The notes under the pieces were generated by a model. The model made no database searches. It saw only the letters and a list, made by a program, of their open reading frames with translations, and was not told where the DNA came from. This document shows positions 1-63,048 of a stretch of 63,048 nt of DNA, one piece after another. Location of the stretch: positions 1-63,048 of the forward strand of contig JAHITZ010000042.1 of the NCBI GenBank assembly GCA_018817405.1, written 5' to 3'. The position numbers and the translations under genes are program-made. The first letter of the stretch is position 1, and every line of letters begins with the position of its first letter. This DNA comes from Nanobdellota archaeon (lineage in GTDB: Archaea > Nanobdellota > Nanobdellia > Pacearchaeales > GW2011-AR1).

Positions 1-2
1 TG

Positions 3-83
3 ATTGAAATGGAGCGGCAAACCAAGCCGATGGTAAAGATTTATGAATTCTCGATGCAACTTATTCTTGTGCTGATTTGCTAA
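3..83 (+). CDS. C-terminal fragment of an upstream gene (partial)
   Basis: An open frame enters from the left edge and stops at TAA 81-83, giving about 26 residues that end in a hydrophobic stretch (LILVLIC). It may be the tail of a gene whose body lies outside the window. The fragment is too short to identify, and a chance open frame of this size is possible. Confidence 0.3.
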   Translation: MEMERQTKPMVKIYEFSMQLILVLIC

Positions 84-154
84 TAACATACACAAATCAG
101 CACTTCATATTTCAACTAATTTTCTATTCCGGATGGAGCCGAAAAATAGGAAAA

Positions 155-164
155 ATTTATAAAC
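155..164 (+). promoter_or_regulatory. Archaeal TATA box for the gene at 188
   Basis: The sequence ATTTATAAAC lies about 25-28 bases before the ATG at 188. That spacing is typical of a leaderless archaeal transcript and supports 188 as the start rather than upstream in-frame ATGs. Confidence 0.5.
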
Positions 165-187
165 TATATATTTTAGTCATGATCACA

Positions 188-691
188 ATGGACTGTGAAG
201 ACGCACGAGATGATGGGGAAATAGGCCTTATGCGGACAGATACCACTGGACTCCCACGGACTAAAACCAGCAGATATCTTCTTGACGACGAAGGGGTTGT
301 TCTTGTAAAGCAGAAAATGTTAAAATGCAGAGAATTAGGGACAATAGATGCAAACTTTGCAGGAGAATGTCACCCGATTGAATTAGGTTTCATGAGCTAT
401 GGTGCATCAATTGATATTCCTTAGTATACAGAATTTAGGACGGCTAGAGATACAACAGGAACACCTCTTAGCAGCTGTTTCTTCTTTAAACAAGATGATA
501 ACATTCCCCTAAGTGCCTTCCTTTTTGTTAAAACACCATTAATGCGGTTAATAGGAAGAGATAGAAAAAGTTACAGCGTGCAAGCATATGTACGAAGCCC
601 AGCAAAAAGGATAATTCAGCCAGCTAGAGCAATAGTGGAAGAAATCTTGAGATACGAGGCCGAACGATCTCAAGAAGCACGCAGCGCATGA
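188..691 (+). pseudogene. Small unknown protein interrupted by an in-frame TAG
   Basis: The reading frame from ATG 188 stops at TAG 422-424 after 78 residues. The same frame then stays open to TGA 689-691 and encodes plausible protein (a basic segment, then a helical EEILRYEAE-like tail). Together the two parts make about 167 residues of unknown family, with no signal peptide or membrane segment. TAG is an ordinary stop elsewhere here (for example at the end of L11), so a nonsense mutation or sequence error is more likely than pyrrolysine read-through. If the stop is real, the first part could still be made as a 78-residue protein. Confidence 0.55.
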
Positions 692-779
692 TAGGTTTAT
701 TTCCGGTTAATAGCAAATTTTAAAAACCCCCAATTTCATTAAGTTATATCTACTTCTAATCATTTAGAGGTAGCGGAGC

Positions 780-1286
780 TTGAATAAGATGATATTTATT
801 ATTAAGGTTACGACGAATAAAGAAGAAAAGGCTGTTGAGATGATCAGCGACAGAGCTAAGAAAAAAGATTTGAATGTTTTCTCTGTTGTAAAACTGCATG
901 GTCTAAAAGGATACATGGTTTTGGAATCAGCTGATCGCGAGTCTGCTGAAGAAGCTGTGTTTAATCTGCCCTATGTCAAGGGGATTATCGGAAAGACTGT
1001 TCAGTACGAAGAAATAGAACAGATGTTAGAGCCAAAAGTTGAAGAAATGAACATTGAGATAAATGACATTGTTGAAATAATGGGACAGACATTTAAGGGT
1101 GAGCAAGCAAAAGTTACCAGAATTGACAAGCAGAAAGGTGAGGTTGTTGTTTCGCTTCTTGGAGCTTCAGTGCCTATCCCAGTTACAGTAAAAATAGATA
1201 ATATCAAAGTTATACGGCGTGAAAAGGAAGTGGGAGAAGAAGACGAAGAAATTAAAGAAGATGATTTCGAGGGGTTGGTGGGATGA
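780..1286 (+). CDS. spt5: Transcription elongation factor Spt5 (NusG family)
   Basis: This is the archaeal Spt5/NusG homologue, which binds the RNA polymerase clamp with Spt4 and increases processivity. The N-terminal ~90 residues look like the NGN domain, and a KOW domain follows at roughly 100-150 (GQTFKGEQAKV, VVSLLG, VPIPVTV). The tail is acidic, and 168 residues is close to the usual archaeal length. The longest frame starts at TTG 780 behind a purine-rich AGAGGTAG; ATG 789 is an alternative. The stop overlaps the L11 start by 4 bases (ATGA), so the two are translationally coupled. The usual upstream neighbour secE is not seen. Confidence 0.93.
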   Translation: MNKMIFIIKVTTNKEEKAVEMISDRAKKKDLNVFSVVKLHGLKGYMVLESADRESAEEAVFNLPYVKGIIGKTVQYEEIEQMLEPKVEEMNIEINDIVEIMGQTFKGEQAKVTRIDKQKGEVVVSLLGASVPIPVTVKIDNIKVIRREKEVGEEDEEIKEDDFEGLVG

Positions 1287-2002
1287 AAGTCAAACTAATT
1301 GTAGACGGCGGGAACATGAAACCTGGACCATCTGTATCGCAGCAGCTTGGGCCGATGGGAATAAACCTTGGAAAAGTAATTGAAGATGTGAATAAAGCGA
1401 CATCTGGATTTAAAGGAGTTAAAGTTCCGGTTGAACTGGATGTTGACACTAAGACAAAGACTTACACAATTGAAGTTTCTTCACCTCCTGTTGCAGAGCT
1501 AATTAAAAAAGAATTGAAATTGGAAAAGGCTTCTGGCGAAGCTGGGAAGAATTATGCAGGGAATATTGCGTTTGAAACTATTTTAGGGATTACAAAAACA
1601 AAACAGGATACTCTTCTTGCTAAGGATTTGAGGTCTGCTGTAAAACTTGTCGTTGGGACTTGTGTTTCAATGGGTGTTTTGATTGATAATAAAAACGGAA
1701 AAGAAATCGAGCAGGAGATTGAAGAAGGGAAATATGATGATACTATTCAGAATGAGAAAACATCTCCATCAGAAGAAAAGAAAAAAGAGTTAGAAGAATT
1801 CTGGAAGGAAATTTCAACAACGCAGGAGAAAACTAAGAAAGCTGCTGAAGCTGCTAAGGCTGAGGAGGAAGCTAAGAAGACTGAAGAGGCTGCTAGTGCA
1901 CCTGCAACTCCTGATGCTGGGGCTACTCCGGTTGCTGGTGCTGATACTGGTGCGAAGAAGGAAGAGCCTAAGAAAGAAGAGAAAGGGAAGAAGAAGAAAT
2001 AG
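1283..2002 (+). CDS. rpl11: Large ribosomal subunit protein L11 (uL11) with long charged tail
   Basis: This protein binds the GTPase-associated region of 23S rRNA and forms the base of the ribosomal stalk. The N-terminal domain has the classic proline-rich start (GGNMKPGPSVSQQLGPMGIN), and the C-terminal rRNA-binding domain runs to about residue 155. Archaeal L11 is normally about 160 residues; this one is 239. The extra ~75 residues are Lys/Glu/Ala rich with an Ala-Pro-Gly spacer and end in a poly-lysine run. P0 downstream has a comparable tail. The start overlaps the spt5 stop. Confidence 0.96.
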   Translation: MKVKLIVDGGNMKPGPSVSQQLGPMGINLGKVIEDVNKATSGFKGVKVPVELDVDTKTKTYTIEVSSPPVAELIKKELKLEKASGEAGKNYAGNIAFETILGITKTKQDTLLAKDLRSAVKLVVGTCVSMGVLIDNKNGKEIEQEIEEGKYDDTIQNEKTSPSEEKKKELEEFWKEISTTQEKTKKAAEAAKAEEEAKKTEEAASAPATPDAGATPVAGADTGAKKEEPKKEEKGKKKK

Positions 2003-2097
2003 TTTTTAGAAAAGTTTTTATAGAGGCATTTTCTAAGGGATTTATTACAAAACAGACCCTGAGACAATCTCTTGAAGGAAGGTTTTCAGCAGAAACT

Positions 2098-2400
2098 GTG
2101 GACTATTCTAGAACATGCAGAGAGGCTCTTGATAATGATTCTGATGTGGCAGAATTGACCGGGGATATGGTACCTTTACTTGGTACAGCAGCTTCGATAA
2201 TGGCTGCAGAAGTTTTTAGCAAATCTTCTCCTGATCGTGATTTTGAAATTACTAATCTTCCTGCTGGTACAATTTGTGATGATGTAAGAGGGGCTGTAAG
2301 AGAATATTTTTCTTCTAGAGATGAAGGTAACCAACCACCTTTTGTGACTGTAACTCCGTATAGGCAAGGATTTTTAGTTAGTGTACCAGAATTTAGCTGA
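2098..2400 (+). CDS. Small protein of unknown function between L11 and L1
   Basis: The family is not recognised. From GTG 2098 it gives 100 residues, mostly soluble, with an acidic N-terminal half. The frame is also open upstream to the L11 end and reads as plausible protein from about 2038, but contains no ATG. A TATA-like TTTTTATAG at about 2015-2022 would place transcription start near 2045. The true start could therefore be a non-ATG codon upstream, or the 5' end may have decayed. It interrupts the usual L11-L1 order. Confidence 0.5.
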   Translation: MDYSRTCREALDNDSDVAELTGDMVPLLGTAASIMAAEVFSKSSPDRDFEITNLPAGTICDDVRGAVREYFSSRDEGNQPPFVTVTPYRQGFLVSVPEFS

Positions 2401-2447
2401 TGCGAAAACCTTAAATACCTTAATCCTCAAGATAAATTATCGTTAAA

Positions 2448-2494
2448 CTACTTCCTGGCGCGATATGTTCTATGCGCGCGCGGGTATGAAGTAG
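2448..2494 (+). promoter_or_regulatory. Hairpin in the L1 mRNA leader, candidate L1 autoregulatory site
   Basis: The arms CTACTTC (2448-2454) and GAAGTAG (2488-2494) form an outer 7-bp stem. An inner GC-rich hairpin (GCGC bulge ATA / TAT GCGC) and an asymmetric internal loop lie inside it. The structure sits just before the L1 start and its Shine-Dalgarno-like AGGAGATA. In archaea and bacteria L1 is known to repress its own operon by binding an mRNA mimic of its rRNA site. Assigning this hairpin to that role is inference. Confidence 0.45.
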
Positions 2495-2502
2495 GAGATA
2501 AA

Positions 2503-3117
2503 ATGGATATAAAGGAAGCATTAACAAAACTGAAAGAAGAAAAGAAACGCAAGTTTGACCAGACAGTAGATTTGATTATCAATCTTAAAGGGATAGATTT
2601 AAAGAGAGATCAGATGAATCTCGTTGTTACTTTGCCAAATAAGGTTAAGGAGAAAAAAGTTTGTGGGTTTCTTACACAGAAGTCAAAACTTGTGAAAACA
2701 ATCACAGAGCCAGAGTTCAAAAAGTATGGTGAGAAAAATGCTTTGAAGAAGTTGGTTAAGGAGTATGATTATTTTATTGCTGTTGGGAATTTGATGCCAA
2801 AAGTTGCGACAAACTTTGGCAAGGTCCTTGGTCCTGTGGGCAAAATGCCTTCTCCTCAATTAGGGGTTATAATGCAAGAAAGTGAACAAGCAATAAAAGA
2901 AACTCTTGATAAAATTTCTACTTCTTTGAAAATCAGATTGAAGGAAGCCAGCTTTAAGTTTGTTGTCGGAAAGGAAAGTATGGACTCTGAAAAGGTAATT
3001 GAAAACATCAAGTCAGTTTACAAATCAATTGAAAATGCTTTGCCAAAGAAAAAAGAGAATGTTAAGAATGTTATGTTAAAGTTGAGCATGAGTAAACCGA
3101 TGAGGGTGGAAGTGTAA
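2503..3117 (+). CDS. rpl1: Large ribosomal subunit protein L1 (uL1)
   Basis: L1 forms the mobile stalk near the ribosomal exit site and usually represses its own operon. The 204-residue product has the family signature around residues 100-125 (GKVLGPVGKMPSPQLG). Its length fits archaeal L1 (about 210-220). The start is ATG 2503, a few bases after AGGAGATA. P0 begins two bases after the stop, so the two are probably co-transcribed from a promoter near TTAAATACC (about 2411). Confidence 0.96.
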   Translation: MDIKEALTKLKEEKKRKFDQTVDLIINLKGIDLKRDQMNLVVTLPNKVKEKKVCGFLTQKSKLVKTITEPEFKKYGEKNALKKLVKEYDYFIAVGNLMPKVATNFGKVLGPVGKMPSPQLGVIMQESEQAIKETLDKISTSLKIRLKEASFKFVVGKESMDSEKVIENIKSVYKSIENALPKKKENVKNVMLKLSMSKPMRVEV

Positions 3118-3118
3118 G

Positions 3119-4102
3119 ATGGCGGAAAAAGAAAAACCAATCAGAGAAAAATCAATACCTGATTACAAAAAAGACCTTGTTGTTGAAATAGCTAACAAAA
3201 TAAAATCAAACAGAACTGTTCTTGTAGCCTCAACAAAAAGTTTGCCTGCTTCGCAGTTTCAGAAAATAAAAAAAAGTTTGAGAGGAAAGGTTGAGATTAT
3301 AGTTGCTAAAAAATCTATAATTTTGAGGTCGATATCTGGAATAGAGAAAGGAGCCTTACAAAATCTCAAGAAGCAGGTTGGCGCAGATGTCTGCTTGATT
3401 TTTTCTGATGTGGGCGCGTTTGAACTTTCTGCTTTGTTGGGTGATAATCAAAGTGCAGCGAAAGCTAAGGCAAGAGACATTGCTCCTTTAGATATTAATA
3501 TTGAAGCTGGTCCAACTGACTTGATACCTGGCCCGGCAATTTCAGAACTTGGAAGTGTGGGGCTGAAGGTAACAGTTGAAAACGGAAAATTAACAATAAA
3601 ACAAGGAGCAACAATTGTTAAAGAAGGAGAAATTATCAAAGAGAACGTTGCAAATGTCATGGGCAAGTTAAATATTACACCCATGAAAGTTGGTTTTATT
3701 CCCATTGCAGCTTATGATGCTGAAGATGATACTGTTTATACAGAAATTAAAATTGATAAAGAAGGAGCCTTGCAAGAATTGAGAGAATCTGTTGGGAAAG
3801 CATTTGGTTTTGCTGTGGGCGTTTACTATGTTGTGAAAGAAACTGTTAAGTACTTTATTTCAAAAGCTGGGAAGGAGGAGAATGCTTTGGAGAAGAAGGT
3901 TGGGGGGAAAGGAGAAGATGAGGGTGAAAAGAATGCGGACGGTGGGGAGAGGGGTGGTGAGAAGAAGGAAGATAAAGAAGGCGATGAGAAAGAAGAAAAG
4001 ACGCCGGAGAGCGAGGGCGTGGAGGAAAAAGGTGGGGAAAAATCAGCTAAAAAGAAAAAGGAAGAAGAAAATTCTGAAGAAAGTAAGGAGAAAGAAAAAT
4101 GA
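3119..4102 (+). CDS. rpl10: Ribosomal stalk protein P0 (uL10) with charged tail
   Basis: P0 anchors L12 dimers to the ribosome and binds next to L11. Residues to about 110 form the rRNA-binding domain, followed by the archaeal/eukaryotic insertion domain (DINIEAGPTDLIPGPAISEL) and the helical L12-binding spine. From about residue 255 the protein is almost entirely Lys/Glu/Gly. The usual archaeal P0 ending, a conserved hydrophobic factor-binding motif resembling the L12 tip, is absent. The stop overlaps the next gene by 4 bases (ATGA). Confidence 0.94.
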   Translation: MAEKEKPIREKSIPDYKKDLVVEIANKIKSNRTVLVASTKSLPASQFQKIKKSLRGKVEIIVAKKSIILRSISGIEKGALQNLKKQVGADVCLIFSDVGAFELSALLGDNQSAAKAKARDIAPLDINIEAGPTDLIPGPAISELGSVGLKVTVENGKLTIKQGATIVKEGEIIKENVANVMGKLNITPMKVGFIPIAAYDAEDDTVYTEIKIDKEGALQELRESVGKAFGFAVGVYYVVKETVKYFISKAGKEENALEKKVGGKGEDEGEKNADGGERGGEKKEDKEGDEKEEKTPESEGVEEKGGEKSAKKKKEEENSEESKEKEK

Positions 4103-4317
4103 CTAACGAAGATCAATTAAGGGAACTTGACGCACAGTTTACAACTGAGTTAACAGCAAGAAATTATTTAAAAGCAAATGATATTAATAATTCTAGATTG
4201 ATGTTATCTTCTCAAGGACCTGTTGAAGTTAGCAGATTGGTTAGATATTACAAAGCTAGGGCGCAAGACCTTGCTGAAATTCTTGCTCAAAAAAATACAA
4301 GGGAGGGAAGTCAATAA
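4099..4317 (+). CDS. Small unknown protein inside the ribosomal stalk operon
   Basis: A 72-residue soluble protein of unknown family sits exactly between P0 and L12. It overlaps the P0 stop by 4 bases and its own stop shares one base with the L12 ATG (TAATG). Such double coupling argues that it is real and made in proportion to the stalk. It is predicted largely helical (LRELDAQFTTELTARNYLKA, then YKARAQDLAEILAQ). No metal-binding or membrane motif is seen. A role in stalk assembly or regulation is inference from position only. Confidence 0.75.
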   Translation: MTNEDQLRELDAQFTTELTARNYLKANDINNSRLMLSSQGPVEVSRLVRYYKARAQDLAEILAQKNTREGSQ

Positions 4318-4601
4318 TGGAATATATTTATGGAGCTTTGTTGTTGCATAAGCTTGGACAGCCAGTTAACGAGGACAACTTGAAAAAAGTTATAGCTGCG
4401 ACTGGCGCGCAGATTGATGAAGCGAAAGTTAAAACACTTATAGCGAGCTTGCAAGGCGTTGACATTGCGGCAGAACTTGAAAACGCGAGTGTGTTAGCAG
4501 CAGCACCTGCACAAGTAGGAGAGGCAGCACCAAAGAAAGAAGAAAAGAAAGAAGAAAAGCCAAGCGAATCAGCTGCTGGTTTATCAGCACTCTTCGGTTA
4601 A
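4317..4601 (+). CDS. rpl12: Ribosomal stalk protein L12 (P1)
   Basis: This archaeal L12/P1 homodimer binds P0 and recruits elongation factors. The N-terminal dimerisation domain starts MEYIYGALLLHKLGQ. It is followed by a short Ala-rich hinge, a Lys/Glu stretch and the factor-binding tip GLSALFG. At 94 residues it is slightly shorter than most archaeal L12 (100-105). It is the last gene of the L1-P0-L12 unit; a T-rich stretch follows the stop. Confidence 0.96.
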   Translation: MEYIYGALLLHKLGQPVNEDNLKKVIAATGAQIDEAKVKTLIASLQGVDIAAELENASVLAAAPAQVGEAAPKKEEKKEEKPSESAAGLSALFG

Positions 4602-4602
4602 A

Positions 4603-4624
4603 CTTTTAATTGTTTTTTATTTTA
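4603..4624 (+). terminator. T-rich terminator after L12
   Basis: Two T-runs (ACTTTTAATTG, TTTTTTATTTTA) follow directly after the L12 stop with no strong hairpin. This is the usual form of intrinsic termination in archaea. Confidence 0.5.
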
Positions 4625-4768
4625 CCAACAAGGTACGTTTACTTAAATCTATTCTTAAGAATGTTAACTAAAGAGGTTTATTTTAAGAGGGGAGTTAAGA
4701 ATTATTATTTCTAAATATCTATGTTGAGATATAATAAACCATTTAAATGAGATTATTTGATTATACGT

Positions 4769-5026
4769 ATGAAAACACGAGATGATAAATATACTCCTTT
4801 AGACAGAAGGGGAGAGGGAGATAGTTTTTTAGGATTTATGAGGGAAGATAGAATAGAAGATAAATTAAGAACGAAAGAAATGGTTGGTTTTATTGGATAT
4901 CTAGCTATTTTGGCAGTAGGTGGGGCTTGTTTTTTGTATAGTCTTAAAGCAAGTGACCAAAGCCAAGACTCAATTCTTTCAGAAAGACAGACAGTTCTGG
5001 AACATGATGTGAAGAGAGATAGATAA
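4769..5026 (+). CDS. Small single-pass membrane protein, unknown
   Basis: From ATG 4769 this gives 85 residues. A charged cytoplasmic N-terminus (~40 residues) is followed by one hydrophobic helix (MVGFIGYLAILAVGGACFLY) and a charged C-terminus of ~25 residues with an SQD segment. There is no cleavable signal. A TATA-like GATATAATAAA lies near 4724-4734; a TTG at 4757 is an alternative start. The function is unknown. Confidence 0.6.
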   Translation: MKTRDDKYTPLDRRGEGDSFLGFMREDRIEDKLRTKEMVGFIGYLAILAVGGACFLYSLKASDQSQDSILSERQTVLEHDVKRDR

Positions 5027-5149
5027 CATTAAATATTTAAAGTGATTCTATATTTTTAGAACCAAAAAAAGTTTATAAATTTGCAACTTCTGTATTCTAC
5101 CTATAAAATAGAAACGGATAATTATCAACCTGATTACTTGAATGGGAGA

Positions 5150-5324
5150 ATGTATCTTTTAAAAGAAGGGAGGATGTGTTAGAATAGAATCTAACGGAGA
5201 CGATTGTTATACAATGTATCTCTCAAGACCTAAATTTGTGAAATGGAGGCAAGTGGTGAAGCGAGAGGATGCAAGAGGTTTATTGAGACAGATGGGTGCT
5301 GAGTTTAATTCTAAAAGTTTATAA
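5150..5324 (+). pseudogene. Possible small frameshifted gene
   Basis: A TATA box (CCTATAAAATAG, about 5100) precedes ATG 5150, whose frame stops after 10 residues at TAG 5180. In the +1 frame the sequence is open to TAA 5322-5324 and includes ATG 5214, which would give a 36-residue basic peptide (MYLSRPKFVKWRQ...). Read together with a +1 change they make about 57 residues. It may be a decayed gene, a short ORF from 5214, or chance. Confidence 0.3.
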
Positions 5325-5350
5325 GTTGTTAAAACTCTGAATATTTGTAT

Positions 5351-5434
5351 GCCAGCGTGGCGGAGTGGTCTAACGCGTCGGTCTTGAAAACCGATTCCCT
5401 CACGGGAGCAGAGGTTCGAATCCTCTCGCTGGCG
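5351..5434 (+). tRNA. tRNA-Ser (anticodon UGA)
   Basis: The acceptor arms GCCAGCG (5351-5357) and CGCTGGC (5427-5433) pair, and the discriminator is G 5434. The anticodon stem-loop TCGGT-CTTGAAA-ACCGA gives UGA. A class II variable arm (CCCTCACGGG) and the T-arm with GGTTCGAATCC complete a serine tRNA. No intron or encoded CCA is seen. A TATA box (AGTTTATAAG, about 5316-5325) lies 26-30 bases upstream. Confidence 0.97.
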
Positions 5435-5524
5435 TCAAGGATTCGAAGGGTCAGGCGGTGGAAGGTTCGACGAGCTTTGAGATTCTGGCTAATGTTTATC
5501 AACTTCAGAAGTTCAAAGCGAGCA

Positions 5525-5537
5525 CTCTCGCTGGCGT
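5525..5537 (+). repeat. 13-bp direct copy of the tRNA-Ser 3' end (possible attachment-site scar)
   Basis: CTCTCGCTGGCGT here is identical to 5423-5435, the last bases of tRNA-Ser plus one. The copies are 102 bp apart. Integrating elements that use tRNA genes leave such a 3'-end duplication. With only 13 bp and a short interval, this can be at most a remnant. Confidence 0.4.
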
Positions 5538-5619
5538 TGTAAGAAACCTTATCGGTTTCCGTCAAGAACTGAAAGTTCTTGAGGAAAAAAGTTGTACGCA
5601 TCAAAAAACTATAAATGAA

Positions 5620-5653
5620 CAACCCCTCCCTAAAGGACGAGGTATCAGGAACT
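5620..5653 (+). repeat. IS200/IS605-like right-end relic 1
   Basis: The core AACCCCTCCCTAAAGG... forms a small hairpin (CCT...AGG) followed by GAGGTATC. This matches the general layout of IS200/IS605 right ends: AATTCNTC or CCCCTC, a hairpin, then GTATC. It lies just after the two hairpins at 5543-5582, so the block may be the 3' part of a former TnpB/omega-RNA unit. No tnpB is present. Confidence 0.35.
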
Positions 5654-5808
5654 AAAACAAAAATGTTAACAGACACACAAAATCCACAAAGAAAAGATTT
5701 AATATTTAATTACGTCAAGAACCAAAGATTCTTGAGCGCATCCAAGAATCGCATTATTTGGGATTCTTGGTGTCTTAGATTTATTGATTATCAATTAAAT
5801 TTTGAGGA

Positions 5809-5853
5809 CCCAATTCCTCGCTCTGCTTTAGAGTGGAAGTATCCTTGCCGTTG
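5809..5853 (+). repeat. IS200/IS605-like right-end relic 2
   Basis: The layout is CCCAATTCCTCG, an imperfect hairpin (CTCT...AGAG), then GAAGTATCCTTG. It closely resembles the block at 33160-33202 (CAATTCCTCGCTC...GTATC) in order and spacing. No transposase gene accompanies it. Confidence 0.45.
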
Positions 5854-5899
5854 ATATAATAAATTTGCTCTGCAAATCTTGTTCACTTTACAATGCTAC

Positions 5900-6181
5900 T
5901 CAGGGCTGGTTCTTGCCAAAAAACCTTTTCCAGCCCCTCTTCTTTTCCTCAACTTTTGGTTCATCTTCAACCACCTCATACTTTATCTCTGGCTTTGTTT
6001 TTAGAATTGGGGCAGATTCAGCCATTTCTAAATCAACGCGGTTCAATGCTTTTTCAATTTCTATTTTTGAGTAGCCCTGATTAATCAAAGCCCAACGCAA
6101 TGATTCTTTTGTGTATCCTTTTTTTAAATTCCTTTTTATATAGTTAATTAATTCTTTCATCAAATTTCTTTTTTTGAACAT
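5900..6181 (-). CDS. Small UBA-like helical protein, unknown
   Basis: From ATG 6181 this gives 93 residues. That start lies 25 bases from a TATA box (AATATATAAAG on the plus strand, 6201-6211), implying a leaderless mRNA. The middle resembles a three-helix UBA-like domain (GYTKESLRWALINQGYSKIE, IEKAL), and the tail is charged and basic. The same pattern occurs in the membrane protein at 32643. It may bind a partner protein; the function is unknown. Confidence 0.65.
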   Translation of the reverse strand: MFKKRNLMKELINYIKRNLKKGYTKESLRWALINQGYSKIEIEKALNRVDLEMAESAPILKTKPEIKYEVVEDEPKVEEKKRGWKRFFGKNQP

Positions 6182-6322
6182 TTGATTATTTGACAAGAGG
6201 AATATATAAAGTTTCGTTAATAGATTCACTAATATCCAACCACCAATTAGATTATCATAAAACCAGATTACTTGAGTGAAGGATTACTTGTGGGGATTTC
6301 TTGTTGAAGGGTTTACTTAATA

Positions 6323-7795
6323 TCAAGATAAGATTATAGGTCTTGTTTGCCTGTAAAATTTAATTCCTGCGTTGAGCTTTTTCTTTGACTCCGAGTAGAG
6401 AGTTAAAAGTTTTTCTCCTTTTTTTATCTTGTCATTTACATGCTTGTAAAGATATAACCCTGCTGCTTTGTCTGTCGGGCAACCAAGTATTCTGGCTAGA
6501 TGGTTAATTAACTTGTTATCTGTTGATTTTACTTTTCCTGAATGTTTTCCGAGGATATTGTGTTTAAACTTTGCAAGTTTTAATGTTTTTTTCTTTTTCC
6601 CCTGGGCAGAAATGATTTCTTCAAATTTTTTTAATGCTCTTCCAGAATCTAAAATTTTCTCTGCCATTTCTTTTCCTTTTCCTTTTTTTGCTTTTTTAGT
6701 CATTTCAAGAAGGTGTGATGCAAGAAGGATTGATTTTTTTTCTAAATCAAGGGGTCTTCCATGTTTTCTTTTCAAAATTTTGTAAACATCAATCATCTCT
6801 AAAACAGGACCAACTGCATTTCCAATTGGCTGAAAACCAGGAGTTAAAACAACTTTGAGATTTAATTTAAAATGATTAGAAATTTTTAGAAAATGTTGTT
6901 TTAGTTTTTTTGCTTGTGCAAAACTGACTTTTGCCCCTTTGCCGTATGGAACGTCCAGCAAAATGAATTTGCTTCCGGTTGCAATTTTTTTTGATAAAAT
7001 TGAAGCAATGAGCTGTGGTTCTGGGTCAAGGTTAAGCATTTTTTCTACTCTTATTAATTTGTCGTCTGCTGGAGCTAATCCGAGAGAGCCGCCCCATGCA
7101 AGGCAAGCATTGGTTTTGCGTACAACTTTTTGTAAATCATATACTGATAAAGAGATATTTGTTACAGCTTCCATGACGTCGGCTGTAGCGGCGGCAGTTG
7201 TTATTGCTCTTGATGAAGTTTTTGGTATTGTAATACCTGCTGCAGCGCATATTGCTACGACTAGGGGTGTTGTTCTATTCCCAGGAATTCCTCCTATTGA
7301 ATGTTTGTCTGCAATTTTCTTTTCTTTCCATTTTAGTATTTGTCCTGTATGTGCCATTGCCTCAGTTAAGTAGATTATTTCTTTAACTGACATTCCATTG
7401 TGATACACGCCCGTAACGAAATAAGCAATCTCAGCCTCGTTTAAAGCATTGTTTACAATATCTTCTATTATCACATGAATTTCTTTTTTGGATAATTCAA
7501 GATTATTTACTTTTTTGAGAATAAATCTCGTGCTTCTTGGTTCCAACGCAACTGAAATTTCTATTTTTTCCCCTTTTTTAATTTTAAAATTAGAGATTGC
7601 TTCTTCTGAGAGAGAAATCTCTTTTTCTGAGAGTAATTTTTTTATAATGTTAACAGAGAGGATTAGTTTTGTGCCTTTGTGAGATATCTCTATCCTGCTT
7701 CCCTCAATGATATTCAATTTTTTAGCAAATTTTCCGTTGATAAATGCTATTGGCCGACCAGCTTCAAGATGCATTGGCTTGAATTTTAGTTTCAT
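6323..7795 (-). CDS. deoA: AMP phosphorylase (archaeal thymidine-phosphorylase family)
   Basis: The enzyme phosphorolyses AMP (also CMP/UMP) to base plus ribose 1,5-bisphosphate. This is the first step of the archaeal pathway that feeds form III RuBisCO through R15P isomerase. The 490-residue product has the archaeal N-terminal extension (~1-85), then the nucleoside phosphorylase core with ADKHSIGGIPGNRTTPLVV, TSSRAITTAAATADVMEA and GSKFILLDVPYGKGAKV. The length matches archaeal AMP phosphorylases (~500). No R15P isomerase or RuBisCO gene lies in the window. It is transcribed alone. Confidence 0.93.
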   Translation of the reverse strand: MKLKFKPMHLEAGRPIAFINGKFAKKLNIIEGSRIEISHKGTKLILSVNIIKKLLSEKEISLSEEAISNFKIKKGEKIEISVALEPRSTRFILKKVNNLELSKKEIHVIIEDIVNNALNEAEIAYFVTGVYHNGMSVKEIIYLTEAMAHTGQILKWKEKKIADKHSIGGIPGNRTTPLVVAICAAAGITIPKTSSRAITTAAATADVMEAVTNISLSVYDLQKVVRKTNACLAWGGSLGLAPADDKLIRVEKMLNLDPEPQLIASILSKKIATGSKFILLDVPYGKGAKVSFAQAKKLKQHFLKISNHFKLNLKVVLTPGFQPIGNAVGPVLEMIDVYKILKRKHGRPLDLEKKSILLASHLLEMTKKAKKGKGKEMAEKILDSGRALKKFEEIISAQGKKKKTLKLAKFKHNILGKHSGKVKSTDNKLINHLARILGCPTDKAAGLYLYKHVNDKIKKGEKLLTLYSESKKKLNAGIKFYRQTRPIILS

Positions 7796-7843
7796 TTTTT
7801 TGTGGATTTGAAAGGAGGGTTGGCTTAAAAAACGTTTTCTTTT

Positions 7844-7955
7844 TGTTAAATCAAGTTTCCGATTGAACAGGGATTTGAGAATGAATACATGATTACATCT
7901 TTAATATTATCCAACCCCTCTAATTATTAATAATAAATCTGTCCTGTGGATTCAC
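7844..7955 (+). repeat. Dispersed repeat, copy 1
   Basis: The shared cores are GTTAAnTCAA, TTGAACA, GATTTGAGAATGAATACA, TTATCCAACCCCT and ATTATTAATAATAAATCT. All three copies (this one, 8832-8984 and 32447-32605) lie on the same strand and between genes. This copy loses similarity after the AATAAATCTGTC core. It has no conserved ORF: the ATG inside is followed by different stops in each copy. Confidence 0.75.
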
Positions 7956-8048
7956 CGAATCTCTCCTACATCCAACTAAAAGGAGTATATTCTACTTCTA
8001 TAAATTTATTACAACAATGATTATAAACTTTTGAAGTTATTGTTTTGT

Positions 8049-8609
8049 ATGAGAGTAAGAGAGACAAATAAAAAAGATATTGAAGAGAAGTTTTTGGAAA
8101 TGAGTGAGTATATGAGTATGGATTACCTTGCTAGTTGCCTAAAGAATCATCTTGACTTTGATACGAGAAAGTTTGTTTTGGTCAAACTGTCTGGGCTTTT
8201 TGAAGCAAAGGCGATGTTTTTAGATGCCGCTAAAGCAATGAAATCTGCTGCAGAGATTAACACAAATAAGCAAAATAAGATTAATGATTTTACTAAATCT
8301 GGAGAGCTTTTTATCCGTGGAGGAGATTACGACAGAGCAGATATTTGCATGAAAAAAGCAACCTCGCTTGCTGAGGGAAAACAAACCGAAGAAGTAAAGG
8401 GAATGATAAAAGAGTTTTATAAAACTCACGCAAGAAGTTGTATTGAAAGAAACAAAAGAAAACAAGCAATTGCAATTTATGAAAAACTTGTAACTTTTGA
8501 TCTTGTTGAAGAAGAGAAAAAAGAATTTGAAAAAAAACTCCTTGAACTGTATGAAGGTGTTGGTGACTTAGACAGGTACAAGAAGTTGCAGAGACGGATT
8601 TCTAATTAA
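8049..8609 (+). CDS. Helical repeat (TPR-like) protein, unknown
   Basis: From ATG 8049 this gives 186 residues; a TATA-like TTATAAAC lies about 24 bases upstream, implying a leaderless mRNA. The protein is all-helical with at least three tetratricopeptide-like units (FEAKAMFLDAAKAMKSAAEI, FIRGGDYDRADICMKKATSL, RNKRKQAIAIYEKLVTFDLV). It has no signal or membrane segment and probably serves as a protein-interaction scaffold. It stands alone between two repeat copies. Confidence 0.75.
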   Translation: MRVRETNKKDIEEKFLEMSEYMSMDYLASCLKNHLDFDTRKFVLVKLSGLFEAKAMFLDAAKAMKSAAEINTNKQNKINDFTKSGELFIRGGDYDRADICMKKATSLAEGKQTEEVKGMIKEFYKTHARSCIERNKRKQAIAIYEKLVTFDLVEEEKKEFEKKLLELYEGVGDLDRYKKLQRRISN

Positions 8610-8642
8610 AAATAAATAAACCTCCGAAGAGGTTAAAAAAGA

Positions 8643-8753
8643 TTAATCGCCTATAGAAGAATCAAGCCCGTCAATAAGGTCTTCAACTTCAAAGTCGAAT
8701 TCTTCTTCAGGCATTGCCTCAGGGTTTTTCTCTTCTAACACCTTTTTTACCAT
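8643..8753 (-). CDS. Small acidic protein (36 residues), unknown
   Basis: The frame from ATG 8753 encodes 36 residues that are strongly acidic after a short basic start (MVKKVLEEKNPEAMPEEEFD...). A TATA-like CTTTAAATACTT lies upstream on the same strand. It converges on the TPR-like gene. The codon pattern looks coding, but its small size leaves doubt. Confidence 0.45.
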   Translation of the reverse strand: MVKKVLEEKNPEAMPEEEFDFEVEDLIDGLDSSIGD

Positions 8754-8831
8754 TTTCCTCTTTTTCTTTTTTCTGCATCTTAAAGTATTTAAAGTTTGCC
8801 TCTTGATAATTAAACGCACGTTTTGAGAAGA

Positions 8832-8984
8832 CTGTTAAGTCAATTTCTCAATCGGACACTGGATTTGAGAATGAATACAAGATTGCAGCTTCAACATTAT
8901 CCACGTCCCTAATTATTAATAATAAATCTGTCTTGTTGTTTATTAAGTGTATCATAGTTTCCAGTTTAAATGTTTGTTTCACAA
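8832..8984 (+). repeat. Dispersed repeat, copy 2
   Basis: This copy has the same cores as copy 1. Its similarity to copy 3 extends about 45 bp further (GTTTATTAAG, CAGTTTAAATGTTTG, TTTCAC), which defines a longer unit of about 150-160 bp. Confidence 0.75.
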
Positions 8985-9006
8985 AAACAGCTTTGTCCTG
9001 AGTAGA

Positions 9007-9090
9007 GTGATTTCACTAAATTTGGGGTTGGGCAGGGGGTGGAAGGCGGGTTTTCGATGACAGTCGAACTTAGTAGGAATACGAAATCAC
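9007..9090 (+). ncRNA. Candidate structured RNA with a G-rich core
   Basis: GTGATTTC (9007-9014) pairs with GAAATCAC (9083-9090). Next to it ACTAA (9015-9019) pairs with TTAGT (9070-9074), leaving an 8-base bulge on one side. Inside are a hairpin TTCGA/TCGAA (9053-9057, 9064-9068) and a run of G-tracts (GGGG, GGG, GGGGG, GGCGGG) striking for this AT-rich genome. No ORF fits. A TATA-like box lies about 45 bases upstream. The family is not recognised. Confidence 0.45.
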
Positions 9091-9160
9091 CAAAGTCTTA
9101 TTATTCCGGACAACTCCACAAAAACACAACCTTTAAAAAACCCCTGAAATTAAATGTGGT

Positions 9161-9298
9161 ATGGCGCAGTATAAATGTTTTGAATGTGAGAAGTCAATCA
9201 GCAGCAAGGTCTTAGAAAAGAGATTTGTCTGCCCTCATTGCGGTTCTAGAATATTTTACAAGCCAAGGAATAAGATAGTTAAATTGAAAGCAATCTGA
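9161..9298 (+). CDS. rpo12: RNA polymerase subunit Rpo12 (RpoP)
   Basis: This 45-residue zinc-ribbon subunit of archaeal RNA polymerase is the homologue of eukaryotic Rpb12. Two CxxC pairs (CFEC near the start, CPHC mid-protein) bind zinc, followed by the basic SRIFYKPRNK end typical of the family. It starts at ATG 9161, and prefoldin beta begins two bases after its stop. That gene pair is common in archaea. Confidence 0.93.
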   Translation: MAQYKCFECEKSISSKVLEKRFVCPHCGSRIFYKPRNKIVKLKAI

Positions 9299-9300
9299 TT

Positions 9301-9639
9301 ATGAATCCTGATTTAGAGATTAATAAAAAAATAGAAGAATTGCAGGTTCTTGAGAGTCATCTTCAGAGGATTTTAGCTCAAAAGCAAAGTGTGCAGATAG
9401 AACTTAATGAAATTGATAATGCTCTTGAGGAATTAAAAAATTCTGATGAAGAGGCTTACAAAATTGTCTCAGGGTTTATGATAAAGTCTACAAAGGATAA
9501 ATTAGGAAATGAATTAAAAGAGAAAAAGAAATTGTTTGAAATGAGAATGGAGTCTGTAGAAAAGCAAGAAGAAATAATTGAGAAGAATGCGGAAAAATTA
9601 AGGGAAGAGGTTAAATCTGTTGTTTCTAAGGGTAAATAA
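9301..9639 (+). CDS. pfdB: Prefoldin subunit beta
   Basis: This is the beta subunit of the hexameric chaperone prefoldin, which delivers unfolded proteins to the thermosome. The 112-residue protein is two long coiled-coil helices joined by a short beta hairpin (EEAYKIVSGFMIKSTKD), the standard layout. It is co-transcribed with rpo12. The alpha partner is at 38026. Confidence 0.92.
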   Translation: MNPDLEINKKIEELQVLESHLQRILAQKQSVQIELNEIDNALEELKNSDEEAYKIVSGFMIKSTKDKLGNELKEKKKLFEMRMESVEKQEEIIEKNAEKLREEVKSVVSKGK

Positions 9640-9826
9640 GGAAAAATAAGGTCTATGAAAACCGAATGCATTTGATATACTGCAGGAGATAATTATTATA
9701 GAACTATCTTCTTTGAAGCTGTTGTTTGGTATAATCTTTCTGATAAAACAGGTTGGCTGTTTTTCTTATACTACAAGTCGTCTGCCATACAATAATATTT
9801 ATATAGTCTGGTAGCGGAAAAGATTT

Positions 9827-10204
9827 ATGGCTTTTAATTTCAAAGGAATGTTTGGAAAGGGTGAAGAGGAAGAATATATTGAGCTTGACCTTGATTCTGT
9901 TGCACCTCAAGAAAATAAGGTGATTGTTAAGCCGTTCGTTTTAAGAGATTATGACGGAACGGAAGAAATTTTAAATTCTTTAAGAACAGGTTATACAATT
10001 GCAATCATTGATATCAAACCATTAAAAACAAAAGATATAATTGAACTGAAAAGGGCCATTTCAAAGATAAAAAAGACAGTTGATGCTTTAGAAGGAACAA
10101 TTGCAGGTTTTGGAGATAGTATAATTCTTGCAACGCCACAGTTTGCGCAGGTCCATAAGCCGACTGCTCCGCAGAAGAAGAGTAAGCTGGATTATTTTGG
10201 TTGA
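9827..10204 (+). CDS. sepF: SepF-like cell division protein
   Basis: Archaeal SepF anchors FtsZ to the membrane. The N-terminus is a short amphipathic membrane-targeting segment (MAFNFKGMFGKG), followed by an acidic linker. The compact SepF core at about 35-110 contains VKPFVLRDYDGTEEILNSLR and a GTIAGFGDSIILATP strand. The length of 125 is normal. A TATA box (AATATTTATATAG) lies about 29 bases upstream. FtsZ itself is not in the window. The mobile element begins 64 bases after its stop. Confidence 0.9.
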   Translation: MAFNFKGMFGKGEEEEYIELDLDSVAPQENKVIVKPFVLRDYDGTEEILNSLRTGYTIAIIDIKPLKTKDIIELKRAISKIKKTVDALEGTIAGFGDSIILATPQFAQVHKPTAPQKKSKLDYFG

Positions 10205-10268
10205 TTTTTGGAGTGAATAGTTATTTGGTTTTTTTGTATATTCTTCTCTAGAATGGTAAAACAGATAG

Positions 10269-10292
10269 TACATTGTTAACTTAGCGGTTGGT
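10269..10292 (+). repeat. Left terminal inverted repeat of the transposon
   Basis: It begins TACATTGTTAACTTAGCGG and matches the reverse complement of 15189-15212 except for one G/A difference. It is preceded directly by the target duplication AACAGATAG (10260-10268). Confidence 0.92.
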
Positions 10293-10336
10293 AAAACAAA
10301 CTACAAAAATATTTAAACACAAAACTCATATTTTTA

Positions 10337-10430
10337 TCATGGTTACGGCACAGAGGGATTTCTGCTAACTTTAACATCCTAAATTAAGTTAGTTCTAACC
10401 TCTCTGTGCCGATTTCCGAGTCACCCAAAC
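10337..10430 (+). ncRNA. Candidate hairpin RNA at the transposon left end
   Basis: CGGCACAGAG (10346-10355) pairs with CTCTGTGCCG (10402-10411), and inside TAACTT pairs with AAGTTA. This makes a long two-part hairpin. A TATA box about 25 bases before 10337 would start a transcript here, and no ORF of any length fits. It might be a regulatory or leader RNA of the element, or a transposase-binding structure. Confidence 0.4.
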
Positions 10431-10573
10431 CTTTAAATATATAATAGATATATGTTTTCTCAAGGATGTTAAGGTTGGAATAGCAACTACAAGGTCGTTG
10501 TTGCTTGTAGCTTGACAAACTTATGTTTACCAAAGAGGTGAACATTAAATTAAATTGCAGGAGGAAAAAATAA

Positions 10574-11515
10574 ATGCAAAAACAAATAGAAGTGAAGACA
10601 GAGCAAGGCATTAATCTAAGCCAAAGAATAATTATGCCGACACATAGAGAGCTGTTGAAGTCAAAGCAGTATAATCTGCCGATAGTTTCTCTAAGTCCGT
10701 TTGCTGTTTTTGTTAAGAAAATGGCTTCAACGCAGAGACATAATTGGACAGGCAACGTTAATGTTGATAAGCAAGCGATACAAGAGGTATGCAAGGATTT
10801 TGGTTCATACGATTTCTTAATAAATTTTCAGTTTAAGAAACAAATTGACTTTAATCAAAGTGAGATGGATTACTTAGAGCAAGTTCAACAAATCCCAGAA
10901 CTGTCGTATATCTGCATGAATGAAAAAAGTGCAAACCAAACGGCACAGGAATTTGAACAACAACTTAGTGGCTGGAAATTACGAAACACTGGAAAGTTCA
11001 TCGTTCCAGTTATAGAATCTTCAACCAATGAAAAAGTTAAGAAAGTCGCAATAATGAAACGAGAAGGTATAAGGAGATGTGCCATTATTTTCCGAAGTTT
11101 TATAACCGAAGATGACAGAGCAGATTTAAGCCGAATATTAGCCAACCTAAGAATAGCCAATATCTATTCAATGGTCTTCGGAGTTAATCCGAAAAAATGG
11201 TCTAAGACTGCGGCTTCAATGTATCTTCCGCCATTACAATTTGAAGCAAACGCCATATCATCTTGGATTGCGTGGGGCGGGGCAAAAGTTCCATTAGAGC
11301 TTTTATGTTCCGACTGGATTTATAGATTGTCCGATTCTGCCGACGCTGGTCTTGCGAGTTACAATGGTTCTGGTAGAAAGAATTTTCTTACTGGGAATTC
11401 AAGCGTAGCTTTCAATACAGCATTAAGCCAGATTGACACAGTAAACCAAGCGAGCTTACTAGCACAAAACTTTGTCTTACTGCCCGAAGTTCAATTTAAA
11501 CGCCTCTTCAACTGA
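10574..11515 (+). CDS. Unknown 313-residue protein of the transposon
   Basis: The family is not recognised. The protein appears soluble and alpha/beta, with no signal or membrane segments and no zinc motif. It contains hydrophobic strands (GKFIVPVIESS, RRCAIIFRSF, NIYSMVFGVNP) spaced as in a barrel or Rossmann-like fold. It starts at ATG 10574 behind a good GGAGGA, unlike the leaderless genes around it, after a structured leader of about 110 bases. The 3' end overlaps the convergent gene at 11477 by 39 bases. It may be an accessory transposition or defence gene. Confidence 0.8.
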   Translation: MQKQIEVKTEQGINLSQRIIMPTHRELLKSKQYNLPIVSLSPFAVFVKKMASTQRHNWTGNVNVDKQAIQEVCKDFGSYDFLINFQFKKQIDFNQSEMDYLEQVQQIPELSYICMNEKSANQTAQEFEQQLSGWKLRNTGKFIVPVIESSTNEKVKKVAIMKREGIRRCAIIFRSFITEDDRADLSRILANLRIANIYSMVFGVNPKKWSKTAASMYLPPLQFEANAISSWIAWGGAKVPLELLCSDWIYRLSDSADAGLASYNGSGRKNFLTGNSSVAFNTALSQIDTVNQASLLAQNFVLLPEVQFKRLFN

Positions 11516-11707
11516 TTGGTTTTTGTCTGGGTAATAATCCCAAACATTAATCCATAATTTGTTGAGGTATTTTTTTATTTTATTTTTCTCTTTCTTTTTT
11601 ATTTCATTATTTTTAAATTTTCTTTCCAGTTTTGCGTCTGCTAAGTCTAATGCAAAAACTCTTTTTTCCCATTCAAAATATTTATCGTCGTTTTTTCTTA
11701 TTTCCAT
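11477..11707 (-). CDS. Small basic protein downstream of the ribbon-helix-helix gene
   Basis: From ATG 11707 this gives 76 residues, strongly Lys-rich in the middle, then aromatic (LWINVWDYYPDKNQ). It overlaps the end of the upstream ribbon-helix-helix gene by about 26 bases, and its 3' end overlaps the gene at 10574. The order regulator-then-small-protein resembles a toxin-antitoxin pair, but no toxin family is recognised. Confidence 0.55.
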   Translation of the reverse strand: MEIRKNDDKYFEWEKRVFALDLADAKLERKFKNNEIKKKEKNKIKKYLNKLWINVWDYYPDKNQSVEEAFKLNFGQ

Positions 11708-11861
11708 TTTCAATTAGCTTTAGTTTATTGGAGAATAGCCAAGCGTGGACAATCTCTTGGAGTAGTTTGGATTCTTTCATGGCGTATTTTTCCAATGCTT
11801 TATTGAACAAATCAAAATCATCTTGTTCCAATGTAAACTTTATCTGTCTATCCGATGGCAT
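11682..11861 (-). CDS. Ribbon-helix-helix DNA-binding protein
   Basis: From ATG 11861 this gives 59 residues: a short beta strand (RQIKFTLEQ), then two helices (DDFDLFNKALEKYAM and KESKLLQEIVHAWLFSN). This is the size and order of a ribbon-helix-helix repressor or antitoxin. The TATA box on its strand (AATATATAAA, about 11881-11890) is 25 bases upstream, so it is leaderless. Three 22-bp-spaced copies of GTAGCTAC overlap that promoter, suggesting autorepression. Confidence 0.65.
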   Translation of the reverse strand: MPSDRQIKFTLEQDDFDLFNKALEKYAMKESKLLQEIVHAWLFSNKLKLIENGNKKKRR

Positions 11862-11869
11862 TATTTAAG

Positions 11870-11921
11870 GTAGCTACTTTAATATATAAAAGTATCTACT
11901 TTAATTAATAGTAGTAGCTAC
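11870..11921. promoter_or_regulatory. Divergent promoter with three operator repeats at 22-bp spacing
   Basis: GTAGCTACTTTAA (11870), GTATCTACTTTAA (11892) and GTAGCTAC (11914) begin exactly 22 bp apart, two helical turns. The TATA of the minus-strand ribbon-helix-helix gene lies between the first two. The plus-strand TATA (GGTTTAAATATAA, about 11934) for the gene at 11965 lies just beyond the third. A repressor bound here could control both directions. Confidence 0.65.
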
Positions 11922-11964
11922 GAAGTATAGAAAGGTTTAAATATAAGATATATCTATTATATAC

Positions 11965-12132
11965 ATGGAAGAAAAAGTTAAGGAAGCGAAGAAAATTAAA
12001 GACGAATTAGATAAACTCGGAATTGAAGTTATCTTAGAAATAGAAGTAACTGCTTTCGGAACATCGGCTCACATCCCAATATCAAAAAAATTTATCGGGA
12101 GGAAAGTGTCAATAATCGTGCCAAAAGAATAA
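11965..12132 (+). CDS. DUF2080-like transposon-associated protein
   Basis: This 55-residue protein has a charged N-terminal helix followed by the compact motif IEVTAFGTSAHIPISKKFIG. It resembles the small archaeal DUF2080 proteins found next to transposases (pattern FG-SAHI-P-K-iGk-V). A TATA box 25 bases upstream makes the ATG leaderless. A hairpin at 12148-12165 separates it from the transposase gene. Confidence 0.7.
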   Translation: MEEKVKEAKKIKDELDKLGIEVILEIEVTAFGTSAHIPISKKFIGRKVSIIVPKE

Positions 12133-12147
12133 TCATATTAAATTAGA

Positions 12148-12165
12148 GGGGAGCCGAAGCTCCCC
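12148..12165 (+). terminator. Strong GC hairpin between DUF2080 gene and transposase
   Basis: GGGGAGC-CGAA-GCTCCCC is a perfect 7-bp stem with a tetraloop. It lies 15 bases after the DUF2080 stop and 24 before the transposase ATG. It could be a terminator or attenuator that limits transposase expression, or could hide the ribosome-binding region. Confidence 0.55.
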
Positions 12166-12189
12166 GTATTCACCCAACGCTTAAATCAG

Positions 12190-13134
12190 ATGAAATACAA
12201 AAATCATAACCAAACCAAGTATAAAAAAGTATTGTGTCCTAATTGTAATTCTGCCGAAACAATCAAATGGTGCAAGAGAAAAACGCAGAACCGAGGAGAA
12301 ATACAGCGATACAAATGCAAGTCGTGTAACTCGTGTTTTACGCCTGACGATGGATTTTTCAGAATGAGGAACACGCCACAAAAGGTGAGCCAGAGCATAG
12401 ACTTATTTTACAGAGGAGTAAGCACAAGAAAAGTCCAAGAGCATTTAGCTATCTTCCATCCCCACAACGCTTCTAATGTTTCAATTTACAAATGGGTTGT
12501 TAAGTATTCTAAGATGATAAGCAAGTTTACGAACAAGCTAAAAGTTACAGTAAGCGGAGAAGTTCAAGTTGACGAAATGGAATGCCACAGAAGAATAAGC
12601 CACAAGGCAAAAAGAGGAATAGATAAAAACTGGTTCATTGACAGCATAGACCCAGAGACGAAGTTTTTAATTTCTGGCGAGTATTCAAAGACAAGAGGAA
12701 AGCGAGACATTAAAGCAGTTGTTTCAAAGATAAAAGAAAGGACAGAAAACCAAATACAGATGGTTACGACAGATGGGCTTTTGACGTATCCAAAGGTGAT
12801 TAAGTCTGTTTGGGGTTACAATCATAAGTTAAAGAGATGTAATGTTTTTCATAACAAAGTTAACGCCTCAAAAGGCGAGGGCTTTAACCATCCAATAGAA
12901 AGACTGCACAACAGCGTAAGAGCGAGAACAAAAGTTATGCGTGGATTTCACGGCTCCATTAATTCCGCTAATGCTATTTTGAAGGGCTACGAGATTTATT
13001 ACAACTTCATAACTAAACATCAAGCGATTAAGAAATGTCCTTATGAGTTGGCTATTCCTGAATTGGCTTTGGCTCTGGAAAACGAGAAAAACCGATGGCT
13101 CGGACTAATTAAACTAAGCAACATAAACAATTAA
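12190..13134 (+). CDS. DDE transposase with N-terminal zinc ribbon
   Basis: The 314-residue product probably catalyses movement of the element. The N-terminus has a zinc ribbon (CPNC ... CKSC, residues ~16-43) and a helix-turn-helix region to ~110. The DDE core follows: D in VQVDEMECHRR, D in VTTDGLLTYP and E in NHPIERLHNSVRARTK. The layout is closest to archaeal IS6/IS240-like enzymes, with IS1 as the alternative. No frameshift or truncation is seen. The methyltransferase ATG is only 3 bases after the stop, so both are probably on one mRNA. Confidence 0.88.
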   Translation: MKYKNHNQTKYKKVLCPNCNSAETIKWCKRKTQNRGEIQRYKCKSCNSCFTPDDGFFRMRNTPQKVSQSIDLFYRGVSTRKVQEHLAIFHPHNASNVSIYKWVVKYSKMISKFTNKLKVTVSGEVQVDEMECHRRISHKAKRGIDKNWFIDSIDPETKFLISGEYSKTRGKRDIKAVVSKIKERTENQIQMVTTDGLLTYPKVIKSVWGYNHKLKRCNVFHNKVNASKGEGFNHPIERLHNSVRARTKVMRGFHGSINSANAILKGYEIYYNFITKHQAIKKCPYELAIPELALALENEKNRWLGLIKLSNINN

Positions 13135-13137
13135 AAA

Positions 13138-14385
13138 ATGAAGAAACACTATAATCTTATGATAGAAAAAGAGCAAGAGAGTTTCATAAATTGGGATTTC
13201 AAAGAAGCGGAAACTAAACAGTTCACTCACGGCTATCATACTTATCCAGCCATGATGATACCCCAGATAGCAAGAAGGTTAATTTATCTCTATGGTAAGA
13301 ACGCTAAAACCCTCTTAGACCCGTTCTGTGGCTCTGGCACGTCTATAGTTGAAGCGTCTTTAACTCCGCAAATTAAAGAGGCGTTCGGCTTTGACCTAAA
13401 CCCCCTCGCTGTTCTGATTGCGAAAGTTAAAACGACTCCATTGGACACGGCGGAGTTAGGGAGGATATTAGATAAGTTATTAGTCGCTCAAGGACACAAC
13501 GGCGTTCCAGATTTCAAGAATATAGAATTTTGGTTTAAGCCACAAGTAACCGAAAGGTTGGCAACGTTGAAAACTGCAATAAACAAAATCAAGAACAAAG
13601 ATGTTAAAGACTTCTTCTTGGTTGCGTTTTCCGAGACTGTTAGGAACGTATCAAACACAAGGAATGGCGAGTTTAAACTTTACAGGATGGCAGAGAAAAG
13701 TTTAGAGAAGCATAACCCATGGGTCTTTAAAGAATTTGAGAAGATAGTATTAAAGAATATTCATGGAATGAAAGAATACAACAAAGCAAGACACAAGACA
13801 AAGACTACTGCCACACTGGGAAGCAGTATGTTAGACTTGCCGTTGAAACCGCAGAGCATTAATTTAATCGTAACTTCTCCACCTTACGGTGACAGCAGAA
13901 CAACTGTGGCTTATGGGCAGTTTTCAAGGTTGGCTTTACAATGGTTAGACTATGAAGATGTGGCAAGTTTAGACAATCGGCTTATGGGTGGAAAAGCCAG
14001 CAAAGAATTAGAAGTTAAAATAAACTCCCCAACCCTCAAAAGCATTATAAAAGAAATTGCAGAGAAAGACGAGAAGAGGGCAAGAGAAGTTTTAAGTTTC
14101 TACGATGACTTTGACCAATGCGTTGACCAGCTAAACAAAGCTATGGCTAAAGACGGCTATGTTTGTTTTGTTGTTGGGAACAGAACCGTTAAAGGAGTGA
14201 ATATCCCAACGGACAAAATAATGGCGGAGATGTTTAAAGCAAAAGCAGACTACGAGCATATTACAACTCATTTACGTAATATTCCAAACAAAAGAATGCC
14301 CTCATTAAACTCTCCAACAAACAAGGTAGGCGAGAAAGTAACGACAATGTGCAACGAGTTTATTTTTGTTCTTCGGAAGAATTAA
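13138..14385 (+). CDS. DNA methyltransferase (N4-cytosine/N6-adenine type)
   Basis: The 415-residue modification enzyme has the AdoMet-binding motif DPFCGSGTSIVEAS at about 61-74, then GFDLNPLAVLIA. The catalytic motif TSPPYGDS is at 246-253; SPPY is usual for m4C enzymes. AdoMet-binding before the catalytic motif is a known order of part of the family. It pairs with the endonuclease at 14382: the genes converge and overlap by 4 bases. MvaI/BcnI partners are m4C enzymes of CCNGG sites, but the target here cannot be read from sequence. Confidence 0.88.
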   Translation: MKKHYNLMIEKEQESFINWDFKEAETKQFTHGYHTYPAMMIPQIARRLIYLYGKNAKTLLDPFCGSGTSIVEASLTPQIKEAFGFDLNPLAVLIAKVKTTPLDTAELGRILDKLLVAQGHNGVPDFKNIEFWFKPQVTERLATLKTAINKIKNKDVKDFFLVAFSETVRNVSNTRNGEFKLYRMAEKSLEKHNPWVFKEFEKIVLKNIHGMKEYNKARHKTKTTATLGSSMLDLPLKPQSINLIVTSPPYGDSRTTVAYGQFSRLALQWLDYEDVASLDNRLMGGKASKELEVKINSPTLKSIIKEIAEKDEKRAREVLSFYDDFDQCVDQLNKAMAKDGYVCFVVGNRTVKGVNIPTDKIMAEMFKAKADYEHITTHLRNIPNKRMPSLNSPTNKVGEKVTTMCNEFIFVLRKN

Positions 14386-15152
14386 TCTAATTCAGTTATA
14401 GAAAACACCTTGCTTAAGTTATTTTTGTTTATCCTAAAACCTGAGCCGTGGTCGTGATTTTTCCCGATTAGCTTAGGGTTTTTAGTTTTCCTATAAACTC
14501 CCAGTCTAAAGTCATATTTTATTATTCCTTGCTTTGTAAAGTCCAAAAACTTATCAAATGTTAAACCAGACAATAGAACCGCTTTGTTAAACCTAAACAT
14601 CTCTTTTCCATTTTGTTTTTTACGCTCTGCACTGATAAAGATAATATACTTGCATTTATGTTCAACTATTTCTCTTAATTTTTCAAACGGATAAAAAGCA
14701 GTTATAGAAGCGTCTATTGTATCTTGTTCAAGATTTTTAATTTTGATAAATATTTTTTCTTCTGCTTTGCTAATGTCCAAAAGGAAACCAAACTTTCCCT
14801 TAGATGTGTTAAATTTGTCTGCGGAAAAGGTTGTATGTAAAATCTTTGAGTCTCTAAATTCTTCATCAAAATATCCAAAAGTTTCCCGTATAATGCTATT
14901 AACTCCTCTTGGGTTTGGAGATTTTGTAAATAACGTAACCATCGCCTGAGACAATTCTCTTGCAGACTTTAACTCAATCACTCCCTTATAGTCCGCGGAA
15001 TCTTTATTATTTTCTATAACTCCTAACAAATCTTCTGCTGTCTTTCCTATCCCTGTATCGTGAAACCTTCTTGAATCAATAAAGCCCATCTGTTTCAACT
15101 TTTCAAATTCTATTTTGAACTCTTCTAATACCTGCTTTTCAGAGGATTTCAT
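14382..15152 (-). CDS. MvaI/BcnI-family restriction endonuclease
   Basis: This 256-residue endonuclease belongs to the MvaI/BcnI family, whose members nick or cut CCWGG/CCSGG as monomers. The family core is visible: DTGIGKTAEDLLGVIENN, then D54, E60 and K62 in ADYKGVIELKSAR as the PD-(D/E)xK site, then TLFTKSPNPRG. A TATA-like AGTTTAAAG lies about 25 bases before the ATG and inside the right end of the element, so the gene has its own promoter facing inward. Confidence 0.88.
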   Translation of the reverse strand: MKSSEKQVLEEFKIEFEKLKQMGFIDSRRFHDTGIGKTAEDLLGVIENNKDSADYKGVIELKSARELSQAMVTLFTKSPNPRGVNSIIRETFGYFDEEFRDSKILHTTFSADKFNTSKGKFGFLLDISKAEEKIFIKIKNLEQDTIDASITAFYPFEKLREIVEHKCKYIIFISAERKKQNGKEMFRFNKAVLLSGLTFDKFLDFTKQGIIKYDFRLGVYRKTKNPKLIGKNHDHGSGFRINKNNLSKVFSITELD

Positions 15153-15188
15153 AAAAAACAGAGATAAGACAACCCTTTAAACTTTTCC

Positions 15189-15212
15189 ACCAACCGTTAA
15201 GTTAACAATGTA
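15189..15212 (-). repeat. Right terminal inverted repeat of the transposon
   Basis: It ends GTTAAGTTAACAATGTA and is the reverse complement of 10269-10292 with one mismatch. The target duplication AACAGATAG follows at 15213-15221. Confidence 0.92.
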
Positions 15213-15255
15213 AACAGATAGTGAAGTTTAAATACCCAAATTTTCTAAAAAAACC

Positions 15256-15730
15256 ATGAGAGAAAGTATAGATCGAGAAATAAATACCTGCCGTGATGTC
15301 TTAGAACAAACGTTAAAAAGAGTAGGTGATCTCCATTCAGCTTGGGAAATGTTTTCCCCTAATAACAACAATGTTCTGCTTCGTTGTTTAAAATATAGCC
15401 TTACTAGAGGTGAAAGGGACTATGCCGAAGCGCATTACATTGACGTAGAAAGACCATCAGGCCCGGCTCAGGATGTCACTGAGGTTCTTACAATTCTAAA
15501 CTCAGCAGCCAATAACTTTTACGATGCTGGGAGCAATAGCAGCCCAATTAATGGTCCCAGACACTGCAGCCCTCGCTTTCAGAAGCGCAGCAGACTGTTA
15601 CAGATCAATGCAAGATTGGGTAGAAAATCCACAAACCTGGATGCTTAAAAGGGAACATCAAATGATAGATCTAAGTGTTGCATGTGGAAGAGAATCAGTA
15701 CAAATCGCAGAAATCCAAAACAGAAATTAA
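15256..15730 (+). pseudogene. Unknown helical protein with a +1 frameshift
   Basis: The frame from ATG 15256 reads well to about residue 90 (TILNSAANNFYDA), then becomes unlike normal protein and stops at 15648. From about 15525 the +1 frame continues the helical pattern (LGAIAAQLMVPDTAALAFRS) to TAA 15728-15730. Together they give about 157 residues of unknown function. The frame break falls near GATGCTGGGAGC. It lies right beside the transposon. It may be decay, sequence error or frameshifting. Confidence 0.55.
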
Positions 15731-15864
15731 AATTAAATCTATTATCTTCTTTATTAACAACTATCTCCTTGTTTATTTCCCTAATTTTCTTGGTAAAAAT
15801 CCTGAGTTTTTTATGGATGGGTCGTTTACCCGAAACTAAAAACATCCCTTATAATAATAGGACA

Positions 15865-16233
15865 CTATTTCTTAGCCAAGGAAAAAACAGTCTTCAAGGC
15901 AACAATAATTGTTGCAGGGACAAACATAACCAATAAAGCGCCTAGGACTGAAGAAACTATTCTTCCTATTGCAATGCCTCTGATTGCAGCGTCTAACACA
16001 AGACCTTGAATTCCTGCAAAACTAACTATTACTAAAGATACAGAAGCAAGAAGAAAAGTTTGGACTTCTTTTTCTGAGACGAAATAGCCTGCAACTAAGC
16101 CAAGCAGTGCGAGAATACCTAAGAGAAGGGGATTGGTTTGGTTTCTTCCGAAGATTCCTACCGAAACTGCAAGAATCATTCCAATTAAAAAGGCCCAAGC
16201 CCCAATCAGATTCTCTTGGTATTTTATTGGCAT
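15865..16233 (-). CDS. Small four-helix membrane protein, unknown
   Basis: This 122-residue integral membrane protein has four hydrophobic segments (about 9-28, 35-52, 58-78 and 92-117) and short loops. It has no conserved polar or catalytic residues that suggest transport. It is transcribed alone and converges on the broken gene at 15256. It resembles small hypothetical membrane proteins common in DPANN genomes. Confidence 0.7.
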   Translation of the reverse strand: MPIKYQENLIGAWAFLIGMILAVSVGIFGRNQTNPLLLGILALLGLVAGYFVSEKEVQTFLLASVSLVIVSFAGIQGLVLDAAIRGIAIGRIVSSVLGALLVMFVPATIIVALKTVFSLAKK

Positions 16234-16565
16234 TTTATTTACTTTTTTATTGTATAAAAGAAGGTTCTTGCTTTATTAAATATTTCGTTACTGCCAATTT
16301 CGGTTTAACGTAATATAAACAGCTCAATTTATTGCCCACCCTCTACCCCCACCAAACAATTATATAATCTTGATACAAAAAAATCCTGCGAGTGATTAGC
16401 GAGCAGATGACTGTTGTTTTGATAGGTGTAGGTATGTTACATCAGACGTTTACTTTACAGTCAGTGTGGTTTAGCTATTTTTCTGAATTTTTTAGCAAAA
16501 AAATGTTTTCCTTCCAGCACCGAAATATTTAAATAGGCGTTTTGTAACTAAAAAATTACAACAAT
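16234..16565 (+). other. Intergenic stretch with promoter and possible repeat remnant
   Basis: No ORF or RNA gene was recognised in this 332-bp gap. ACGTTTACTTTACAG at about 16447-16461 resembles the tail of the dispersed repeat (AGGGTTTGCTTTACAC in copy 3). A TATA-like AATATTTAAATAGG at about 16523-16536 serves the gene at 16566. Confidence 0.45.
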
Positions 16566-18521
16566 ATGAAAAACAAAAATAAATTTTTCAGTTTGATTGT
16601 ACTTTCAATTCTTGCATTAGTCATAAGTGGTGGTTTTGTTAGTGCTACAGATTGTTTGACATTGGCAGAAGTTACTGTTCCTGAAGATGTGGATCACGAC
16701 CAAGGATTTTTTGAGGTTGAATTCAGATTAAGTTATACTGGAAGCTGTACTCTTCCAAGAACAGGAATTGAGTGGGTTTTCTTTTCAAATATTGATGAGA
16801 TGACTTGGACTGCTCCAACACAAAGTGGACTAGGGTTTGGAGAATCAAAATTACTTAAGGTTCCGTTTACTTTCCCAGCACATCATTCAGGGGATATATC
16901 AATTAGTGTTATGGTTACTAGTGCAGAAGGTGATGCAGACACTCTTGCTTTAACACCCATTGAAATAAATAACGCACCTTCTATTAAAATAACAGAAACA
17001 CAAGTTATCACACAAACTCAAGATGGAGTAATTGAAGTGGAAAACGATGGAAATATTAACTGGGCTGATGTTGAATTGAGTTCTTCTACAGAAGATTTTG
17101 AGGTTGAGTTTTCTGATGATGAATTTAATTTGCCTGCTGGAGAAAAGAAGACAATTACTGTTTCTCCGGTTGACCTTGGTACAGTTGGATTTGGCGGCGA
17201 GTACGTGGTGATAACAGCTACTTCCAACGATGGAACAACTGACAGTATTACAATGAATATTGAAGGTTCATTTTGCGAAGTTGGGGAAATTGGCGGCAGA
17301 TTAGAAATCACAAATATTGAGATTAATAATAAAGACGGGGATGATAATGAATGGTTTCTTCTGGATGTTATTAAAATAGATGTTGAGGTTGAAAATACTG
17401 CAAACGATGATGTGGATGATGTGATGATTGAATTAGGATTTTTTGATAGTGAGGGAGTAAATCAAGTTAATGATTTTGAATTTGACAACGCAGATGAAGA
17501 AGAATTTGATGTAGGAAAAATTAGGGACGGAAAGGAAGAAACAGTAACTTTCAACTTTAGGGTTCCTGCAGATTTTGAAGAGGGTGATTACAAGTTAACA
17601 ATTAAAGCATATAGCAAGGATTTGGGAGAAGATGTCGAGTGTGTGGATACTTCAAGAGACCATGACGGCGTTGGAGACCTTTTCACAAACATTGATATTC
17701 AAAGAGAAGATGATGAAGGAAAATTTATTGCTTTCGATAACATTGAGTTTACTCCTGTAGAAGGAACTTGTGGTGACAGAATAACAATAACACTTGATGT
17801 TTTTAATGTTGGTGATGAAGACCTTGAAGATAGGATAAAAGTTAAATTGAAAAACACTGAATTGGGTATAGATGAATTCTTTGAGATAATAAGCAACCTT
17901 GACCAAGGAGATAAAGAAACTGCAAGTTTTGATTTTGTAATCCCGCAAAATGCAAGGGATGACTCTTATACTTTAAGATTGTCTTCTGAATATGATTATA
18001 ATCGGGGAAATTACAGACAAGGTTCAGATGTGGATGAGGTTGTTTCATTTAGAGTTATTGGGTGTGGTTCACCAGTTGGAGAAAAAGTTGCTGATATAAG
18101 TGCTGTTCTTGATTCAGATGAGCCAATGGCTAGAGAAGAGTTGATAGTGAGGGCGACAATAACTAATCTTAAATCAGACAGAGCAAGTTTTGCTATTGAT
18201 GCATTTGGTTATCAGTCTTGGGCTTCGTTAGATGAATTGTCTCCTAGAATAGTTGATCTTGCAGCTGGAGCTAGTGAAGATGTTGTATTAACTTTCACAT
18301 TGGATGAAGATGCATGTGGAGAAGAATCATTTGATGTTGAAGTGCGTGATAGTTCTGGAATGATAGAAACAAGAGAAATTGGTGTGAATATTGGATGCAC
18401 TTCTCAACCAAGCGTTGGATTTGACTTGGGGGACAACAGTTTCTTGTGGATAGTTGGTATAATCAATGTTGTCTTGGTTGTCTTGATTATAGTTGTTGCT
18501 GTTAGAGTTGCTAGGAGATAA
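16566..18521 (+). CDS. Large secreted surface protein with Ig-like domains and C-terminal anchor
   Basis: The 651-residue protein has a signal peptide (FFSLIVLSILALVISGGFVS), several beta-sandwich domains of the CARDB/NEW3 kind (repeated VEVEN, VFNVGDED, ATITNLKS motifs followed by AGxSExV turns), and one C-terminal membrane helix (LWIVGIINVVLVVLIIVVAV) ending VARR. It is very acidic. Pairs of cysteines suggest disulphides. It is probably exposed on the cell surface. The helix-plus-basic-end tail is the general layout of archaeosortase substrates, and an archaeosortase is encoded at 19193. Similar architectures are at 45841 and 54952. Confidence 0.85.
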   Translation: MKNKNKFFSLIVLSILALVISGGFVSATDCLTLAEVTVPEDVDHDQGFFEVEFRLSYTGSCTLPRTGIEWVFFSNIDEMTWTAPTQSGLGFGESKLLKVPFTFPAHHSGDISISVMVTSAEGDADTLALTPIEINNAPSIKITETQVITQTQDGVIEVENDGNINWADVELSSSTEDFEVEFSDDEFNLPAGEKKTITVSPVDLGTVGFGGEYVVITATSNDGTTDSITMNIEGSFCEVGEIGGRLEITNIEINNKDGDDNEWFLLDVIKIDVEVENTANDDVDDVMIELGFFDSEGVNQVNDFEFDNADEEEFDVGKIRDGKEETVTFNFRVPADFEEGDYKLTIKAYSKDLGEDVECVDTSRDHDGVGDLFTNIDIQREDDEGKFIAFDNIEFTPVEGTCGDRITITLDVFNVGDEDLEDRIKVKLKNTELGIDEFFEIISNLDQGDKETASFDFVIPQNARDDSYTLRLSSEYDYNRGNYRQGSDVDEVVSFRVIGCGSPVGEKVADISAVLDSDEPMAREELIVRATITNLKSDRASFAIDAFGYQSWASLDELSPRIVDLAAGASEDVVLTFTLDEDACGEESFDVEVRDSSGMIETREIGVNIGCTSQPSVGFDLGDNSFLWIVGIINVVLVVLIIVVAVRVARR

Positions 18522-18597
18522 ATTTCTATAAGGGGAAAGTTTTTAAAAAGCAGATTTTATATGGATTTAAAAGAGGAAGACTGAAAAAAATAGAAAA

Positions 18598-19081
18598 ATG
18601 GCAAATTACATTGAAATGGCCCGTCGGAATTCAGAAGAAGTAAGAGGGAGACAAGGATTAGTAAGAAAGGTAAACTCTCTTTTAAGAGAGTCATTTGGTT
18701 GGGGTTGGAGGGCAGATTATGATCTTGAACTAGTATATGGCGGACGGGCCTGTGGTGAAGAAAGTTAATAGACTCGGTATGACTACAAAACTACTACTTG
18801 GGTTTTTCCCAATTCGTTGCGCTGGGGGACTAGGTATTTCAACGGAAGATGATGGTTCTGTTATGCTTGTCTTTCCCAAGTATATTGAGAAAGCAAAGAG
18901 ATATGCGAAGTTATATGAGCAGATGTTCGGAAGAGGAGTTACTATCTCTCTTTTTGAGGAAAGAAGGGGTCCGGGTCCAATGCAGGAGTTCTATTTCCAT
19001 TCTCTTAGAAGTAGAGAAGACTGTAGGGGCAAGGTAGTAAGATACGTCTGTAATGAGAAAGGTTTTGAGGTTGTTGAGTAA
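18598..19081 (+). pseudogene. Unknown protein split by a +1 frame change
   Basis: ATG 18598 opens a 56-residue frame ending at TAA 18766-18768. A second frame, +1 to the first, runs from ATG 18737 to 19081 (114 residues). They overlap by 32 bases. Read as one they give about 160 residues with a basic helical N-terminus and a mixed alpha/beta C-terminus. They could instead be two coupled small genes. The family is not recognised. A TATA-like GATTTTATATGG lies at about 18553. Confidence 0.5.
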
Positions 19082-19192
19082 GGAAGGGGAAGGTACCGGT
19101 TGGGAGAAATAGGCGAGGCAAAGATTTGTCTGAGGAGTGGTTCTAATAAAAAAGAAGGATAATCTTTTAAACTTGTCTTCCTTGATGAACAA

Positions 19193-19738
19193 ATGAAAGA
19201 CAGAGAAGCATATGTTTTATTTGGAAGGTACTTCATACTCCTCTTGCTCGGTTTGTTTAATTTGAAATTATTTTATCTTGTGTTTAATTCCCTTACTGTT
19301 CAGCCGGTATTTTGGGTTTTGTCGCTGATTCATGATAATGCGACTCTTTTGGAAGGAAATGTTATCTTTTTTGGAGGTGTTTATGCACAAATAATCTCTG
19401 CTTGTATTGCTGGTGCAGCATATTACCTTTTATTGATACTGAACCTTTCGACGCCAATGAGCATTAAAAAAAGGATAAAAAGCATAGGTTTTATCTTGTT
19501 TACTTTTCTTATTCTTAACATAGCAAGAATACTGATTTTCGCCGTCATTGCTACGTCGTCTGGGCAGGAATATTTTGACCTTGCGCATAGATTAACATGG
19601 TATTTTGGCAGCACATTCATGGTTGTTGCGATTTGGTTTTTTAATGTTTGGCTGTTTAAAATAAAAGACATTCCAGTCTATACAGATATTAAAAATCTTT
19701 ATGGGGAAATTGTTTCTGGAAGAAGGATAAAGAGGTGA
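19193..19738 (+). CDS. Archaeosortase/exosortase-family transpeptidase
   Basis: The 181-residue polytopic membrane enzyme belongs to the exosortase/archaeosortase fold, which processes C-terminal sorting tails of surface proteins. The expected triad is present: C71 (IISACIAGAAYY), R112 (LNIARIL) and H132 (FDLAHRLTWYFGS). About six hydrophobic segments are seen. Its length fits the short archaeosortases known from Pacearchaeota-type genomes. DedA follows 3 bases after the stop. The large surface protein at 16566 is the closest possible substrate. Confidence 0.82.
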   Translation: MKDREAYVLFGRYFILLLLGLFNLKLFYLVFNSLTVQPVFWVLSLIHDNATLLEGNVIFFGGVYAQIISACIAGAAYYLLLILNLSTPMSIKKRIKSIGFILFTFLILNIARILIFAVIATSSGQEYFDLAHRLTWYFGSTFMVVAIWFFNVWLFKIKDIPVYTDIKNLYGEIVSGRRIKR

Positions 19739-19741
19739 TAA

Positions 19742-20362
19742 ATGTTCGTTGAATTTTATCAGGCCGGTGTTGAACTTCTCCTCGACTTTTCTTCTTCGCT
19801 GGGTTATGTTGGGGTTCTTTTGCTGATGGCTTTGGAAAGTTCTTTTATACCTTTTCCGAGCGAAATTGTGTTAATCCCTGCGGGGGTTTTGGTTCAGCGA
19901 GGGGAAATGTCTTTTTACTTGATTTTTATTTTTGCAGTGATTGGCAGTTTGGCAGGAGCTTTAGTAAATTATTTTCTTGCTTTGCACCTTGGCAGGAGGG
20001 CTGCAAACAAATTTATTTTCAAGTATGGAAAAATATTTTTTATTAACGAGAAAAGTATTTTGAAAGCAGAAAAGTATTTTGAAAAGCATGGGGAGATAAC
20101 GACGTTTATCGGAAGATTAATTCCAGGGATAAGACAGTTAATCTCTCTTCCTGCTGGTTTTTCCAAAATGAATTTGTTTAAATTTTCATTTTATACTGTG
20201 CTCGGAGCTGGAATCTGGTCTTTTATCTTGATTTATTTAGGTTATTTCTTTGGCAACAACATGGAAGTTGTAAAAGAAAACCTAAGCGTTATCACTGCGA
20301 TTGTAGTGGGTGTTTCGTTGTTAATTGTTTTGGTTTATATTTGGAGAAGAAAGGGAACATAA
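19742..20362 (+). CDS. DedA-family membrane protein
   Basis: DedA/VTT proteins are thought to move lipids or lipid-linked carriers across the membrane. The 206-residue product has the family signatures: [17 protein letters not shown] early, a [19 protein letters not shown] segment, and [20 protein letters not shown] near residue 125-145. It has four to five hydrophobic stretches and a basic C-terminus. Co-transcription with the archaeosortase could link it to lipid carriers or surface anchoring, which is inference. Confidence 0.88.
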
Positions 20363-20495
20363 TTGGATTTAACATTAGGATTTTACGAAGTTTTGCGATT
20401 GAAGAGAGAAGAGCGCGACGTCCTATTGAGTTGAAAAAGGGCAAATTATACTGGGATGAAGTCCAATTAATACAAAGAATTGAAGGCAGAATTAA

Positions 20496-20900
20496 TTATC
20501 CAAGTCCACTTTGTCTTGGACGTGTACGCAATATCAATTGCATCATTTCCTCAGATATCTCAAATAGTGACTCAAGAGATGCTGATGTTTCACCATTCTC
20601 AACCTCTGATACCGGATTAGGTGTTGCTAGAGGTCGGGGGATTTGATACTGAATACCATTATTATAAATAATTGCATATTGATTATCTCCTTTTTCTGAT
20701 TGATGAACCACCTTTGTTGGATCAAGCATCACTAGAATATCTGTTTCAGGGTGTAAATTAGTTGTTGAATTATTGGAATACATTCTTCCAGATGGATCAA
20801 TACATATCAATGGATTATTTGGACGAACAGAATCGGCAGTAGCTTGTTCACATCCATTTCTTTCAACATACCTTTTTCTCTCAATTACTCCTAAAGCCAT
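20496..20900 (-). CDS. Unknown 134-residue protein
   Basis: The protein is soluble with a basic start, several NN/ST-rich loops and a helical C-terminus (LESLFEISEEMMQLILRTR). No family is recognised. A TATA box (AAGTATATATTC on its strand, about 20924-20935) lies about 30 bases before the ATG and supports this strand over the overlapping plus-strand frame. It converges on dedA with about 130 bases between. Confidence 0.55.
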   Translation of the reverse strand: MALGVIERKRYVERNGCEQATADSVRPNNPLICIDPSGRMYSNNSTTNLHPETDILVMLDPTKVVHQSEKGDNQYAIIYNNGIQYQIPRPLATPNPVSEVENGETSASLESLFEISEEMMQLILRTRPRQSGLG

Positions 20901-21145
20901 AATATGTAGTAACTATTTAGTAGAATATATACTTTTCGGTTGAAATTCTGCTCCTTCTAATTTTTAGGTCTTTCTTTCGATTTTGTCTAACATTAAATTA
21001 TTGATAATACCCAAATATGGATTTTTTCAATATTATTACTATACCCAAGAAATAATAGATGTTTGTTGTATTCCTAGCTCTTAAATCAATTCCTAAAGAT
21101 TATATTCAAACATAAGGGGTTTTTGTTATTAGTTTGCATTCAGAA

Positions 21146-21847
21146 TCATCCTTCCTTGGCATCTAAAACTGATTGAACTATGAACTTTTCTACAGCTGGC
21201 AAGATTTCGCAATTTGCAACATTTGTTATATAGCAGTTACCCTCTCTTGTTATTGAAGTTTTCTCTCCCTGCTGAAAAAGAAGAACCATTCTGTCGGGTT
21301 TGTTTTCGCATGTGATATAATCCAGACCATTGGCTTCTGCATCTGCCTCGTCGACAGAAGCTCCTTTTACCTTAAAACCATTTTGGTTTAAGAACGCTCC
21401 CAAACTAGCCATTGCAACATTACTGTATTCACATAACAATCCAGTTGAATTTAGGGTTGCGTATATGAATTCTCCTTTTTTGAGATACTCTATTTCTCCA
21501 TCAACAGGAATGTTGTTTTTTCTTGGGTCGTTTCTGAGTAAAACTGTTACTGTGCTGGTGCCTTTAGAGCCTATAACACTCCCTGTTGTTGGAGTTGTGG
21601 TTCTATCGGTGGAATAAAAATATTTAAACAATGGAATCTCCCCAAACCTTTCTTTAGTGAATTTTAATCCTTGATACTCGAAACTTTTTGTGCTTTTAAA
21701 TATTGCAGAAGATGCGAAGAAAATTAGGATTAGACCCAACATAACACCTAACACCCAGTATAATTCCTTGTCTGCCTTGGATGATTTCTTGGCTGGTTTT
21801 TTTTCTGCTTCTTTTTTACTTTTTTTCTTGACAATCTCTTTTTTCAT
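21146..21847 (-). CDS. Membrane-anchored extracytoplasmic protein, unknown (paralogue A)
   Basis: In this 233-residue protein a Lys-rich cytoplasmic start (~28 residues) leads to one membrane helix (ELYWVLGVMLGLILIFFASS) and a large outside domain with paired cysteines (LLCEYSN, DYITCENK, EGNCYIT, VANCEIL). The next gene downstream of the S-layer gene has the same layout and a similar cysteine-rich C-terminal pattern. These may be two divergent copies with a surface-related role. Confidence 0.7.
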   Translation of the reverse strand: MKKEIVKKKSKKEAEKKPAKKSSKADKELYWVLGVMLGLILIFFASSAIFKSTKSFEYQGLKFTKERFGEIPLFKYFYSTDRTTTPTTGSVIGSKGTSTVTVLLRNDPRKNNIPVDGEIEYLKKGEFIYATLNSTGLLCEYSNVAMASLGAFLNQNGFKVKGASVDEADAEANGLDYITCENKPDRMVLLFQQGEKTSITREGNCYITNVANCEILPAVEKFIVQSVLDAKEG

Positions 21848-21977
21848 TGTGATTTGTAGTAATTACGTTTTAAAAGGTTTGTTGTTGTGTCGGGCTAACT
21901 TCAAAATAGATTCAGTATTTAACCTCGATAAATATACAAGACTGATTAGTGGGATGGGCAGGTGAAGGGTTTACTTA

Positions 21978-22529
21978 TTATACCATTTCAAGGATTCTGT
22001 AGAGAAAAGCGTCTACTGCCCTCATATCTCCTTCAATAAATATGCAGTTTTCTTTTTGGTAAACTCTGTTTTCTGGGCTATCTTGCCAGATTATCAGGTT
22101 TTCTGTGCAATTTTTTTCAGGAAGGTCTTTATCGCAAGGACCGTAACAAGCTTCTTGGATTCTTGATGCGAATCTTCCAAATGTTGTAGCAATCTCAGAA
22201 TTTACTGCTGTGCTATCTGAAACAAGGTACAAGGAAATGCCTTGATAATTTATTAAAGAAAAAGAAATATCTACAGAGATATTTTCTATAGATTCTGGAG
22301 AATTGATAAAGTAAAAATCTTCGCCGTTGAGCGTTGCAACCCATCGGTTCCCGTTATATATCACATCTCCTTCATTATGGCCTTTGTTTGTGTTTGGGCC
22401 ACCTGGATTGGACAAAAAGCCGTATCCTACTGTCCCAATAACAAGAACCAAAAGCATGAAAAGGCTGAGAAAAAAAATATTTGTTTTTTTCTTTTTTTCC
22501 AAGTCTTTTTTTGAACTGATTCGTCTCAT
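21978..22529 (-). CDS. Membrane-anchored extracytoplasmic protein, unknown (paralogue B)
   Basis: This 183-residue protein starts with basic KKDLEKKKK, one membrane helix (IFFLSLFMLLVLVIGTVGYG) and an outside domain with cysteines (EACYGPCD, KNCTEN, KENCIFIEG). The C-terminal pattern (C...LII/LLF...E-NC-I...A...F) resembles the gene at 21146. It lies between that gene and the S-layer gene on the same strand, each separated by more than 120 bases. Confidence 0.7.
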   Translation of the reverse strand: MRRISSKKDLEKKKKTNIFFLSLFMLLVLVIGTVGYGFLSNPGGPNTNKGHNEGDVIYNGNRWVATLNGEDFYFINSPESIENISVDISFSLINYQGISLYLVSDSTAVNSEIATTFGRFASRIQEACYGPCDKDLPEKNCTENLIIWQDSPENRVYQKENCIFIEGDMRAVDAFLYRILEMV

Positions 22530-22709
22530 GAAAGAGTAAGGAATTCTTTATTTTAAAAGATTTGCTATATTTTCATTATCTCTGATGAAGCAAGGAATTT
22601 TAACAGAAAGTTGTACTCATTAAATTCTTCACTTCATGGTTATGACCAGTTTACAAAGAAAAAAGAAAGAAAAATAAAAAGAAAGGAAAAAATCCTTTCA
22701 AGCTTGTTC

Positions 22710-25202
22710 TTAGGCTAGTACAGATGTGATGTCTTCTGCAGTGCTTCCAGTGTATTTCATACCTACTGTAGTGTCAACTGTTTGTGTTGTCAATGCTGTA
22801 GCTGCAGTTGCAGTATCTTGTATAGCATATCCTGCTACAATTGTAGCTACCTTGTCTCCTGTCCTGGCAAAAGTTTGGACAAGATATTGTCCTACACCAA
22901 CACCTGTTGCTGTTGTCCATGTATCTCCACACATTGGTGTTGAGCTTCCTAGCAATTGGGCTGCAACTGTGTTAACACAACTACCTCCAATAACAACTAT
23001 GCTTTTACCAGCATATGAAGTTGCTTCAGCATCTGTGACTGGAACTCCGATTGTGTTTGTTCCACTACTGCCTGAAGTTGTTCCACTTTCTGTCAAGTAT
23101 ACTTCTGCATAAGATTCAGAATCTCCGGTTGGGTAGTAAACTTCTACATAATCTTCATCTGGTTTTGTATAGTGCAAGATTCTTGCTCCAACATCAGATT
23201 TCATGTATGCTTCGTAAACGCTTGTAGAATCACCTTGTTCTAATCCGCCCCAGGTTTCACTTGTAGCAGAACCACCTGTTCCTGCACCATTTACCTGGCT
23301 AACTTGCAATGGATTGTTAGTTGAAGTGGTGTCATCAATTGTCATGTTAAAGTCTACTCCTGAAGCAATATTGTCTTGGTAATCTTCCTCTTGCATATGA
23401 AGGAACCATGTATTAACATCATTTCCAGTATCTCCAACCCATTTGCCTGCTTGTGATGAAAGGTTAATACTACCTTTGAAGTCTTGATTATCTACTCCTT
23501 GTGTAACATTAACAGGCAACCATATCTTCAAACCGCCCACAGTATAAATTGTGTGGAAATTAGTATTTCCAGTTGCAGTTATCAAAATAGATTTATCTGC
23601 AGTACTGTGGTTTATATTTGTTAATGTAAAAGATACCAACCCAATGTTACAAGTACTTCCTTGTGTTTTATCCTTGCATACTTCTACCCATGATCCACCT
23701 GTGTCCTTTTCAATTGTAGCTTCAGCTCTGGAACTTGCATCTGTGTTGTTTCTTACTGTTGCTCTTAATAGATAAGACTCTGCTTGTGCAGAAATATTGT
23801 ATGTTGCTACAAACCATTTATCCATGTCAGCACTTCCGTGCTTTTGATAAAAAGTAAGTGTGCTAGTATCAGAAGTTGCTAATCTTTCATCAGCTGCTTT
23901 TCCAATAGCTGTAAAGTTTCCTGTTGTTGCAGAGTTATATAGAAGATTAAAGCTAACTGTCCCGTCTTTGATAGGCAAAGTTATTTCCATGCTGTTATCT
24001 CCGTCTTTTTCAAGAAGGATTTTTTCTTCCTCTGACCTGACAAAGTCGTTCATAGTAAACTTAAGTGTTTCAAATCCAGGCAAAACAAGATCTGATTCTG
24101 GACTAAGGAACACTTCGTCATCAGTTATCCATTCTACAACAATTTTGTCAATTTTTTCACTACCTCCTGAGCCAGTTCCTTTGTGTACATAACCTTTCAC
24201 ACCAGTTACTGTAGCATCGTTTAGCTTTATTTCTGAGCCAGAAGTTATTTCTAACTTTCCAGAACCAATGCTAAATTCTACATTTCCAACTACTCCTGTG
24301 ACATCTCTTTGGAAAATGTTTTTAACACCAAGATATGACCCATCAGAAAGCTTAAAGCTTTCACCTTCAGCAAGTTCATCTGTTGTTTCACCATTAATGG
24401 TTAATCTTGCTTGAGTGGTTGTAAGGCTAATAATATTTACTTCATAAGATGTGCCACTTACAACAATTGTTTCAGTTTCTCCTTCATTTACAATTCCTGC
24501 GTTTGCTGAATCAAGTAAGGTAAGTTTTCCGTGATATATTGCATTTGCTCCTGTTGAGCTGGAGTTATCAAAGTCTGAAATATAATAATCCTTACCCATT
24601 AGGTGCAAGTCACTTCCTTCAAAATCTTCAAGCTCACTTGAAGCAACATCTGATTCTGCATCTGATGTAAAGTCAAGTGTGTAGTTCACAACCCATGTAT
24701 CTGAACTAAGTTTGAAACCAAGAGTTGGTGTTCTTTCGTCCAAACCCACTTCACTTTCATAGTCAGAATCTCTAAAATGCTCAAATGTTGGAGAGCCAAC
24801 TGTTATTGATTGCTCGTAGGCAAAATCGTCATTGTCATCTGCTGTGTAGGTTCCGTCTGCAAGAAGAGTTGATAAATCCTCATTATCAATTGAACCTGTG
24901 AAAACTCCCCAGTTATTGTTTAAGTTAAGATTGTCACTTGATTTCGCAAGCAAGACATAATCTCCTCCTTCTGGGACGCCTGTTGTTGTATCTGCTACGA
25001 CAAAACCGTTTAAGCTTTCTTGAACAGTTAATGTTGCTGCAAGGTCATTTGTTGCTGCTGGATGGCTACCGTAAACAATTGCAACATCTGCCACTCCTCC
25101 TGTTACGAAAGGATCTGGATATGTTGTTGCTGCGGCCAATCCAACTGTAGAAAGTAACATTGCGCTACTTGCCAATGCACTTGCAATTTTTTTAAATATC
25201 AA
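22710..25202 (-). CDS. S-layer protein
   Basis: The 830-residue surface-layer glycoprotein forms the cell envelope lattice. It has a signal peptide (ASALASSAMLLSTVGLAAA) directly followed by YPDPFVTGGVADVAIVYGSH. This is the typical start of the Methanococcus-type S-layer family, which recurs with IVVIGGSCVN and GDKVATIVAGYAIQDT near the C-terminus. The body is acidic and Ser/Thr rich, with several possible N-glycosylation sites. The start is TTG 25202, 11 bases after a strong GGAGG and overlapping a leader ORF. A wHTH gene is divergent. Confidence 0.9.
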   Translation of the reverse strand: MIFKKIASALASSAMLLSTVGLAAATTYPDPFVTGGVADVAIVYGSHPAATNDLAATLTVQESLNGFVVADTTTGVPEGGDYVLLAKSSDNLNLNNNWGVFTGSIDNEDLSTLLADGTYTADDNDDFAYEQSITVGSPTFEHFRDSDYESEVGLDERTPTLGFKLSSDTWVVNYTLDFTSDAESDVASSELEDFEGSDLHLMGKDYYISDFDNSSSTGANAIYHGKLTLLDSANAGIVNEGETETIVVSGTSYEVNIISLTTTQARLTINGETTDELAEGESFKLSDGSYLGVKNIFQRDVTGVVGNVEFSIGSGKLEITSGSEIKLNDATVTGVKGYVHKGTGSGGSEKIDKIVVEWITDDEVFLSPESDLVLPGFETLKFTMNDFVRSEEEKILLEKDGDNSMEITLPIKDGTVSFNLLYNSATTGNFTAIGKAADERLATSDTSTLTFYQKHGSADMDKWFVATYNISAQAESYLLRATVRNNTDASSRAEATIEKDTGGSWVEVCKDKTQGSTCNIGLVSFTLTNINHSTADKSILITATGNTNFHTIYTVGGLKIWLPVNVTQGVDNQDFKGSINLSSQAGKWVGDTGNDVNTWFLHMQEEDYQDNIASGVDFNMTIDDTTSTNNPLQVSQVNGAGTGGSATSETWGGLEQGDSTSVYEAYMKSDVGARILHYTKPDEDYVEVYYPTGDSESYAEVYLTESGTTSGSSGTNTIGVPVTDAEATSYAGKSIVVIGGSCVNTVAAQLLGSSTPMCGDTWTTATGVGVGQYLVQTFARTGDKVATIVAGYAIQDTATAATALTTQTVDTTVGMKYTGSTAEDITSVLA

Positions 25203-25273
25203 TTTTTTTTAAACCTCCTTTCATATCTTTTTATTGGCAGCCCCGCGAGGCACCCTCTTTGAGGAGACTGCAT
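25199..25273 (-). CDS. Leader ORF coupled to the S-layer gene
   Basis: ATG 25273 opens a 24-codon frame (MQSPQRGCLAGLPIKRYERR...) whose TGA overlaps the TTG start of the S-layer gene (TTGA). The GGAGG of the S-layer gene lies inside it. It starts about 25 bases after the expected transcription start. Ribosomes finishing the leader could restart on the S-layer frame, or it could be chance. Confidence 0.4.
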   Translation of the reverse strand: MQSPQRGCLAGLPIKRYERRFKKN

Positions 25274-25612
25274 TTTAATTTGCAATCCGCCAAGACGCCG
25301 TTTGATGTTAATCTCACGACGTATTTATAGCCTAATAAGGTTGTAATGTCCAACAAAATTCTCTTTAAAAAGCTTTCGTTAGTTTATTTGAAATTTATTG
25401 TTTCTCCGAAGAGAGAATGGATTTTATTTATAAATCTTTTGTTACTATTCTATGATTAAACAGCTCTTTTTGAATTGCAGAATTTTTGTATTTTAGTATG
25501 GGGGGTCTTTTTTCTAATATGTGCAAAAACGAAACATATAAATACTTAGTATATTTCCTACATATCTAGTTAAAAATACCACATATGATAATTTGGGAAA
25601 AATTGAGAGTAA
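25274..25612. promoter_or_regulatory. Divergent control region of the S-layer gene and a wHTH gene
   Basis: The minus-strand TATA CTATAAATAC (25321-25330) would start the S-layer mRNA near 25300, giving a ~100-base structured leader. The plus-strand TATA ACATATAAATAC (25534-25545) serves the wHTH gene. Three CATAT-centred motifs (about 25535, 25560 and 25582) lie between that TATA and the wHTH start and could be operators. No other gene is seen. Confidence 0.6.
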
Positions 25613-25969
25613 ATGGCAGACAAATCAAAAACAAGAGAAATAACAATTATCGACGAGGGCGGGACATTTAATGCCCTTCTTAGAAGGTTTACTGGCGGTA
25701 AGGACTATGATTTTGAAGGTTTGGCTTTGTTGAGAAAGTTGTTGAGCAATGAAAAAGCTAGATTGATGCATACAATTAAGACAAAAAAACCTATCTCAAT
25801 ATATGGACTTGCGAAATTGCTAAAACGGGACTTTAAATCTGTAAATGAAGACATCAAGTTGCTAGAAAAATTTGGATTTGTAGATATGATTGCTGAAAGA
25901 ACAGGGAAAAGAGAGCGTTTGAGACCTATTCTTGCAGTGAATTCTATGAATATTAATATAAAATTGTAA
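25613..25969 (+). CDS. Winged-helix DNA-binding regulator
   Basis: This 118-residue protein has a winged helix at about 55-105 (PISIYGLAKLLKRDFKSVNE as helix-turn-helix, DIKLLEKFGFVDMIAE as the following helix). It resembles small archaeal MarR/ArsR-like putative regulators of the HVO_A0114 type. It is divergent from the S-layer gene and shares a 339-base control region with it, so it may regulate S-layer expression. It converges on the pilin-like operon. Confidence 0.8.
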   Translation: MADKSKTREITIIDEGGTFNALLRRFTGGKDYDFEGLALLRKLLSNEKARLMHTIKTKKPISIYGLAKLLKRDFKSVNEDIKLLEKFGFVDMIAERTGKRERLRPILAVNSMNINIKL

Positions 25970-25971
25970 TT

Positions 25972-26466
25972 TTAGAGGCATATCTCCAGCTTCATGGTGA
26001 TTCCGTCAGGCAGGGGTTTGGCTGCAGAACGATATTGCCTGCAGGATATCTCTCCTCCAAAGATGGGTTCGTTTAATACAGATACTGGTCCTGTTGTTGT
26101 TTCCCGAGTGATGTCAAGTACATAGCCTTTTGTCGGGCTGTTTTCTGCAAAAACCCAGCTTGACTTTATCACATTTTCCATTGTTTCTTTGAGAATAACA
26201 CAGGGGTCTTCTCCAGTAAGAGGGCAGTTAGCTATTCCAGTATCACACATTAAGATAACGTCGCGCAATTTACGGGGAAATGGGGTCCCGCATTCAGTAG
26301 TGATTTCAAATGCTGCTTCAAGAAATTGGGATATTTCTGCACTGCTAGTTGGTTCTGCATTTGTTGCCTGCCTTAAGTAGATTCCTAAAAAAACAAGGAA
26401 AACCACTGCTACCACTAGCATTATCAAGACAAATCCTACCATTTCTTCTTGTGCTTTCTTTTTCAT
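25972..26466 (-). CDS. Pilin-like protein with class III signal (gene 4 of operon)
   Basis: The 164-residue product begins MKKKAQEEMVGFVLIMLVVA. KKAQ followed by an acidic residue and a hydrophobic helix is the archaeal pilin signal cut by a PibD-type peptidase. The outside domain has five cysteines, likely disulphide bonded. It is last in a four-gene set on this strand in which every N-terminus has the same layout. Confidence 0.78.
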   Translation of the reverse strand: MKKKAQEEMVGFVLIMLVVAVVFLVFLGIYLRQATNAEPTSSAEISQFLEAAFEITTECGTPFPRKLRDVILMCDTGIANCPLTGEDPCVILKETMENVIKSSWVFAENSPTKGYVLDITRETTTGPVSVLNEPIFGGEISCRQYRSAAKPLPDGITMKLEICL

Positions 26467-26471
26467 ATTAA

Positions 26472-27011
26472 TTAAGGGTTTTTTGCTAATGTGTGGATTT
26501 TTCCAAATTCGTACTTGTAATCGCCTGAACCTCCTGCTAAACTAGCATCCCACCTTGCCAAAGATACAAATGCTGTTTTAGTTCCTGAAAGACCTCTTCC
26601 TTCAGGCAGGTTGATAATTCTGATATTTTTGCAGTCTGGTAAGTCTGATGGAATGAGACAGGTTTTTTCAACAGGGTCAGGGTAAATTCTTTCTATCATT
26701 AAAAAATCTAAATTCCAAAGTTTTTTACCGTGGTTTGGATTTTGCGAGAGGGCAAAGGCTTTATCAAAATCAATGCATGCTGAACAATCGCTACTTGCTG
26801 TAAATGCTAATTCAGGTGTTCCTGAAAGCTGGCTTGCTAGTTCCTGGGCTTCTTCTTCTCTTAATTGTTCAGCTGTTTCTCTTAAATTTGCTGTTGAAAT
26901 AGAAAAATAAACCAAGGCGACCATTGCAAAAAAAATCATGACTGCAACTAGCATAAACGCCATTTGCTGTATTTTCATCTGTGCTTTTTTAGAACATATT
27001 ACATTGTACAT
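26472..27011 (-). CDS. Pilin-like protein (gene 3 of operon)
   Basis: The 179-residue product has an N-terminus CSKKAQMKIQQMAFMLVAVM, again a KKAQ cleavage site before a membrane helix. A coiled segment (LREEEAQELASQLSG) and a cysteine pair SDCSACIDF follow. The start is taken at ATG 27011; ATG 27020 is an in-frame alternative. Either way it overlaps the end of the upstream gene by more than 20 bases, so the two are coupled. Confidence 0.72.
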   Translation of the reverse strand: MYNVICSKKAQMKIQQMAFMLVAVMIFFAMVALVYFSISTANLRETAEQLREEEAQELASQLSGTPELAFTASSDCSACIDFDKAFALSQNPNHGKKLWNLDFLMIERIYPDPVEKTCLIPSDLPDCKNIRIINLPEGRGLSGTKTAFVSLARWDASLAGGSGDYKYEFGKIHTLAKNP

Positions 27012-28005
27012 TGTTTGCAATCTCTAGACCTCCTGCTTTTGCATAAACATTGTTTAGATAATTTGTTGCAGCAGTTGGTTCGTTAATCTTGAAGTTGTCA
27101 GCTGCAGTTGAAACTGCAGACTTATATTGGTTAAGAGGGTTTTGTAATATTGGAGAGCAGCCAATATTTTTTCTTTTTTCAAGGTATATGTCTGCAAGTT
27201 GCTCTGCATGTGCCATTAATCTTTTTACCTGGCATTCGTAAATTTCAGGGTCTGAAAATATTGCAGCATACATTAAAGTGAATTCGTTAGTGCCTGAACT
27301 AAAAGATTCAATGTATGGGAGTGTTTTGCCTTCTTTTGTTACTGTACCTTTGTTGTTAAAAGTATCTATATCTACTCTGATAGTACATGAAGAACCGAAA
27401 CAAACTTTTTTCGCTTCTGGAGGGCAAGATGCAGGAGGGCTTAAAATTATGTTGGCCATATTTAAGTCCATTAGTTCGTTTGTTATGTAATCAGGGAAGC
27501 CAACAAAACAATATTTTTCTTGGTCAGGCCAAAGCATGAGCAGGTCTGCGACTTTAAATGGCAGGTTAAAAGGTTTTGATAAAACGTAGAACTCTTCTTT
27601 TCCATGCAGTGATTGATTTGAAAACAAGTATTTATTGTGGAATGTGCTTTTAACTCCTTGTTCATTTTTTACATCCCATTTACCTCCGATGGAGGATTTT
27701 ATAGAAGTGCTTATGTGCTGTGAACCGAAGGGGTTTCCAAGTGACTGCGGGGGATCGCATCCATTAAAGAGCATTGTTTCGTCTGGAACAAGAATAGTTG
27801 CAAACTTTTCTGCTTCAAGTTCTGTTTCTATTGGAGTTAATAAAACTCCTATTTTTTTTCCTCTTACTGATTCTCTTTCTAATTGTTTCATACCAACAAT
27901 TTGCGTGGCAATATAAACAGCGAGAAAGATAACTACTGCTCCGATAAAGATGGTGAATATCCAGGCAAAGCCGAATTCATAGCCTTTTTTAGAACCTCTT
28001 TTCAT
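26989..28005 (-). CDS. Pilin-like surface protein (gene 2 of operon)
   Basis: The 338-residue product starts MKRGSKKGYEFGFAWIFTIF: a basic tail, then a membrane helix as in pilins, but with KKG instead of KKAQ. The outside domain has several cysteines (NGCDPP, SCPPEAKKVCFGSSC). The start at ATG 28005 is supported by a TATA box (CTTTATAATATC on its strand) 26 bases upstream. The longer frame from 28059 is rejected. Confidence 0.72.
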   Translation of the reverse strand: MKRGSKKGYEFGFAWIFTIFIGAVVIFLAVYIATQIVGMKQLERESVRGKKIGVLLTPIETELEAEKFATILVPDETMLFNGCDPPQSLGNPFGSQHISTSIKSSIGGKWDVKNEQGVKSTFHNKYLFSNQSLHGKEEFYVLSKPFNLPFKVADLLMLWPDQEKYCFVGFPDYITNELMDLNMANIILSPPASCPPEAKKVCFGSSCTIRVDIDTFNNKGTVTKEGKTLPYIESFSSGTNEFTLMYAAIFSDPEIYECQVKRLMAHAEQLADIYLEKRKNIGCSPILQNPLNQYKSAVSTAADNFKINEPTAATNYLNNVYAKAGGLEIANNVQCNMF

Positions 28006-28127
28006 AAAGTAAAAAGAAGAAGAGATATTATAAAGATTTCCGAAGTGGTGATAATTCAATTTTGTTAGTTGTTATAAAAATAAACTAAATATTATTAGTG
28101 TGCGGGTGGATTAGATGTTGACTATAA

Positions 28128-28688
28128 TTAAGTCCAGCTGTCGCTCACTTTGACAAGGGCTTCTGTATCTCCTTTTCTGAGAAAAACGCTGACTTTTCCT
28201 TTTACCACATTAACGCAGAAGAATCGGTCAGATGTTGTCATGCATTCTGATTTTCCTTCTCTGCATCTTAGATTGAAAGTGGCAAGTGATTTATCACACG
28301 CTTCTTCTGGAGGATAGAGGAAGATGTTTTTGTTTTCTGATGGATTAAATAAGTAGTTGGTTAGGAGTTCGTTGTTGACTGCTGGATCGTCAATGAATGA
28401 AGAATCTAATCTTCCGAAACAAACTTTTTTAATTTTTGTTCCTAACAAACCTGATTGAGGAAGGCTTCCATTGAAAGCATCGCCATAAATTCCAGATGTC
28501 CATGCTTTTTCTACTTCTCTTTGTAAGTTATTATAAAAGAATCCCACTTGTGTGCATTTGTTTAAACTAAGGAAATGGTTTATTGCGAAAAAGGCGACTG
28601 CGATTATTAACGCGATGATGAATATTGAAAAAATCGCTCCGAAAGACAGACCGAATATGCCTTGTGCTTTTCTGTTGAGTCTTTTCAT
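28128..28688 (-). CDS. Pilin-like protein (gene 1 of operon)
   Basis: This 186-residue protein begins MKRLNRKAQGIFGLSFGAIF, a clear RKAQ-G class III signal and membrane helix, followed by a cysteine-containing outside domain. Its ATG overlaps the stop of the RNase P gene by 4 bases (ATGA), so it is translated from the same mRNA. Confidence 0.78.
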   Translation of the reverse strand: MKRLNRKAQGIFGLSFGAIFSIFIIALIIAVAFFAINHFLSLNKCTQVGFFYNNLQREVEKAWTSGIYGDAFNGSLPQSGLLGTKIKKVCFGRLDSSFIDDPAVNNELLTNYLFNPSENKNIFLYPPEEACDKSLATFNLRCREGKSECMTTSDRFFCVNVVKGKVSVFLRKGDTEALVKVSDSWT

Positions 28689-28957
28689 TTTTTAAGCCCC
28701 TTTAAAGTCCCGGAAACTTTGATTACTTTAATTTTGTTTGGCGAGAGTTCAAAAGCAGCCCTGATTTCATTTAAAGATTTTCTCTCAATTGCCAAGATAA
28801 TTTTGTTTTCTTTTTTGACAAAATGCGGGGCTGCCCTTGCCCAGCCTAAAATTCCGATGTAATCCAAGATAGTGTTTTCAATTTCCTTTTTGGAGTTTGC
28901 TTCTAACAAGAGATAACGTCTTTTTATTTTTGCAGAGGGTTTTGTTTTTAGTTTCAT
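28685..28957 (-). CDS. rnp2: RNase P protein subunit Pop5 (component 2)
   Basis: A 90-residue protein subunit of archaeal RNase P, which matures tRNA 5' ends. The family pattern is visible: KIKRRYLLLEANSKKEIE at the start, LGWARAAPHFV in the middle and the conserved end IKVIKVSGTLKGLKK. A TATA-like AATTTTATAAAGG lies about 25 bases upstream on its strand. It heads the pilin-like operon. Confidence 0.88.
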   Translation of the reverse strand: MKLKTKPSAKIKRRYLLLEANSKKEIENTILDYIGILGWARAAPHFVKKENKIILAIERKSLNEIRAAFELSPNKIKVIKVSGTLKGLKK

Positions 28958-29137
28958 TTAATTGAGAAGGGAATTACCTTTATAAAATTGTTTAATTTGT
29001 AATTGCTCACTGCGTTCGCGTGATTAATGTCAATCTATTTTTATTGTGGGGTTGTGTGATATTTTTTATTTCAATTATGAAAGTAAATCATTCTTGCAGT
29101 TTATCTGACGAGAGTGATAATCTTAATGGTCAGGTTC

Positions 29138-30010
29138 CTATGCAATTATCGTGGCATTCGCAAGAATATTTATTCTCTCCTTAATGACTCCGCTTTCAAG
29201 AGAAAAGCCCAGGCTTTCTGCTCCGCCTATTTTGAAATTATTGATTCCCACGACTTCTCCCTGCGTGTCAATTAATGGGCCTCCGGAATTTCCGGGGTTT
29301 AGGGAGACATCTGTCTGGACATATTCAGCAAGGCCGCTTGGGCCCACGCGGTTTAAAGCTGAGATAATTCCTTCTGTTACTGTTAATGTTAAACCTAGGG
29401 GGTTTCCTATTGCAATTACTTTTTTTCCAGCTTGTAAATCAGACGAATCTGCCAGTTCAAGAAAATCGTATTGGCCAGGAATCTTAAGCAATGCAAGGTC
29501 TCTTAGCTCATCTTTTCCGATAAACTGTGCTTGAAAGGAATCTCTGTTGTATGTTACAACTTCAACATTTTCTTCTTTGCCGATTATAATGTGGTAATTT
29601 GTTACAATAAAACCAGAGGAATGGACAATAAAGCCTGTTCCGATTGACCTGTCTGTGCGGATTGTAACAACACTTTTTACTGCATCTTCAATTATTCCTG
29701 AAAAATCGTCTTGTGCTGATTTCAAGAGCTTTATTTCCTGGTCGAAATCTTCTTCTTGTCTTGTTATTGCACCAGATATCTGATTGAAATTTTCTTGGTA
29801 GATGGCATCATAATTCTCAACTATTTCTGTAGTGAATTCTCTTAACTCTGAAGCTGTTCTTTCCATTTCTGCATCAATCTTGACATTTAGTTTTGAAACT
29901 TGCATACTCATTATAACGAAAGAAGTTGTTTGTAAAATTGCAAGAATTATAACTAAACCATAAAGCGCGTTTCTATGTTTCCTGTGGGAATTATGCAGGT
30001 CTTTAATCAT
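29138..30010 (-). CDS. HtrA/Deg-like membrane-anchored serine protease
   Basis: This 290-residue protease has one N-terminal membrane helix (LYGLVIILAILQTTSFVIMS), a coiled-coil stretch (~40-105), then a trypsin-like S1C domain. The triad is H140 (TNYHI), D171 (RDLALLKI) and S242 (GNSGGPLI). There is no C-terminal PDZ domain, which most HtrA proteins have. It is probably an extracytoplasmic quality-control protease. It is a single gene. Confidence 0.9.
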   Translation of the reverse strand: MIKDLHNSHRKHRNALYGLVIILAILQTTSFVIMSMQVSKLNVKIDAEMERTASELREFTTEIVENYDAIYQENFNQISGAITRQEEDFDQEIKLLKSAQDDFSGIIEDAVKSVVTIRTDRSIGTGFIVHSSGFIVTNYHIIIGKEENVEVVTYNRDSFQAQFIGKDELRDLALLKIPGQYDFLELADSSDLQAGKKVIAIGNPLGLTLTVTEGIISALNRVGPSGLAEYVQTDVSLNPGNSGGPLIDTQGEVVGINNFKIGGAESLGFSLESGVIKERINILANATIIA

Positions 30011-30281
30011 AGTTTGTTTTGGAAATGAATGTATATATATTTTGTGTAGAGGATTGTTAGATGTGTTGTCGAGAAGAGATTACATATAGTTTACATTTAA
30101 AATTATCAATCAGTTCTGATTAATTATATATGGGAGCGATTGTGAGGGTATTCTGTTGAGGAAGTTTCCTTACAGAAAAAGGAGTTGTTAGTTTTGTTTG
30201 ATTTTTTATTACCGATATATATAGGAAAATTCTTTTCTTTAGAAGTTAATTATAAAGAAGAATATGAAAGGAGGTGATAGA

Positions 30282-30839
30282 ATGAATAATAAACAACTTT
30301 GGACGACGATAGTTGTTGCTGTGATTGCGGCTGTTGTGGCTTCGGTTATTACAGTGAGTGTGATGGGTAATGCTATGTTTAGTCCTCCTAACTTGAAGAT
30401 TACATCTGAGGTTAATGCGAATGCTTGTAATGCTGATGGGGTTTGTGAGGTAATCAGTCTCACAGCTTCAGAAGATATTACTGTTGGCGATGCCGCTACT
30501 TTTAAATATGTTAGCGCGGGCGCAATAACTGGGAACCAACTATTTACAGATGATTTTGTTATAAATACAGACGGAAGTCCTGACATGAGATTAATACTTC
30601 TTAATGAGAATGAAGATATTGAACTTCATGCGCGAAATGGTGCTTCGTTGACTGTCGGCGAGGACCCCTATGATGTTGGCCATGGTGCTGTAGTCGTAGA
30701 AGGAGGAAACCTTCTTGTTTATGGAGAACTTGGTGCAACAGGAAAGTTGAATTCACAAGAATATGTTGGGAACAGCACAGCCTATGCATGTATTTCCCTC
30801 TCTGGCGAAATTTTCAGAAGCTCCACACCTTGCGTCTAA
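30282..30839 (+). CDS. Small secreted or membrane-anchored surface protein, unknown
   Basis: From ATG 30282, 8 bases after a strong GGAGGTGAT, this gives 185 residues. The signal/anchor is QLWTTIVVAVIAAVVASVIT, followed by a Cys pair (NACNADGVCEV) and a beta-rich, Asn/Gly-rich domain (VVVEGGNLLVYGELGATGKL), with a second Cys pair near the end. TATA ATATATATAGG is at about 30212. The strong ribosome site is unusual here and suggests high expression. Confidence 0.75.
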   Translation: MNNKQLWTTIVVAVIAAVVASVITVSVMGNAMFSPPNLKITSEVNANACNADGVCEVISLTASEDITVGDAATFKYVSAGAITGNQLFTDDFVINTDGSPDMRLILLNENEDIELHARNGASLTVGEDPYDVGHGAVVVEGGNLLVYGELGATGKLNSQEYVGNSTAYACISLSGEIFRSSTPCV

Positions 30840-30843
30840 ACAA

Positions 30844-30868
30844 TCTTTTTTCTTTTTCTTTTATTTCT
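30844..30868 (+). terminator. Pyrimidine-rich terminator
   Basis: A run of T with few C (TCTTTTTTCTTTTTCTTTTA) follows directly after the stop of the surface-protein gene and precedes the RNase J promoter. Confidence 0.5.
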
Positions 30869-30903
30869 GAAAGATATTTAAACTCTATTTTCTTTTTGTT
30901 TTG

Positions 30904-32241
30904 ATGAAGATACACACAATCGGCGGTTATGACGAAGTTGGGAAGAACATGACTGCACTTGAAATTGGCGAAGATGTTTTGCTTTTTGACTGCGGTTTGT
31001 TTTTGCCTGCTATTGTTGCTGTTGAAGAAAGAGAGAAGATACCGACAGAAAAGGGTATGAGGTCGCTGGGAGCGTTGCCTGATGACCTTTATTTAGAGAA
31101 GAAAAATTTGAGAAAGAAAGTTAGAGCTATTTTAGTTTCGCACGCTCATTTAGACCATGTCGGTGCGATTCCTTATCTTGCTGAGAGATACAATGCAGAT
31201 GTTTTGGGAAGTCCTTTTACAATGGAAGTTTTGAAAATTTTGATGAAGGACAATAATCAAAGAATAAGAAACAAAATTATTCCTGTAAACTTGAATTCTT
31301 CTCGTGTGATAAAGGGCAAGAGCGGAAATTATAAAGTTGAATTTCTTAATATAACTCATTCTACGATTCAGAGCACGGTTATTGCGGTTCATACGCCGGA
31401 AGGCGTGGTCATGTATGTTAATGATTACAAACTAGATAACTCCCCGACGTTTGGAGAAAAGCCAAACTATAAGAGATTTAAAGAATTGTCAAAGCAAGGA
31501 ATTAAAGTATTAATTGCAGATTGTCTTTATGCACCTGATGACAGAAAAACACCTTCTGAAAAAATAGCAAGGGGTTTGTTGGAAGATGTTTTGTTTGGAA
31601 CAGAAAACAGAAACTCTGGAATTATTATTACGACTTTTTCTTCGCACATAGCAAGGTTGAAAACTATAACAGAATTTGGACAGCGGTTGGGAAGGGAGGT
31701 TATTTTCCTTGGGAGAAGTTTAAGCAAATATATGCAGGCTGCGAAAAACGTTGGAAAAGGCGGTTTTGCGAAAAATGTCAAGATTTTCACTTACAGAAGA
31801 CAGCTAGAAAAAGCCCTGCAAAGCGTGAATAAGAATAAAAAAAAGTATCTTGTTGTTTGTACTGGTCATCAGGGAGAGCCAGGAAGTATTTTAGACAGGA
31901 TTGCAAGGAACCAGTTACACTTGCATCTTTCTCAGGACGACCATGTGATTTTTTCTTCGAAGACAATTCCTACTCCTGTAAATGAAGCAAGCTGTGAGCA
32001 GTTGAGAAAGCGTCTTAAAAAATTTCAGGTGAGGATTTTTGATAATGTCCATACCTCGGGGCATGGAGGGCGAGAAGATCTGCGTGATTTGATAAAGCTG
32101 ACAAATCCTCAACATATTATTCCGTCACATGGTGACTTGAAGAAGACAACTGCTGGCGCAGAGTTGGCCCAGGAAATGGGATATAAGTTGAACAAAACTG
32201 TTCATTTGATGCAGGACGGCGGGATGCTGCGGGTTGAATAG
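30904..32241 (+). CDS. Archaeal RNase J (metallo-beta-lactamase/beta-CASP nuclease)
   Basis: A 5'-3' exoribonuclease of the beta-CASP family. The metal motif HAHLDHVG is at about 80-87, with the beta-CASP region in the middle (GIIITTFSSHIARLKTI, HQGEPGSILDRIA) and a late metal histidine (PSHGDLKK). At 445 residues it fits archaeal aRNase J, without extra RNA-binding domains. The start is ATG 30904, one codon after a TTG that opens the frame. A large structured element follows the stop immediately. Confidence 0.92.
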   Translation: MKIHTIGGYDEVGKNMTALEIGEDVLLFDCGLFLPAIVAVEEREKIPTEKGMRSLGALPDDLYLEKKNLRKKVRAILVSHAHLDHVGAIPYLAERYNADVLGSPFTMEVLKILMKDNNQRIRNKIIPVNLNSSRVIKGKSGNYKVEFLNITHSTIQSTVIAVHTPEGVVMYVNDYKLDNSPTFGEKPNYKRFKELSKQGIKVLIADCLYAPDDRKTPSEKIARGLLEDVLFGTENRNSGIIITTFSSHIARLKTITEFGQRLGREVIFLGRSLSKYMQAAKNVGKGGFAKNVKIFTYRRQLEKALQSVNKNKKKYLVVCTGHQGEPGSILDRIARNQLHLHLSQDDHVIFSSKTIPTPVNEASCEQLRKRLKKFQVRIFDNVHTSGHGGREDLRDLIKLTNPQHIIPSHGDLKKTTAGAELAQEMGYKLNKTVHLMQDGGMLRVE

Positions 32242-32242
32242 T

Positions 32243-32413
32243 TTTCCCCCTACAATTAGAAAATAAATAGATTTCCTGAAATTCGCTATCCCACGTTCAC
32301 TCGCAGTAAGCTGTAGTGTACTACGCGAATTTCCAACGGAAATCTCTAATTCCCATTTGGCCGATGCAAGCATCGGGGTATTAAACCCAAATGGGAATAA
32401 AATGTAGGGGAAA
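32243..32413 (+). ncRNA. Large cloverleaf-like structured element
   Basis: The outer stem is TTTCCCCCTACA (32243-32254) with TGTAGGGGAAA (32403-32413). Arm 1 is AGATTTCC/GGAAATCT plus AAATTCGC/GCGAATTT (32269-32345). Arm 2 is ATTCCCATTTGG/CCAAATGGGAAT (32349-32398, 12 of 12) with an inner CCGATGC/GCATCGG hairpin. All are perfect or nearly so. It could be a stable RNA, the 3' end of the RNase J mRNA, or a fold-back mobile element; arm 2 loosely resembles the IS200/IS605-like ends. Confidence 0.55.
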
Positions 32414-32446
32414 GTTATAAATATTTTGAAAAATTTGGATTTCTCG

Positions 32447-32605
32447 GTGTTAATTCAACTTCCCAATTGAACACGAGATTTGAGAATGAATACAAAACAT
32501 ATAACTTCAATCTTGTCCAACCCCTTCCCCATTATTAATAATAAATCTTGTCTTGTGTGTTTACCAAGCATAACATGATGTTCAGTTAAAGGGTTTGCTT
32601 TACAC
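32447..32605 (+). repeat. Dispersed repeat, copy 3
   Basis: It shares the cores of copies 1 and 2 (GATTTGAGAATGAATACA without its first base, and ATTATTAATAATAAATCT), plus the tail GTTTACCAAG, CAGTTAAAGGGTTTGC, TTTACAC shared with copy 2. It lies just upstream of the gene at 32643, whose promoter region it may overlap. Confidence 0.75.
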
Positions 32606-32642
32606 TCTGAAAACCTATTTAAACTACTTTTCATTTGTTTAG

Positions 32643-33032
32643 ATGAGTAAAATGCGCGAAGAAATTATTGCAGGGATTAAAAACGCGATGACGCGTGGCC
32701 AGAGTTTAGAGCTGGCTGCTCAGAGTCTTGTTAATGCAGGGTATAATCCGCAAGAGGTGAAGGCAGCTGTGCAAACGATTTCTACAGGAGCGAGTAATAT
32801 TGTTTATTCAAGGTCGAGCGAAAGTGCTGGTTCGAAAGGCAGTGCTCCTCAAGCTCCTGTTGATCCAACCCCTGCCTCTAAAGAGATAGAAAAACCTCCC
32901 CTACCTCAACTCCCTAAAACAGGCATAAAACAAAAAGGAAGTAGAAAAATGGGAATTATTATTTTCATGGTGTTTTTGCTTGTCGTGTTTATTAGTGCTA
33001 TTGGTTATTTGATTTATTATTTGGCGACGTAA
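32643..33032 (+). CDS. UBA-like domain plus C-terminal membrane helix, unknown
   Basis: In this 129-residue protein an N-terminal three-helix UBA-like unit (~6-45: GQSLELAAQSLVNAGYNPQE) is followed by a Ser/Pro-rich linker and one membrane helix (MGIIIFMVFLLVVFISAIGY). It is probably tail-anchored with the small domain inside the cell. It is related in pattern to the gene at 5900. The function is unknown. Confidence 0.72.
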   Translation: MSKMREEIIAGIKNAMTRGQSLELAAQSLVNAGYNPQEVKAAVQTISTGASNIVYSRSSESAGSKGSAPQAPVDPTPASKEIEKPPLPQLPKTGIKQKGSRKMGIIIFMVFLLVVFISAIGYLIYYLAT

Positions 33033-33159
33033 ATTTAAAAAATGAACTACACCGAAGGATAAGATATTAGTTAAAATGTTAAAAAAACCAAAAGCAGAAA
33101 GAGTAAGGCTTATGATTAGTAATTGTGGTTATAATAAATCTAAAAAAATAAATTCTGGG

Positions 33160-33202
33160 GGGCAATTCCTCGCTCAGCTTCAAAGCTGATGTATCTTTGT
33201 TG
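33160..33202 (+). repeat. IS200/IS605-like right-end relic 3
   Basis: CAATTCCTCGCTCAGCTT, a short hairpin (AGCTT/AAGCT), then GATGTATCTTTG. It has the same order and spacing as 5809-5853. No transposase or tnpB is nearby. It touches the start of the next gene. Confidence 0.45.
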
Positions 33203-33933
33203 TGCGTAAAATGAAACCTAAAGATTTTTTTAATTTGTTTGGGAAGGGGTTAAAAGATATTTATAAAAATTTTCTTATTTTAGTTCTGTCTATCTTGTTG
33301 GGGTTTATTTTATTTATAATCTCTCAATTTGGTAGTGCTCTTGCTCCTCGCTTGCAGACAACTATCTCCAACGTCATTTGGACCATTGTGGTCGGATTGG
33401 TTTCTCTTGTTTTAGTTTCTTATTTTTTTGCAGGTTTGATTGGCATGGCAAAAAAAACAGTTAAAGGAAAAGCAAAGCGGAAAGATTTTACGTTGAATGC
33501 GAACAAGTTTTGGTTTAAGAATTTTCAGATTGTGTTGATTATGTTGGCGGTGGGAATTTTAATTTGGGGTATTGCACATTATGGTGCGTTTTTTATTGGT
33601 AAAGCTTTTGGTTTGAATCTCAATGCTGCTTTGTTAATTTTTATCTTAATTTACTTTGCAGGTCTTGTAGGGATTTTAATTTTCTTTACATTTTCCAGTT
33701 TTTTTCTTGTTGTTAACGATTTGAATGTTCTGGAGAGTGTGCAGAAATCTATGAAATTTGTCAAGAAGAATTATTTAGGAACATTAAGTTTAAGCGTTGT
33801 CTTTTTTGTGATCTATTTTCTAATTGATTCTATTGAAGGAATTTTAGGGGATGCTTTGATTTATGCTGTTGTTTTACCGTTTGTTGTTTTTGTGATGGTG
33901 AGGTTTGTCTTAACAGCAGGTTTAAAAAAATAA
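33202..33933 (+). CDS. Six-helix membrane protein, unknown
   Basis: This 243-residue integral membrane protein has about six hydrophobic segments and a cytoplasmic loop rich in Lys (MAKKTVKGKAKRKDFTL) near residue 85-100. The general form resembles archaeal DUF7847-like or glycerophosphodiesterase-type membrane domains, but no catalytic residues are seen. The frame opens at GTG 33202; ATG 33211 is equally possible. Confidence 0.7.
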   Translation: MRKMKPKDFFNLFGKGLKDIYKNFLILVLSILLGFILFIISQFGSALAPRLQTTISNVIWTIVVGLVSLVLVSYFFAGLIGMAKKTVKGKAKRKDFTLNANKFWFKNFQIVLIMLAVGILIWGIAHYGAFFIGKAFGLNLNAALLIFILIYFAGLVGILIFFTFSSFFLVVNDLNVLESVQKSMKFVKKNYLGTLSLSVVFFVIYFLIDSIEGILGDALIYAVVLPFVVFVMVRFVLTAGLKK

Positions 33934-33949
33934 GATTCTTGACTGGACA

Positions 33950-34804
33950 ATGGGCTTTGTGAATACATTACCATACATCAGCAATCCGATTGAGGAGTTT
34001 GAAGATTACAAGTTTGTGAGTTGGGAGAAAGAGATCTATCCGCAGTTTAAAGGTGAAACGAAAAAAGGAGAGATTGATTTTTTGACTGAATTGATAATGG
34101 AACGCAATTTGCGGAGCGTTATTGACTTCGGTGTCGGAGGGGGTGTTGAATTAAGCGGAATAATTGAAGAATTAGAGAAAAAGAAATATTTATTAAAGAG
34201 TATAGAAGCAAATGAAGTTGATGAGGACTTTATTAAACAAGCTACTAAGCTATTTGATAAGAAAAAGCAAGAGGTTGAAGTTCATAAAGCTAATTGGCTA
34301 GACTTGCCAAACGCAGATCCAGGATATACACATATTTTTGATTTCGGGTTTTTGACAGGAAATTCCTTAACTTATATTGGTGGTGGAACAAGAGGATACA
34401 CAAAAAAAGCGCAACAAGTTGTTGTTAGCAAGTTTGCGGGCTTGATTAAGAAAGGAGGATATTTATTTATTGACTCAAGAAATTATGATTACATAAAATC
34501 GCTAATGAACCTGCCAAAAGAAAAAATATTTGAAAATTTTACTTTTGATTATACAATTTATTACCATGGTTCTGAGAAAAGAATTATTGTTTTTCCTGCG
34601 TATATTAGTGACACAGTTGTTGTATTGCATTATTATGATAAAGAAAACAAAGTATGGAGCAAACTAGATTTTTATCCGATTTATCAGAAAGACATGGTTG
34701 AGATTTTAAGCAGGGATTTTGTTATTGAGAAGAAGTTTCATGATTTTGAGGAAAAAGAGAAGAAGAAAAGTATTTTTGTTCAGTATTTGGCTAGGAAAAA
34801 ATGA
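33950..34804 (+). CDS. Class I AdoMet-dependent methyltransferase, substrate unknown
   Basis: The 284-residue product has an AdoMet-binding strand-loop SVIDFGVGGGVELSGI at about 60-75, an acidic loop residue after the second strand (SIEANEVD) and FIDSRNYDYI in the middle. The N-terminal YDxFV-like lead and overall size recall glycine/sarcosine N-methyltransferase-like enzymes. The stop overlaps the next gene by 4 bases (ATGA), so two methyltransferases are coupled. Confidence 0.82.
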   Translation: MGFVNTLPYISNPIEEFEDYKFVSWEKEIYPQFKGETKKGEIDFLTELIMERNLRSVIDFGVGGGVELSGIIEELEKKKYLLKSIEANEVDEDFIKQATKLFDKKKQEVEVHKANWLDLPNADPGYTHIFDFGFLTGNSLTYIGGGTRGYTKKAQQVVVSKFAGLIKKGGYLFIDSRNYDYIKSLMNLPKEKIFENFTFDYTIYYHGSEKRIIVFPAYISDTVVVLHYYDKENKVWSKLDFYPIYQKDMVEILSRDFVIEKKFHDFEEKEKKKSIFVQYLARKK

Positions 34805-35355
34805 TCTACGAACCTGCTGAAGATTCTTATTTGTTGGAGAAAGAAGTTAAAGTTCGGGCGAATGGAAAGCGCGTGTTGGATGTTGGAACTGGGAGTGGAA
34901 TTCAGGCAAGGGCTGCCTTGGATTCAGGAGCAAAGGAAGTTCTTGCAGTTGATGTTAATCCTGAAAGTGTTGAACATTGTAAGAAGAAAGAGATTAATGC
35001 TATTCAATCTTATTTGTTTTCTAATATTTCTTCTGGAAAATTTGATTTAATTATTTTTAATCCGCCTTATTTACCTTATGATTCTCTGGAGGATAGGGTG
35101 AGCGCGTTGGCTACTTCTGGGGGGAAGAAAGGGGATGAGATAATTGTTAGGTTTTTGAAAGATGTTGGAGATTATTTGTCAGAAGATGGAATTATCTTGT
35201 TGGTTGTTTCGTCTTTGACGCCTTTGGGAGAGATTGGGAATGTTTTGAAAGAGAAGAATTTTGTTAAGAAAGTTATCGCGAGTGAGAAAGTTTTTATGGA
35301 AGAGTTGTGGGTTTGGAAGATTAGAAAAGATTATAAACTTCAACCTGATATGTAA
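34801..35355 (+). CDS. HemK2/Mtq2-like protein glutamine methyltransferase
   Basis: The 184-residue archaeal homologue of Mtq2/HemK2 probably methylates the GGQ glutamine of release factor aRF1, usually with the partner Trm112. Signatures are the start MIYEPAEDSYLLEKEV, the AdoMet motif VLDVGTGSGIQA and the catalytic FNPPYLPYD. The length is normal. It is translationally coupled to the gene upstream. Confidence 0.88.
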   Translation: MIYEPAEDSYLLEKEVKVRANGKRVLDVGTGSGIQARAALDSGAKEVLAVDVNPESVEHCKKKEINAIQSYLFSNISSGKFDLIIFNPPYLPYDSLEDRVSALATSGGKKGDEIIVRFLKDVGDYLSEDGIILLVVSSLTPLGEIGNVLKEKNFVKKVIASEKVFMEELWVWKIRKDYKLQPDM

Positions 35356-35358
35356 GGT

Positions 35359-36021
35359 ATGTGGTATTTAAAATTCAAGTTGAGGCATAGAGATTGTATT
35401 TTTGCTCCACTGGTAAAGAAATATAACTTGTCCATAGAATTTTTTCCGTTGAGACATGAAATGAAAGGGAAGAATCTTTATACTTCTGCCTTGCATGTTA
35501 CTAAAGGTGATGAAAAAGATATTAAAAAATATTTGAAAGACTTGAAAAAGAATCCAAGGGTAATTGAAATGGAGGTATCGAAAGAAATTATTTTTACACT
35601 AACTAAGGAAGAAACCGACAAGGAATCTTACGAAGCAATATATAATACGAAAATCCTTTACATCACTCCAGGTTACAATACTCCAGATGGTTACGAAGGT
35701 TGGGAGGTTGCCTCCTGGAGCAGAAAACCTCTAGAAAATCTAATAAAGGTCATGGAAAAGGCAAAGAACGTTACTCATTTTGAAATATTGAGATTTGAAG
35801 AGAAGGGTCTTGGAGAAGTGTATATTCTTCAACTGTTTCCAGATCTCCCAAAAAAGCAGAGGGGGGCTATTGAACTAGCGTATAAGTCTGGATATTACCA
35901 GTTTCCAAAAAAAACTAATTTGGACAAACTGGCTAAGGTGGCTAGAGTATCTAAGCAGACATTTCAAGAAAACTTGAAAAAAGCTGAATCTAGATTAATG
36001 CCTCTTCTTCTTAGAAAATAA
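35359..36021 (+). CDS. HTH-10 (bacterio-opsin activator-like) regulator
   Basis: The 220-residue product has an N-terminal alpha/beta part (~1-155) of the kind found in archaeal Bat-like regulators. The C-terminal HTH_10 domain is at about 165-220: KKQRGAIELAYKSGYYQFPK, then LAKVARVSKQTFQENLKKAE as the helix-turn-helix. The start is ATG 35359, three bases after the upstream stop, so it is probably in the same operon as the methyltransferases. Confidence 0.82.
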   Translation: MWYLKFKLRHRDCIFAPLVKKYNLSIEFFPLRHEMKGKNLYTSALHVTKGDEKDIKKYLKDLKKNPRVIEMEVSKEIIFTLTKEETDKESYEAIYNTKILYITPGYNTPDGYEGWEVASWSRKPLENLIKVMEKAKNVTHFEILRFEEKGLGEVYILQLFPDLPKKQRGAIELAYKSGYYQFPKKTNLDKLAKVARVSKQTFQENLKKAESRLMPLLLRK

Positions 36022-36066
36022 TTGTAAAACCTGACATATAATGTATAAAATTTATGTAGGGAGATT

Positions 36067-36558
36067 TTGTTTGTTTTCTATGGAAAAAACAGATATGAAG
36101 CAGAGTTACTCGCACGCGCAGAGTACTTAGAAAGGGAGAGGGCTGTAGCAGACGCAACAAGGAGCGAAGTAGTAAAAAGGTTTAGCTCAGAGGTATCTGA
36201 CGGAGATGCTGTAAGAATCAATTTCGAGCGAACCGAAGAAACCAAAAGAGAATATCCTAACATTGATGATTTCGATTTTGTAGGTGTAGTAAAACATAGG
36301 AGAGATAGTGGGGGAATTGGAGATCATTTTTATTATCTTGGGAATTCTAGAGAGGTATCAGAATTTTGTAGAATAGACACAGTTGGAAGAGGTTCAAATC
36401 CACAACGATTTATGAAAGAAGGAGAATATTCTAGAGGAGGACGTAAATCTGCTCCTTTAATTGTTCACAAGATGGTTGACTTTAAAGTGTTGGAAAAATA
36501 CCAGATCCATCAAAAGAGGAAATCTAAACAAATAAATGGATATCAAAATGACAGATGA
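36067..36558 (+). CDS. Small unknown protein, tandem paralogue 1
   Basis: 163 residues from TTG 36067, which is preceded by GGGAG and a TATA-like ATAATGTATAAAAT; no in-frame ATG is available early. The core (~35-145) matches the next protein: VVKRFSSEVSDGDAVRINF versus VTERFEEKVEDGDLVKISF, FYYLGNSRE versus LYYLGMSNK, KMVDFKVLEKY versus EMDDFQISEKY. No signal or membrane segment. The family is unknown. Confidence 0.65.
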   Translation: MFVFYGKNRYEAELLARAEYLERERAVADATRSEVVKRFSSEVSDGDAVRINFERTEETKREYPNIDDFDFVGVVKHRRDSGGIGDHFYYLGNSREVSEFCRIDTVGRGSNPQRFMKEGEYSRGGRKSAPLIVHKMVDFKVLEKYQIHQKRKSKQINGYQNDR

Positions 36559-36892
36559 AACAGAAAACAGAAGAGATGTGACAGAAAGATTCGAGGAAAA
36601 AGTTGAAGACGGAGATCTAGTCAAAATTTCCTTTAAACCTAACAAAAAAACTGTGATATCCTGCGGAGATCTTAGAAGGTTTTGTCTTGCAGGTTTTGTA
36701 GGGCGTAGCCTTGATATTCCTAGATTGTATTATCTAGGGATGTCTAACAAAAGTTCCCACTTTTATAGATCTGGAAATTTTGTGTTAGATAAAGTTGCTT
36801 TTTTCAAGGAAGGCATATTCCAGAGTGGTGCGCATATTTACGAAATGGATGATTTTCAAATATCGGAAAAATATCGCGGAGGGTCTAAGTAA
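36536..36892 (+). CDS. Small unknown protein, tandem paralogue 2
   Basis: 118 residues from ATG 36536 (or 36548). It overlaps the end of paralogue 1 and is clearly related to it along its whole length, so this is a tandem duplication. It ends one base before the start of the next gene. The conserved pieces are a charged helix, an SDGD/EDGD strand and a YYLG motif. The function is unknown. Confidence 0.65.
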   Translation: MDIKMTDETENRRDVTERFEEKVEDGDLVKISFKPNKKTVISCGDLRRFCLAGFVGRSLDIPRLYYLGMSNKSSHFYRSGNFVLDKVAFFKEGIFQSGAHIYEMDDFQISEKYRGGSK

Positions 36893-36893
36893 A

Positions 36894-37832
36894 ATGATAG
36901 AAATTAGTTTAGAAGGCATTCGTAAAGAGTTTGATGGGCTTCTAGATTCAGAATTAGAGAGGACAATAAAAGAAGCTAATGATGAAAATCACGAGCTAAT
37001 GGATAGCTTTAAAGAAAAAGATCAACAAATAGAGAATAAGTTGGCTAGGATGAATCCGATAACGAGATTTTTCTATAGATTATCTTTGAGTATTCACGAC
37101 ACAGACCCAAATCCCTTTCCTTGGATTCTTATTACCCCTTTTAGTAATTTCAAACAAAGGGTTGCGGAAGGCATACTTAATAGAAGGAATAAAAATGGGA
37201 CAAACAAATATACTGCTAGAGAAAGGCTCGTTGAAAATTTTGAAAAAACAATGGCTTGTTCTGATTGTGAGAATGGTCAAAACGCATTACATGGTGATGA
37301 TCTTTCTGAAGGGAGAGTCCTGACAGCTATACGCCGGTATGTTTGTGGAAATTTAAAGGATATGCAAGAATGTATTCTTCGCGATCAAAAGTTTATTGAT
37401 GAACATAAGCAAAAAACAGCAGAGTATGAAACTCTCAGTGCCCTTAAGGGGTTGGGTGGTTGGTTGGATCGTAAATGTTTTGAAATAGATAATCCTTATT
37501 TTGAGAGTCGTAAACCCCTTATCCCAAAGAGAACGCTAGGAATAGAGAGGTTGAAGGAATTTTATATTTTTCTTCAAGAAATTGAACCTCTTACACTAGT
37601 TGAAAATCCCTTAGAAGCAGTAACTTCAAGGGTTAAAGAGTATCAAGCAGATGCGGACAAAAGAGACGCGAGTTTAAGAATAGATAATCGCCGTATTGAG
37701 TATGCATCGCACCTCGCACAACTCATTCCTTCTATGAAAGGCCAAGAGGAAGAACTTGAGAGGCTCAGGAAAGAAAGATATAACTTAGAGCTTAGTCAAA
37801 TCCAGGGGGGAGCAATTAAGGATCTATTCTAA
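36894..37832 (+). CDS. Unknown helical protein, 312 residues
   Basis: From ATG 36894 (the longer frame overlapping the previous gene is rejected). The protein is largely alpha-helical and charged, with coiled-coil stretches at both ends (DENHELMDSFKEKDQQIENK; MKGQEEELERLRKERYNLE). It has a hydrophobic proline-rich patch (NPFPWILITPFSNF) and a Cys pair CSDCENG. It follows the tandem paralogues by one base, so they probably form one operon. No family is recognised. Confidence 0.7.
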   Translation: MIEISLEGIRKEFDGLLDSELERTIKEANDENHELMDSFKEKDQQIENKLARMNPITRFFYRLSLSIHDTDPNPFPWILITPFSNFKQRVAEGILNRRNKNGTNKYTARERLVENFEKTMACSDCENGQNALHGDDLSEGRVLTAIRRYVCGNLKDMQECILRDQKFIDEHKQKTAEYETLSALKGLGGWLDRKCFEIDNPYFESRKPLIPKRTLGIERLKEFYIFLQEIEPLTLVENPLEAVTSRVKEYQADADKRDASLRIDNRRIEYASHLAQLIPSMKGQEEELERLRKERYNLELSQIQGGAIKDLF

Positions 37833-37838
37833 TTTTTC

Positions 37839-37961
37839 TTATTTAGCCAGGCTAAACAATCTCTCAACTTTATTCGTTTTCTTGCCTTGTCTTTCCTTAA
37901 CAAGCTCGTTACGTTTCATAAACTCTAAGGCCTCGATTGTTGCCTCTAAGGAAGTTTTTAT
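37839..37961 (-). CDS. Possible small protein fragment on the minus strand
   Basis: An open frame on the minus strand ends at 37839 and reads as coding (TSLEATIEALEFMKRNELVK, then ERQGKKTNKVERLFSLAK). The only ATG (37919) gives 26 residues; a longer version would need a non-standard ATA start at 37961, which lies about 25 bases after a TATA (GGATATATAC). It resembles the end of a small helix-turn-helix protein and may be a remnant. Confidence 0.3.
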   Translation of the reverse strand: MKTSLEATIEALEFMKRNELVKERQGKKTNKVERLFSLAK

Positions 37962-38025
37962 GGAAACTCTCGAGGTGTGGAGTATATATCCAAAAGCTTA
38001 AAACCCTCTATTTTCTGTTTCTCTG

Positions 38026-38433
38026 ATGGAAAACTTGCAAGAAAACCAAGAGCTATTGCAAAGAGCAATCATGCTTAGACAGCAATCCGAGGAAATTGAG
38101 AAACAACTTGATTTTGTTAATGAGCAGATTAAAGAACTTGAGCAGTTTAGTGGAAGCTTGGGGGTTTTGGAAAAAGAGAAAGAAGAAGAGGTTCTTACTA
38201 ATATTGGGCGTGGTGTACATATGAAAGTAGAAAGGAAAGAAAATGAAAAGTTATTTGTTGAAGTTGGTGCTGGAGTTTTAGTTAGGAAAACTCCTGAAGA
38301 GGCGAGAAAAGTGATTAAAGAACAAGTGAAGAAGTTTCAGGAAGCGAAGTTGCAATTGACTGCGCAATTGCACATACATGCAGAGCAATTCAGGGAAATG
38401 ATGAAAGAGGTTGAGAAGATTAAGAGAGATTAA
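38026..38433 (+). CDS. pfdA: Prefoldin subunit alpha
   Basis: This 135-residue alpha subunit of archaeal prefoldin has two long coiled-coil helices framing four short strands (EEEVLTNIGRGVHMKVERKE, EKLFVEVGAGVLVRKTPEEA). The order and the GxGVHM/VGAGV motifs are typical. It partners with prefoldin beta at 9301. The 3' end overlaps the convergent gene by 4 bases. Confidence 0.92.
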   Translation: MENLQENQELLQRAIMLRQQSEEIEKQLDFVNEQIKELEQFSGSLGVLEKEKEEEVLTNIGRGVHMKVERKENEKLFVEVGAGVLVRKTPEEARKVIKEQVKKFQEAKLQLTAQLHIHAEQFREMMKEVEKIKRD

Positions 38434-38909
38434 TCTTCTTTCAAAACTACGATGTTTGTCATTCCACGGCGTTTTCTTTCTACGAGGCCTTGGCCTTCTA
38501 AGCGGTCTATGACTCTGGTCATCTTTGCCTTACCGAAACCGAGTTTGTCTATGAGGTCTGATTGGAAGATTGCTTTTGTTTCTTGAATTAATTTGAAAAC
38601 TTGTTTTTCTTCTGGCTTTAGACTAGAGATATCTATTTTCTTTTTTTTGGGATGCACTTTGCGCAGGATTATTCTTTCTTTTGGTTTCGAAGAGATTAGA
38701 ATTCCTGCAATTATGATTAGGACTGCGACTATCCCTAGAGAGAGATACGTTTGTTGCTCTATTGTTTTGTTCATCTCGCAGGTTGGTCCGTGGACTGGGC
38801 CGCATTGGCCTATGACTATTTCTTTCATCGCGTTGTTAAATAGAAAGATAATGAAGATTATGATTATTGATATCCCTAGGAGCAAGTAGCCAACTTTCTT
38901 GTTTTCCAT
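38430..38909 (-). CDS. Membrane-bound winged-helix regulator
   Basis: The 159-residue product has two N-terminal membrane helices (~6-25 and 55-73) around a short outside loop with two cysteines (QCGPVHGPTCEMN). A cytoplasmic winged helix is at ~95-155 (KPEEKQVFKLIQETKAIFQS, KMTRVIDRLEGQGLVERKRR). This is the layout of archaeal membrane-anchored MarR-like regulators. It lies beside the metal operon and the outside cysteines could sense metal or redox, which is speculative. Confidence 0.8.
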   Translation of the reverse strand: MENKKVGYLLLGISIIIIFIIFLFNNAMKEIVIGQCGPVHGPTCEMNKTIEQQTYLSLGIVAVLIIIAGILISSKPKERIILRKVHPKKKKIDISSLKPEEKQVFKLIQETKAIFQSDLIDKLGFGKAKMTRVIDRLEGQGLVERKRRGMTNIVVLKED

Positions 38910-39007
38910 TTTTATTTTTAGGTGAATTAGTTTAAGAAGTTATTGTTTTCACGGTGTGAAACTAGTTTCACAAAAGCGCTTAAATAAAATAGGTTTCTGG
39001 AAATGGC

Positions 39008-39799
39008 ATGACAAACAAAAAAACCGAAGACTTGCCGGCGTGTTGCCAACCGAAGAAAGATAAGGAAGGCAATATCAAGCAAGGACTTATTTATGGTTTG
39101 ATTCCCCATATTGGGTGCATTGCATTTATTATAGGAAGTGTTTTAGGTGTTACAGTTTTAATGCAGTTTTTCAAACCTATTTTGATGAATAGATATTTCT
39201 TTCATGCACTAATGGGAGTATCTATTGGTTTTGCTACACTTTCTTCTGTGATATATTTGAAGAAACATAAGCTGTTAAACAAAGAAGGTATAAAGAAAAA
39301 GAAGAGTTATCTATTTGGAATGTATGGTTCTACTATAGGAATAAATCTTGTTTTGTTTTTGGTGATTTTTCCGATGTTAGCAAATGTTGGTGCGACTGGA
39401 AATGCTATTGCTAATTTAGATTATGGTGGTTTGCCTTTGATGGAACTGAGTGTTGATATTCCGTGCCCGGGTCATGCGCCATTAATAACAAGTGAGTTAA
39501 AAACTATTCAAGGTGTTGAAGATGTGAGGTTTAATTTCCCTAATGATTTGGAAGTTTTGTTTGATCCTGACTTGACTTCGAAAGAGGATATTTTGGCTCT
39601 GGAGGTTTTTGAGGAATATCCGGCCACTGTTACGAGAGAACCTACAACTCTTGGCGAGAGTTCTGGTGGGGTTGGAGATGGCGGCGTGAAGCAGGTGCAG
39701 CCACTTGCAGCTGGTTCTAGCGGAGGCTCTTGTGGAAGTCCAACTTGTGGGGGTGGCAGTAGCTGCGGTGGTGGATGCGGCGGAGGTTGCGGAGGTTAA
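39008..39799 (+). CDS. Membrane protein with HMA-like domain and Cys-Gly tail
   Basis: 263 residues. The N-terminus has a CC pair (LPACCQPKK), then four membrane helices (~27-135). A ferredoxin-like domain resembling heavy-metal-associated domains follows (VDIPCPGHAPLITSELKTIQ, GVEDVRFNFPNDLEVLFDP). The tail ends in repeated Cys-Gly clusters (CGSPTCGGGSSCGGGCGGGC). It probably binds or moves a soft metal such as copper. TATA GCTTAAATAAAAT is upstream. It is first in a row of metal genes to 43583. Confidence 0.8.
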   Translation: MTNKKTEDLPACCQPKKDKEGNIKQGLIYGLIPHIGCIAFIIGSVLGVTVLMQFFKPILMNRYFFHALMGVSIGFATLSSVIYLKKHKLLNKEGIKKKKSYLFGMYGSTIGINLVLFLVIFPMLANVGATGNAIANLDYGGLPLMELSVDIPCPGHAPLITSELKTIQGVEDVRFNFPNDLEVLFDPDLTSKEDILALEVFEEYPATVTREPTTLGESSGGVGDGGVKQVQPLAAGSSGGSCGSPTCGGGSSCGGGCGGGCGG

Positions 39800-39800
39800 G

Positions 39801-40259
39801 ATGAAAGTGAAGAAAACATATTTTTGGGGAGTATTGGTTTTGATTGTTTTAGGATTTTTCATATTTGGAAGGGGTGCGATTACAGGAAATGTGGTTGGCA
39901 CTGCTTCTGCTAATGAATTAAGTATTCCGCTGTCAGAAATATCAGCAGAAGCGAAGTGGTACGAGTCTGACATTGAGGGGACAAGAGTTAGGTACTTTGT
40001 TGTTAAGTCAAGCGATGGAACAATTAAGACTGCTTTTGATGCGTGCGACGTTTGCTATGGTTCGCGCAAGGGCTATAGACAGGAAGGGAATATGATGATT
40101 TGCAATAATTGTGGGAATAAGTATCCTATAACTGGGTTGGGAACTGAGAATAAAGCAGGCGGGGGATGTTGGCCAGGTTATTTACCAAGTAAGATTGTTG
40201 GGGATAACTTAGTTATCAAGAGTTCTGATATAGCGAAAGGTAAATATAGGTTTGAATAG
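39801..40259 (+). CDS. DUF2318-like membrane-anchored metal-binding protein
   Basis: 152 residues from ATG 39801, one base after the previous stop. An N-terminal membrane helix (FWGVLVLIVLGFFIFGRG) precedes a DUF2318-type domain: FDACDVCYGSRKGYRQEGN, then MICNNCGNKYP and GGGCWPGYLP. The CxxC pairs suit metal or redox binding. DUF2318 proteins commonly sit beside metal transport systems, as here. Confidence 0.85.
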   Translation: MKVKKTYFWGVLVLIVLGFFIFGRGAITGNVVGTASANELSIPLSEISAEAKWYESDIEGTRVRYFVVKSSDGTIKTAFDACDVCYGSRKGYRQEGNMMICNNCGNKYPITGLGTENKAGGGCWPGYLPSKIVGDNLVIKSSDIAKGKYRFE

Positions 40260-40276
40260 CAAAAGGTTTAAATAGC

Positions 40277-40303
40277 ACATATGTATCCTATTATCATATG
40301 ATA
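40277..40303 (+). promoter_or_regulatory. Palindromic operator candidates at the ArsR-like gene start
   Basis: TATCATATGATA (40292-40303) is a perfect 12-bp palindrome that contains the start ATG, and ACATATGT (40277-40284) is a perfect 8-bp palindrome 7 bases upstream. A TATA (GGTTTAAATAG, about 40265) lies just before. Binding of the ArsR-like protein here would block its own operon. Confidence 0.55.
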
Positions 40304-40669
40304 AACAAAAGCATATTAAAATCATGCCATAGCGAAGGTTACACAAACGAAGAACTTTACGCGGCGTACAAAATATTTTTTGGCACGTTAGTAAGCGAGC
40401 CAAGGCTGAAAATTATTAATCTTTTAAGGAAAGGAAAGAAGAATGTTTCAGAGATTGTCGAAGAATTTGGAATGGATCAAACTGCTGTTAGCCATAATCT
40501 GGCAAGGCTGCGAGAGTGTGGTTTTATTACCCTAGAGACAGAAGGAAAATATAGATACTACGCATTGAATGGGAAGACCATCAAACCCTTAATGGAAATA
40601 ATTGAAAAGCATATGGCGGGAAATTGCATTCATATTTTAAGGTCTCAAAAAAGCAAGGAGGAAAAATGA
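40298..40669 (+). CDS. ArsR-family metal-sensing repressor
   Basis: The 123-residue product has a winged-helix core at ~28-100 (SEPRLKIINLLRKGKKNVSE, EFGMDQTAVSHNLARLRECG, YALNG). Cysteines at about 10, in RECGF and in GNC near the end could form a metal site. It heads five more coupled genes for copper handling. Its start codon sits inside a palindrome, suggesting autoregulation. Confidence 0.88.
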   Translation: MINKSILKSCHSEGYTNEELYAAYKIFFGTLVSEPRLKIINLLRKGKKNVSEIVEEFGMDQTAVSHNLARLRECGFITLETEGKYRYYALNGKTIKPLMEIIEKHMAGNCIHILRSQKSKEEK

Positions 40670-41031
40670 AAGAGAAGAAATGTCCAATATGTTATGAAAA
40701 AGTGTATTCTGGAGTTGGGAAAGGATGCAAGATGTGTGGCATGGTATTGGAAGATAAGAGCAGAGATTTTTGTTCTAGACAGTGCAGAGTTAAGTATGAC
40801 AAGATAAAGTTTGGAAAGCCATTAGCAATGGTATTTGTTCTGATTAGTTTAATGGGTCTGGTTTCTGCTGATGTAGGTGATGGAGATTATGGCTGCGGCA
40901 TGATGTCCTGGTTTTATGGAGGGATGTCTGGAATAGGTTTTTTTGGTTGGATAATTCAAATTTTGATAATTGTTGCATTGGTTTTGTTTATTGTTTGGCT
41001 TGTTAAAAAAATTCAGAGAGGTAAGAAGTAA
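40666..41031 (+). CDS. Zinc-ribbon/TRASH-like metal protein with membrane tail
   Basis: 121 residues from ATG 40666, overlapping the repressor stop (ATGA) behind AGGAGG. The N-terminus has many cysteines (CPICYEKVY, CKMCGMVLE, FCSRQCRVKYDK), like YHS/TRASH metal domains. Two hydrophobic segments surround a Met/Gly/Cys-rich loop (GCGMMSWFYGGMSG), which could bind copper(I). It is tightly coupled to the next gene (TAATG). Confidence 0.75.
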   Translation: MKEKKCPICYEKVYSGVGKGCKMCGMVLEDKSRDFCSRQCRVKYDKIKFGKPLAMVFVLISLMGLVSADVGDGDYGCGMMSWFYGGMSGIGFFGWIIQILIIVALVLFIVWLVKKIQRGKK

Positions 41032-41426
41032 TGGGATACGGATTTAGCAGGAAAGTTGACTTGGAATTTACAGAGGCAGTTGAAAATGTGAAGGCTGCGT
41101 TGAAGAAAGAGGGATTTGGTGTTTTGACTGAGATAAATGTGAAAGAAACCCTGAAGAAGAAGTTGGATGTCGACTACGACAATTATCTAATCCTGGGGGC
41201 TTGCAATCCTCCCCTTGCTCATAAGGCTTTAGAATCAGAAAAGAATATCGGATTATTGCTGCCGTGCAACGTGATTGTTTATTCTCAAAACGGAGAGACA
41301 ATTGTTTCAGCGGTGAATCCAATGGAGGCTATGTCAATGGTTAAAAATGAAAAGCTCCAATGCGTTGCTAAAGAAGTTAGTGAGAAATTAAAGAGAGTTG
41401 TTGATAATTTGGGAGGTAAGAAATGA
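41031..41426 (+). CDS. DUF302-family protein
   Basis: The 131-residue product is a typical DUF302 domain: FTEAVENVKAALKKEGFGVL, YLILGACNPPLAHKALE, IGLLLPCNVIVYSQNGETIV, and AVNPMEAMSMV. Cysteines in GACNPP and LPCN are conserved in the family. The biochemical role is unknown, but DUF302 genes are frequent beside metal and redox genes. The stop overlaps the copper chaperone start. Confidence 0.9.
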   Translation: MGYGFSRKVDLEFTEAVENVKAALKKEGFGVLTEINVKETLKKKLDVDYDNYLILGACNPPLAHKALESEKNIGLLLPCNVIVYSQNGETIVSAVNPMEAMSMVKNEKLQCVAKEVSEKLKRVVDNLGGKK

Positions 41427-41641
41427 AAAAACTAAAGCTGACAATTGAAGGGATGCATTGTGCTTCTTGTGCTTCGAATGTTGAGAAAAGTTTGAAGAAA
41501 GTTAAAGGCGTTAAGGAAGTAACTGTGAGTGTGATGACTCATAAGGGTTTTGTTGAGGCTGATGATTCTACTAGCGAAGAGGAAATGAAAAATGCGGTTT
41601 CTAGAGCGGGGTTTAAAGTTGTTGAAGTACGGGTGGAATAA
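41423..41641 (+). CDS. copZ: Copper chaperone (heavy-metal-associated domain)
   Basis: A 72-residue stand-alone HMA domain with the metal motif GMHCASC at about residue 10-16 and the usual ferredoxin-like pattern ([29 protein letters not shown]). It probably hands Cu(I) to the P-type ATPase encoded one base downstream, which lacks its own N-terminal HMA domain. Confidence 0.9.
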
Positions 41642-41642
41642 A

Positions 41643-43583
41643 ATGGCTGAGGAAAAATCTATTGAAGAGAGAGAAATAGCGAGTTGGAAGAGAAAGTTGA
41701 TTGGTTCGTGGGTTTTGACTGTGCCGATTATGTTGATTATGTATTCTGGAATGGTTTTTGGCTTGTCTTTGGTTCCAATGAAATGGATGCCGATTGTTTT
41801 GCTTGTTCTTGCGTTTCCAGTCATTTTTATTTTTGGCTGGCAAACTATTAAGGCAGGAATGCGTGGGCTTGTGACGTTTTACTTTAACATGGATTCGTTG
41901 ATTGCTTTGGGAACTGTAATTGCATATATTACAGGGTTTTTGCATTTCTTTGGTTTGACACAGGATTATTCTGGAGTTAGTTCAATGATTATGTCTATTT
42001 TTGTTACAGGGAAATATATTGAATCGCGAGCGCGGGGCAGGGCCTCAAGTGAGATCAGAAAGCTTTTGGAATTGGGGGCGAAGAAGGCGCGAGTTTTGCG
42101 TGGAAAAGAGGAGATTGAGATTCCTATTTCTGATGTGAAGGTTGGGGATGTTATGATTGTGAAACCTGGGGAGAAAATTCCGACTGATGGAGTTGTTGTT
42201 AGGGAGGAGAGTTCAGTGGATGAGAGCATGGTTACTGGAGAGAGTCTGCCTGTTGATAAAACCAAGGGGGGCAATGTGATTGGAGCGACTGTTAATCAGG
42301 ATGGTGTTTTGTATATTAAGGCGACAAAAGTTGGAAAAGATACGTTTTTGGCGAATATTATCAAGTTAGTTGAGGAGGCTCAAGGGACAAAGGTTCCGAT
42401 TCAGAAAGTGGCTGATAAGATTACGAGTGTTTTTGTTCCGATAATTTTGATGCTGGCTGTTTTGACGTTTGTTAATTGGATGATATTTACGCAGGATGTT
42501 AGTAGGTCGATTGGGGTTGCGATTGCAGTTTTGGTTATTGCGTGTCCGTGTTCATTGGGATTGGCAACGCCGATTGCGCTGATGGTTGGTTCTGGCATGG
42601 GCGCTAAACGAGGGATATTGATTAGGAAAGGTGAAGCGATTCAGACTATGAAGGAAGTTAAGACAATTGTGTTTGACAAAACAGGCACGATAACAAAAGG
42701 AAAACCAGAGGTTGTGGATGTTTATACTGTTGGGAAAATTAAGAAGGATTATTTGTTGGAAACTGCGGCGAGTTTGGAGAAGTTGTCTGAACATCCAATT
42801 GCGCGGGCGATTGTTTCATTTGTTGATGGGAAGAAACTGAAAGAAGTAAAGAAGTTTAAGATTTTACGTGGTCGCGGGTTACAGGGAGAAATTGGTAAGA
42901 AAAAAATAGTTATTGGTAATCAGACATTGATGAAGGAACAGAAGATTTTAGTTAAGGGTATTGAGGCGAAGATAGGAGAGTTTGAGGAGGATGGTAAAAC
43001 AACCATAATTGTTTCTGAAAATGGAAAGGTGATCGGTGCGATTGCTGTTGCTGATGCTGTTAAAGAGGACTCTCTTGAGGCTGTTAAGAAATTGAATGAT
43101 TCTGGTTATAAGACGGTGATGATCACAGGGGATAATGAAAGAACGGCTTTGGCAATTGCAAAGCAAGTTGGTATTAAATATACCATTGCGAATGTTCTGC
43201 CAGGGGATAAGGCTAAGAAAGTTGAGGAATTGCAAAAGAGTGGAATGGTTGCGTTTGTGGGGGATGGAATTAATGATGCGCCTGCGTTGAAGCAAGCTAA
43301 TGTTGGGATTGCGATGGGCACGGGCACAGACATTGCAATTGAGGCAGGAGATATTGTTTTAGCTAAAGGTTCTTTGATGGGTGTTGTGCAAGCGATTAAC
43401 TTGTCGCGTGCGACTTTTGGGAAGATTAAGCAGAATTTGTTCTGGGTGTTTGCTTATAATGTAGTTGCGATTCCGTTGGCTGTTGCGGGTTTGTTGCATC
43501 CGGTGATTGCGGAGATTGCTATGGCTGCATCGAGTATTACTGTTGTGGGGAATGCTAATTTGTTGCGGAGAAGGAAGATCTAA
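41643..43583 (+). CDS. copA: Copper-exporting P1B-type ATPase
   Basis: 646 residues from ATG 41643. Membrane metal site [11 protein letters not shown] (~299-309), phosphorylation site [11 protein letters not shown] (D ~345), nucleotide-site SEHPIARAI, and hinge [14 protein letters not shown] is typical of Cu(I)/Ag(I) pumps (CopA group). No N-terminal HMA domain: the chaperone is a separate gene immediately upstream. It is last in the metal operon. Confidence 0.93.
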
Positions 43584-43628
43584 TTTCCCATTAGATAAAT
43601 TTAAAAGCAGTTTATTATTGGAGTGGGA

Positions 43629-43721
43629 ATGGGAAAGGCAAAAAAACAATCTATAAAGATGGCTAAGAGAAGGTCGAGACGGAATAGGAAGAGGAATATT
43701 AATCTAAAGAGAAGGGGTTGA
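43629..43721 (+). CDS. Tiny very basic protein (30 residues)
   Basis: ATG 43629 opens 30 codons, more than half Lys/Arg (MGKAKKQSIKMAKRRSRRNR...). A TATA-like AAATTTAAAAG is about 27 bases upstream, so it is likely leaderless and expressed. Its size and charge recall tiny ribosome-bound proteins such as eL41, but the sequence does not clearly match any. Confidence 0.5.
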   Translation: MGKAKKQSIKMAKRRSRRNRKRNINLKRRG

Positions 43722-43822
43722 TTTTTGTCTAGATTTTAAATTGTCTCCCTGTTCAAGAGATAACACCAAAACCCAAGGTTTTTATAATTCTTTGACTGTC
43801 TTATTTATGAAAGAGAGGTAAT

Positions 43823-45727
43823 ATGGCTGAAGTAGAGCAACTTATAAATGTAGCGCATGTTCTAAAACGAGACGTAGCTGAAATGACGACGGCTGCTGGC
43901 TCGGGGCATCCGAGTTCGTGTTTTTCGTGTGCTGAGATAATGGCTGCGCTGTTTTTCCATGAGATGAAATATAATCCTAAGGATCCAAACAATTTAGATA
44001 ATGATGAGTTTATTTTGAGCAAGGGTCACGCTGCTCCGATATTATATTCTTCTTTGTTTAGGGCGGGATGTATTAAGGATGATTTGAAAAAACTGAGGAA
44101 GTTGACCAGTAATTTGGAAGGGCACCCGATGCCTACAAGCTCTTTTAGAAAAAGACCTTCTAGGAGTTCAGAAAACTACAATAGGAGTTCCCAGAACTCA
44201 AACCCCCATCGCGGACTTAAGTGGGTGAAGGTTGCGACTGGGTCGCTCGGGCAGGGTGCTTCGATTGGGATTGGCATGGCTTTGGCTGCGAAACTACATG
44301 GCAGAAAATATCGGACGTATGTTTTAATGGGGGACAGTGAGATGGCTGAAGGAAGCGTGTATGAGGCTTTGCAGTTGGCGCCGTATTATAATTTGAATAA
44401 CCTGTGTATTATTATTGATGCTAATAGGCTGGGGCAGAGCGGCGAGACAATGGTGGGGCATGATATACAAAGATATGTTGATGGGATTAAGACGTTTAAG
44501 TGGCATGCGATTGCAGTTGATGGGCATGATATTGGGCAATTGATTGGGGCGTTTGGTGTGGCGCGGAAAGTGGCGATGCCGACTGCGATTATTGCGAAGA
44601 CTAAGAAGGGCAATGGCGTGAGTTTTATGGAGAACAAAGAGGATTGGCACGGGAAGGCTATGAATTCTGAAGAATTGAAAAAAGCGTTGAAGGAAATCCC
44701 TAATGTTAAGATGCCTAAAATTAAAATTGAGAGTCCGAAGGAGATTGAGGTTTCTAAAAACAAAAAGAGTAGGGTTAAGACCAGTCAGTATGAGCTTGGA
44801 GGCTTTGTTTCAACTAGGATGGCTTATGGGAAAGCGCTTGCTAATTTAGCTGTGTCAGATCCGAATGTGATTGTTGTTGATGCAGAGGTTAGTAATTCAA
44901 CGCACTCTGGTGAGGTTAGGAAAGTAAGGCCTGGGCAGTTTATCGAAGCGTTTATTGCGGAACAGGATATGGTTAGTATTTGTCTTGGCCTCAGTAAAAA
45001 AGGATTTAATGTTTTTGGCTCGACGTTTGCTGCTTTTCTTTCTAGGGCGCATGACCAAATAAAGATGAGTGCTTTGTCTTCTGGCGATTTTACAATTTGC
45101 GGTTCGCATGCTGGCGTTTCGATTGGGGAAGACGGAGCATCACAAATGGGCTTGGAAGACATAGCTATGTTTAGAGCGCTGCCTGAGAGCATTGTTTTGT
45201 ATCCTTCAGACGGGATTTCTACTGAGAAGATTGTATATTTGGCAGCGAAGACGAAAGGCTTGAAATACATTAGAACGACTCGTGGGAAGACCCCTGTTGT
45301 TTACAATGAAAAAGAAGAGTTTAAGGTTGGAGACTTTAAAGTTCTAAAACAGGGTAAGAAGGACAAGGTTGTTTTGGTTGGTGCAGGAATCACGCTGCAT
45401 GAGTGTTTGCAAGCTCATGAAGCGTTGAAGAAAAAGAGAATTAATAGCGCGGTTGTTGATTTGTATTGTGTGAAGCCTTTTGATTCTAAGAAATTTATTG
45501 ATTTTGTGAAGAAGCATGGGAAAAAAGTTGTTGTTTCTGAAGACCATTATGAAGAGGGAGGAATCGGTGAGATGCTTGCAGAGGAATTGGAAAATACTGG
45601 AATTGAGATTTCACATTTGGCTGTTAGGGAAATTCCACATTCTGGCAAAAGCAAGGAGTTGTTAGAGAAATATGGGGTTGATAAGAAGGCTATTGTTAAA
45701 GCTGCGAAGAAATTGTGTGTTATCTGA
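43823..45727 (+). CDS. tkt: Transketolase (single-chain) with an insertion
   Basis: The 634-residue transketolase moves two-carbon units in the non-oxidative pentose pathway. TPP-binding: GSLGQGASIG, MGDSEMAEGSVYEALQLA and IIDANRLGQSGETM. The pyrimidine domain (FIAEQDMV) and C-terminal domain follow. Many archaea split it into two genes; here it is one. Between LEGHP and VATGSLGQG, where the family has a short loop, there is an extra Ser/Arg/Asn-rich stretch (~104-132). Confidence 0.93.
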   Translation: MAEVEQLINVAHVLKRDVAEMTTAAGSGHPSSCFSCAEIMAALFFHEMKYNPKDPNNLDNDEFILSKGHAAPILYSSLFRAGCIKDDLKKLRKLTSNLEGHPMPTSSFRKRPSRSSENYNRSSQNSNPHRGLKWVKVATGSLGQGASIGIGMALAAKLHGRKYRTYVLMGDSEMAEGSVYEALQLAPYYNLNNLCIIIDANRLGQSGETMVGHDIQRYVDGIKTFKWHAIAVDGHDIGQLIGAFGVARKVAMPTAIIAKTKKGNGVSFMENKEDWHGKAMNSEELKKALKEIPNVKMPKIKIESPKEIEVSKNKKSRVKTSQYELGGFVSTRMAYGKALANLAVSDPNVIVVDAEVSNSTHSGEVRKVRPGQFIEAFIAEQDMVSICLGLSKKGFNVFGSTFAAFLSRAHDQIKMSALSSGDFTICGSHAGVSIGEDGASQMGLEDIAMFRALPESIVLYPSDGISTEKIVYLAAKTKGLKYIRTTRGKTPVVYNEKEEFKVGDFKVLKQGKKDKVVLVGAGITLHECLQAHEALKKKRINSAVVDLYCVKPFDSKKFIDFVKKHGKKVVVSEDHYEEGGIGEMLAEELENTGIEISHLAVREIPHSGKSKELLEKYGVDKKAIVKAAKKLCVI

Positions 45728-45840
45728 TTAATTATGTCTGGAAATGATTGTTGTAATGTTTGGTTAGAGCGTTTGATTTACATTGTTCGCTTGTTTTTAA
45801 AAATGAGAAAGTTTAAAAAAAAGGTTTTTCTTGTAGGGAT

Positions 45841-46725
45841 ATGAAAAAGAGTGTTATTGGTCTTGTGGTACTGGTGTTTGTTTTGTTTTTTAATGTTGGT
45901 TTTGCAAGTGCTAAGCAATGCGGTTTAAATATTTCGGTGGTCAATCAAGATCCTTATCCTGCTGTTCCAGGAGGATATGTTAAGGTTGTGTTTCAGATGA
46001 ATGGTGTTGATAACCCTGAGTGTGGAGAAGTTGGTTTTGAGATAGTAGAAAATTTTCCTTTTTCTTTGGACGAAGGAGAACCAGCGCGTGTTGATATAGG
46101 CAGTGGGACTCATATAAGAAACTTTAGGTCTTTTTGGCTTATACCTTATGAATTAAGGATACATGAAAATGCACTTGACGGAAACAACCCTGTTGATGTT
46201 GTAGTTTATCATGACCAAGGGAGGACTAAAAGTTTATCTAAAATAGAACAATTCGATATAAATATTGAAACTGCTGATGTGGATTTTGAGATTTCTATAA
46301 AAGAGTATGAAACCAGCACGAACACCATAACTTTTGAGATACTTAATGTTGGCGAGAATGACGTTGAGGCTTTAACTTTGGAAATCCCCAAGCAAGACAA
46401 CATAGCGGTCAAGGGAAGCAACAGAAATATCATAGGAGACCTGGATTCAAATGAGGACACAACTGCGAAATTTGAAGCAATACCTCAGAATGGAGAGATA
46501 GAGGTAAGCATAATCTATACTAATAAAATTGACGAACGAAGAATGCTGACAAAGAGGGTTGTTTATGACTCTTCTTACTTCACAGACAGGAAGGCGGAGG
46601 AGATTAAGCCTAAATCCGCGTACTTTTATTTGTTCTGGGTTTTTGTGGTTTTATGGGTGGTTTTGTGGTTTAGGAAAAGATGGAAGAGGAAGAAGTTGAA
46701 GGAGAGGGAGAGGAGAAGGAAGTAA
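45841..46725 (+). CDS. Secreted Ig-like protein with C-terminal membrane anchor
   Basis: The 294-residue product has a signal peptide (VIGLVVLVFVLFFNVGFASA), one or two beta-sandwich domains with a CARDB-like motif (NTITFEILNVGENDVEALTL), a membrane helix (YFYLFWVFVVLWVVLWF) and a basic cytoplasmic end. It has the same architecture as 54952 and, larger, 16566. The function is unknown, probably at the cell surface. TATA GTTTAAAAAAAAGG is just upstream. Confidence 0.8.
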   Translation: MKKSVIGLVVLVFVLFFNVGFASAKQCGLNISVVNQDPYPAVPGGYVKVVFQMNGVDNPECGEVGFEIVENFPFSLDEGEPARVDIGSGTHIRNFRSFWLIPYELRIHENALDGNNPVDVVVYHDQGRTKSLSKIEQFDINIETADVDFEISIKEYETSTNTITFEILNVGENDVEALTLEIPKQDNIAVKGSNRNIIGDLDSNEDTTAKFEAIPQNGEIEVSIIYTNKIDERRMLTKRVVYDSSYFTDRKAEEIKPKSAYFYLFWVFVVLWVVLWFRKRWKRKKLKERERRRK

Positions 46726-46838
46726 TTATTGTTTTTCTTTGAAATACCCCACAACATATTGAAGTTGGCCATAAATCCCCGATATATCTTTTGTTGTTTA
46801 TCATTCGAGCAATTGACCTCTCGGAGAAAACAGAATCA

Positions 46839-47987
46839 TCAATTTATTAATTCTTCAAAAACTTTGCTGTATTTTATGCCGACGTTTTTCCAGGTCATTT
46901 GTCTTGTGAATTCATAGTTGTTCATTTCAAGAAATCTTCTTTGTTCAGAGTTTGACAGCATGGAAATTATTGCTTCTGTAAATTCCTCTGGTTTATCGTA
47001 ATCGACGATTAATCCGTTTTTTTCTTTGATAATATCCATTGCGTGTGGGAATGGTGTTGATATGACTGCACGACCGCAACCCATCGCATAAACCAAGGTT
47101 CCTGAAGTTATTTGCTCTGGGTTTTGTGATGTGGACATGTAAATATCTGAAGCCTTTAGATAATTTATTATTTTTTCAGTTGGGACATATTTGTTGTGAA
47201 AAGCGACGTTGTTTTCTAAACCTAAATTTTTTATTTTTTTAATTAATGAATCTCTATAAGTTTCACCTTCTTCTTCCATAACTCCTGGATGTGTTGCTCC
47301 GACAATTAAGTACAGGGCATTTGGAAATCTCCTTACAACTTCTGGAAGAGAGTCGATAACATATTCGTATCCTTTCCCGGGGCCGACCATTCCGAATGAA
47401 GACAAAACTAATTTGTCTGAAAGGTTTAGTTTGTTTTTGTATGAAAATTGTGATTCAAAATTCACCTCTGGAATTCCGTGGTGGATTATTGAGATTGGAG
47501 TTTCAACTTGATATTCTTGGCGAAGAATTTCAACAGCTTTGTCTGTCATGACAACAATGTTCTTGACTCGCTTTGATATTGCTATTACTAATTTTTTAAT
47601 TTCATCGTGTGGAGTTGGGAAGACAGAGTGAAAAGTTATGATTGCTGGTTTTTTCAAGTGATCTAGAAAAGGAAGAGGATGGCAGGATTGTTCTCCGCAG
47701 AAAAGTCCGAACTCGTGCTGGATGCAGACGGCTTTTACTGATTCGTTGCTGTTGATATGATTTGCAATCTTTATGTATTGATCATAATCGTACGCCTTTA
47801 ATTTGTAGAGGACTTTGTCTGAATATTCATATGTATTTGAAGGGTCGTTGAGAGCGAGAATTTTTGTTTGGAATTTTTGAGACGTGTCTATTGCGTTTGT
47901 CAAGTCTCTCGTGAATGTGGCTATGCCGCACTGCCTAGGAGGATAAGATGACATGAACAAAGCTATTGGAAGATTATCACTATTCAT
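46839..47987 (-). CDS. GT4-family glycosyltransferase
   Basis: 382 residues with a GT-B fold. N-terminal motif PPRQCGIATFTRDLTNAI (acceptor side), the C-terminal sugar-nucleotide domain with VLSSFGMVGPGKGYEYVIDS, and MSTSQNPEQITSGTLVYAMG. The usual E-x7-E is changed to an EQITSGTLVYA form. The substrate is unknown. Divergent from nagB with AT-rich promoters between. Confidence 0.88.
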   Translation of the reverse strand: MNSDNLPIALFMSSYPPRQCGIATFTRDLTNAIDTSQKFQTKILALNDPSNTYEYSDKVLYKLKAYDYDQYIKIANHINSNESVKAVCIQHEFGLFCGEQSCHPLPFLDHLKKPAIITFHSVFPTPHDEIKKLVIAISKRVKNIVVMTDKAVEILRQEYQVETPISIIHHGIPEVNFESQFSYKNKLNLSDKLVLSSFGMVGPGKGYEYVIDSLPEVVRRFPNALYLIVGATHPGVMEEEGETYRDSLIKKIKNLGLENNVAFHNKYVPTEKIINYLKASDIYMSTSQNPEQITSGTLVYAMGCGRAVISTPFPHAMDIIKEKNGLIVDYDKPEEFTEAIISMLSNSEQRRFLEMNNYEFTRQMTWKNVGIKYSKVFEELIN

Positions 47988-48063
47988 AGAGAAGTATTTA
48001 TTAAATTGAAGTTAAAAACATTTAGATATAAAATTATATAAACTAAATCCTATTTTTAGAAAG

Positions 48064-48768
48064 ATGAAAAAGACTAAGAAAAGAGGGATTGAAGTTTTAG
48101 TTTTTGCTAAAGAGAAAGAAGTAGCGGAAGAAGTTGCTGGGCTGATTACTAAAGAGATTAGGAAGAAGTCTGGGTTGAGGTTGGGGCTTGCGACAGGAAA
48201 GACAATGATTCCTGTTTATAGGGAATTAGTAAAATTGTATAAAAAAAAGAAGGTTAATTTTTCTAAAGTTAAGATTTTTAGTCTGGATGAGTATGTTGGA
48301 ACTAATAAAATGAGGAATTATCTGGAAAAGAATTTTTTTAGCAAGGTTAATGTTTCAAGAAGCAATATTAATTTGCTCGACGGGAAAGCAAGAAATTTGA
48401 ATTTAGAATGTAAAAGATATGAAAAGGATATTGGAAGATTGGATTTGCAAATTTTAGGAATTGGAAGAAATGGACATATTGGTTTTAATGAACCTGGTTC
48501 TGGGTTTAGAAGTAATACCAGAAAAATTAAACTGGAGAGGGCGACTTTAAAAGATAAAGGAAAATTTCCTGAATTTGCATTAACAATTGGTATTGGAACA
48601 ATTCTTAGAGCAAATAAAATTTTACTAGTTGGATTTGGAAAGAGTAAATCTGAAACAATTAGTTCCGCTTTGGACAAGATGTCTAAGAAGATTCCGGCAA
48701 GTGCATTGCAAAGACGGAAAAATGTTTTGTTTGTTTTAGACAAACAAGCTGGAAAAAATTTGAAATGA
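48064..48768 (+). CDS. nagB: Glucosamine-6-phosphate deaminase-like enzyme
   Basis: The 234-residue NagB/6-phosphogluconolactonase-fold enzyme converts glucosamine-6-phosphate to fructose-6-phosphate and ammonia. Motifs: LATGKTMIPVYRELVKLYKK, the catalytic FSLDEYVG, and GIGRNGHIGFNEPGSGF. A TATA box (ATTATATAAAC) is 24 bases upstream, so leaderless. Its stop overlaps the next gene by 4 bases. Confidence 0.9.
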   Translation: MKKTKKRGIEVLVFAKEKEVAEEVAGLITKEIRKKSGLRLGLATGKTMIPVYRELVKLYKKKKVNFSKVKIFSLDEYVGTNKMRNYLEKNFFSKVNVSRSNINLLDGKARNLNLECKRYEKDIGRLDLQILGIGRNGHIGFNEPGSGFRSNTRKIKLERATLKDKGKFPEFALTIGIGTILRANKILLVGFGKSKSETISSALDKMSKKIPASALQRRKNVLFVLDKQAGKNLK

Positions 48769-49376
48769 AAAAAAAGATTGAAGCTATTTGTATTGTTGCA
48801 CATCCTGACGATGAAACAATTTGGATGGGCGGGATTATTTTGAAAAATCCAGACTGGGAATGGACAATTTTGTGTTTGTCTAGGAAAAATGACAAAGACA
48901 GAGCTCCAAAGTTTAGAAAAGTTTGTGAGTTGTATGGAGTGAAAGGAATTATCTCTGACTTGGATGATGAGAAGCTGGAACCATTAAATGTTGAGAAAGT
49001 TGCTAAGAAGATTAAAGATAATCTTCCAAAGAAAAAGTTTGAGTATATCTTCACGCATGGAAAGAATGGAGAGTATGGGCACTTAAGACATAAAGAAATC
49101 CACGAAGCTGTTTTGCATTTAATTTTTAAAAATGAATTAATTGGGGAGAAAGTTTACTTTTTTTCTTATCTCCCTGGAAGTGTTGAGTGGAAAGATTCTG
49201 GATTGAAAATTCCAATTTCAAATCCAAATCCAGACTGGAGAGTTTTTTTGGATGATGAAACGCTGCAGAGAAAGATTGAAATAGTAGTTTCTACTTATGA
49301 TTTTGGGTCAGAGAGCTTTGAAGCTTTGAGTTGTGCAAGTAGAGAAGCTTTTGACTTAAAAAAAGAGGAGAAATGA
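48765..49376 (+). CDS. PIG-L/LmbE-family deacetylase
   Basis: This 203-residue zinc deacetylase is of the kind that removes acetyl groups from N-acetylglucosamine conjugates. Zinc motif AHPDDETIWMGG at ~13-24, and THGKNGEYGHLRHKEIHEA with the later histidine. Coupled at both ends (ATGA overlaps) to nagB and a GT4 glycosyltransferase, pointing to amino-sugar or glycoconjugate metabolism. Confidence 0.9.
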   Translation: MKKKIEAICIVAHPDDETIWMGGIILKNPDWEWTILCLSRKNDKDRAPKFRKVCELYGVKGIISDLDDEKLEPLNVEKVAKKIKDNLPKKKFEYIFTHGKNGEYGHLRHKEIHEAVLHLIFKNELIGEKVYFFSYLPGSVEWKDSGLKIPISNPNPDWRVFLDDETLQRKIEIVVSTYDFGSESFEALSCASREAFDLKKEEK

Positions 49377-50596
49377 AATCAATTGTATTATATCCGTATC
49401 CTGTTGAGTACGACGGGCAGAGTCTGCAAGGGCATTATTTGATGAGAGGTTTAAAAGAAATTGGAGATGAATCTGTTCCGATTAACAAGGAAGATAATGA
49501 AAAGAAAGAATTGTCTTATAATAAATTTAAGCCTGATGTTGTTTTTGGGATTGGTTATTGGGGTGATGTGCCTAATCTTGTTCAGCATCCGTTGAAGCAT
49601 GGGATGAAGCCTGTTCCTTGGGTCAATGCAGATGGATGGGTTGCGAATTATCAGGATGAATTAAATAAGTTGCCTTTGATTTTAGCGACGAGTAATTGGG
49701 TGAAAGCGACATATATAAGAGATGGCGTGAAAGGAGATAACATCAAGGTTGCTCCGATTGGGTATGATCACGAGATATTTTACCCAAGAGACAAGAACGA
49801 CAAAGAAGTTAAGAAAGTTAGGAAAGAGCTTAGAATAAACGATGACGAAATCATGATTCTTACTGCTGGCGGAGATGTTACAAGCAAGGGAGCACAGGAA
49901 ATTTTGAAAGCGTTGAACAAGATTAAAGATAAAATTCCAAAATGGAAATATGTTTGCAAGATTTGGCCGAGTCCGTCTGCGAGAATTTGGTGGAAGATGG
50001 AAAGAGAATTAATAACAATATTTGGTTTTGAAGACAAAGTTGTTTATAGCAAGAAGAAACTTTCTCCAGAAAAGATGGGTTTGTTGTTGAATGCTTGTGA
50101 CATTTATGCTGCACCTTCGCGATTAGAGGGTTTCGGAATGATTCAGTTAGAAGCTCAAGCTTGCGGCAAGCCGGTTGTTTCGATAAATACCGGGGGGCCG
50201 CAAGATACTGTCTCGCATGGAAAGACAGGATTTTTAGCTGATGTGAATTATGAAGTAAAGTTAAACAGCGAATGGGTTTATCCAAAAATGGGTTTTGAGA
50301 AAAGACATAAGGTTAAATTTCCAGAGCCAAAGACTTTTGCTTACCGGGCGAATGTTAATCAATTAGCAGATTATTTGCTGATGTTGATGAAGGATAATAA
50401 ATTGAGAGAAAAGATGGGAAAGAACGCTGCAAAGCACGCTTTCAATAATTTTAATTATATTGTTTCTGCAAAGCACATTTCTAATTTAATTAAGAAGTAT
50501 GTTTTGAAGCAAGAACCTACGGCAATTATTCAATTCGCTAAACATCTTGAGAAGATATCACAAGAGGAGTATTGTGTTCCTGGTTTGAAAGTTTAA
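49373..50596 (+). CDS. GT4-family glycosyltransferase
   Basis: 407 residues with a GT-B fold. C-terminal nucleotide-sugar domain with ILTAGGDVTSKGAQEILKAL and EGFGMIQLEAQACGKPVVSI (E-x7-E present). The N-terminal half is unusual (LYPYPVEYDGQSLQGHYLMR). It is third in the nagB-deacetylase-GT operon. The stop overlaps the convergent hydrolase gene by 4 bases. Confidence 0.9.
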   Translation: MKSIVLYPYPVEYDGQSLQGHYLMRGLKEIGDESVPINKEDNEKKELSYNKFKPDVVFGIGYWGDVPNLVQHPLKHGMKPVPWVNADGWVANYQDELNKLPLILATSNWVKATYIRDGVKGDNIKVAPIGYDHEIFYPRDKNDKEVKKVRKELRINDDEIMILTAGGDVTSKGAQEILKALNKIKDKIPKWKYVCKIWPSPSARIWWKMERELITIFGFEDKVVYSKKKLSPEKMGLLLNACDIYAAPSRLEGFGMIQLEAQACGKPVVSINTGGPQDTVSHGKTGFLADVNYEVKLNSEWVYPKMGFEKRHKVKFPEPKTFAYRANVNQLADYLLMLMKDNKLREKMGKNAAKHAFNNFNYIVSAKHISNLIKKYVLKQEPTAIIQFAKHLEKISQEEYCVPGLKV

Positions 50597-51696
50597 ATCA
50601 AAACTTTCTTCTTCTTCAAACTTTCATAAGCCGCAAGATACATACCTGCGTTCCAGGCTTGGCCGCCGCCAACGCTCGGTTTTCCTGTTTTTCCATGAAG
50701 CCATTCGCTGAAGTTTCCTTTTAGTTTCATGTTTGCCTCTGCTAATTTTCTTAATTGTTTTCTTGCTTCTTCAAACTTTTTGTATTTTATTAACGCTAAA
50801 ATATAAAATCCTCCGACATAGGGCCAGATTCCTGCGTTGAGGTAATGGAAAGGAGTTCCTGCTTCGCAATCTAAGAAATAATCCTGCCAGTCTTTACTTC
50901 CTCTTTTTATTGGGGGATATATCGCTTTTACTGGGTAGGGCTTGTCTATTTTTTTTCTTTTTATATGTGATAATATTTTTTCTGCTTGGTGTTTGTCTGC
51001 GAGATCGAAAAGAATTGCTAAGATATTTCCTAAGGAATCAAACCATTCGCCTTTTTCTGTGTATTTTCCGTGGTCTTTCCAGCGCCAGGGAAGATAAAAC
51101 GTTCCTGTCCAGAGGCCTCTTCCGTATTTGTCGTTGACTTTGCTTTTGATGCTTTGCGCTCTGTCTTTTTTTCCGATTAATATAAGGACTTTGTAGTAAA
51201 GAGCTTGGCTGTTTATTGTGTGACCGTATCTATGTGGGAAAGCGTCTTGCCAATCTGTCGTCGGCAATTGTTCTAACAATTCGTCTTCAGCCCAATCTCT
51301 GTAGTAAGTCCAGTTTACGGCTTTGTCTAAGTGTGGTTTTAGACGATTGAATAATTCTTCGTCTTTGTAACGTTTTTTGTAGGCGTAGCATCCGATGATA
51401 AACCACATTGAGGAATCGATTGACATAAAATCTACATGGTGTTTTCTTTTGCTGAACTTATCAATTGCATTTGGAATTTGTCCTTTTTCAGATTGATTGT
51501 TTGCCAAAGTTAAAAGAGAGTTTTTGAATTCATGCTTGAATTTTGTTCTGGCTAAACTTGCTCCGAGGGAAGTGATTACGCTGTCTCTTGCCCAAACAGC
51601 GTCGTAGCCAGGGTAGGCTGCGTGAAAACCTTCAGGATATGAACATTTATCCAGGACTTCAACAGCTTTAATATATGCCTCTTTTGTTATATTCAT
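50593..51696 (-). CDS. (Alpha/alpha)6-barrel glycosidase, debranching-enzyme-like
   Basis: 367 residues from ATG 51696, chosen because a TATA-like GTTTTAATAC lies 25 bases upstream; an upstream ATG at 51738 gives 381. Motifs fit the catalytic half of amylo-alpha-1,6-glucosidase-type enzymes: YDAVWARDSVITSLGASLAR, FMSIDSSMWFIIGCYAY, LPTTDWQDAFPHRYGHTINS and a late GGGQAWNAGMYL. It is much shorter than full debranching enzymes. The substrate may be glycogen-like or a surface glycan. Confidence 0.78.
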   Translation of the reverse strand: MNITKEAYIKAVEVLDKCSYPEGFHAAYPGYDAVWARDSVITSLGASLARTKFKHEFKNSLLTLANNQSEKGQIPNAIDKFSKRKHHVDFMSIDSSMWFIIGCYAYKKRYKDEELFNRLKPHLDKAVNWTYYRDWAEDELLEQLPTTDWQDAFPHRYGHTINSQALYYKVLILIGKKDRAQSIKSKVNDKYGRGLWTGTFYLPWRWKDHGKYTEKGEWFDSLGNILAILFDLADKHQAEKILSHIKRKKIDKPYPVKAIYPPIKRGSKDWQDYFLDCEAGTPFHYLNAGIWPYVGGFYILALIKYKKFEEARKQLRKLAEANMKLKGNFSEWLHGKTGKPSVGGGQAWNAGMYLAAYESLKKKKVLI

Positions 51697-51775
51697 ATTT
51701 GTAACAAGAGTTGCAAGTATTAAAACATTTTTATTCATACCTCAACGCATCTTCCTCGCCTAGTTTCTTCCCGGC

Positions 51776-52990
51776 TTATTCGTAACGTAACGCATCAACA
51801 GGCTTGATTTTTGTTGCTCTCCATGCAGGCCACAATCCTGAAACAGAGCCTACAAGAAATGCGAATGCCAAGCAGGCGAAGATTAAATAGTAAGGAAATA
51901 TAACTTTTAATAATCCTCCTGCTGCAAGTTGGTTAACTGCGACGTATTCTATTGCTTTTGCTATTCCCATTCCGGCGGCAACTCCTAATATTCCTCCAAC
52001 AAGACCGAGAAGACCTGCTTCGATTAAGAAGATTGTTAAGATGTCTTTGTTTTGCGCTCCGATGGCTTTCATTACTCCGATTTCTTTTGTTCTTTCTAAG
52101 ACAGAAGTGAACATTGCATTTGCAATATTTACTCCTCCGACGATTAGGGAGATTGATGCAATTCCGAATAAAAAGAAAGTTACAATGCTAAGAACTGTTC
52201 CAAAAATTGCTAAAAGTTCTTCTGGTGTGAGGATTGTAAAGTCTAATGTGTCTTCATCTACGTCACGGGCTCGCATTAGTTTTTTTTCAACGCGGTCTGC
52301 AACGTTGTTTAGTTCATTTTGGTCTGAAACTTGGACTACAATATAATCTACTCTTTCAGGGATGTTAAATAGTTCTCTAAAGTCTTCGTTTGCCATGTAA
52401 ATTTGTTGGTCATCGGGAGGAGAGCCGATTGGTTCTACAATCCCCACTAGTTCAAACTCTACGTCGTTGACAAGCATTTTGTCGCCTAAGCCCATTGGTT
52501 TGCCCATATAGTCATTGTATTTGTATTGCGCTCCAACCATGATTTTGTTTTTGCCAGCGTCTGAGTTTTTTAAGAAACGGCCTTCATCTAAACCGTAAGA
52601 ACCAAAGGCAATGTCCATTCCGTCTGGTTCTACTCCTATCATCATTTTGAATTTTATTGTGTCTTTGAATTCTATTTTCGCGTTTCCCATTATGTAGTAA
52701 GTTACTTCTTCAACGCCTGAGACTTTTTCAACAACTTCTATGTCCTCTTCTGTTAGAGTGGCTGCTGTTGCTGCTCCGGGTGGGCCGAATTGTCCTCGGG
52801 GTTGTATGAAGAATTTATCTGACCCCATGGTTTCAAATTGCTCTTTGATTGTTGCTTGTAAACCAAGAGATAAAGAAACTAAAACGAAAATTGTTGCGAT
52901 GGAGATTAAAATTCCGACTAGAGTCAGGAAAGACCTTAGTTTTCTTTTCCTAATGTTCTTGAATGCTATGTTTAGGTAGTCGGATATCAT
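51776..52990 (-). CDS. MacB/FtsX-like ABC transporter permease 2
   Basis: The 404-residue product begins with AFKNIRKRKLRSFLTLVGIL, a first membrane helix, a large outside domain (~45-275), then three C-terminal helices with ERTKEIGVMKAIGAQNKDIL. This is the MacB permease layout. It is paralogous to the permease at 53359 and probably pairs with it as a heterodimer, with the ATPase at 56377. Export of lipids or surface proteins is the usual role. Confidence 0.9.
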   Translation of the reverse strand: MISDYLNIAFKNIRKRKLRSFLTLVGILISIATIFVLVSLSLGLQATIKEQFETMGSDKFFIQPRGQFGPPGAATAATLTEEDIEVVEKVSGVEEVTYYIMGNAKIEFKDTIKFKMMIGVEPDGMDIAFGSYGLDEGRFLKNSDAGKNKIMVGAQYKYNDYMGKPMGLGDKMLVNDVEFELVGIVEPIGSPPDDQQIYMANEDFRELFNIPERVDYIVVQVSDQNELNNVADRVEKKLMRARDVDEDTLDFTILTPEELLAIFGTVLSIVTFFLFGIASISLIVGGVNIANAMFTSVLERTKEIGVMKAIGAQNKDILTIFLIEAGLLGLVGGILGVAAGMGIAKAIEYVAVNQLAAGGLLKVIFPYYLIFACLAFAFLVGSVSGLWPAWRATKIKPVDALRYE

Positions 52991-53362
52991 TTAGAGATTC
53001 TCCAGCGTGTATTTAGGATCATAAATGGGAGGCTTATTGTTACCAATAGCAGAAATTTGTATTTCTGCAACCTCTCTTACTCTTTCTCTATATCTTCTAT
53101 TTTCAAGTAGTTTGAAACATCCTACTAAAAATGAGCCCACAATGAACACGCCTGCTGCTCTTGCAAAATCAGCAAATATTTCATGAGAATCTATAATATA
53201 ATTACTTGCCATTACAGATAATGCGAAGGGACCGTAAAGGGCACGAACCCGATCAAAATTTCTTTCTGTTCTTGCATGTTCTATTGGAATCTCAGTAGTC
53301 CTTTCTTGAGGAACTTCTCTTGTTGTTACTAAATCGTTTCTGAATTTTTTTATATCAATCAT
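52991..53362 (-). CDS. Small membrane protein between the two permeases, unknown
   Basis: The 123-residue product has a charged Arg/Glu-rich N-terminus and one or two hydrophobic segments (PFALSVMASNYII; AAGVFIVGSFLVGCF), then a charged tail. Overlaps the upstream permease stop by 4 bases and ends directly before the second permease. It may be an accessory subunit; no family is recognised. Confidence 0.65.
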   Translation of the reverse strand: MIDIKKFRNDLVTTREVPQERTTEIPIEHARTERNFDRVRALYGPFALSVMASNYIIDSHEIFADFARAAGVFIVGSFLVGCFKLLENRRYRERVREVAEIQISAIGNNKPPIYDPKYTLENL

Positions 53363-54579
53363 TTTCTTAAAGCATCCACTGGATTTAGTTTGGAAGCTTG
53401 GTAGGCGGGGACGATTCCTGAGAGAACGCCGATTAATAATGAGAATGATAGGGAACCGACTAGAAGTGGAATTGAAGGGGCGACCTGGAATAGGGATTCC
53501 CCGAGAGCTGAGTTTGCTGCGCCTGCGACGCCGAGGGCCATGGCAAGGCCTATGAGCGCTCCGACTATTCCGCCAATAAGGCCGAGAAGACCTGCTTCAA
53601 TTATGAAAACTGCTAGAATATCTTTGTTTTGGGCGCCAATTGCTTTCATTACTCCTATTTCTCTTGTTCTTTCTAGAACAGAAGTAAACATTGTATTTGC
53701 AATCCCAATTCCTCCAACAAGAAGTGCTATGAGTGCTATGCCTGTGACGACGATGTTTATTACGCTTACAATCGTGCCAACTGTTTCAACGCTTTGACTA
53801 GGTGTCTGGACTTCGAAGTCTTCTTCACCAAGTTTTTGGTCACGATCTTTTCTAAGTTTTCTTTCTATTTCATTTGCAACTTCTTCTATGTCTGCGTCAT
53901 CTTCAACTTTAACAATTATGAAATCTATTTTATCATTCTGGATTTCAAAGATATCTTTCATGTCGTCGTCTAGCATTAATATTGCTCCATTAAGCATGAA
54001 TGTGCTGGAGCGTTCTAGAATTCCTATTACTTCGAAATCTTTTCCTTGGACGTCAATCCGAGAACCGAGCTTTATTTTTTTTCCGTAAGCATCGTTCTTA
54101 ACAAAATCATCTCCTATTGCGATTTTTCCTCTGTCTGTGGCTTTTACAAGTTTTCCCTGGGCTGCTTTCATATTAACAGATTTGTAAAGTTCTTCGAGCA
54201 TTTCATTGTTGTGAGGACCGCTTGCGACATAAGAAAAACCGAGAATATCATTGTATGTTACTTTTCCAGCGCGAAGATATCTTGGGATAGTCATTCTTAC
54301 TCCTGAAACTTTTTCTATGATATCTACATCTTGCTGGGTCATTGGTGTAACTGCAGTGCTTCCAGGAGGAGAGAAACCAGTGTCTGCCCCTTGGATTGTT
54401 AAAGTGTCTGTGGAGAGGGCTCCGAACTGTCCAGATATCGCGGTTTCTAATCCTTGACCTAAAGAGATTAGGGAGACAACTGCGGCAATGCCTATGAAGA
54501 CGCCGAGCATTGTTAGCCAGGAACGAATGCCTCTTTTTCGAACATTCTTGAATGCCAGAGCGAGATAGTCTGTAAGCAT
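53359..54579 (-). CDS. MacB/FtsX-like ABC transporter permease 1
   Basis: 406 residues from ATG 54579 (MLTDYLALAFKNVRKRG); a TTG five codons upstream opens the frame. Same MacB layout as the gene at 51776: one helix, a large outside domain, three helices, and ERTREIGVMKAIGAQNKDIL near identical to its paralogue. Tandem duplication within one operon. Confidence 0.9.
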   Translation of the reverse strand: MLTDYLALAFKNVRKRGIRSWLTMLGVFIGIAAVVSLISLGQGLETAISGQFGALSTDTLTIQGADTGFSPPGSTAVTPMTQQDVDIIEKVSGVRMTIPRYLRAGKVTYNDILGFSYVASGPHNNEMLEELYKSVNMKAAQGKLVKATDRGKIAIGDDFVKNDAYGKKIKLGSRIDVQGKDFEVIGILERSSTFMLNGAILMLDDDMKDIFEIQNDKIDFIIVKVEDDADIEEVANEIERKLRKDRDQKLGEEDFEVQTPSQSVETVGTIVSVINIVVTGIALIALLVGGIGIANTMFTSVLERTREIGVMKAIGAQNKDILAVFIIEAGLLGLIGGIVGALIGLAMALGVAGAANSALGESLFQVAPSIPLLVGSLSFSLLIGVLSGIVPAYQASKLNPVDALRK

Positions 54580-54623
54580 GTTAATCAGAAACAATTAGGC
54601 CTTTTAGGTTTTTGCCTGGAGAG

Positions 54624-54950
54624 TTACCTCCTTTCGCTTTGGGGTTCTTCTGGTTCTGGAGCATTGAGTAATTCTAAGAGAAGGCTTTGAGATTCTCTGT
54701 CAAGAGGAAAGATGGTTTGTGATTCTCCAAGAGAGTCGTAGGAACCTCCAGGTATGCGAAGCATAGCTTTTTGTTTTATTTCTAAACCATCTGTAGCTCC
54801 TCCGAGTCTCCTTACCGCAAAAAGATAGTATGTCTGCTCATTAGGGTCTCCACCCAGTTTATCTTTCCATTGCTCAAGAGTGCCATTTCCACTATAAAGT
54901 GTGTTTGCATTGTGGCCTTTTATTACTAATTTTGATTTTTTGTCTGCCAT
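54624..54950 (-). CDS. Small soluble unknown protein in the ABC operon
   Basis: 108 residues, no signal or membrane helix, with a basic start and an acidic proline-rich end (LNAPEPEEPQSERR). It begins one base after the stop of the surface protein upstream, and the permease start is 45 bases downstream. The family is not recognised. Confidence 0.6.
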   Translation of the reverse strand: MADKKSKLVIKGHNANTLYSGNGTLEQWKDKLGGDPNEQTYYLFAVRRLGGATDGLEIKQKAMLRIPGGSYDSLGESQTIFPLDRESQSLLLELLNAPEPEEPQSERR

Positions 54951-54951
54951 T

Positions 54952-55797
54952 TCATTCTCTCCTCCGGCTCTTCTTCGCTCTTCTTCGTTTTCTCCAAGAA
55001 CGCCAGATTATTATCAAGATGATTATGACGATTGCTGTGATGATGTATGTAGTTGTGTTGCTCTTTTGAATTAGGCCGAGTTCGATTGCTTTTTCTTCTG
55101 AATAAACGCGGAAAGGAAGATTTATAGTTTCTATTACTTTCTCATTGTTAAAATCTCTGTATTCTACAATTGTTTTAAGGTTTGAATTGAGTTTTTTGAA
55201 GATGACATCGAAAGAAGCTGTTTCAAAATCGTCTGATTCAACTTCGCCTATGTATTCTTCATTATCTGAAAGCAATGTAAAATCTTCTGGTAAAATTCTT
55301 ACTGAGACAAATCTTGCGTCGAAGAATCCTTTGTTGATTATTTTTAATGTTATTCCCCCCTGTCTGTTTTGAACAGGGTTGTCTGTGCTTACTGCAAAGA
55401 CCAAATCAGGGTTTGCTACGACTTTGACACCGATTGTTCCAGAGCGGGTTCTTTCGTCAGAATTGATTGCATAACTAATTGTGTAGGGAATTTCGTAATC
55501 TCCTGGCTCTATGTTTGTAGAGGCTTTGATTCTGAACACAAAATCTTCTTCGTCATCTTCTTCAATTTTGTCTATTGACTGTTCTGAAGTGCCGATTGGG
55601 ATGAACGGAAGGTTTTGGAAATTTAATATCAAAGAAACTTCTTCTGCGTCGTCGCTTAGGATGTTTTCTACCTCGATTCTTATCGTGCCTTCCTGCCCAG
55701 GAGCTAGAGGGGAAACGTCAACTGAGTTGAGAATTACTGCTGATGTAAGACTGAGGGAGAAGAGAAGGAGTAGGAGTATTGGGGTTGTTTTTTTCAT
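54952..55797 (-). CDS. Secreted Ig-like (COG1361-type) partner of the ABC exporter
   Basis: 281 residues from ATG 55797; the longer frame adds an unlikely leader before the signal. Signal peptide TTPILLLLLFSLSLTSA, two CARDB/NEW3-like domains (GQEGTIRIEVENILSDDAEE; GGITLKIINKGFFDARFVSV), one membrane helix and a very basic end. COG1361-type proteins are often encoded next to MacB-like permeases in archaea and may act as an outer partner. Confidence 0.82.
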   Translation of the reverse strand: MKKTTPILLLLLFSLSLTSAVILNSVDVSPLAPGQEGTIRIEVENILSDDAEEVSLILNFQNLPFIPIGTSEQSIDKIEEDDEEDFVFRIKASTNIEPGDYEIPYTISYAINSDERTRSGTIGVKVVANPDLVFAVSTDNPVQNRQGGITLKIINKGFFDARFVSVRILPEDFTLLSDNEEYIGEVESDDFETASFDVIFKKLNSNLKTIVEYRDFNNEKVIETINLPFRVYSEEKAIELGLIQKSNTTTYIITAIVIIILIIIWRSWRKRRRAKKSRRRE

Positions 55798-55907
55798 TGT
55801 AGAAATTGATGTGGTGAGATGTTTAAAAGGTTTTTTGCTTATATTCATTGAGAAAGAGTGGTTAAATATGTTCTAGAAGGGTGTGAATAATCGCTAGGTT
55901 GTTTACT

Positions 55908-56249
55908 CTAACCAATCTCCACCAATTGACACGCCTCATTAATTTTATCGCTACTTATCTTATGAATCACCATTTCATTTAAATTTTTGTTTCCGTTTTT
56001 AAGAACAATCCAACTTGAAACCAAGTTTCATTCTCCAATCATTTCTATTATTTTTATTTTAAAATTCTTATATTTTGAATGACAATTTAGAATATTTGTT
56101 TTCACACTCTCTATGCCTCTGAGTTCTCCTCCCTTGCCTAAAGTATGAGCAACATATTTCTTAGAGATATATTCTGGAATTAGTTCTACCTTCTTATTGT
56201 TCCAAACATTTTCTATAAAATTTCTAATAATCTTATTATATTTTTCCAT
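55908..56249 (-). pseudogene. SnoaL-like protein interrupted by an in-frame TGA
   Basis: From ATG 56249 the frame stops after 73 residues at TGA (56028-56030). The same frame then stays open 39 more codons to TAG 55908. The whole looks like a SnoaL/ester-cyclase-type domain: KYNKIIRNFIENVWNNKKVE, YVAHTLGKGGELRGIESVK, then after the stop NLVSSWIVLKNG and KISSDKINEA, in the usual order. It is probably inactivated. The full length of ~113 is short for the family. Confidence 0.55.
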
Positions 56250-56376
56250 TTAACTATATGAAGAAGTATCTTTTTATACCTGCTGTAGGACTAAACAACC
56301 ATCTGATTTTTTATTTCTGAATTTTATGTATTGAGAATGCAAATTGTTAGAGTAGTGGGTTATTTACTTAATGTCT

Positions 56377-57093
56377 TTATTTCCTAACCTTCGTCCACTT
56401 TCCCTTGATTTTCTTGGTGACCTTTTCTACCTTGCCATCCCGTAGCCAATAAATCTTTTTTGCATGCTTCATGGCGACATCTGGGTCGTGGGTCACCATA
56501 ATTACTGTTTCTCCTCTTTTATTGCATTTATCTAAAAACTGCATGACTATTTCGCCGGTTTTTGTGTCTAGGTTTCCTGTTGGCTCGTCTGCTAGTATTA
56601 CTTCTGGTTCGTTGGATAGTGCTCGTGCAATAGCAACTCTTTGTTGTTGGCCTCCAGAGAGTTGATTTGGGTAATGGTCCATTCTATCTTCTAAATCAAC
56701 CATCTCCAATAATTTTTCTGCTCTTTCTTCACGCTCCTCGCGATCAATATTCTGAAATAACATTGGAAGTATTACATTCTCCTTTGCAGTTAAGTTGGGA
56801 ATTAAGTTGAATGTTTGAAAAATAAAGCCGATTTTCTTACCTCGTATCTGGGCTAGCTCTGATTCTTCAAGATGTTCAATGTCTTTGTTGTCAAGATAAA
56901 TATCTCCATGGGTTGCTAAGTCTAAACTTCCAACTAGATTCATTGCTGTACTTTTCCCAGAACCAGAAGGTCCCATAATTGCGACAAAATCTCCTTTTTC
57001 AACTTTCAGAGAAATTCCATCAACAGCTTTCACTATGTTATCTCCCATTTCATAATATTTTTTTACAGCGTCTAACTCGATGAGGGTTGTCAT
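56377..57093 (-). CDS. MacB/LolD-like ABC transporter ATPase
   Basis: 238 residues. Walker A GPSGSGKST, signature LSGGQQQR, Walker B VILADEPTGNLD and the switch VTHDPD are all present. The LolD/MacB group is indicated by DNKDIEHLEESELAQIRGKK and IFQTFNLIPNLTAKENV. It probably energises the two permeases downstream on the same strand; a broken SnoaL-like gene and ~580 bases separate it from the surface protein. Confidence 0.94.
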   Translation of the reverse strand: MTTLIELDAVKKYYEMGDNIVKAVDGISLKVEKGDFVAIMGPSGSGKSTAMNLVGSLDLATHGDIYLDNKDIEHLEESELAQIRGKKIGFIFQTFNLIPNLTAKENVILPMLFQNIDREEREERAEKLLEMVDLEDRMDHYPNQLSGGQQQRVAIARALSNEPEVILADEPTGNLDTKTGEIVMQFLDKCNKRGETVIMVTHDPDVAMKHAKKIYWLRDGKVEKVTKKIKGKWTKVRK

Positions 57094-57316
57094 GTCTTTT
57101 TGGAGGAAGTGGAGGTTAAAAAGATTTGCGTATAAATCTGTAATGAGTTATCTAAAAATTAGTTAGCCTATTTTATCAGAAGGATACAACAAATAATAGC
57201 TTCAAGTGATATGGTTCTAGATAATATTATCAAATAATTTTTTAGGTTTGGAGGTGTGGGCAAGGAATTAAGCAATTTTGATGTTGTAACAAAAACTAAT
57301 TAAGTATATTTCCCTG

Positions 57317-57859
57317 TCAGATAAAATCACTCACTTTGTGCTTCCATTCTAAATAAGCAAGCCAGAAGAATAAGAGGACTGCCTCAAGAGAAGGGATAAA
57401 AAGTGTGTTCAATGGATTTGGCAACAAGTTTACAAAGTTAAAGGCGATGGAAAATGTTAAAATTGGGTATATCGGAAATATAGTTCCCGCTAATATTGCG
57501 TCTAAAACAAGATGAACAAAACTGCCAAAGGAAATCATGAGAAAGATTACATTTAGTTTTATTTTGTGTTTTCTTATTTGCCTAATTCTTAATTTTCTTG
57601 CCGGAAAATAAAGTATAAAGAATAATAGTGGAACGAAGATTGTGTGGGTAAAGGTTCTGTGGACTTCGCTTAGGGAAAACCCAAAGAAATACAAAATCCA
57701 GAAGACAATGATGTCAATGTCTGGAAGAAGTCCTGCGAGTCCGGCAATTAAAACGTAGTGCAGGGGGAAAGTTCCTTTTCCTTTTCTTGCCTCGTACCAG
57801 TCTTTAAACAGCGCCGCTATAACTAACGGAACAAGAATATGTAAAACAGCTTGCGGCAT
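57317..57859 (-). CDS. YdjM/DUF457-like membrane-bound metal-dependent hydrolase
   Basis: The 180-residue product has about five membrane helices with the conserved polar motifs of the YdjM family: LAGLLPDIDIIVFW, EVHRTFTHTIFVPLL and FGSFVHLVLDAILAG (His/Asp metal-site candidates). The family is annotated as a membrane-bound hydrolase, but its substrate is unknown. Starts at ATG 57859, with the next gene 30 bases upstream on the same strand. Confidence 0.85.
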   Translation of the reverse strand: MPQAVLHILVPLVIAALFKDWYEARKGKGTFPLHYVLIAGLAGLLPDIDIIVFWILYFFGFSLSEVHRTFTHTIFVPLLFFILYFPARKLRIRQIRKHKIKLNVIFLMISFGSFVHLVLDAILAGTIFPIYPILTFSIAFNFVNLLPNPLNTLFIPSLEAVLLFFWLAYLEWKHKVSDFI

Positions 57860-57889
57860 TGTTGTGATAAGGGTGAAGAGTTTATAATT

Positions 57890-58780
57890 TTATTGGGTTT
57901 TGTATTTCTCTCCTTTTATTCCTGCTTTGAATTTACCAACCCAGCTAATCCAGCCTAAACGTGATTCATAGCTTCGATTAATTTTGAAATTTCCTGAGAG
58001 TATTGTTCTTCTCATAGTTCTGAATAGATTGTCTTCAGAACTAAAATCTAAATCATCTTTTTCAAATTCATTTGATGCAATTCCTGCACTTTGAATTCTG
58101 TGGGCATCTGAATTTGCTACAATTGGTTTATCATGTTGTTTAGCAAATCTCTCTGCTTTAGCATTAAATGCTCTTGTATATGGTCCTATTACTGGAAATT
58201 TTGAAAAGGCTCTTGACCACCTTAATTGTGCATTGTGTGCTTCTACAAAATCACATTTTTCTACTAACTGCTCTGCTCTTCCTAAACCAGCTCCGAAATG
58301 CTCTTCTACATCTGGATGTTCTAGCCCGTGTGTTAAGCCATTGTCATTACAGTACTGAAGAGTATCTTGAAAAACTCTTAAATTGGGAACAGAATTTGAG
58401 CCTACAACTAAATGGTCAAATATCTTACCAGATTCTTGAACAATTACTGTTTGGCCGTTTACTAAATACACTCTTTTCCCATGTCTCATCACAACTATTG
58501 AATCTTCTCCAAATGTGTCAGCATCGTATCCTCTTGGCAAACTTGCTAAATGATTTTCTGTTAAAAACCCTAACCTGTCATGAACTGTTCCTCTTAAAAT
58601 AACCCCTGTTTCGTCTACTTGGTCAGATTGACTTGTTACAGCACAAATTCCAATGTCTCTTTTGAAACATTGGTCTGCAATAAGTTGTAAAAGGTTTTTT
58701 TCTGCATAACCTTGAACTCTTAACCAATATGGCTCAAACCCAATTGGTCCGTGCATGTGCAGGTCTGCTTTTATTGTCAT
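57890..58780 (-). CDS. PHP-domain metal-dependent phosphoesterase-like protein
   Basis: The 296-residue product starts with the PHP metal motif KADLHMHG. Further metal ligands are likely in THGLEHPDVEEHFGAG, FVEAHNAQ and ANSDAHR. A basic C-terminus (KFKAGIKGEKYK) follows. PHP enzymes hydrolyse phosphate esters; the substrate is unknown. Head of a small group with the YdjM-like gene. Confidence 0.85.
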   Translation of the reverse strand: MTIKADLHMHGPIGFEPYWLRVQGYAEKNLLQLIADQCFKRDIGICAVTSQSDQVDETGVILRGTVHDRLGFLTENHLASLPRGYDADTFGEDSIVVMRHGKRVYLVNGQTVIVQESGKIFDHLVVGSNSVPNLRVFQDTLQYCNDNGLTHGLEHPDVEEHFGAGLGRAEQLVEKCDFVEAHNAQLRWSRAFSKFPVIGPYTRAFNAKAERFAKQHDKPIVANSDAHRIQSAGIASNEFEKDDLDFSSEDNLFRTMRRTILSGNFKINRSYESRLGWISWVGKFKAGIKGEKYKTQ

Positions 58781-58804
58781 GATAATTTGATTTTATCGGA
58801 TTTC

Positions 58805-59572
58805 TTAAATCTTTCTACGCAATATCCTTCCAGGTAAATTAAATACATCTCTTCCTAGTTTCCACATAATTTTTCTTCTGTGGTTTTGTCTAATTAATTT
58901 TGTAGGAATTTCGGAAGAGGGTTTGACATCTGATAGGGAGGTTGCTTCGGCAAGTCTGGATTTAAAACCCATGACGTAGCTGTCAATTTTGTCGTAATGA
59001 ACATAATGCGATGCTGCAGACACTATTCTGCCTTTTTCTAGACTGGATTCTGGAACAACTATTAATGACCCGAGCCCATAAGGTGGGAATGGGATAAATG
59101 CCCTGTCTCCGAAGTATCTGTACCCTAATTCAGAAGCAGCTTCTAAAGTGGATTGGTTGTACAAAGAGTTGGAAGGAGCAAAGAACACTGGAGAAATTCC
59201 GACAAGCCCTTCAATGATTACTCTACCTCTTTCCATTAACTCCTTTTGTTCTGCTTTTGTTGGAGGTTTATTCCAGGGATAAAGACAGGCATGTTCGTGC
59301 CAGCGGTCTGTGTACCGATGTCTGTGCTTGCAAGGTCCTCCAAGGGCGCCCTGTTGACCAATGAATGAACCTTCTCTGTCTCCGATTTATCTTACTAATT
59401 CCAGAAGTTCTGGCTGATATCCTTCTTGCCGGAGCTTTCCGTCGTAGACTGCGGAGAGAGTCAAGACTACTGGGGCGTTTGTTTCTAAAATTTGCCTTAG
59501 ATGGAATTCTACATCTTCGTCTCTGAACGATTCTGGTTTTGTGTGTTGGATGCGAATGTTAATTACTGGCAT
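58805..59572 (-). pseudogene. Polysaccharide deacetylase-like gene interrupted by an in-frame TAA
   Basis: ATG 59572 opens 61 residues ending at TAA 59387-59389. The same frame continues without another stop to 58805. Read through, it is ~255 residues with the order of a DUF2334/polysaccharide-deacetylase-like protein: VVLTLSAVYDGKLRQEGYQP, then GDREGSFIGQQGALGGPCKH, HRYTDRWHEHACLYPW, and SPVFFAPSNSLYNQSTLEAA. A later ATG (59236) could give only the last 143 residues. Nonsense mutation or sequence error is likely. Confidence 0.62.
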
Positions 59573-59602
59573 GAAAATCTGGAGAAATACTTGTTTTTAA
59601 AA

Positions 59603-60469
59603 CTATCTAAAATTTTTTAGCGCCTCGAAAATAACTGGAGAAACGTCAATCCTCGCGTATTTGTTTGGAATTGTGTTTGTTGTTAGAAGACTTGCGTATT
59701 TTTTTATCCTCTTAGCAGCATTCTCAACAAGAACCCCGTGAACACCGATACAAGTTACTTTTTTTGCTCCGTGAGCTATTGCAATCTCGGCTGTTTCTTC
59801 CACAGTGTGGCCTGTTCCAATTATATCATCCACAATTATCACGTTTTTCCCAAGATTTTTTTCTTGTATATCAACCTTGCGCCAAGTATGTCTTTTCTTT
59901 TTCAAGATAATTGCTTTTTTTCCCAAGGGATATGCAACAGTTTGAGCCCATTGCTTGCTTTCTTTATCAGGTCCCACAATAGTAAATGGTTCTTTGAAGT
60001 TCTTTTTTATGTATTCTACTATTAAACCAGTTGCTGTTAGTTTCTGGAAATCTTTGTCTATCTGTTTTATGTTTTTGATTCTTTGCAGATGAGGGTCAAT
60101 TGTGTAAACTCTGTCAAAGATTTTTAAAAGAGGAGCGGTGTGTTTTATTGAAAAGCTATCGTAGTTTTCAAAGTGCGTATCCTGCCTTAAGTAAGGAAAG
60201 TATGGCGCAACAAGAATTATCTTTTTTGCTTTGTAGTCTTTAGCTATGCCTGCGGCAAGAATTGTTTCAATTAATCTGTTGTTCTGGTCGCGTGCAAAGG
60301 AATTAAATATTACAACTGTTTGGTTTTTTGGGTTTTTTGAGAATTTGACATATGACTCCCCGTCTGGAAAATCTTTTGTAATTACTTCTGAATATTGAGC
60401 TTTTAGTTTTTTTGCTACTTTTTTTGCTAAAGTTCTAGTTGTTGGGAATGTTGCAATTAAAATACTCAT
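59603..60469 (-). CDS. prs: Ribose-phosphate pyrophosphokinase (PRPP synthetase)
   Basis: The 288-residue product makes PRPP from ribose 5-phosphate and ATP. Motifs: KDFPDGESYVKF early, RDQNNRLIETILAAGIAKDY, the ATP/ribose region YFPYLRQDTHFENYDSFSIK, and the PRPP loop VIIVDDIIGTGHTVEETAEI. The length fits the archaeal class (~285-290). Coupled by a 4-base overlap to rpe upstream. Confidence 0.93.
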   Translation of the reverse strand: MSILIATFPTTRTLAKKVAKKLKAQYSEVITKDFPDGESYVKFSKNPKNQTVVIFNSFARDQNNRLIETILAAGIAKDYKAKKIILVAPYFPYLRQDTHFENYDSFSIKHTAPLLKIFDRVYTIDPHLQRIKNIKQIDKDFQKLTATGLIVEYIKKNFKEPFTIVGPDKESKQWAQTVAYPLGKKAIILKKKRHTWRKVDIQEKNLGKNVIIVDDIIGTGHTVEETAEIAIAHGAKKVTCIGVHGVLVENAAKRIKKYASLLTTNTIPNKYARIDVSPVIFEALKNFR

Positions 60470-61101
60470 TTTTTTACAAGGGCATTTAGTCTTTTATAAG
60501 TTTCTTTTGGGTTTTTAGAGTCAGCTATGTAAGAGCCAGAGTTTATGTAGTTTACCTTGAGTTTTGCAAGGCGCTTAATTACTTCTGGGGTTGCTCCTCC
60601 ATCAACTTGGATTTTTATAGTTTTGTTTTTTTTACGGAGAAATCTGATTTTTTCGTAAATCTGGTGAATGAAATCTTGGCGTTCTTTTCCTGGCTGAACT
60701 CCGAGAAAGAGAATGCCATCAAGTTGTTTGAGATAAGGAATGACATTATTTACTGCAACATTTGGATTAATTGCTAAAAAAACTTTCATGTGAAGAGATT
60801 TTATTTTTTTAATTAATGAATTAATATTTTGGGTTGAGTTATGGTGGAAGATTATCTTTTTGAAGCCTTTTTTCTTTAATTTTTTTATTTGTAGTTGAGG
60901 ATTTGATATCATTAGATGGGCTTCGAAGTTGTTTGAGTATTTTTTTAAATCAGGAATTTGAGAGGGTTGGAGAGATTTTGCCTTGACAAATTTTCCGTCC
61001 ATAAAATCAATTTGGAGGTTTTTTGAGACTGGCAAGAGTTTTTTAAATCGCTCTGTGAATTCTTTTTTGTTGTGGGCGAAGATTGTTGGGATTATTTTCA
61101 T
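60466..61101 (-). CDS. rpe: Ribulose-phosphate 3-epimerase
   Basis: The 211-residue TIM-barrel enzyme interconverts ribulose 5-phosphate and xylulose 5-phosphate. Metal and catalytic motifs: LQIDFMDGKFVKAKSLQPSQ, HLMISNPQ, HHNST, and KIQVDGGATPEVIKRLAKLK. Overlaps both neighbours by 4 bases in rpiB-rpe-prs. More divergent and Lys-rich than bacterial Rpe. Confidence 0.88.
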   Translation of the reverse strand: MKIIPTIFAHNKKEFTERFKKLLPVSKNLQIDFMDGKFVKAKSLQPSQIPDLKKYSNNFEAHLMISNPQLQIKKLKKKGFKKIIFHHNSTQNINSLIKKIKSLHMKVFLAINPNVAVNNVIPYLKQLDGILFLGVQPGKERQDFIHQIYEKIRFLRKKNKTIKIQVDGGATPEVIKRLAKLKVNYINSGSYIADSKNPKETYKRLNALVKK

Positions 61102-61550
61102 TTTTCATAATCCCATATCTTTTTGATTCTGTGATTGTGACGGTCTTCTTCAGAAAACCTTGTGTTGAGCCAGGTGGAAAGAATTTTTTTTGTTCTGCGG
61201 AAAGGAAAATTTTTAGCTCTCAAACATAAGACATTTGAATCATTATGTGACTTTGAGAATTTTGCAGAGTATTTGTCGTAAGCTGCGACTGCTCTGATGC
61301 CCTTAACTTTGTTTGCGGCGATTACCATTCCTATACCAGAGCCGCAGACTAAAATCCCTTTGTAGTTTTTGTTTCGTGCTACTCTGCTCGCAACTTTGAA
61401 TGCATAGTCTGGATAGTCATCATTTGCAATATACTCCTTTGGACCTAAATCATGGTAAGAAATTTTCTTTCTGTCTAAGAATTTTTTTATGTTTTGTTTA
61501 ACTTTAAACCCTGCGTGGTCTGATGCTAAGAAAATAGTCTCTTTTTTCAT
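61098..61550 (-). CDS. rpiB: Ribose-5-phosphate isomerase B
   Basis: The 150-residue product interconverts ribulose 5-phosphate and ribose 5-phosphate. Start IFLASDHAGFKVKQNIKKFL, catalytic GILVCGSGIGMVIAANKVKG with the active Cys, and SKSHNDSNVLCLRAKNF are classic RpiB. Archaea more often have RpiA, so the bacterial-type enzyme is notable but occurs in DPANN. First gene of the operon leading to PRPP. Confidence 0.93.
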   Translation of the reverse strand: MKKETIFLASDHAGFKVKQNIKKFLDRKKISYHDLGPKEYIANDDYPDYAFKVASRVARNKNYKGILVCGSGIGMVIAANKVKGIRAVAAYDKYSAKFSKSHNDSNVLCLRAKNFPFRRTKKILSTWLNTRFSEEDRHNHRIKKIWDYEK

Positions 61551-61627
61551 GAATGGATAAAGAAGAAGGGATTTTTAATAGTTTTGCAAACCAAATATTT
61601 TAAAAACCCTCATTCTAATCTATCACA

Positions 61628-62386
61628 ATGCCAAAAACAAAAAAAGAAGAAAAAGAAACAAAGAAAACCACTAAAGAAAAAACTCCGAAAAAAACAAAGT
61701 TAGAGGGGCTAAAAGAAAAAGCAGAAAAATTAGCCAAGGCAATAGAAACAAAAGAAATAGACATTAAAAAACAAGTTAAAGAAAAAGAAGGTCTTGTTCC
61801 AATTGAAGATTATCTCAAAAGTTCTATTCACCTGGGAACAAGAGCAATAACTCCGGACATGCGCCCGTATGTCTATAAAAGAAGGGCAGACAGTCTTGCT
61901 GTCTTTAACACAGCGCTTTTAGACGAAAAAATAAAACAAGGTGCAGAATACCTTGCAGAATATCCCCCAAGTGAAATCATTGTTGTTTGCAAGAGAGAAG
62001 CAGGAGCAAAAGCTGTTGAATTATTTTCTGAAACAACAGGCATAAAGGCATTTATCAAAAAATATCCGGCAGGAATTATAACAAACCCGAACCTATCTGA
62101 CTTCTTAGAAACAGAACTTCTGGTTATCTGCGACCCTTGGATAGACAAAGCAGCATTAGCAGACGCAAAACGAATAAAAATTCCAGTCATGGCGATTTGC
62201 GACACAAACAACTACACAATGAATGTTGATAAAGTAATACCTGGAAACAATAAATCAGCTAAATCACTGGGGATGATATTTTATCTTCTTACAAAACTCT
62301 ATGTTGAAAAAAGAAAGCTCGATGTAAAAGTCCCTCCAATCAGCCAATGGATAGATAACTGGGATAATTTGGTTCCGCCTAAGTAA
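61628..62386 (+). CDS. rps2: Small ribosomal subunit protein S2 (uS2)
   Basis: 252 residues. The N-terminal ~55 residues are a Lys/Glu/Thr-rich extension (KKEEKETKKTTKEKTPKKTK); the S2 core then begins IPIEDYLKSSIHLGTR-like at ~58. Core motifs: KRRADSLAVFNTALLDEKI, FIKKYPAGIITNP, and PVMAICDTNN. A TATA-like ATATTTTAAAAACC lies about 28 bases upstream. Divergent from rpiB. Confidence 0.95.
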   Translation: MPKTKKEEKETKKTTKEKTPKKTKLEGLKEKAEKLAKAIETKEIDIKKQVKEKEGLVPIEDYLKSSIHLGTRAITPDMRPYVYKRRADSLAVFNTALLDEKIKQGAEYLAEYPPSEIIVVCKREAGAKAVELFSETTGIKAFIKKYPAGIITNPNLSDFLETELLVICDPWIDKAALADAKRIKIPVMAICDTNNYTMNVDKVIPGNNKSAKSLGMIFYLLTKLYVEKRKLDVKVPPISQWIDNWDNLVPPK

Positions 62387-62427
62387 ATCACAATAATCTT
62401 TAAAATCAGAAGCATAATTCTTGGTGA

Positions 62428-62817
62428 ATGAGTCGGTTTAATAAATTCTGGAAAAAATTCGAGATAATTTGGAGAAGACACTGGTACGAATTTTATATCC
62501 CTCTTTTAGTTACAATAGGTTTATCGATAGCGAGTTTATCAATCAGCTACTTTTTATTCTTTATGTTAATAATCTTCTTTTCAGAGATCATTGTTTCAAG
62601 CTTTATTAATAAAGAGGCCTACACAATCATCTTGTTGAGATTGGCTAAAGCAGATTTAATATTTTTATTTGTAATATATGCAAATTTAATATTTGGTTTT
62701 TCAATCGGCCCAATATCAAAATCTTTAATTCTATTACTTATTGCAATTATTGCCTCATTATTTTGGAGCATTGTGCATTATTCTTTCAAACCGAAACTTA
62801 AGGATGCCTCTTTTTAA
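62428..62817 (+). CDS. Small membrane protein, unknown
   Basis: The 129-residue product has a basic aromatic start (SRFNKFWKKFEIIWRRHWYE) followed by four hydrophobic segments to ~115. No polar motifs suggest a function. Follows uS2 by 41 bases on the same strand. Confidence 0.65.
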   Translation: MSRFNKFWKKFEIIWRRHWYEFYIPLLVTIGLSIASLSISYFLFFMLIIFFSEIIVSSFINKEAYTIILLRLAKADLIFLFVIYANLIFGFSIGPISKSLILLLIAIIASLFWSIVHYSFKPKLKDASF

Positions 62818-62879
62818 CAGGGATAGCACAGTACAACATGGATGTTCAGATTAGTAAAGTATAAGAAGGAAATTTAATT

Positions 62880-63048
62880 ATGAAAAGTATGGATCTGAAG
62901 GAGAAAGGAAGAAGGACACATCAAATTTGCCTATGGCTATGAAGTAGATGACAAAGAAGTAAGTTTAAACGATTTGGCTATGCTTAATTCCTTCCTTGAC
63001 AAGCTCAAGAAACAAGCAGAGAACGATTTTGAAGAGAGATTAGACAAA
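62880..63048 (+). pseudogene. Start of a gene cut by the window end, with an apparent +1 frame change
   Basis: ATG 62880 follows AGAAGGA and reads MKSMDLKEKGRR, but the frame ends shortly after at TGA. The +1 frame is open from about 62900 to the end of the window and reads GHIKFAYGYEVDDKEVSLND, then an acidic helix. One base fewer in AAAGGAAGAAGG would join them. It runs off the edge, so its identity is unknown. Confidence 0.4.

Follow-up and report, generated by a model that had tools for sequence, protein, structure and literature searches.

In bacteria, restriction-modification (R-M) genes are known to travel on mobile elements; the examples given in PMC3031569 and references therein include the IS-linked PaeR7I system, the PluTI element and a transposon-like R-M system of Rhizobium, and mobile R-M systems are discussed there as selfish addiction units. 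Insertion sequences with passenger genes have been defined as tIS, with one example from the IS6 family, whose members are about 800 bp long with GG tips and 8-bp target duplications (PMC7986276). The IS1595 family is characterized by a zinc ribbon, a DDE_Tnp_IS1595 domain and 8-bp duplications, and GG tips are given for its relatives (PMC8101967, PMC12561309). Among archaeal integrated elements with target duplications, the IS-like transposons of thaumarchaea carry one or two genes (PMC6563490), and casposons use Cas1 rather than a DDE enzyme.

We analyzed a stretch of 63,048 nucleotides from a Nanobdellota archaeon (the window), comparing it with metagenome-assembled genomes, one per species. 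The reading that we favor, with a probability of about 0.8, is that the window holds a complete DDE transposon belonging to a large cargo-carrying family of Nanoarchaeia (DPANN), together with the mechanism proposed below. As in the bacterial cases, R-M genes would be moved by a transposition-type mechanism, but the bacterial systems are IS-flanked or single cases, whereas here the R-M genes are internal cargo of one archaeal transposon family, and repeated cargo exchange and transposase-methyltransferase coupling belong to that family. The original prediction treated R-M genes inside precise transposon ends as unusual; this was somewhat overstated, because such arrangements are already known in bacteria (PMC3031569), although the archaeal family is larger than the prediction knew. 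A literature search, to which subscription journals were largely closed, found no paper on R-M-carrying transposons of DPANN archaea, and as far as it reached the family of cargo-swapping transposons with this coupling is apparently undescribed.

Anatomy and gene content of the element

The element spans positions 10269-15212 (4944 bp). Its 24-nt terminal inverted repeats (TACATTGTTAACTTAGCGGTTGGT, 10269..10292, + strand; and 15189..15212, - strand) match at 23 of 24 positions, and direct reading shows a perfect 9-bp duplication, AACAGATAG, immediately outside them (10260..10268 and 15213..15221, unstranded). An 11-bp duplication, AAACAGATAGT, would be compatible with the flanks too, the ends then beginning ACATTG; we take the length to be 9 bp because 38 sister elements fix it at that value. 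When the whole 63-kb window was scanned for 9-bp direct repeats enclosing 24-bp inverted ends, the only match at a threshold of at least 19/24 was this element, and 20 Markov-1 shuffles of the window gave none (best 17/24). The ends and duplication are thus beyond chance.

Next to the ends, the second hallmark of a DDE transposon is an RNase-H-fold transposase with D-D-E residues. The gene at 12190..13134 (+ strand) codes for such an enzyme, with an N-terminal zinc ribbon (C16, C19, C43, C46), as judged from PF13610, an alignment of relatives and a structure model. It scores above the Pfam cut-off for PF13610, residues D128, D195 and E237 are invariant across 18 relatives, and the predicted structure matches ISCth4, TnsB and MuA; a sequence search of the PDB gave no match, and none was found in a plasmid collection. 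With an IS-type transposase and ends that enclose genes unrelated to transposition, the element fits the definition of a tIS, and it shares with IS6, IS1595 and IS1 relatives a single DDE transposase, short inverted ends and duplications of 8-9 bp, as well as the zinc ribbon with IS1595. It differs from them in that its ends start with TACATTG, not GG, and its transposase falls below the NCBIfam cut-offs for IS6, IS256 and IS1. We rejected membership of IS6 (70 bits against a cut-off of 125; 4944 bp, TA tip, 9-bp duplication), of IS1 (35.6 against 100) and of IS1595 (zinc ribbon at 23.2 bits against 28, no Pfam match to the ISXO2/IS1595 DDE domain, TA tip, 9 bp).

Directly downstream lies a gene pair that is recognizable from its sequence as a type II R-M system of the MvaI/BcnI type. 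The methyltransferase (13138..14385, + strand) is of the N4/N6 type (PF01555, 5e-12; PADLOC MTase_II, 2e-142), with the motifs TSPPY and DPFCGSGT; motifs I and IV are both present. The adjacent endonuclease (14382..15152, - strand; PF15515, 1.8e-48) aligns with R.MvaI over nearly its whole length (4e-38) and retains the catalytic PD-ExK motif, ADYKGVIELK. By analogy with R.MvaI, a CCWGG-like specificity would be expected. The ATG of the endonuclease is 60 nt inside the element end, and ahead of it, adjoining the right repeat on its inner side, is a TATA-like sequence, AAAAGTTTAAAGG (15174..15186, - strand), which the spacing also suggests is its putative promoter. Unlike ordinary MvaI/BcnI systems, the three transposon-borne copies have methyltransferases that are 76-79% identical but endonucleases that are only 31-36% identical. 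No copy of the window methyltransferase was found in viral contigs.

The left half holds four smaller or uncharacterized genes. One, at 11965..12132 (+ strand), codes for a DUF2080 transposon-associated protein (PF09853, 6e-7; NF033496, 1.7e-8). ORF313 (10574..11515, + strand) has no match in Pfam, NCBIfam or PADLOC, and its homologs in other elements of the family (numbered here by locus) are 90% (L012), 40% (L149) and 31% (L031) identical; its low-confidence model (pLDDT 55) has an alternating beta/alpha order, and we assigned no fold because the best structure matches (E about 0.002) are to unrelated enzymes. Converging on it is ORF78 (11477..11713, - strand), a small protein conserved in this role; L031 and L149 have similar ORFs in the corresponding position. 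Upstream of ORF78, the small ORF59 (11682..11861, - strand) adjoins a palindromic promoter region (11870-11921) and is possibly a DNA-binding regulator. The leader contains a strong RNA-type hairpin (10345..10413, + strand; z = -5.6), and every stem substitution in the L012 version preserves pairing; a search of 56 genomes found it nowhere else, and an Rfam search of the element gave no match. All reading frames of the element are intact. The ends, the duplication and the gene content given in the original prediction (DDE transposase, methyltransferase, MvaI/BcnI-like endonuclease and four small or unknown genes) are therefore borne out, and together with sister elements they support its central claim of an intact transposon with a complete R-M system as cargo.

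The prediction of an empty site in related genomes, joined exactly at one AACAGATAG between sepF and the gene at 15256, held only in part. We compared sepF neighborhoods in nine congeners. By tblastn, no homolog of the gene at 15256 was found in their sepF loci (about 1.5 kb on each side), so that gene is not the expected neighbor; to the right of sepF, the conserved neighbor is the gene at 15865-16233, and in most congeners its homolog adjoins sepF or lies no more than about 1 kb away. Most have no element between the two, so the element-free gene order was seen, but the spacer in these nine genomes is too diverged to align for a base-exact join. Joining the flanks of all the elements gave no clean restored reading frame, because most insertions are intergenic.

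Exchange of cargo within the family

In all, 53 distinct complete elements turned up in Pacearchaeota, Woesearchaeota and other Nanoarchaeia; their transposases and ends are related, and their target duplications measure 9 or 8 bp. Our criterion for ends picked out 68 of 120 loci, against 6 of 360 shuffled loci. The smallest of the 53 is not under 2 kb, and therefore all have room for cargo. About 40% carry R-M genes; elsewhere there are toxin-antitoxin systems, transporters, metabolic enzymes, and PIN and Fic-type genes. The same ends around other cargo had been anticipated, and they occur many times: for example, in L012 from the window's genus (5561 bp, duplication CTAATCTCT), in L058, a second complete copy in the window's own genome (3225 bp, duplication GTGAAATGG, transposase 87% identical), in L016, with a ParE-type toxin pair (2653 bp, duplication AATAAAAAG), and in L018, with another R-M system (4334 bp, duplication ATATTTTAG). 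The L018 transposase is broken by an in-frame TAG, and G005 contains a remnant with stop codons. The distant sisters L113, L119 and L121 have GG tips and 8-bp duplications. An element of the family and a remnant also occur on virus contigs.

Sequence comparisons show that R-M modules have been exchanged between transposon lineages. The window methyltransferase is 76-78% identical to those of L127 and L132, yet the transposases of these two elements share just 29-34% identity with the window transposase; conversely, the L012 transposase is 75% identical but its methyltransferase is a different one (24%). Similarly, L107 and L126 share 85% identity in both R and M proteins and only 33% in the transposase. 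The breakpoints lie near the end of the transposase gene: L095, L102 and L104 are 90% identical in DNA over about 1295 bp, from the left end to the transposase stop, beyond which only the right repeat is common; the window and L012 are 84% identical up to element position 2799, with nothing comparable past it; and the DNA common to the window and L127/L132 starts 28-47 nt before the transposase stop. On the transposase tree, the methyltransferase cargo state changed at least 14 times. The proposed slot for wholesale cargo replacement lies between the transposase and the right end, and the likely mechanism is recombination close to the terminal repeat and to the conserved 3' end of the transposase gene.

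Methyltransferase coupling and alternative readings

In the window the transposase and methyltransferase genes are joined as TAA AAA ATG, with a 3-nt gap (13132..13140, + strand). In 15 of the 17 elements with a methyltransferase directly downstream of the transposase, it starts between -26 and +4 nt from the transposase stop, and six more close junctions occur in loci outside the 53. None of 30 other downstream genes is codirectional at that spacing (≤4 nt), though they are equally packed (Fisher P = 1.8 x 10-10, counting related elements as independent). The endonuclease gene is outermost; among 12 recognized R-M elements, 11 have its start 52-63 nt away from an element end. We propose that the transposase binds to the 24-bp ends, inserting the element with a 9-bp stagger, that it is translated with the methyltransferase from one message, so that protective methylation would be made whenever transposase is made, and that the endonuclease would be expressed from a promoter of its own, close to the right end on the inner side. 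Once settled, the R-M pair would restrict incoming DNA and, we infer, penalize loss of the element.

There is a substantial chance, a little short of even, that the coupling has no function and is a by-product of tight packing and of one ancestral junction spread by recombination. All the elements are tightly packed, methyltransferase-coupled transposases of both clades tend to end in Q[NS][NISL] before the stop, and the window-L127/L132 breakpoint falls within the transposase gene; judging from the shared tails, the junction may owe its spread to inheritance or to transfer with the module and not to repeated evolution. Against this stand the 0 of 30 among equally packed genes and the participation of methyltransferases from four Pfam families (PF01555, PF00145, PF02086, PF02384).

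Somewhat less probable is a chiefly host-defensive role of the R-M genes, with the transposon a mere vehicle. R-M systems are known to be antiviral, and many unrelated types are carried, but self-maintenance of the element fits equally well, given the toxin-antitoxin, PIN and Fic-type cargo and a methyltransferase tied to the transposase; and the presence of an element and a remnant on virus contigs means that something other than the cell could benefit. That the element is a dead relic, immobile with its ends and duplication persisting, is unlikely: the exact element is present in just one copy and some transposases elsewhere are broken, but its intact frames, near-identical ends and perfect duplication, and the divergent copies within one genome, argue against it. 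A composite transposon or defense island, in which two independent insertion sequences would have come to enclose the R-M genes (IS-flanked R-M systems are known in bacteria; PMC3031569), is highly improbable for an element with one transposase gene, a single pair of ends and one duplication, whose sisters have the same kind of ends around different contents.

Beyond the complete transposon that we favor, we tentatively suggest a DPANN-centered family whose standard cargo slot puts any methyltransferase under transposase translation and its cognate endonuclease at an edge with its own leaderless promoter. Protection would then precede restriction at each entry into new DNA or a new cell, viruses included, so that very different R-M systems could install themselves. 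This would bear on the frequent movement of R-M systems and on how they become established without killing the cell they enter, and the repeated joining of unrelated methyltransferases to a transposase would be a natural, directly testable design rule. Archaea of the DPANN group, with their small genomes, would swap defense, toxin-antitoxin and metabolic genes by a common vehicle, for which viruses are suggested as carriers.

The window element and its insertion site

The element had been predicted as a transposon bounded by 24-nt inverted ends identical at 23 positions, with the target duplication AACAGATAG at both flanks, and we found that this description matches base for base, giving a span of 10269–15212. 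When we scanned the window for 9-bp direct repeats around 24-bp inverted ends, it was the sole match of at least 19/24 (best in 20 shuffled windows, 17/24). The element encodes a transposase (12190–13134; PF13610, above cut-off), an N6_N4 methyltransferase (13138–14385; PF01555), an MvaI_BcnI endonuclease (14382–15152, reverse strand; PF15515, 1.8e-48) and a DUF2080 protein (11965–12132, forward strand; PF09853). Elsewhere, a DUF2080 protein is a validated antitoxin (PMC10440598). The endonuclease aligns with R.MvaI (E=4e-38) and keeps the D...ExK residues as ADYKGVIELK. No clear family could be assigned to the three remaining ORFs.

Modelled with AlphaFold (pLDDT 71), the transposase matches the ISCth4, TnsB and MuA transposases. 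By curated cut-offs the protein falls outside IS1, IS6 and IS256, and it does not fit the features of IS1595, although it resembles several of these four families. Passenger-carrying insertion sequences have been defined as tIS (PMC7986276), restriction-modification (R-M) systems on transposons and IS-linked R-M movement are known in bacteria (PMC3031569), and archaeal IS-like transposons with 1–2 genes have been described (PMC6563490). Our literature search found no published description of the window transposon family.

In most congeners a homolog of gene 15865 adjoins sepF or lies within ~1 kb of it, with no element between them. The sepF-15865 spacer of the nearest congener (G002) is ~560 bp long and does not align to the window flanks. 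Right of the element, two overlapping ORFs (15256–15730) may be one frameshift-broken gene; congeners' sepF loci yielded no homolog of them.

On the left side of the element, ORF313 (10574–11515, forward strand) and ORF78 (11477–11713, reverse strand) form a convergent overlapping pair (10574–11713) that is conserved at two other loci, L149 (1507–2607, with no transposase seen in the 3.9 kb covered) and L031 (4681–5754). A strong RNA hairpin, preceded by a TATA-like box, lies between the left end and ORF313 in the window (10338–10425, z -5.6) and in a same-genus element, L012 (3314–3402, z -6.0); stem substitutions between the two retain pairing. Leaders of the ORF313 homologs in L149 (z -3.4) and L031 (z -2.8) also fold better than shuffles, and the hairpin is possibly an ORF313-associated RNA. 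A 19-nt sequence (95%) occurs in opposite orientations in the promoter regions of ORF313 (10427–10456) and of the DUF2080-transposase-methyltransferase run (11931–11963), and may be an operator common to both.

A family of transposons with diverse cargo

As the original prediction had proposed looking for, window-type ends also surround other cargo: this is a family, not a single case, with 53 different complete elements of 2.07 to 7.82 kb, called by an automatic search of transposase loci for ends and duplication. The left end (up to 3 mismatches) matched in 10 of 93 related genomes, and a transposase profile gave hits in 103 of 378 genomes from the same class. In a named genome collection the profile found 35 loci, all in DPANN (Pacearchaeota, Woesearchaeota, Nanoarchaeota) or unnamed-archaeon MAGs except for one distant Thermoplasmatota match. 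Exact target duplications are 9 bp in 38 elements and 8 bp in 15; L015 has 8 bp, yet its transposase places it in the 9-bp clade. The end criterion was passed by 68/120 real loci versus 6/360 shuffled loci. All 53 have TG at end positions 6–7, but the filter itself required this; independent evidence comes from the other consensus positions alone.

In the window genome another complete copy, L058, carries cargo of a different kind, and a third transposase (L076) lies close to a contig end. The genome also has a lone terminal repeat (L013, G000:C38, 4494–4570) adjoining a type IIG R-M gene of 1014 aa, whose likely start is ~60–75 nt inside the repeat end; no second end or transposase was found on that contig. 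The L018 transposase (3713–4615) contains a single in-frame TAG, located in its Zn-ribbon region, and is open elsewhere.

None of the 53 elements is a minimal IS, and by sequence annotation their cargo is diverse. DNA methyltransferases are carried by 23 of them, and in 12 Pfam or PADLOC recognizes a restriction endonuclease (the window element, L018, L032, L040, L051, L061, L098, L107, L118, L126, L127 and L132). Endonuclease-position proteins without a recognized family occur in L012 (421 aa), L030/L042 (181–184 aa) and L066 (256 aa). Other cargo includes, for example, a ParE-type toxin pair (L016), PIN (L119), Fic (L043) and RelA/SpoT (L113) proteins, an ABC transporter (L102), radical-SAM enzymes (L098, L106), an aminotransferase (L095) and an LD-carboxypeptidase (L122). 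In the window's genus, 6 of ~17 N6_N4-type methyltransferase loci (grouped by eye) adjoin a window-family transposase.

Two IMG/VR virus contigs carry related sequences. On one (L152/L153), a family element that carries R-M-like cargo (5898–9962 of IMGVR_UViG_3300001335_000237) and lacks a target duplication lies next to genes that we judged from translations to be portal-, protease- and capsid-like; a PDB search gave no match for the capsid candidate. The other (L154) has a transposase remnant and two end-like sequences (4037–6602 of IMGVR_UViG_3300022916_000003). Its cytosine methyltransferase shares 68% identity with the one that the L018 transposon carries, and the remnant was perhaps domesticated for anti-restriction.

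Exchange of R-M modules between transposons

Comparison of cargo and transposase identities shows that R-M modules have been exchanged between transposons. Identity to the window methyltransferase is 77.5% for L132 (same genus) and 76% for L127, but the transposases of these two, both in the 8-bp clade, are only 29% and 34% identical to the window's; conversely, for L012 the transposase identity is 75% and that of the methyltransferase 24%. L107 and L126 have endonucleases and methyltransferases that are both 85% identical and transposases that are 33% identical. Their modules lie in inverted orientation, each on a different side of the transposase; in both, the endonuclease abuts an element end. 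L095, L102 and L104 are 90% identical over their first 1.3 kb, ending at the transposase stop, beyond which they have just the right repeat in common. On a quick transposase tree, methyltransferase cargo state changes at least 14 times. Among the window element, L127 and L132, methyltransferases are 76–79% identical and the MvaI/BcnI-type endonucleases just 31–36%.

Coupling of transposase and methyltransferase genes

Seventeen elements have a methyltransferase gene immediately 3' of the transposase on the same strand, and in 15 of these it starts -26 to +4 nt from the transposase stop. When the next gene is not a methyltransferase, a codirectional start within 4 nt occurs in 0 of 30 elements (Fisher 1.8e-10, counting related elements as independent). 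The coupled methyltransferases span four Pfam families (PF01555, PF00145, PF02086 and PF02384), and six more couplings lie beyond the 53 (L057, L071, L046 and L131, plus L087 and L115, whose methyltransferases were called solely from a PP motif and weak similarity). The remaining six methyltransferase elements have the gene upstream of the transposase and divergent.

Recognized endonucleases are the outermost gene and point inward, starting 52–63 nt from an element end in 11 of 12 cases. At the inner edge of the window element's right repeat is a TATA-like AAAAGTTTAAAGG, which is consistent with a leaderless archaeal message. The sequences show the anatomy of the transposon, its family, the variety of cargo, the exchange of modules and the spacing of genes; beyond these, we infer that the transposons may be active, that transposase and methyltransferase would be co-translated, that the R-M genes may be expressed in a set order, and that the cargo could act by addiction.
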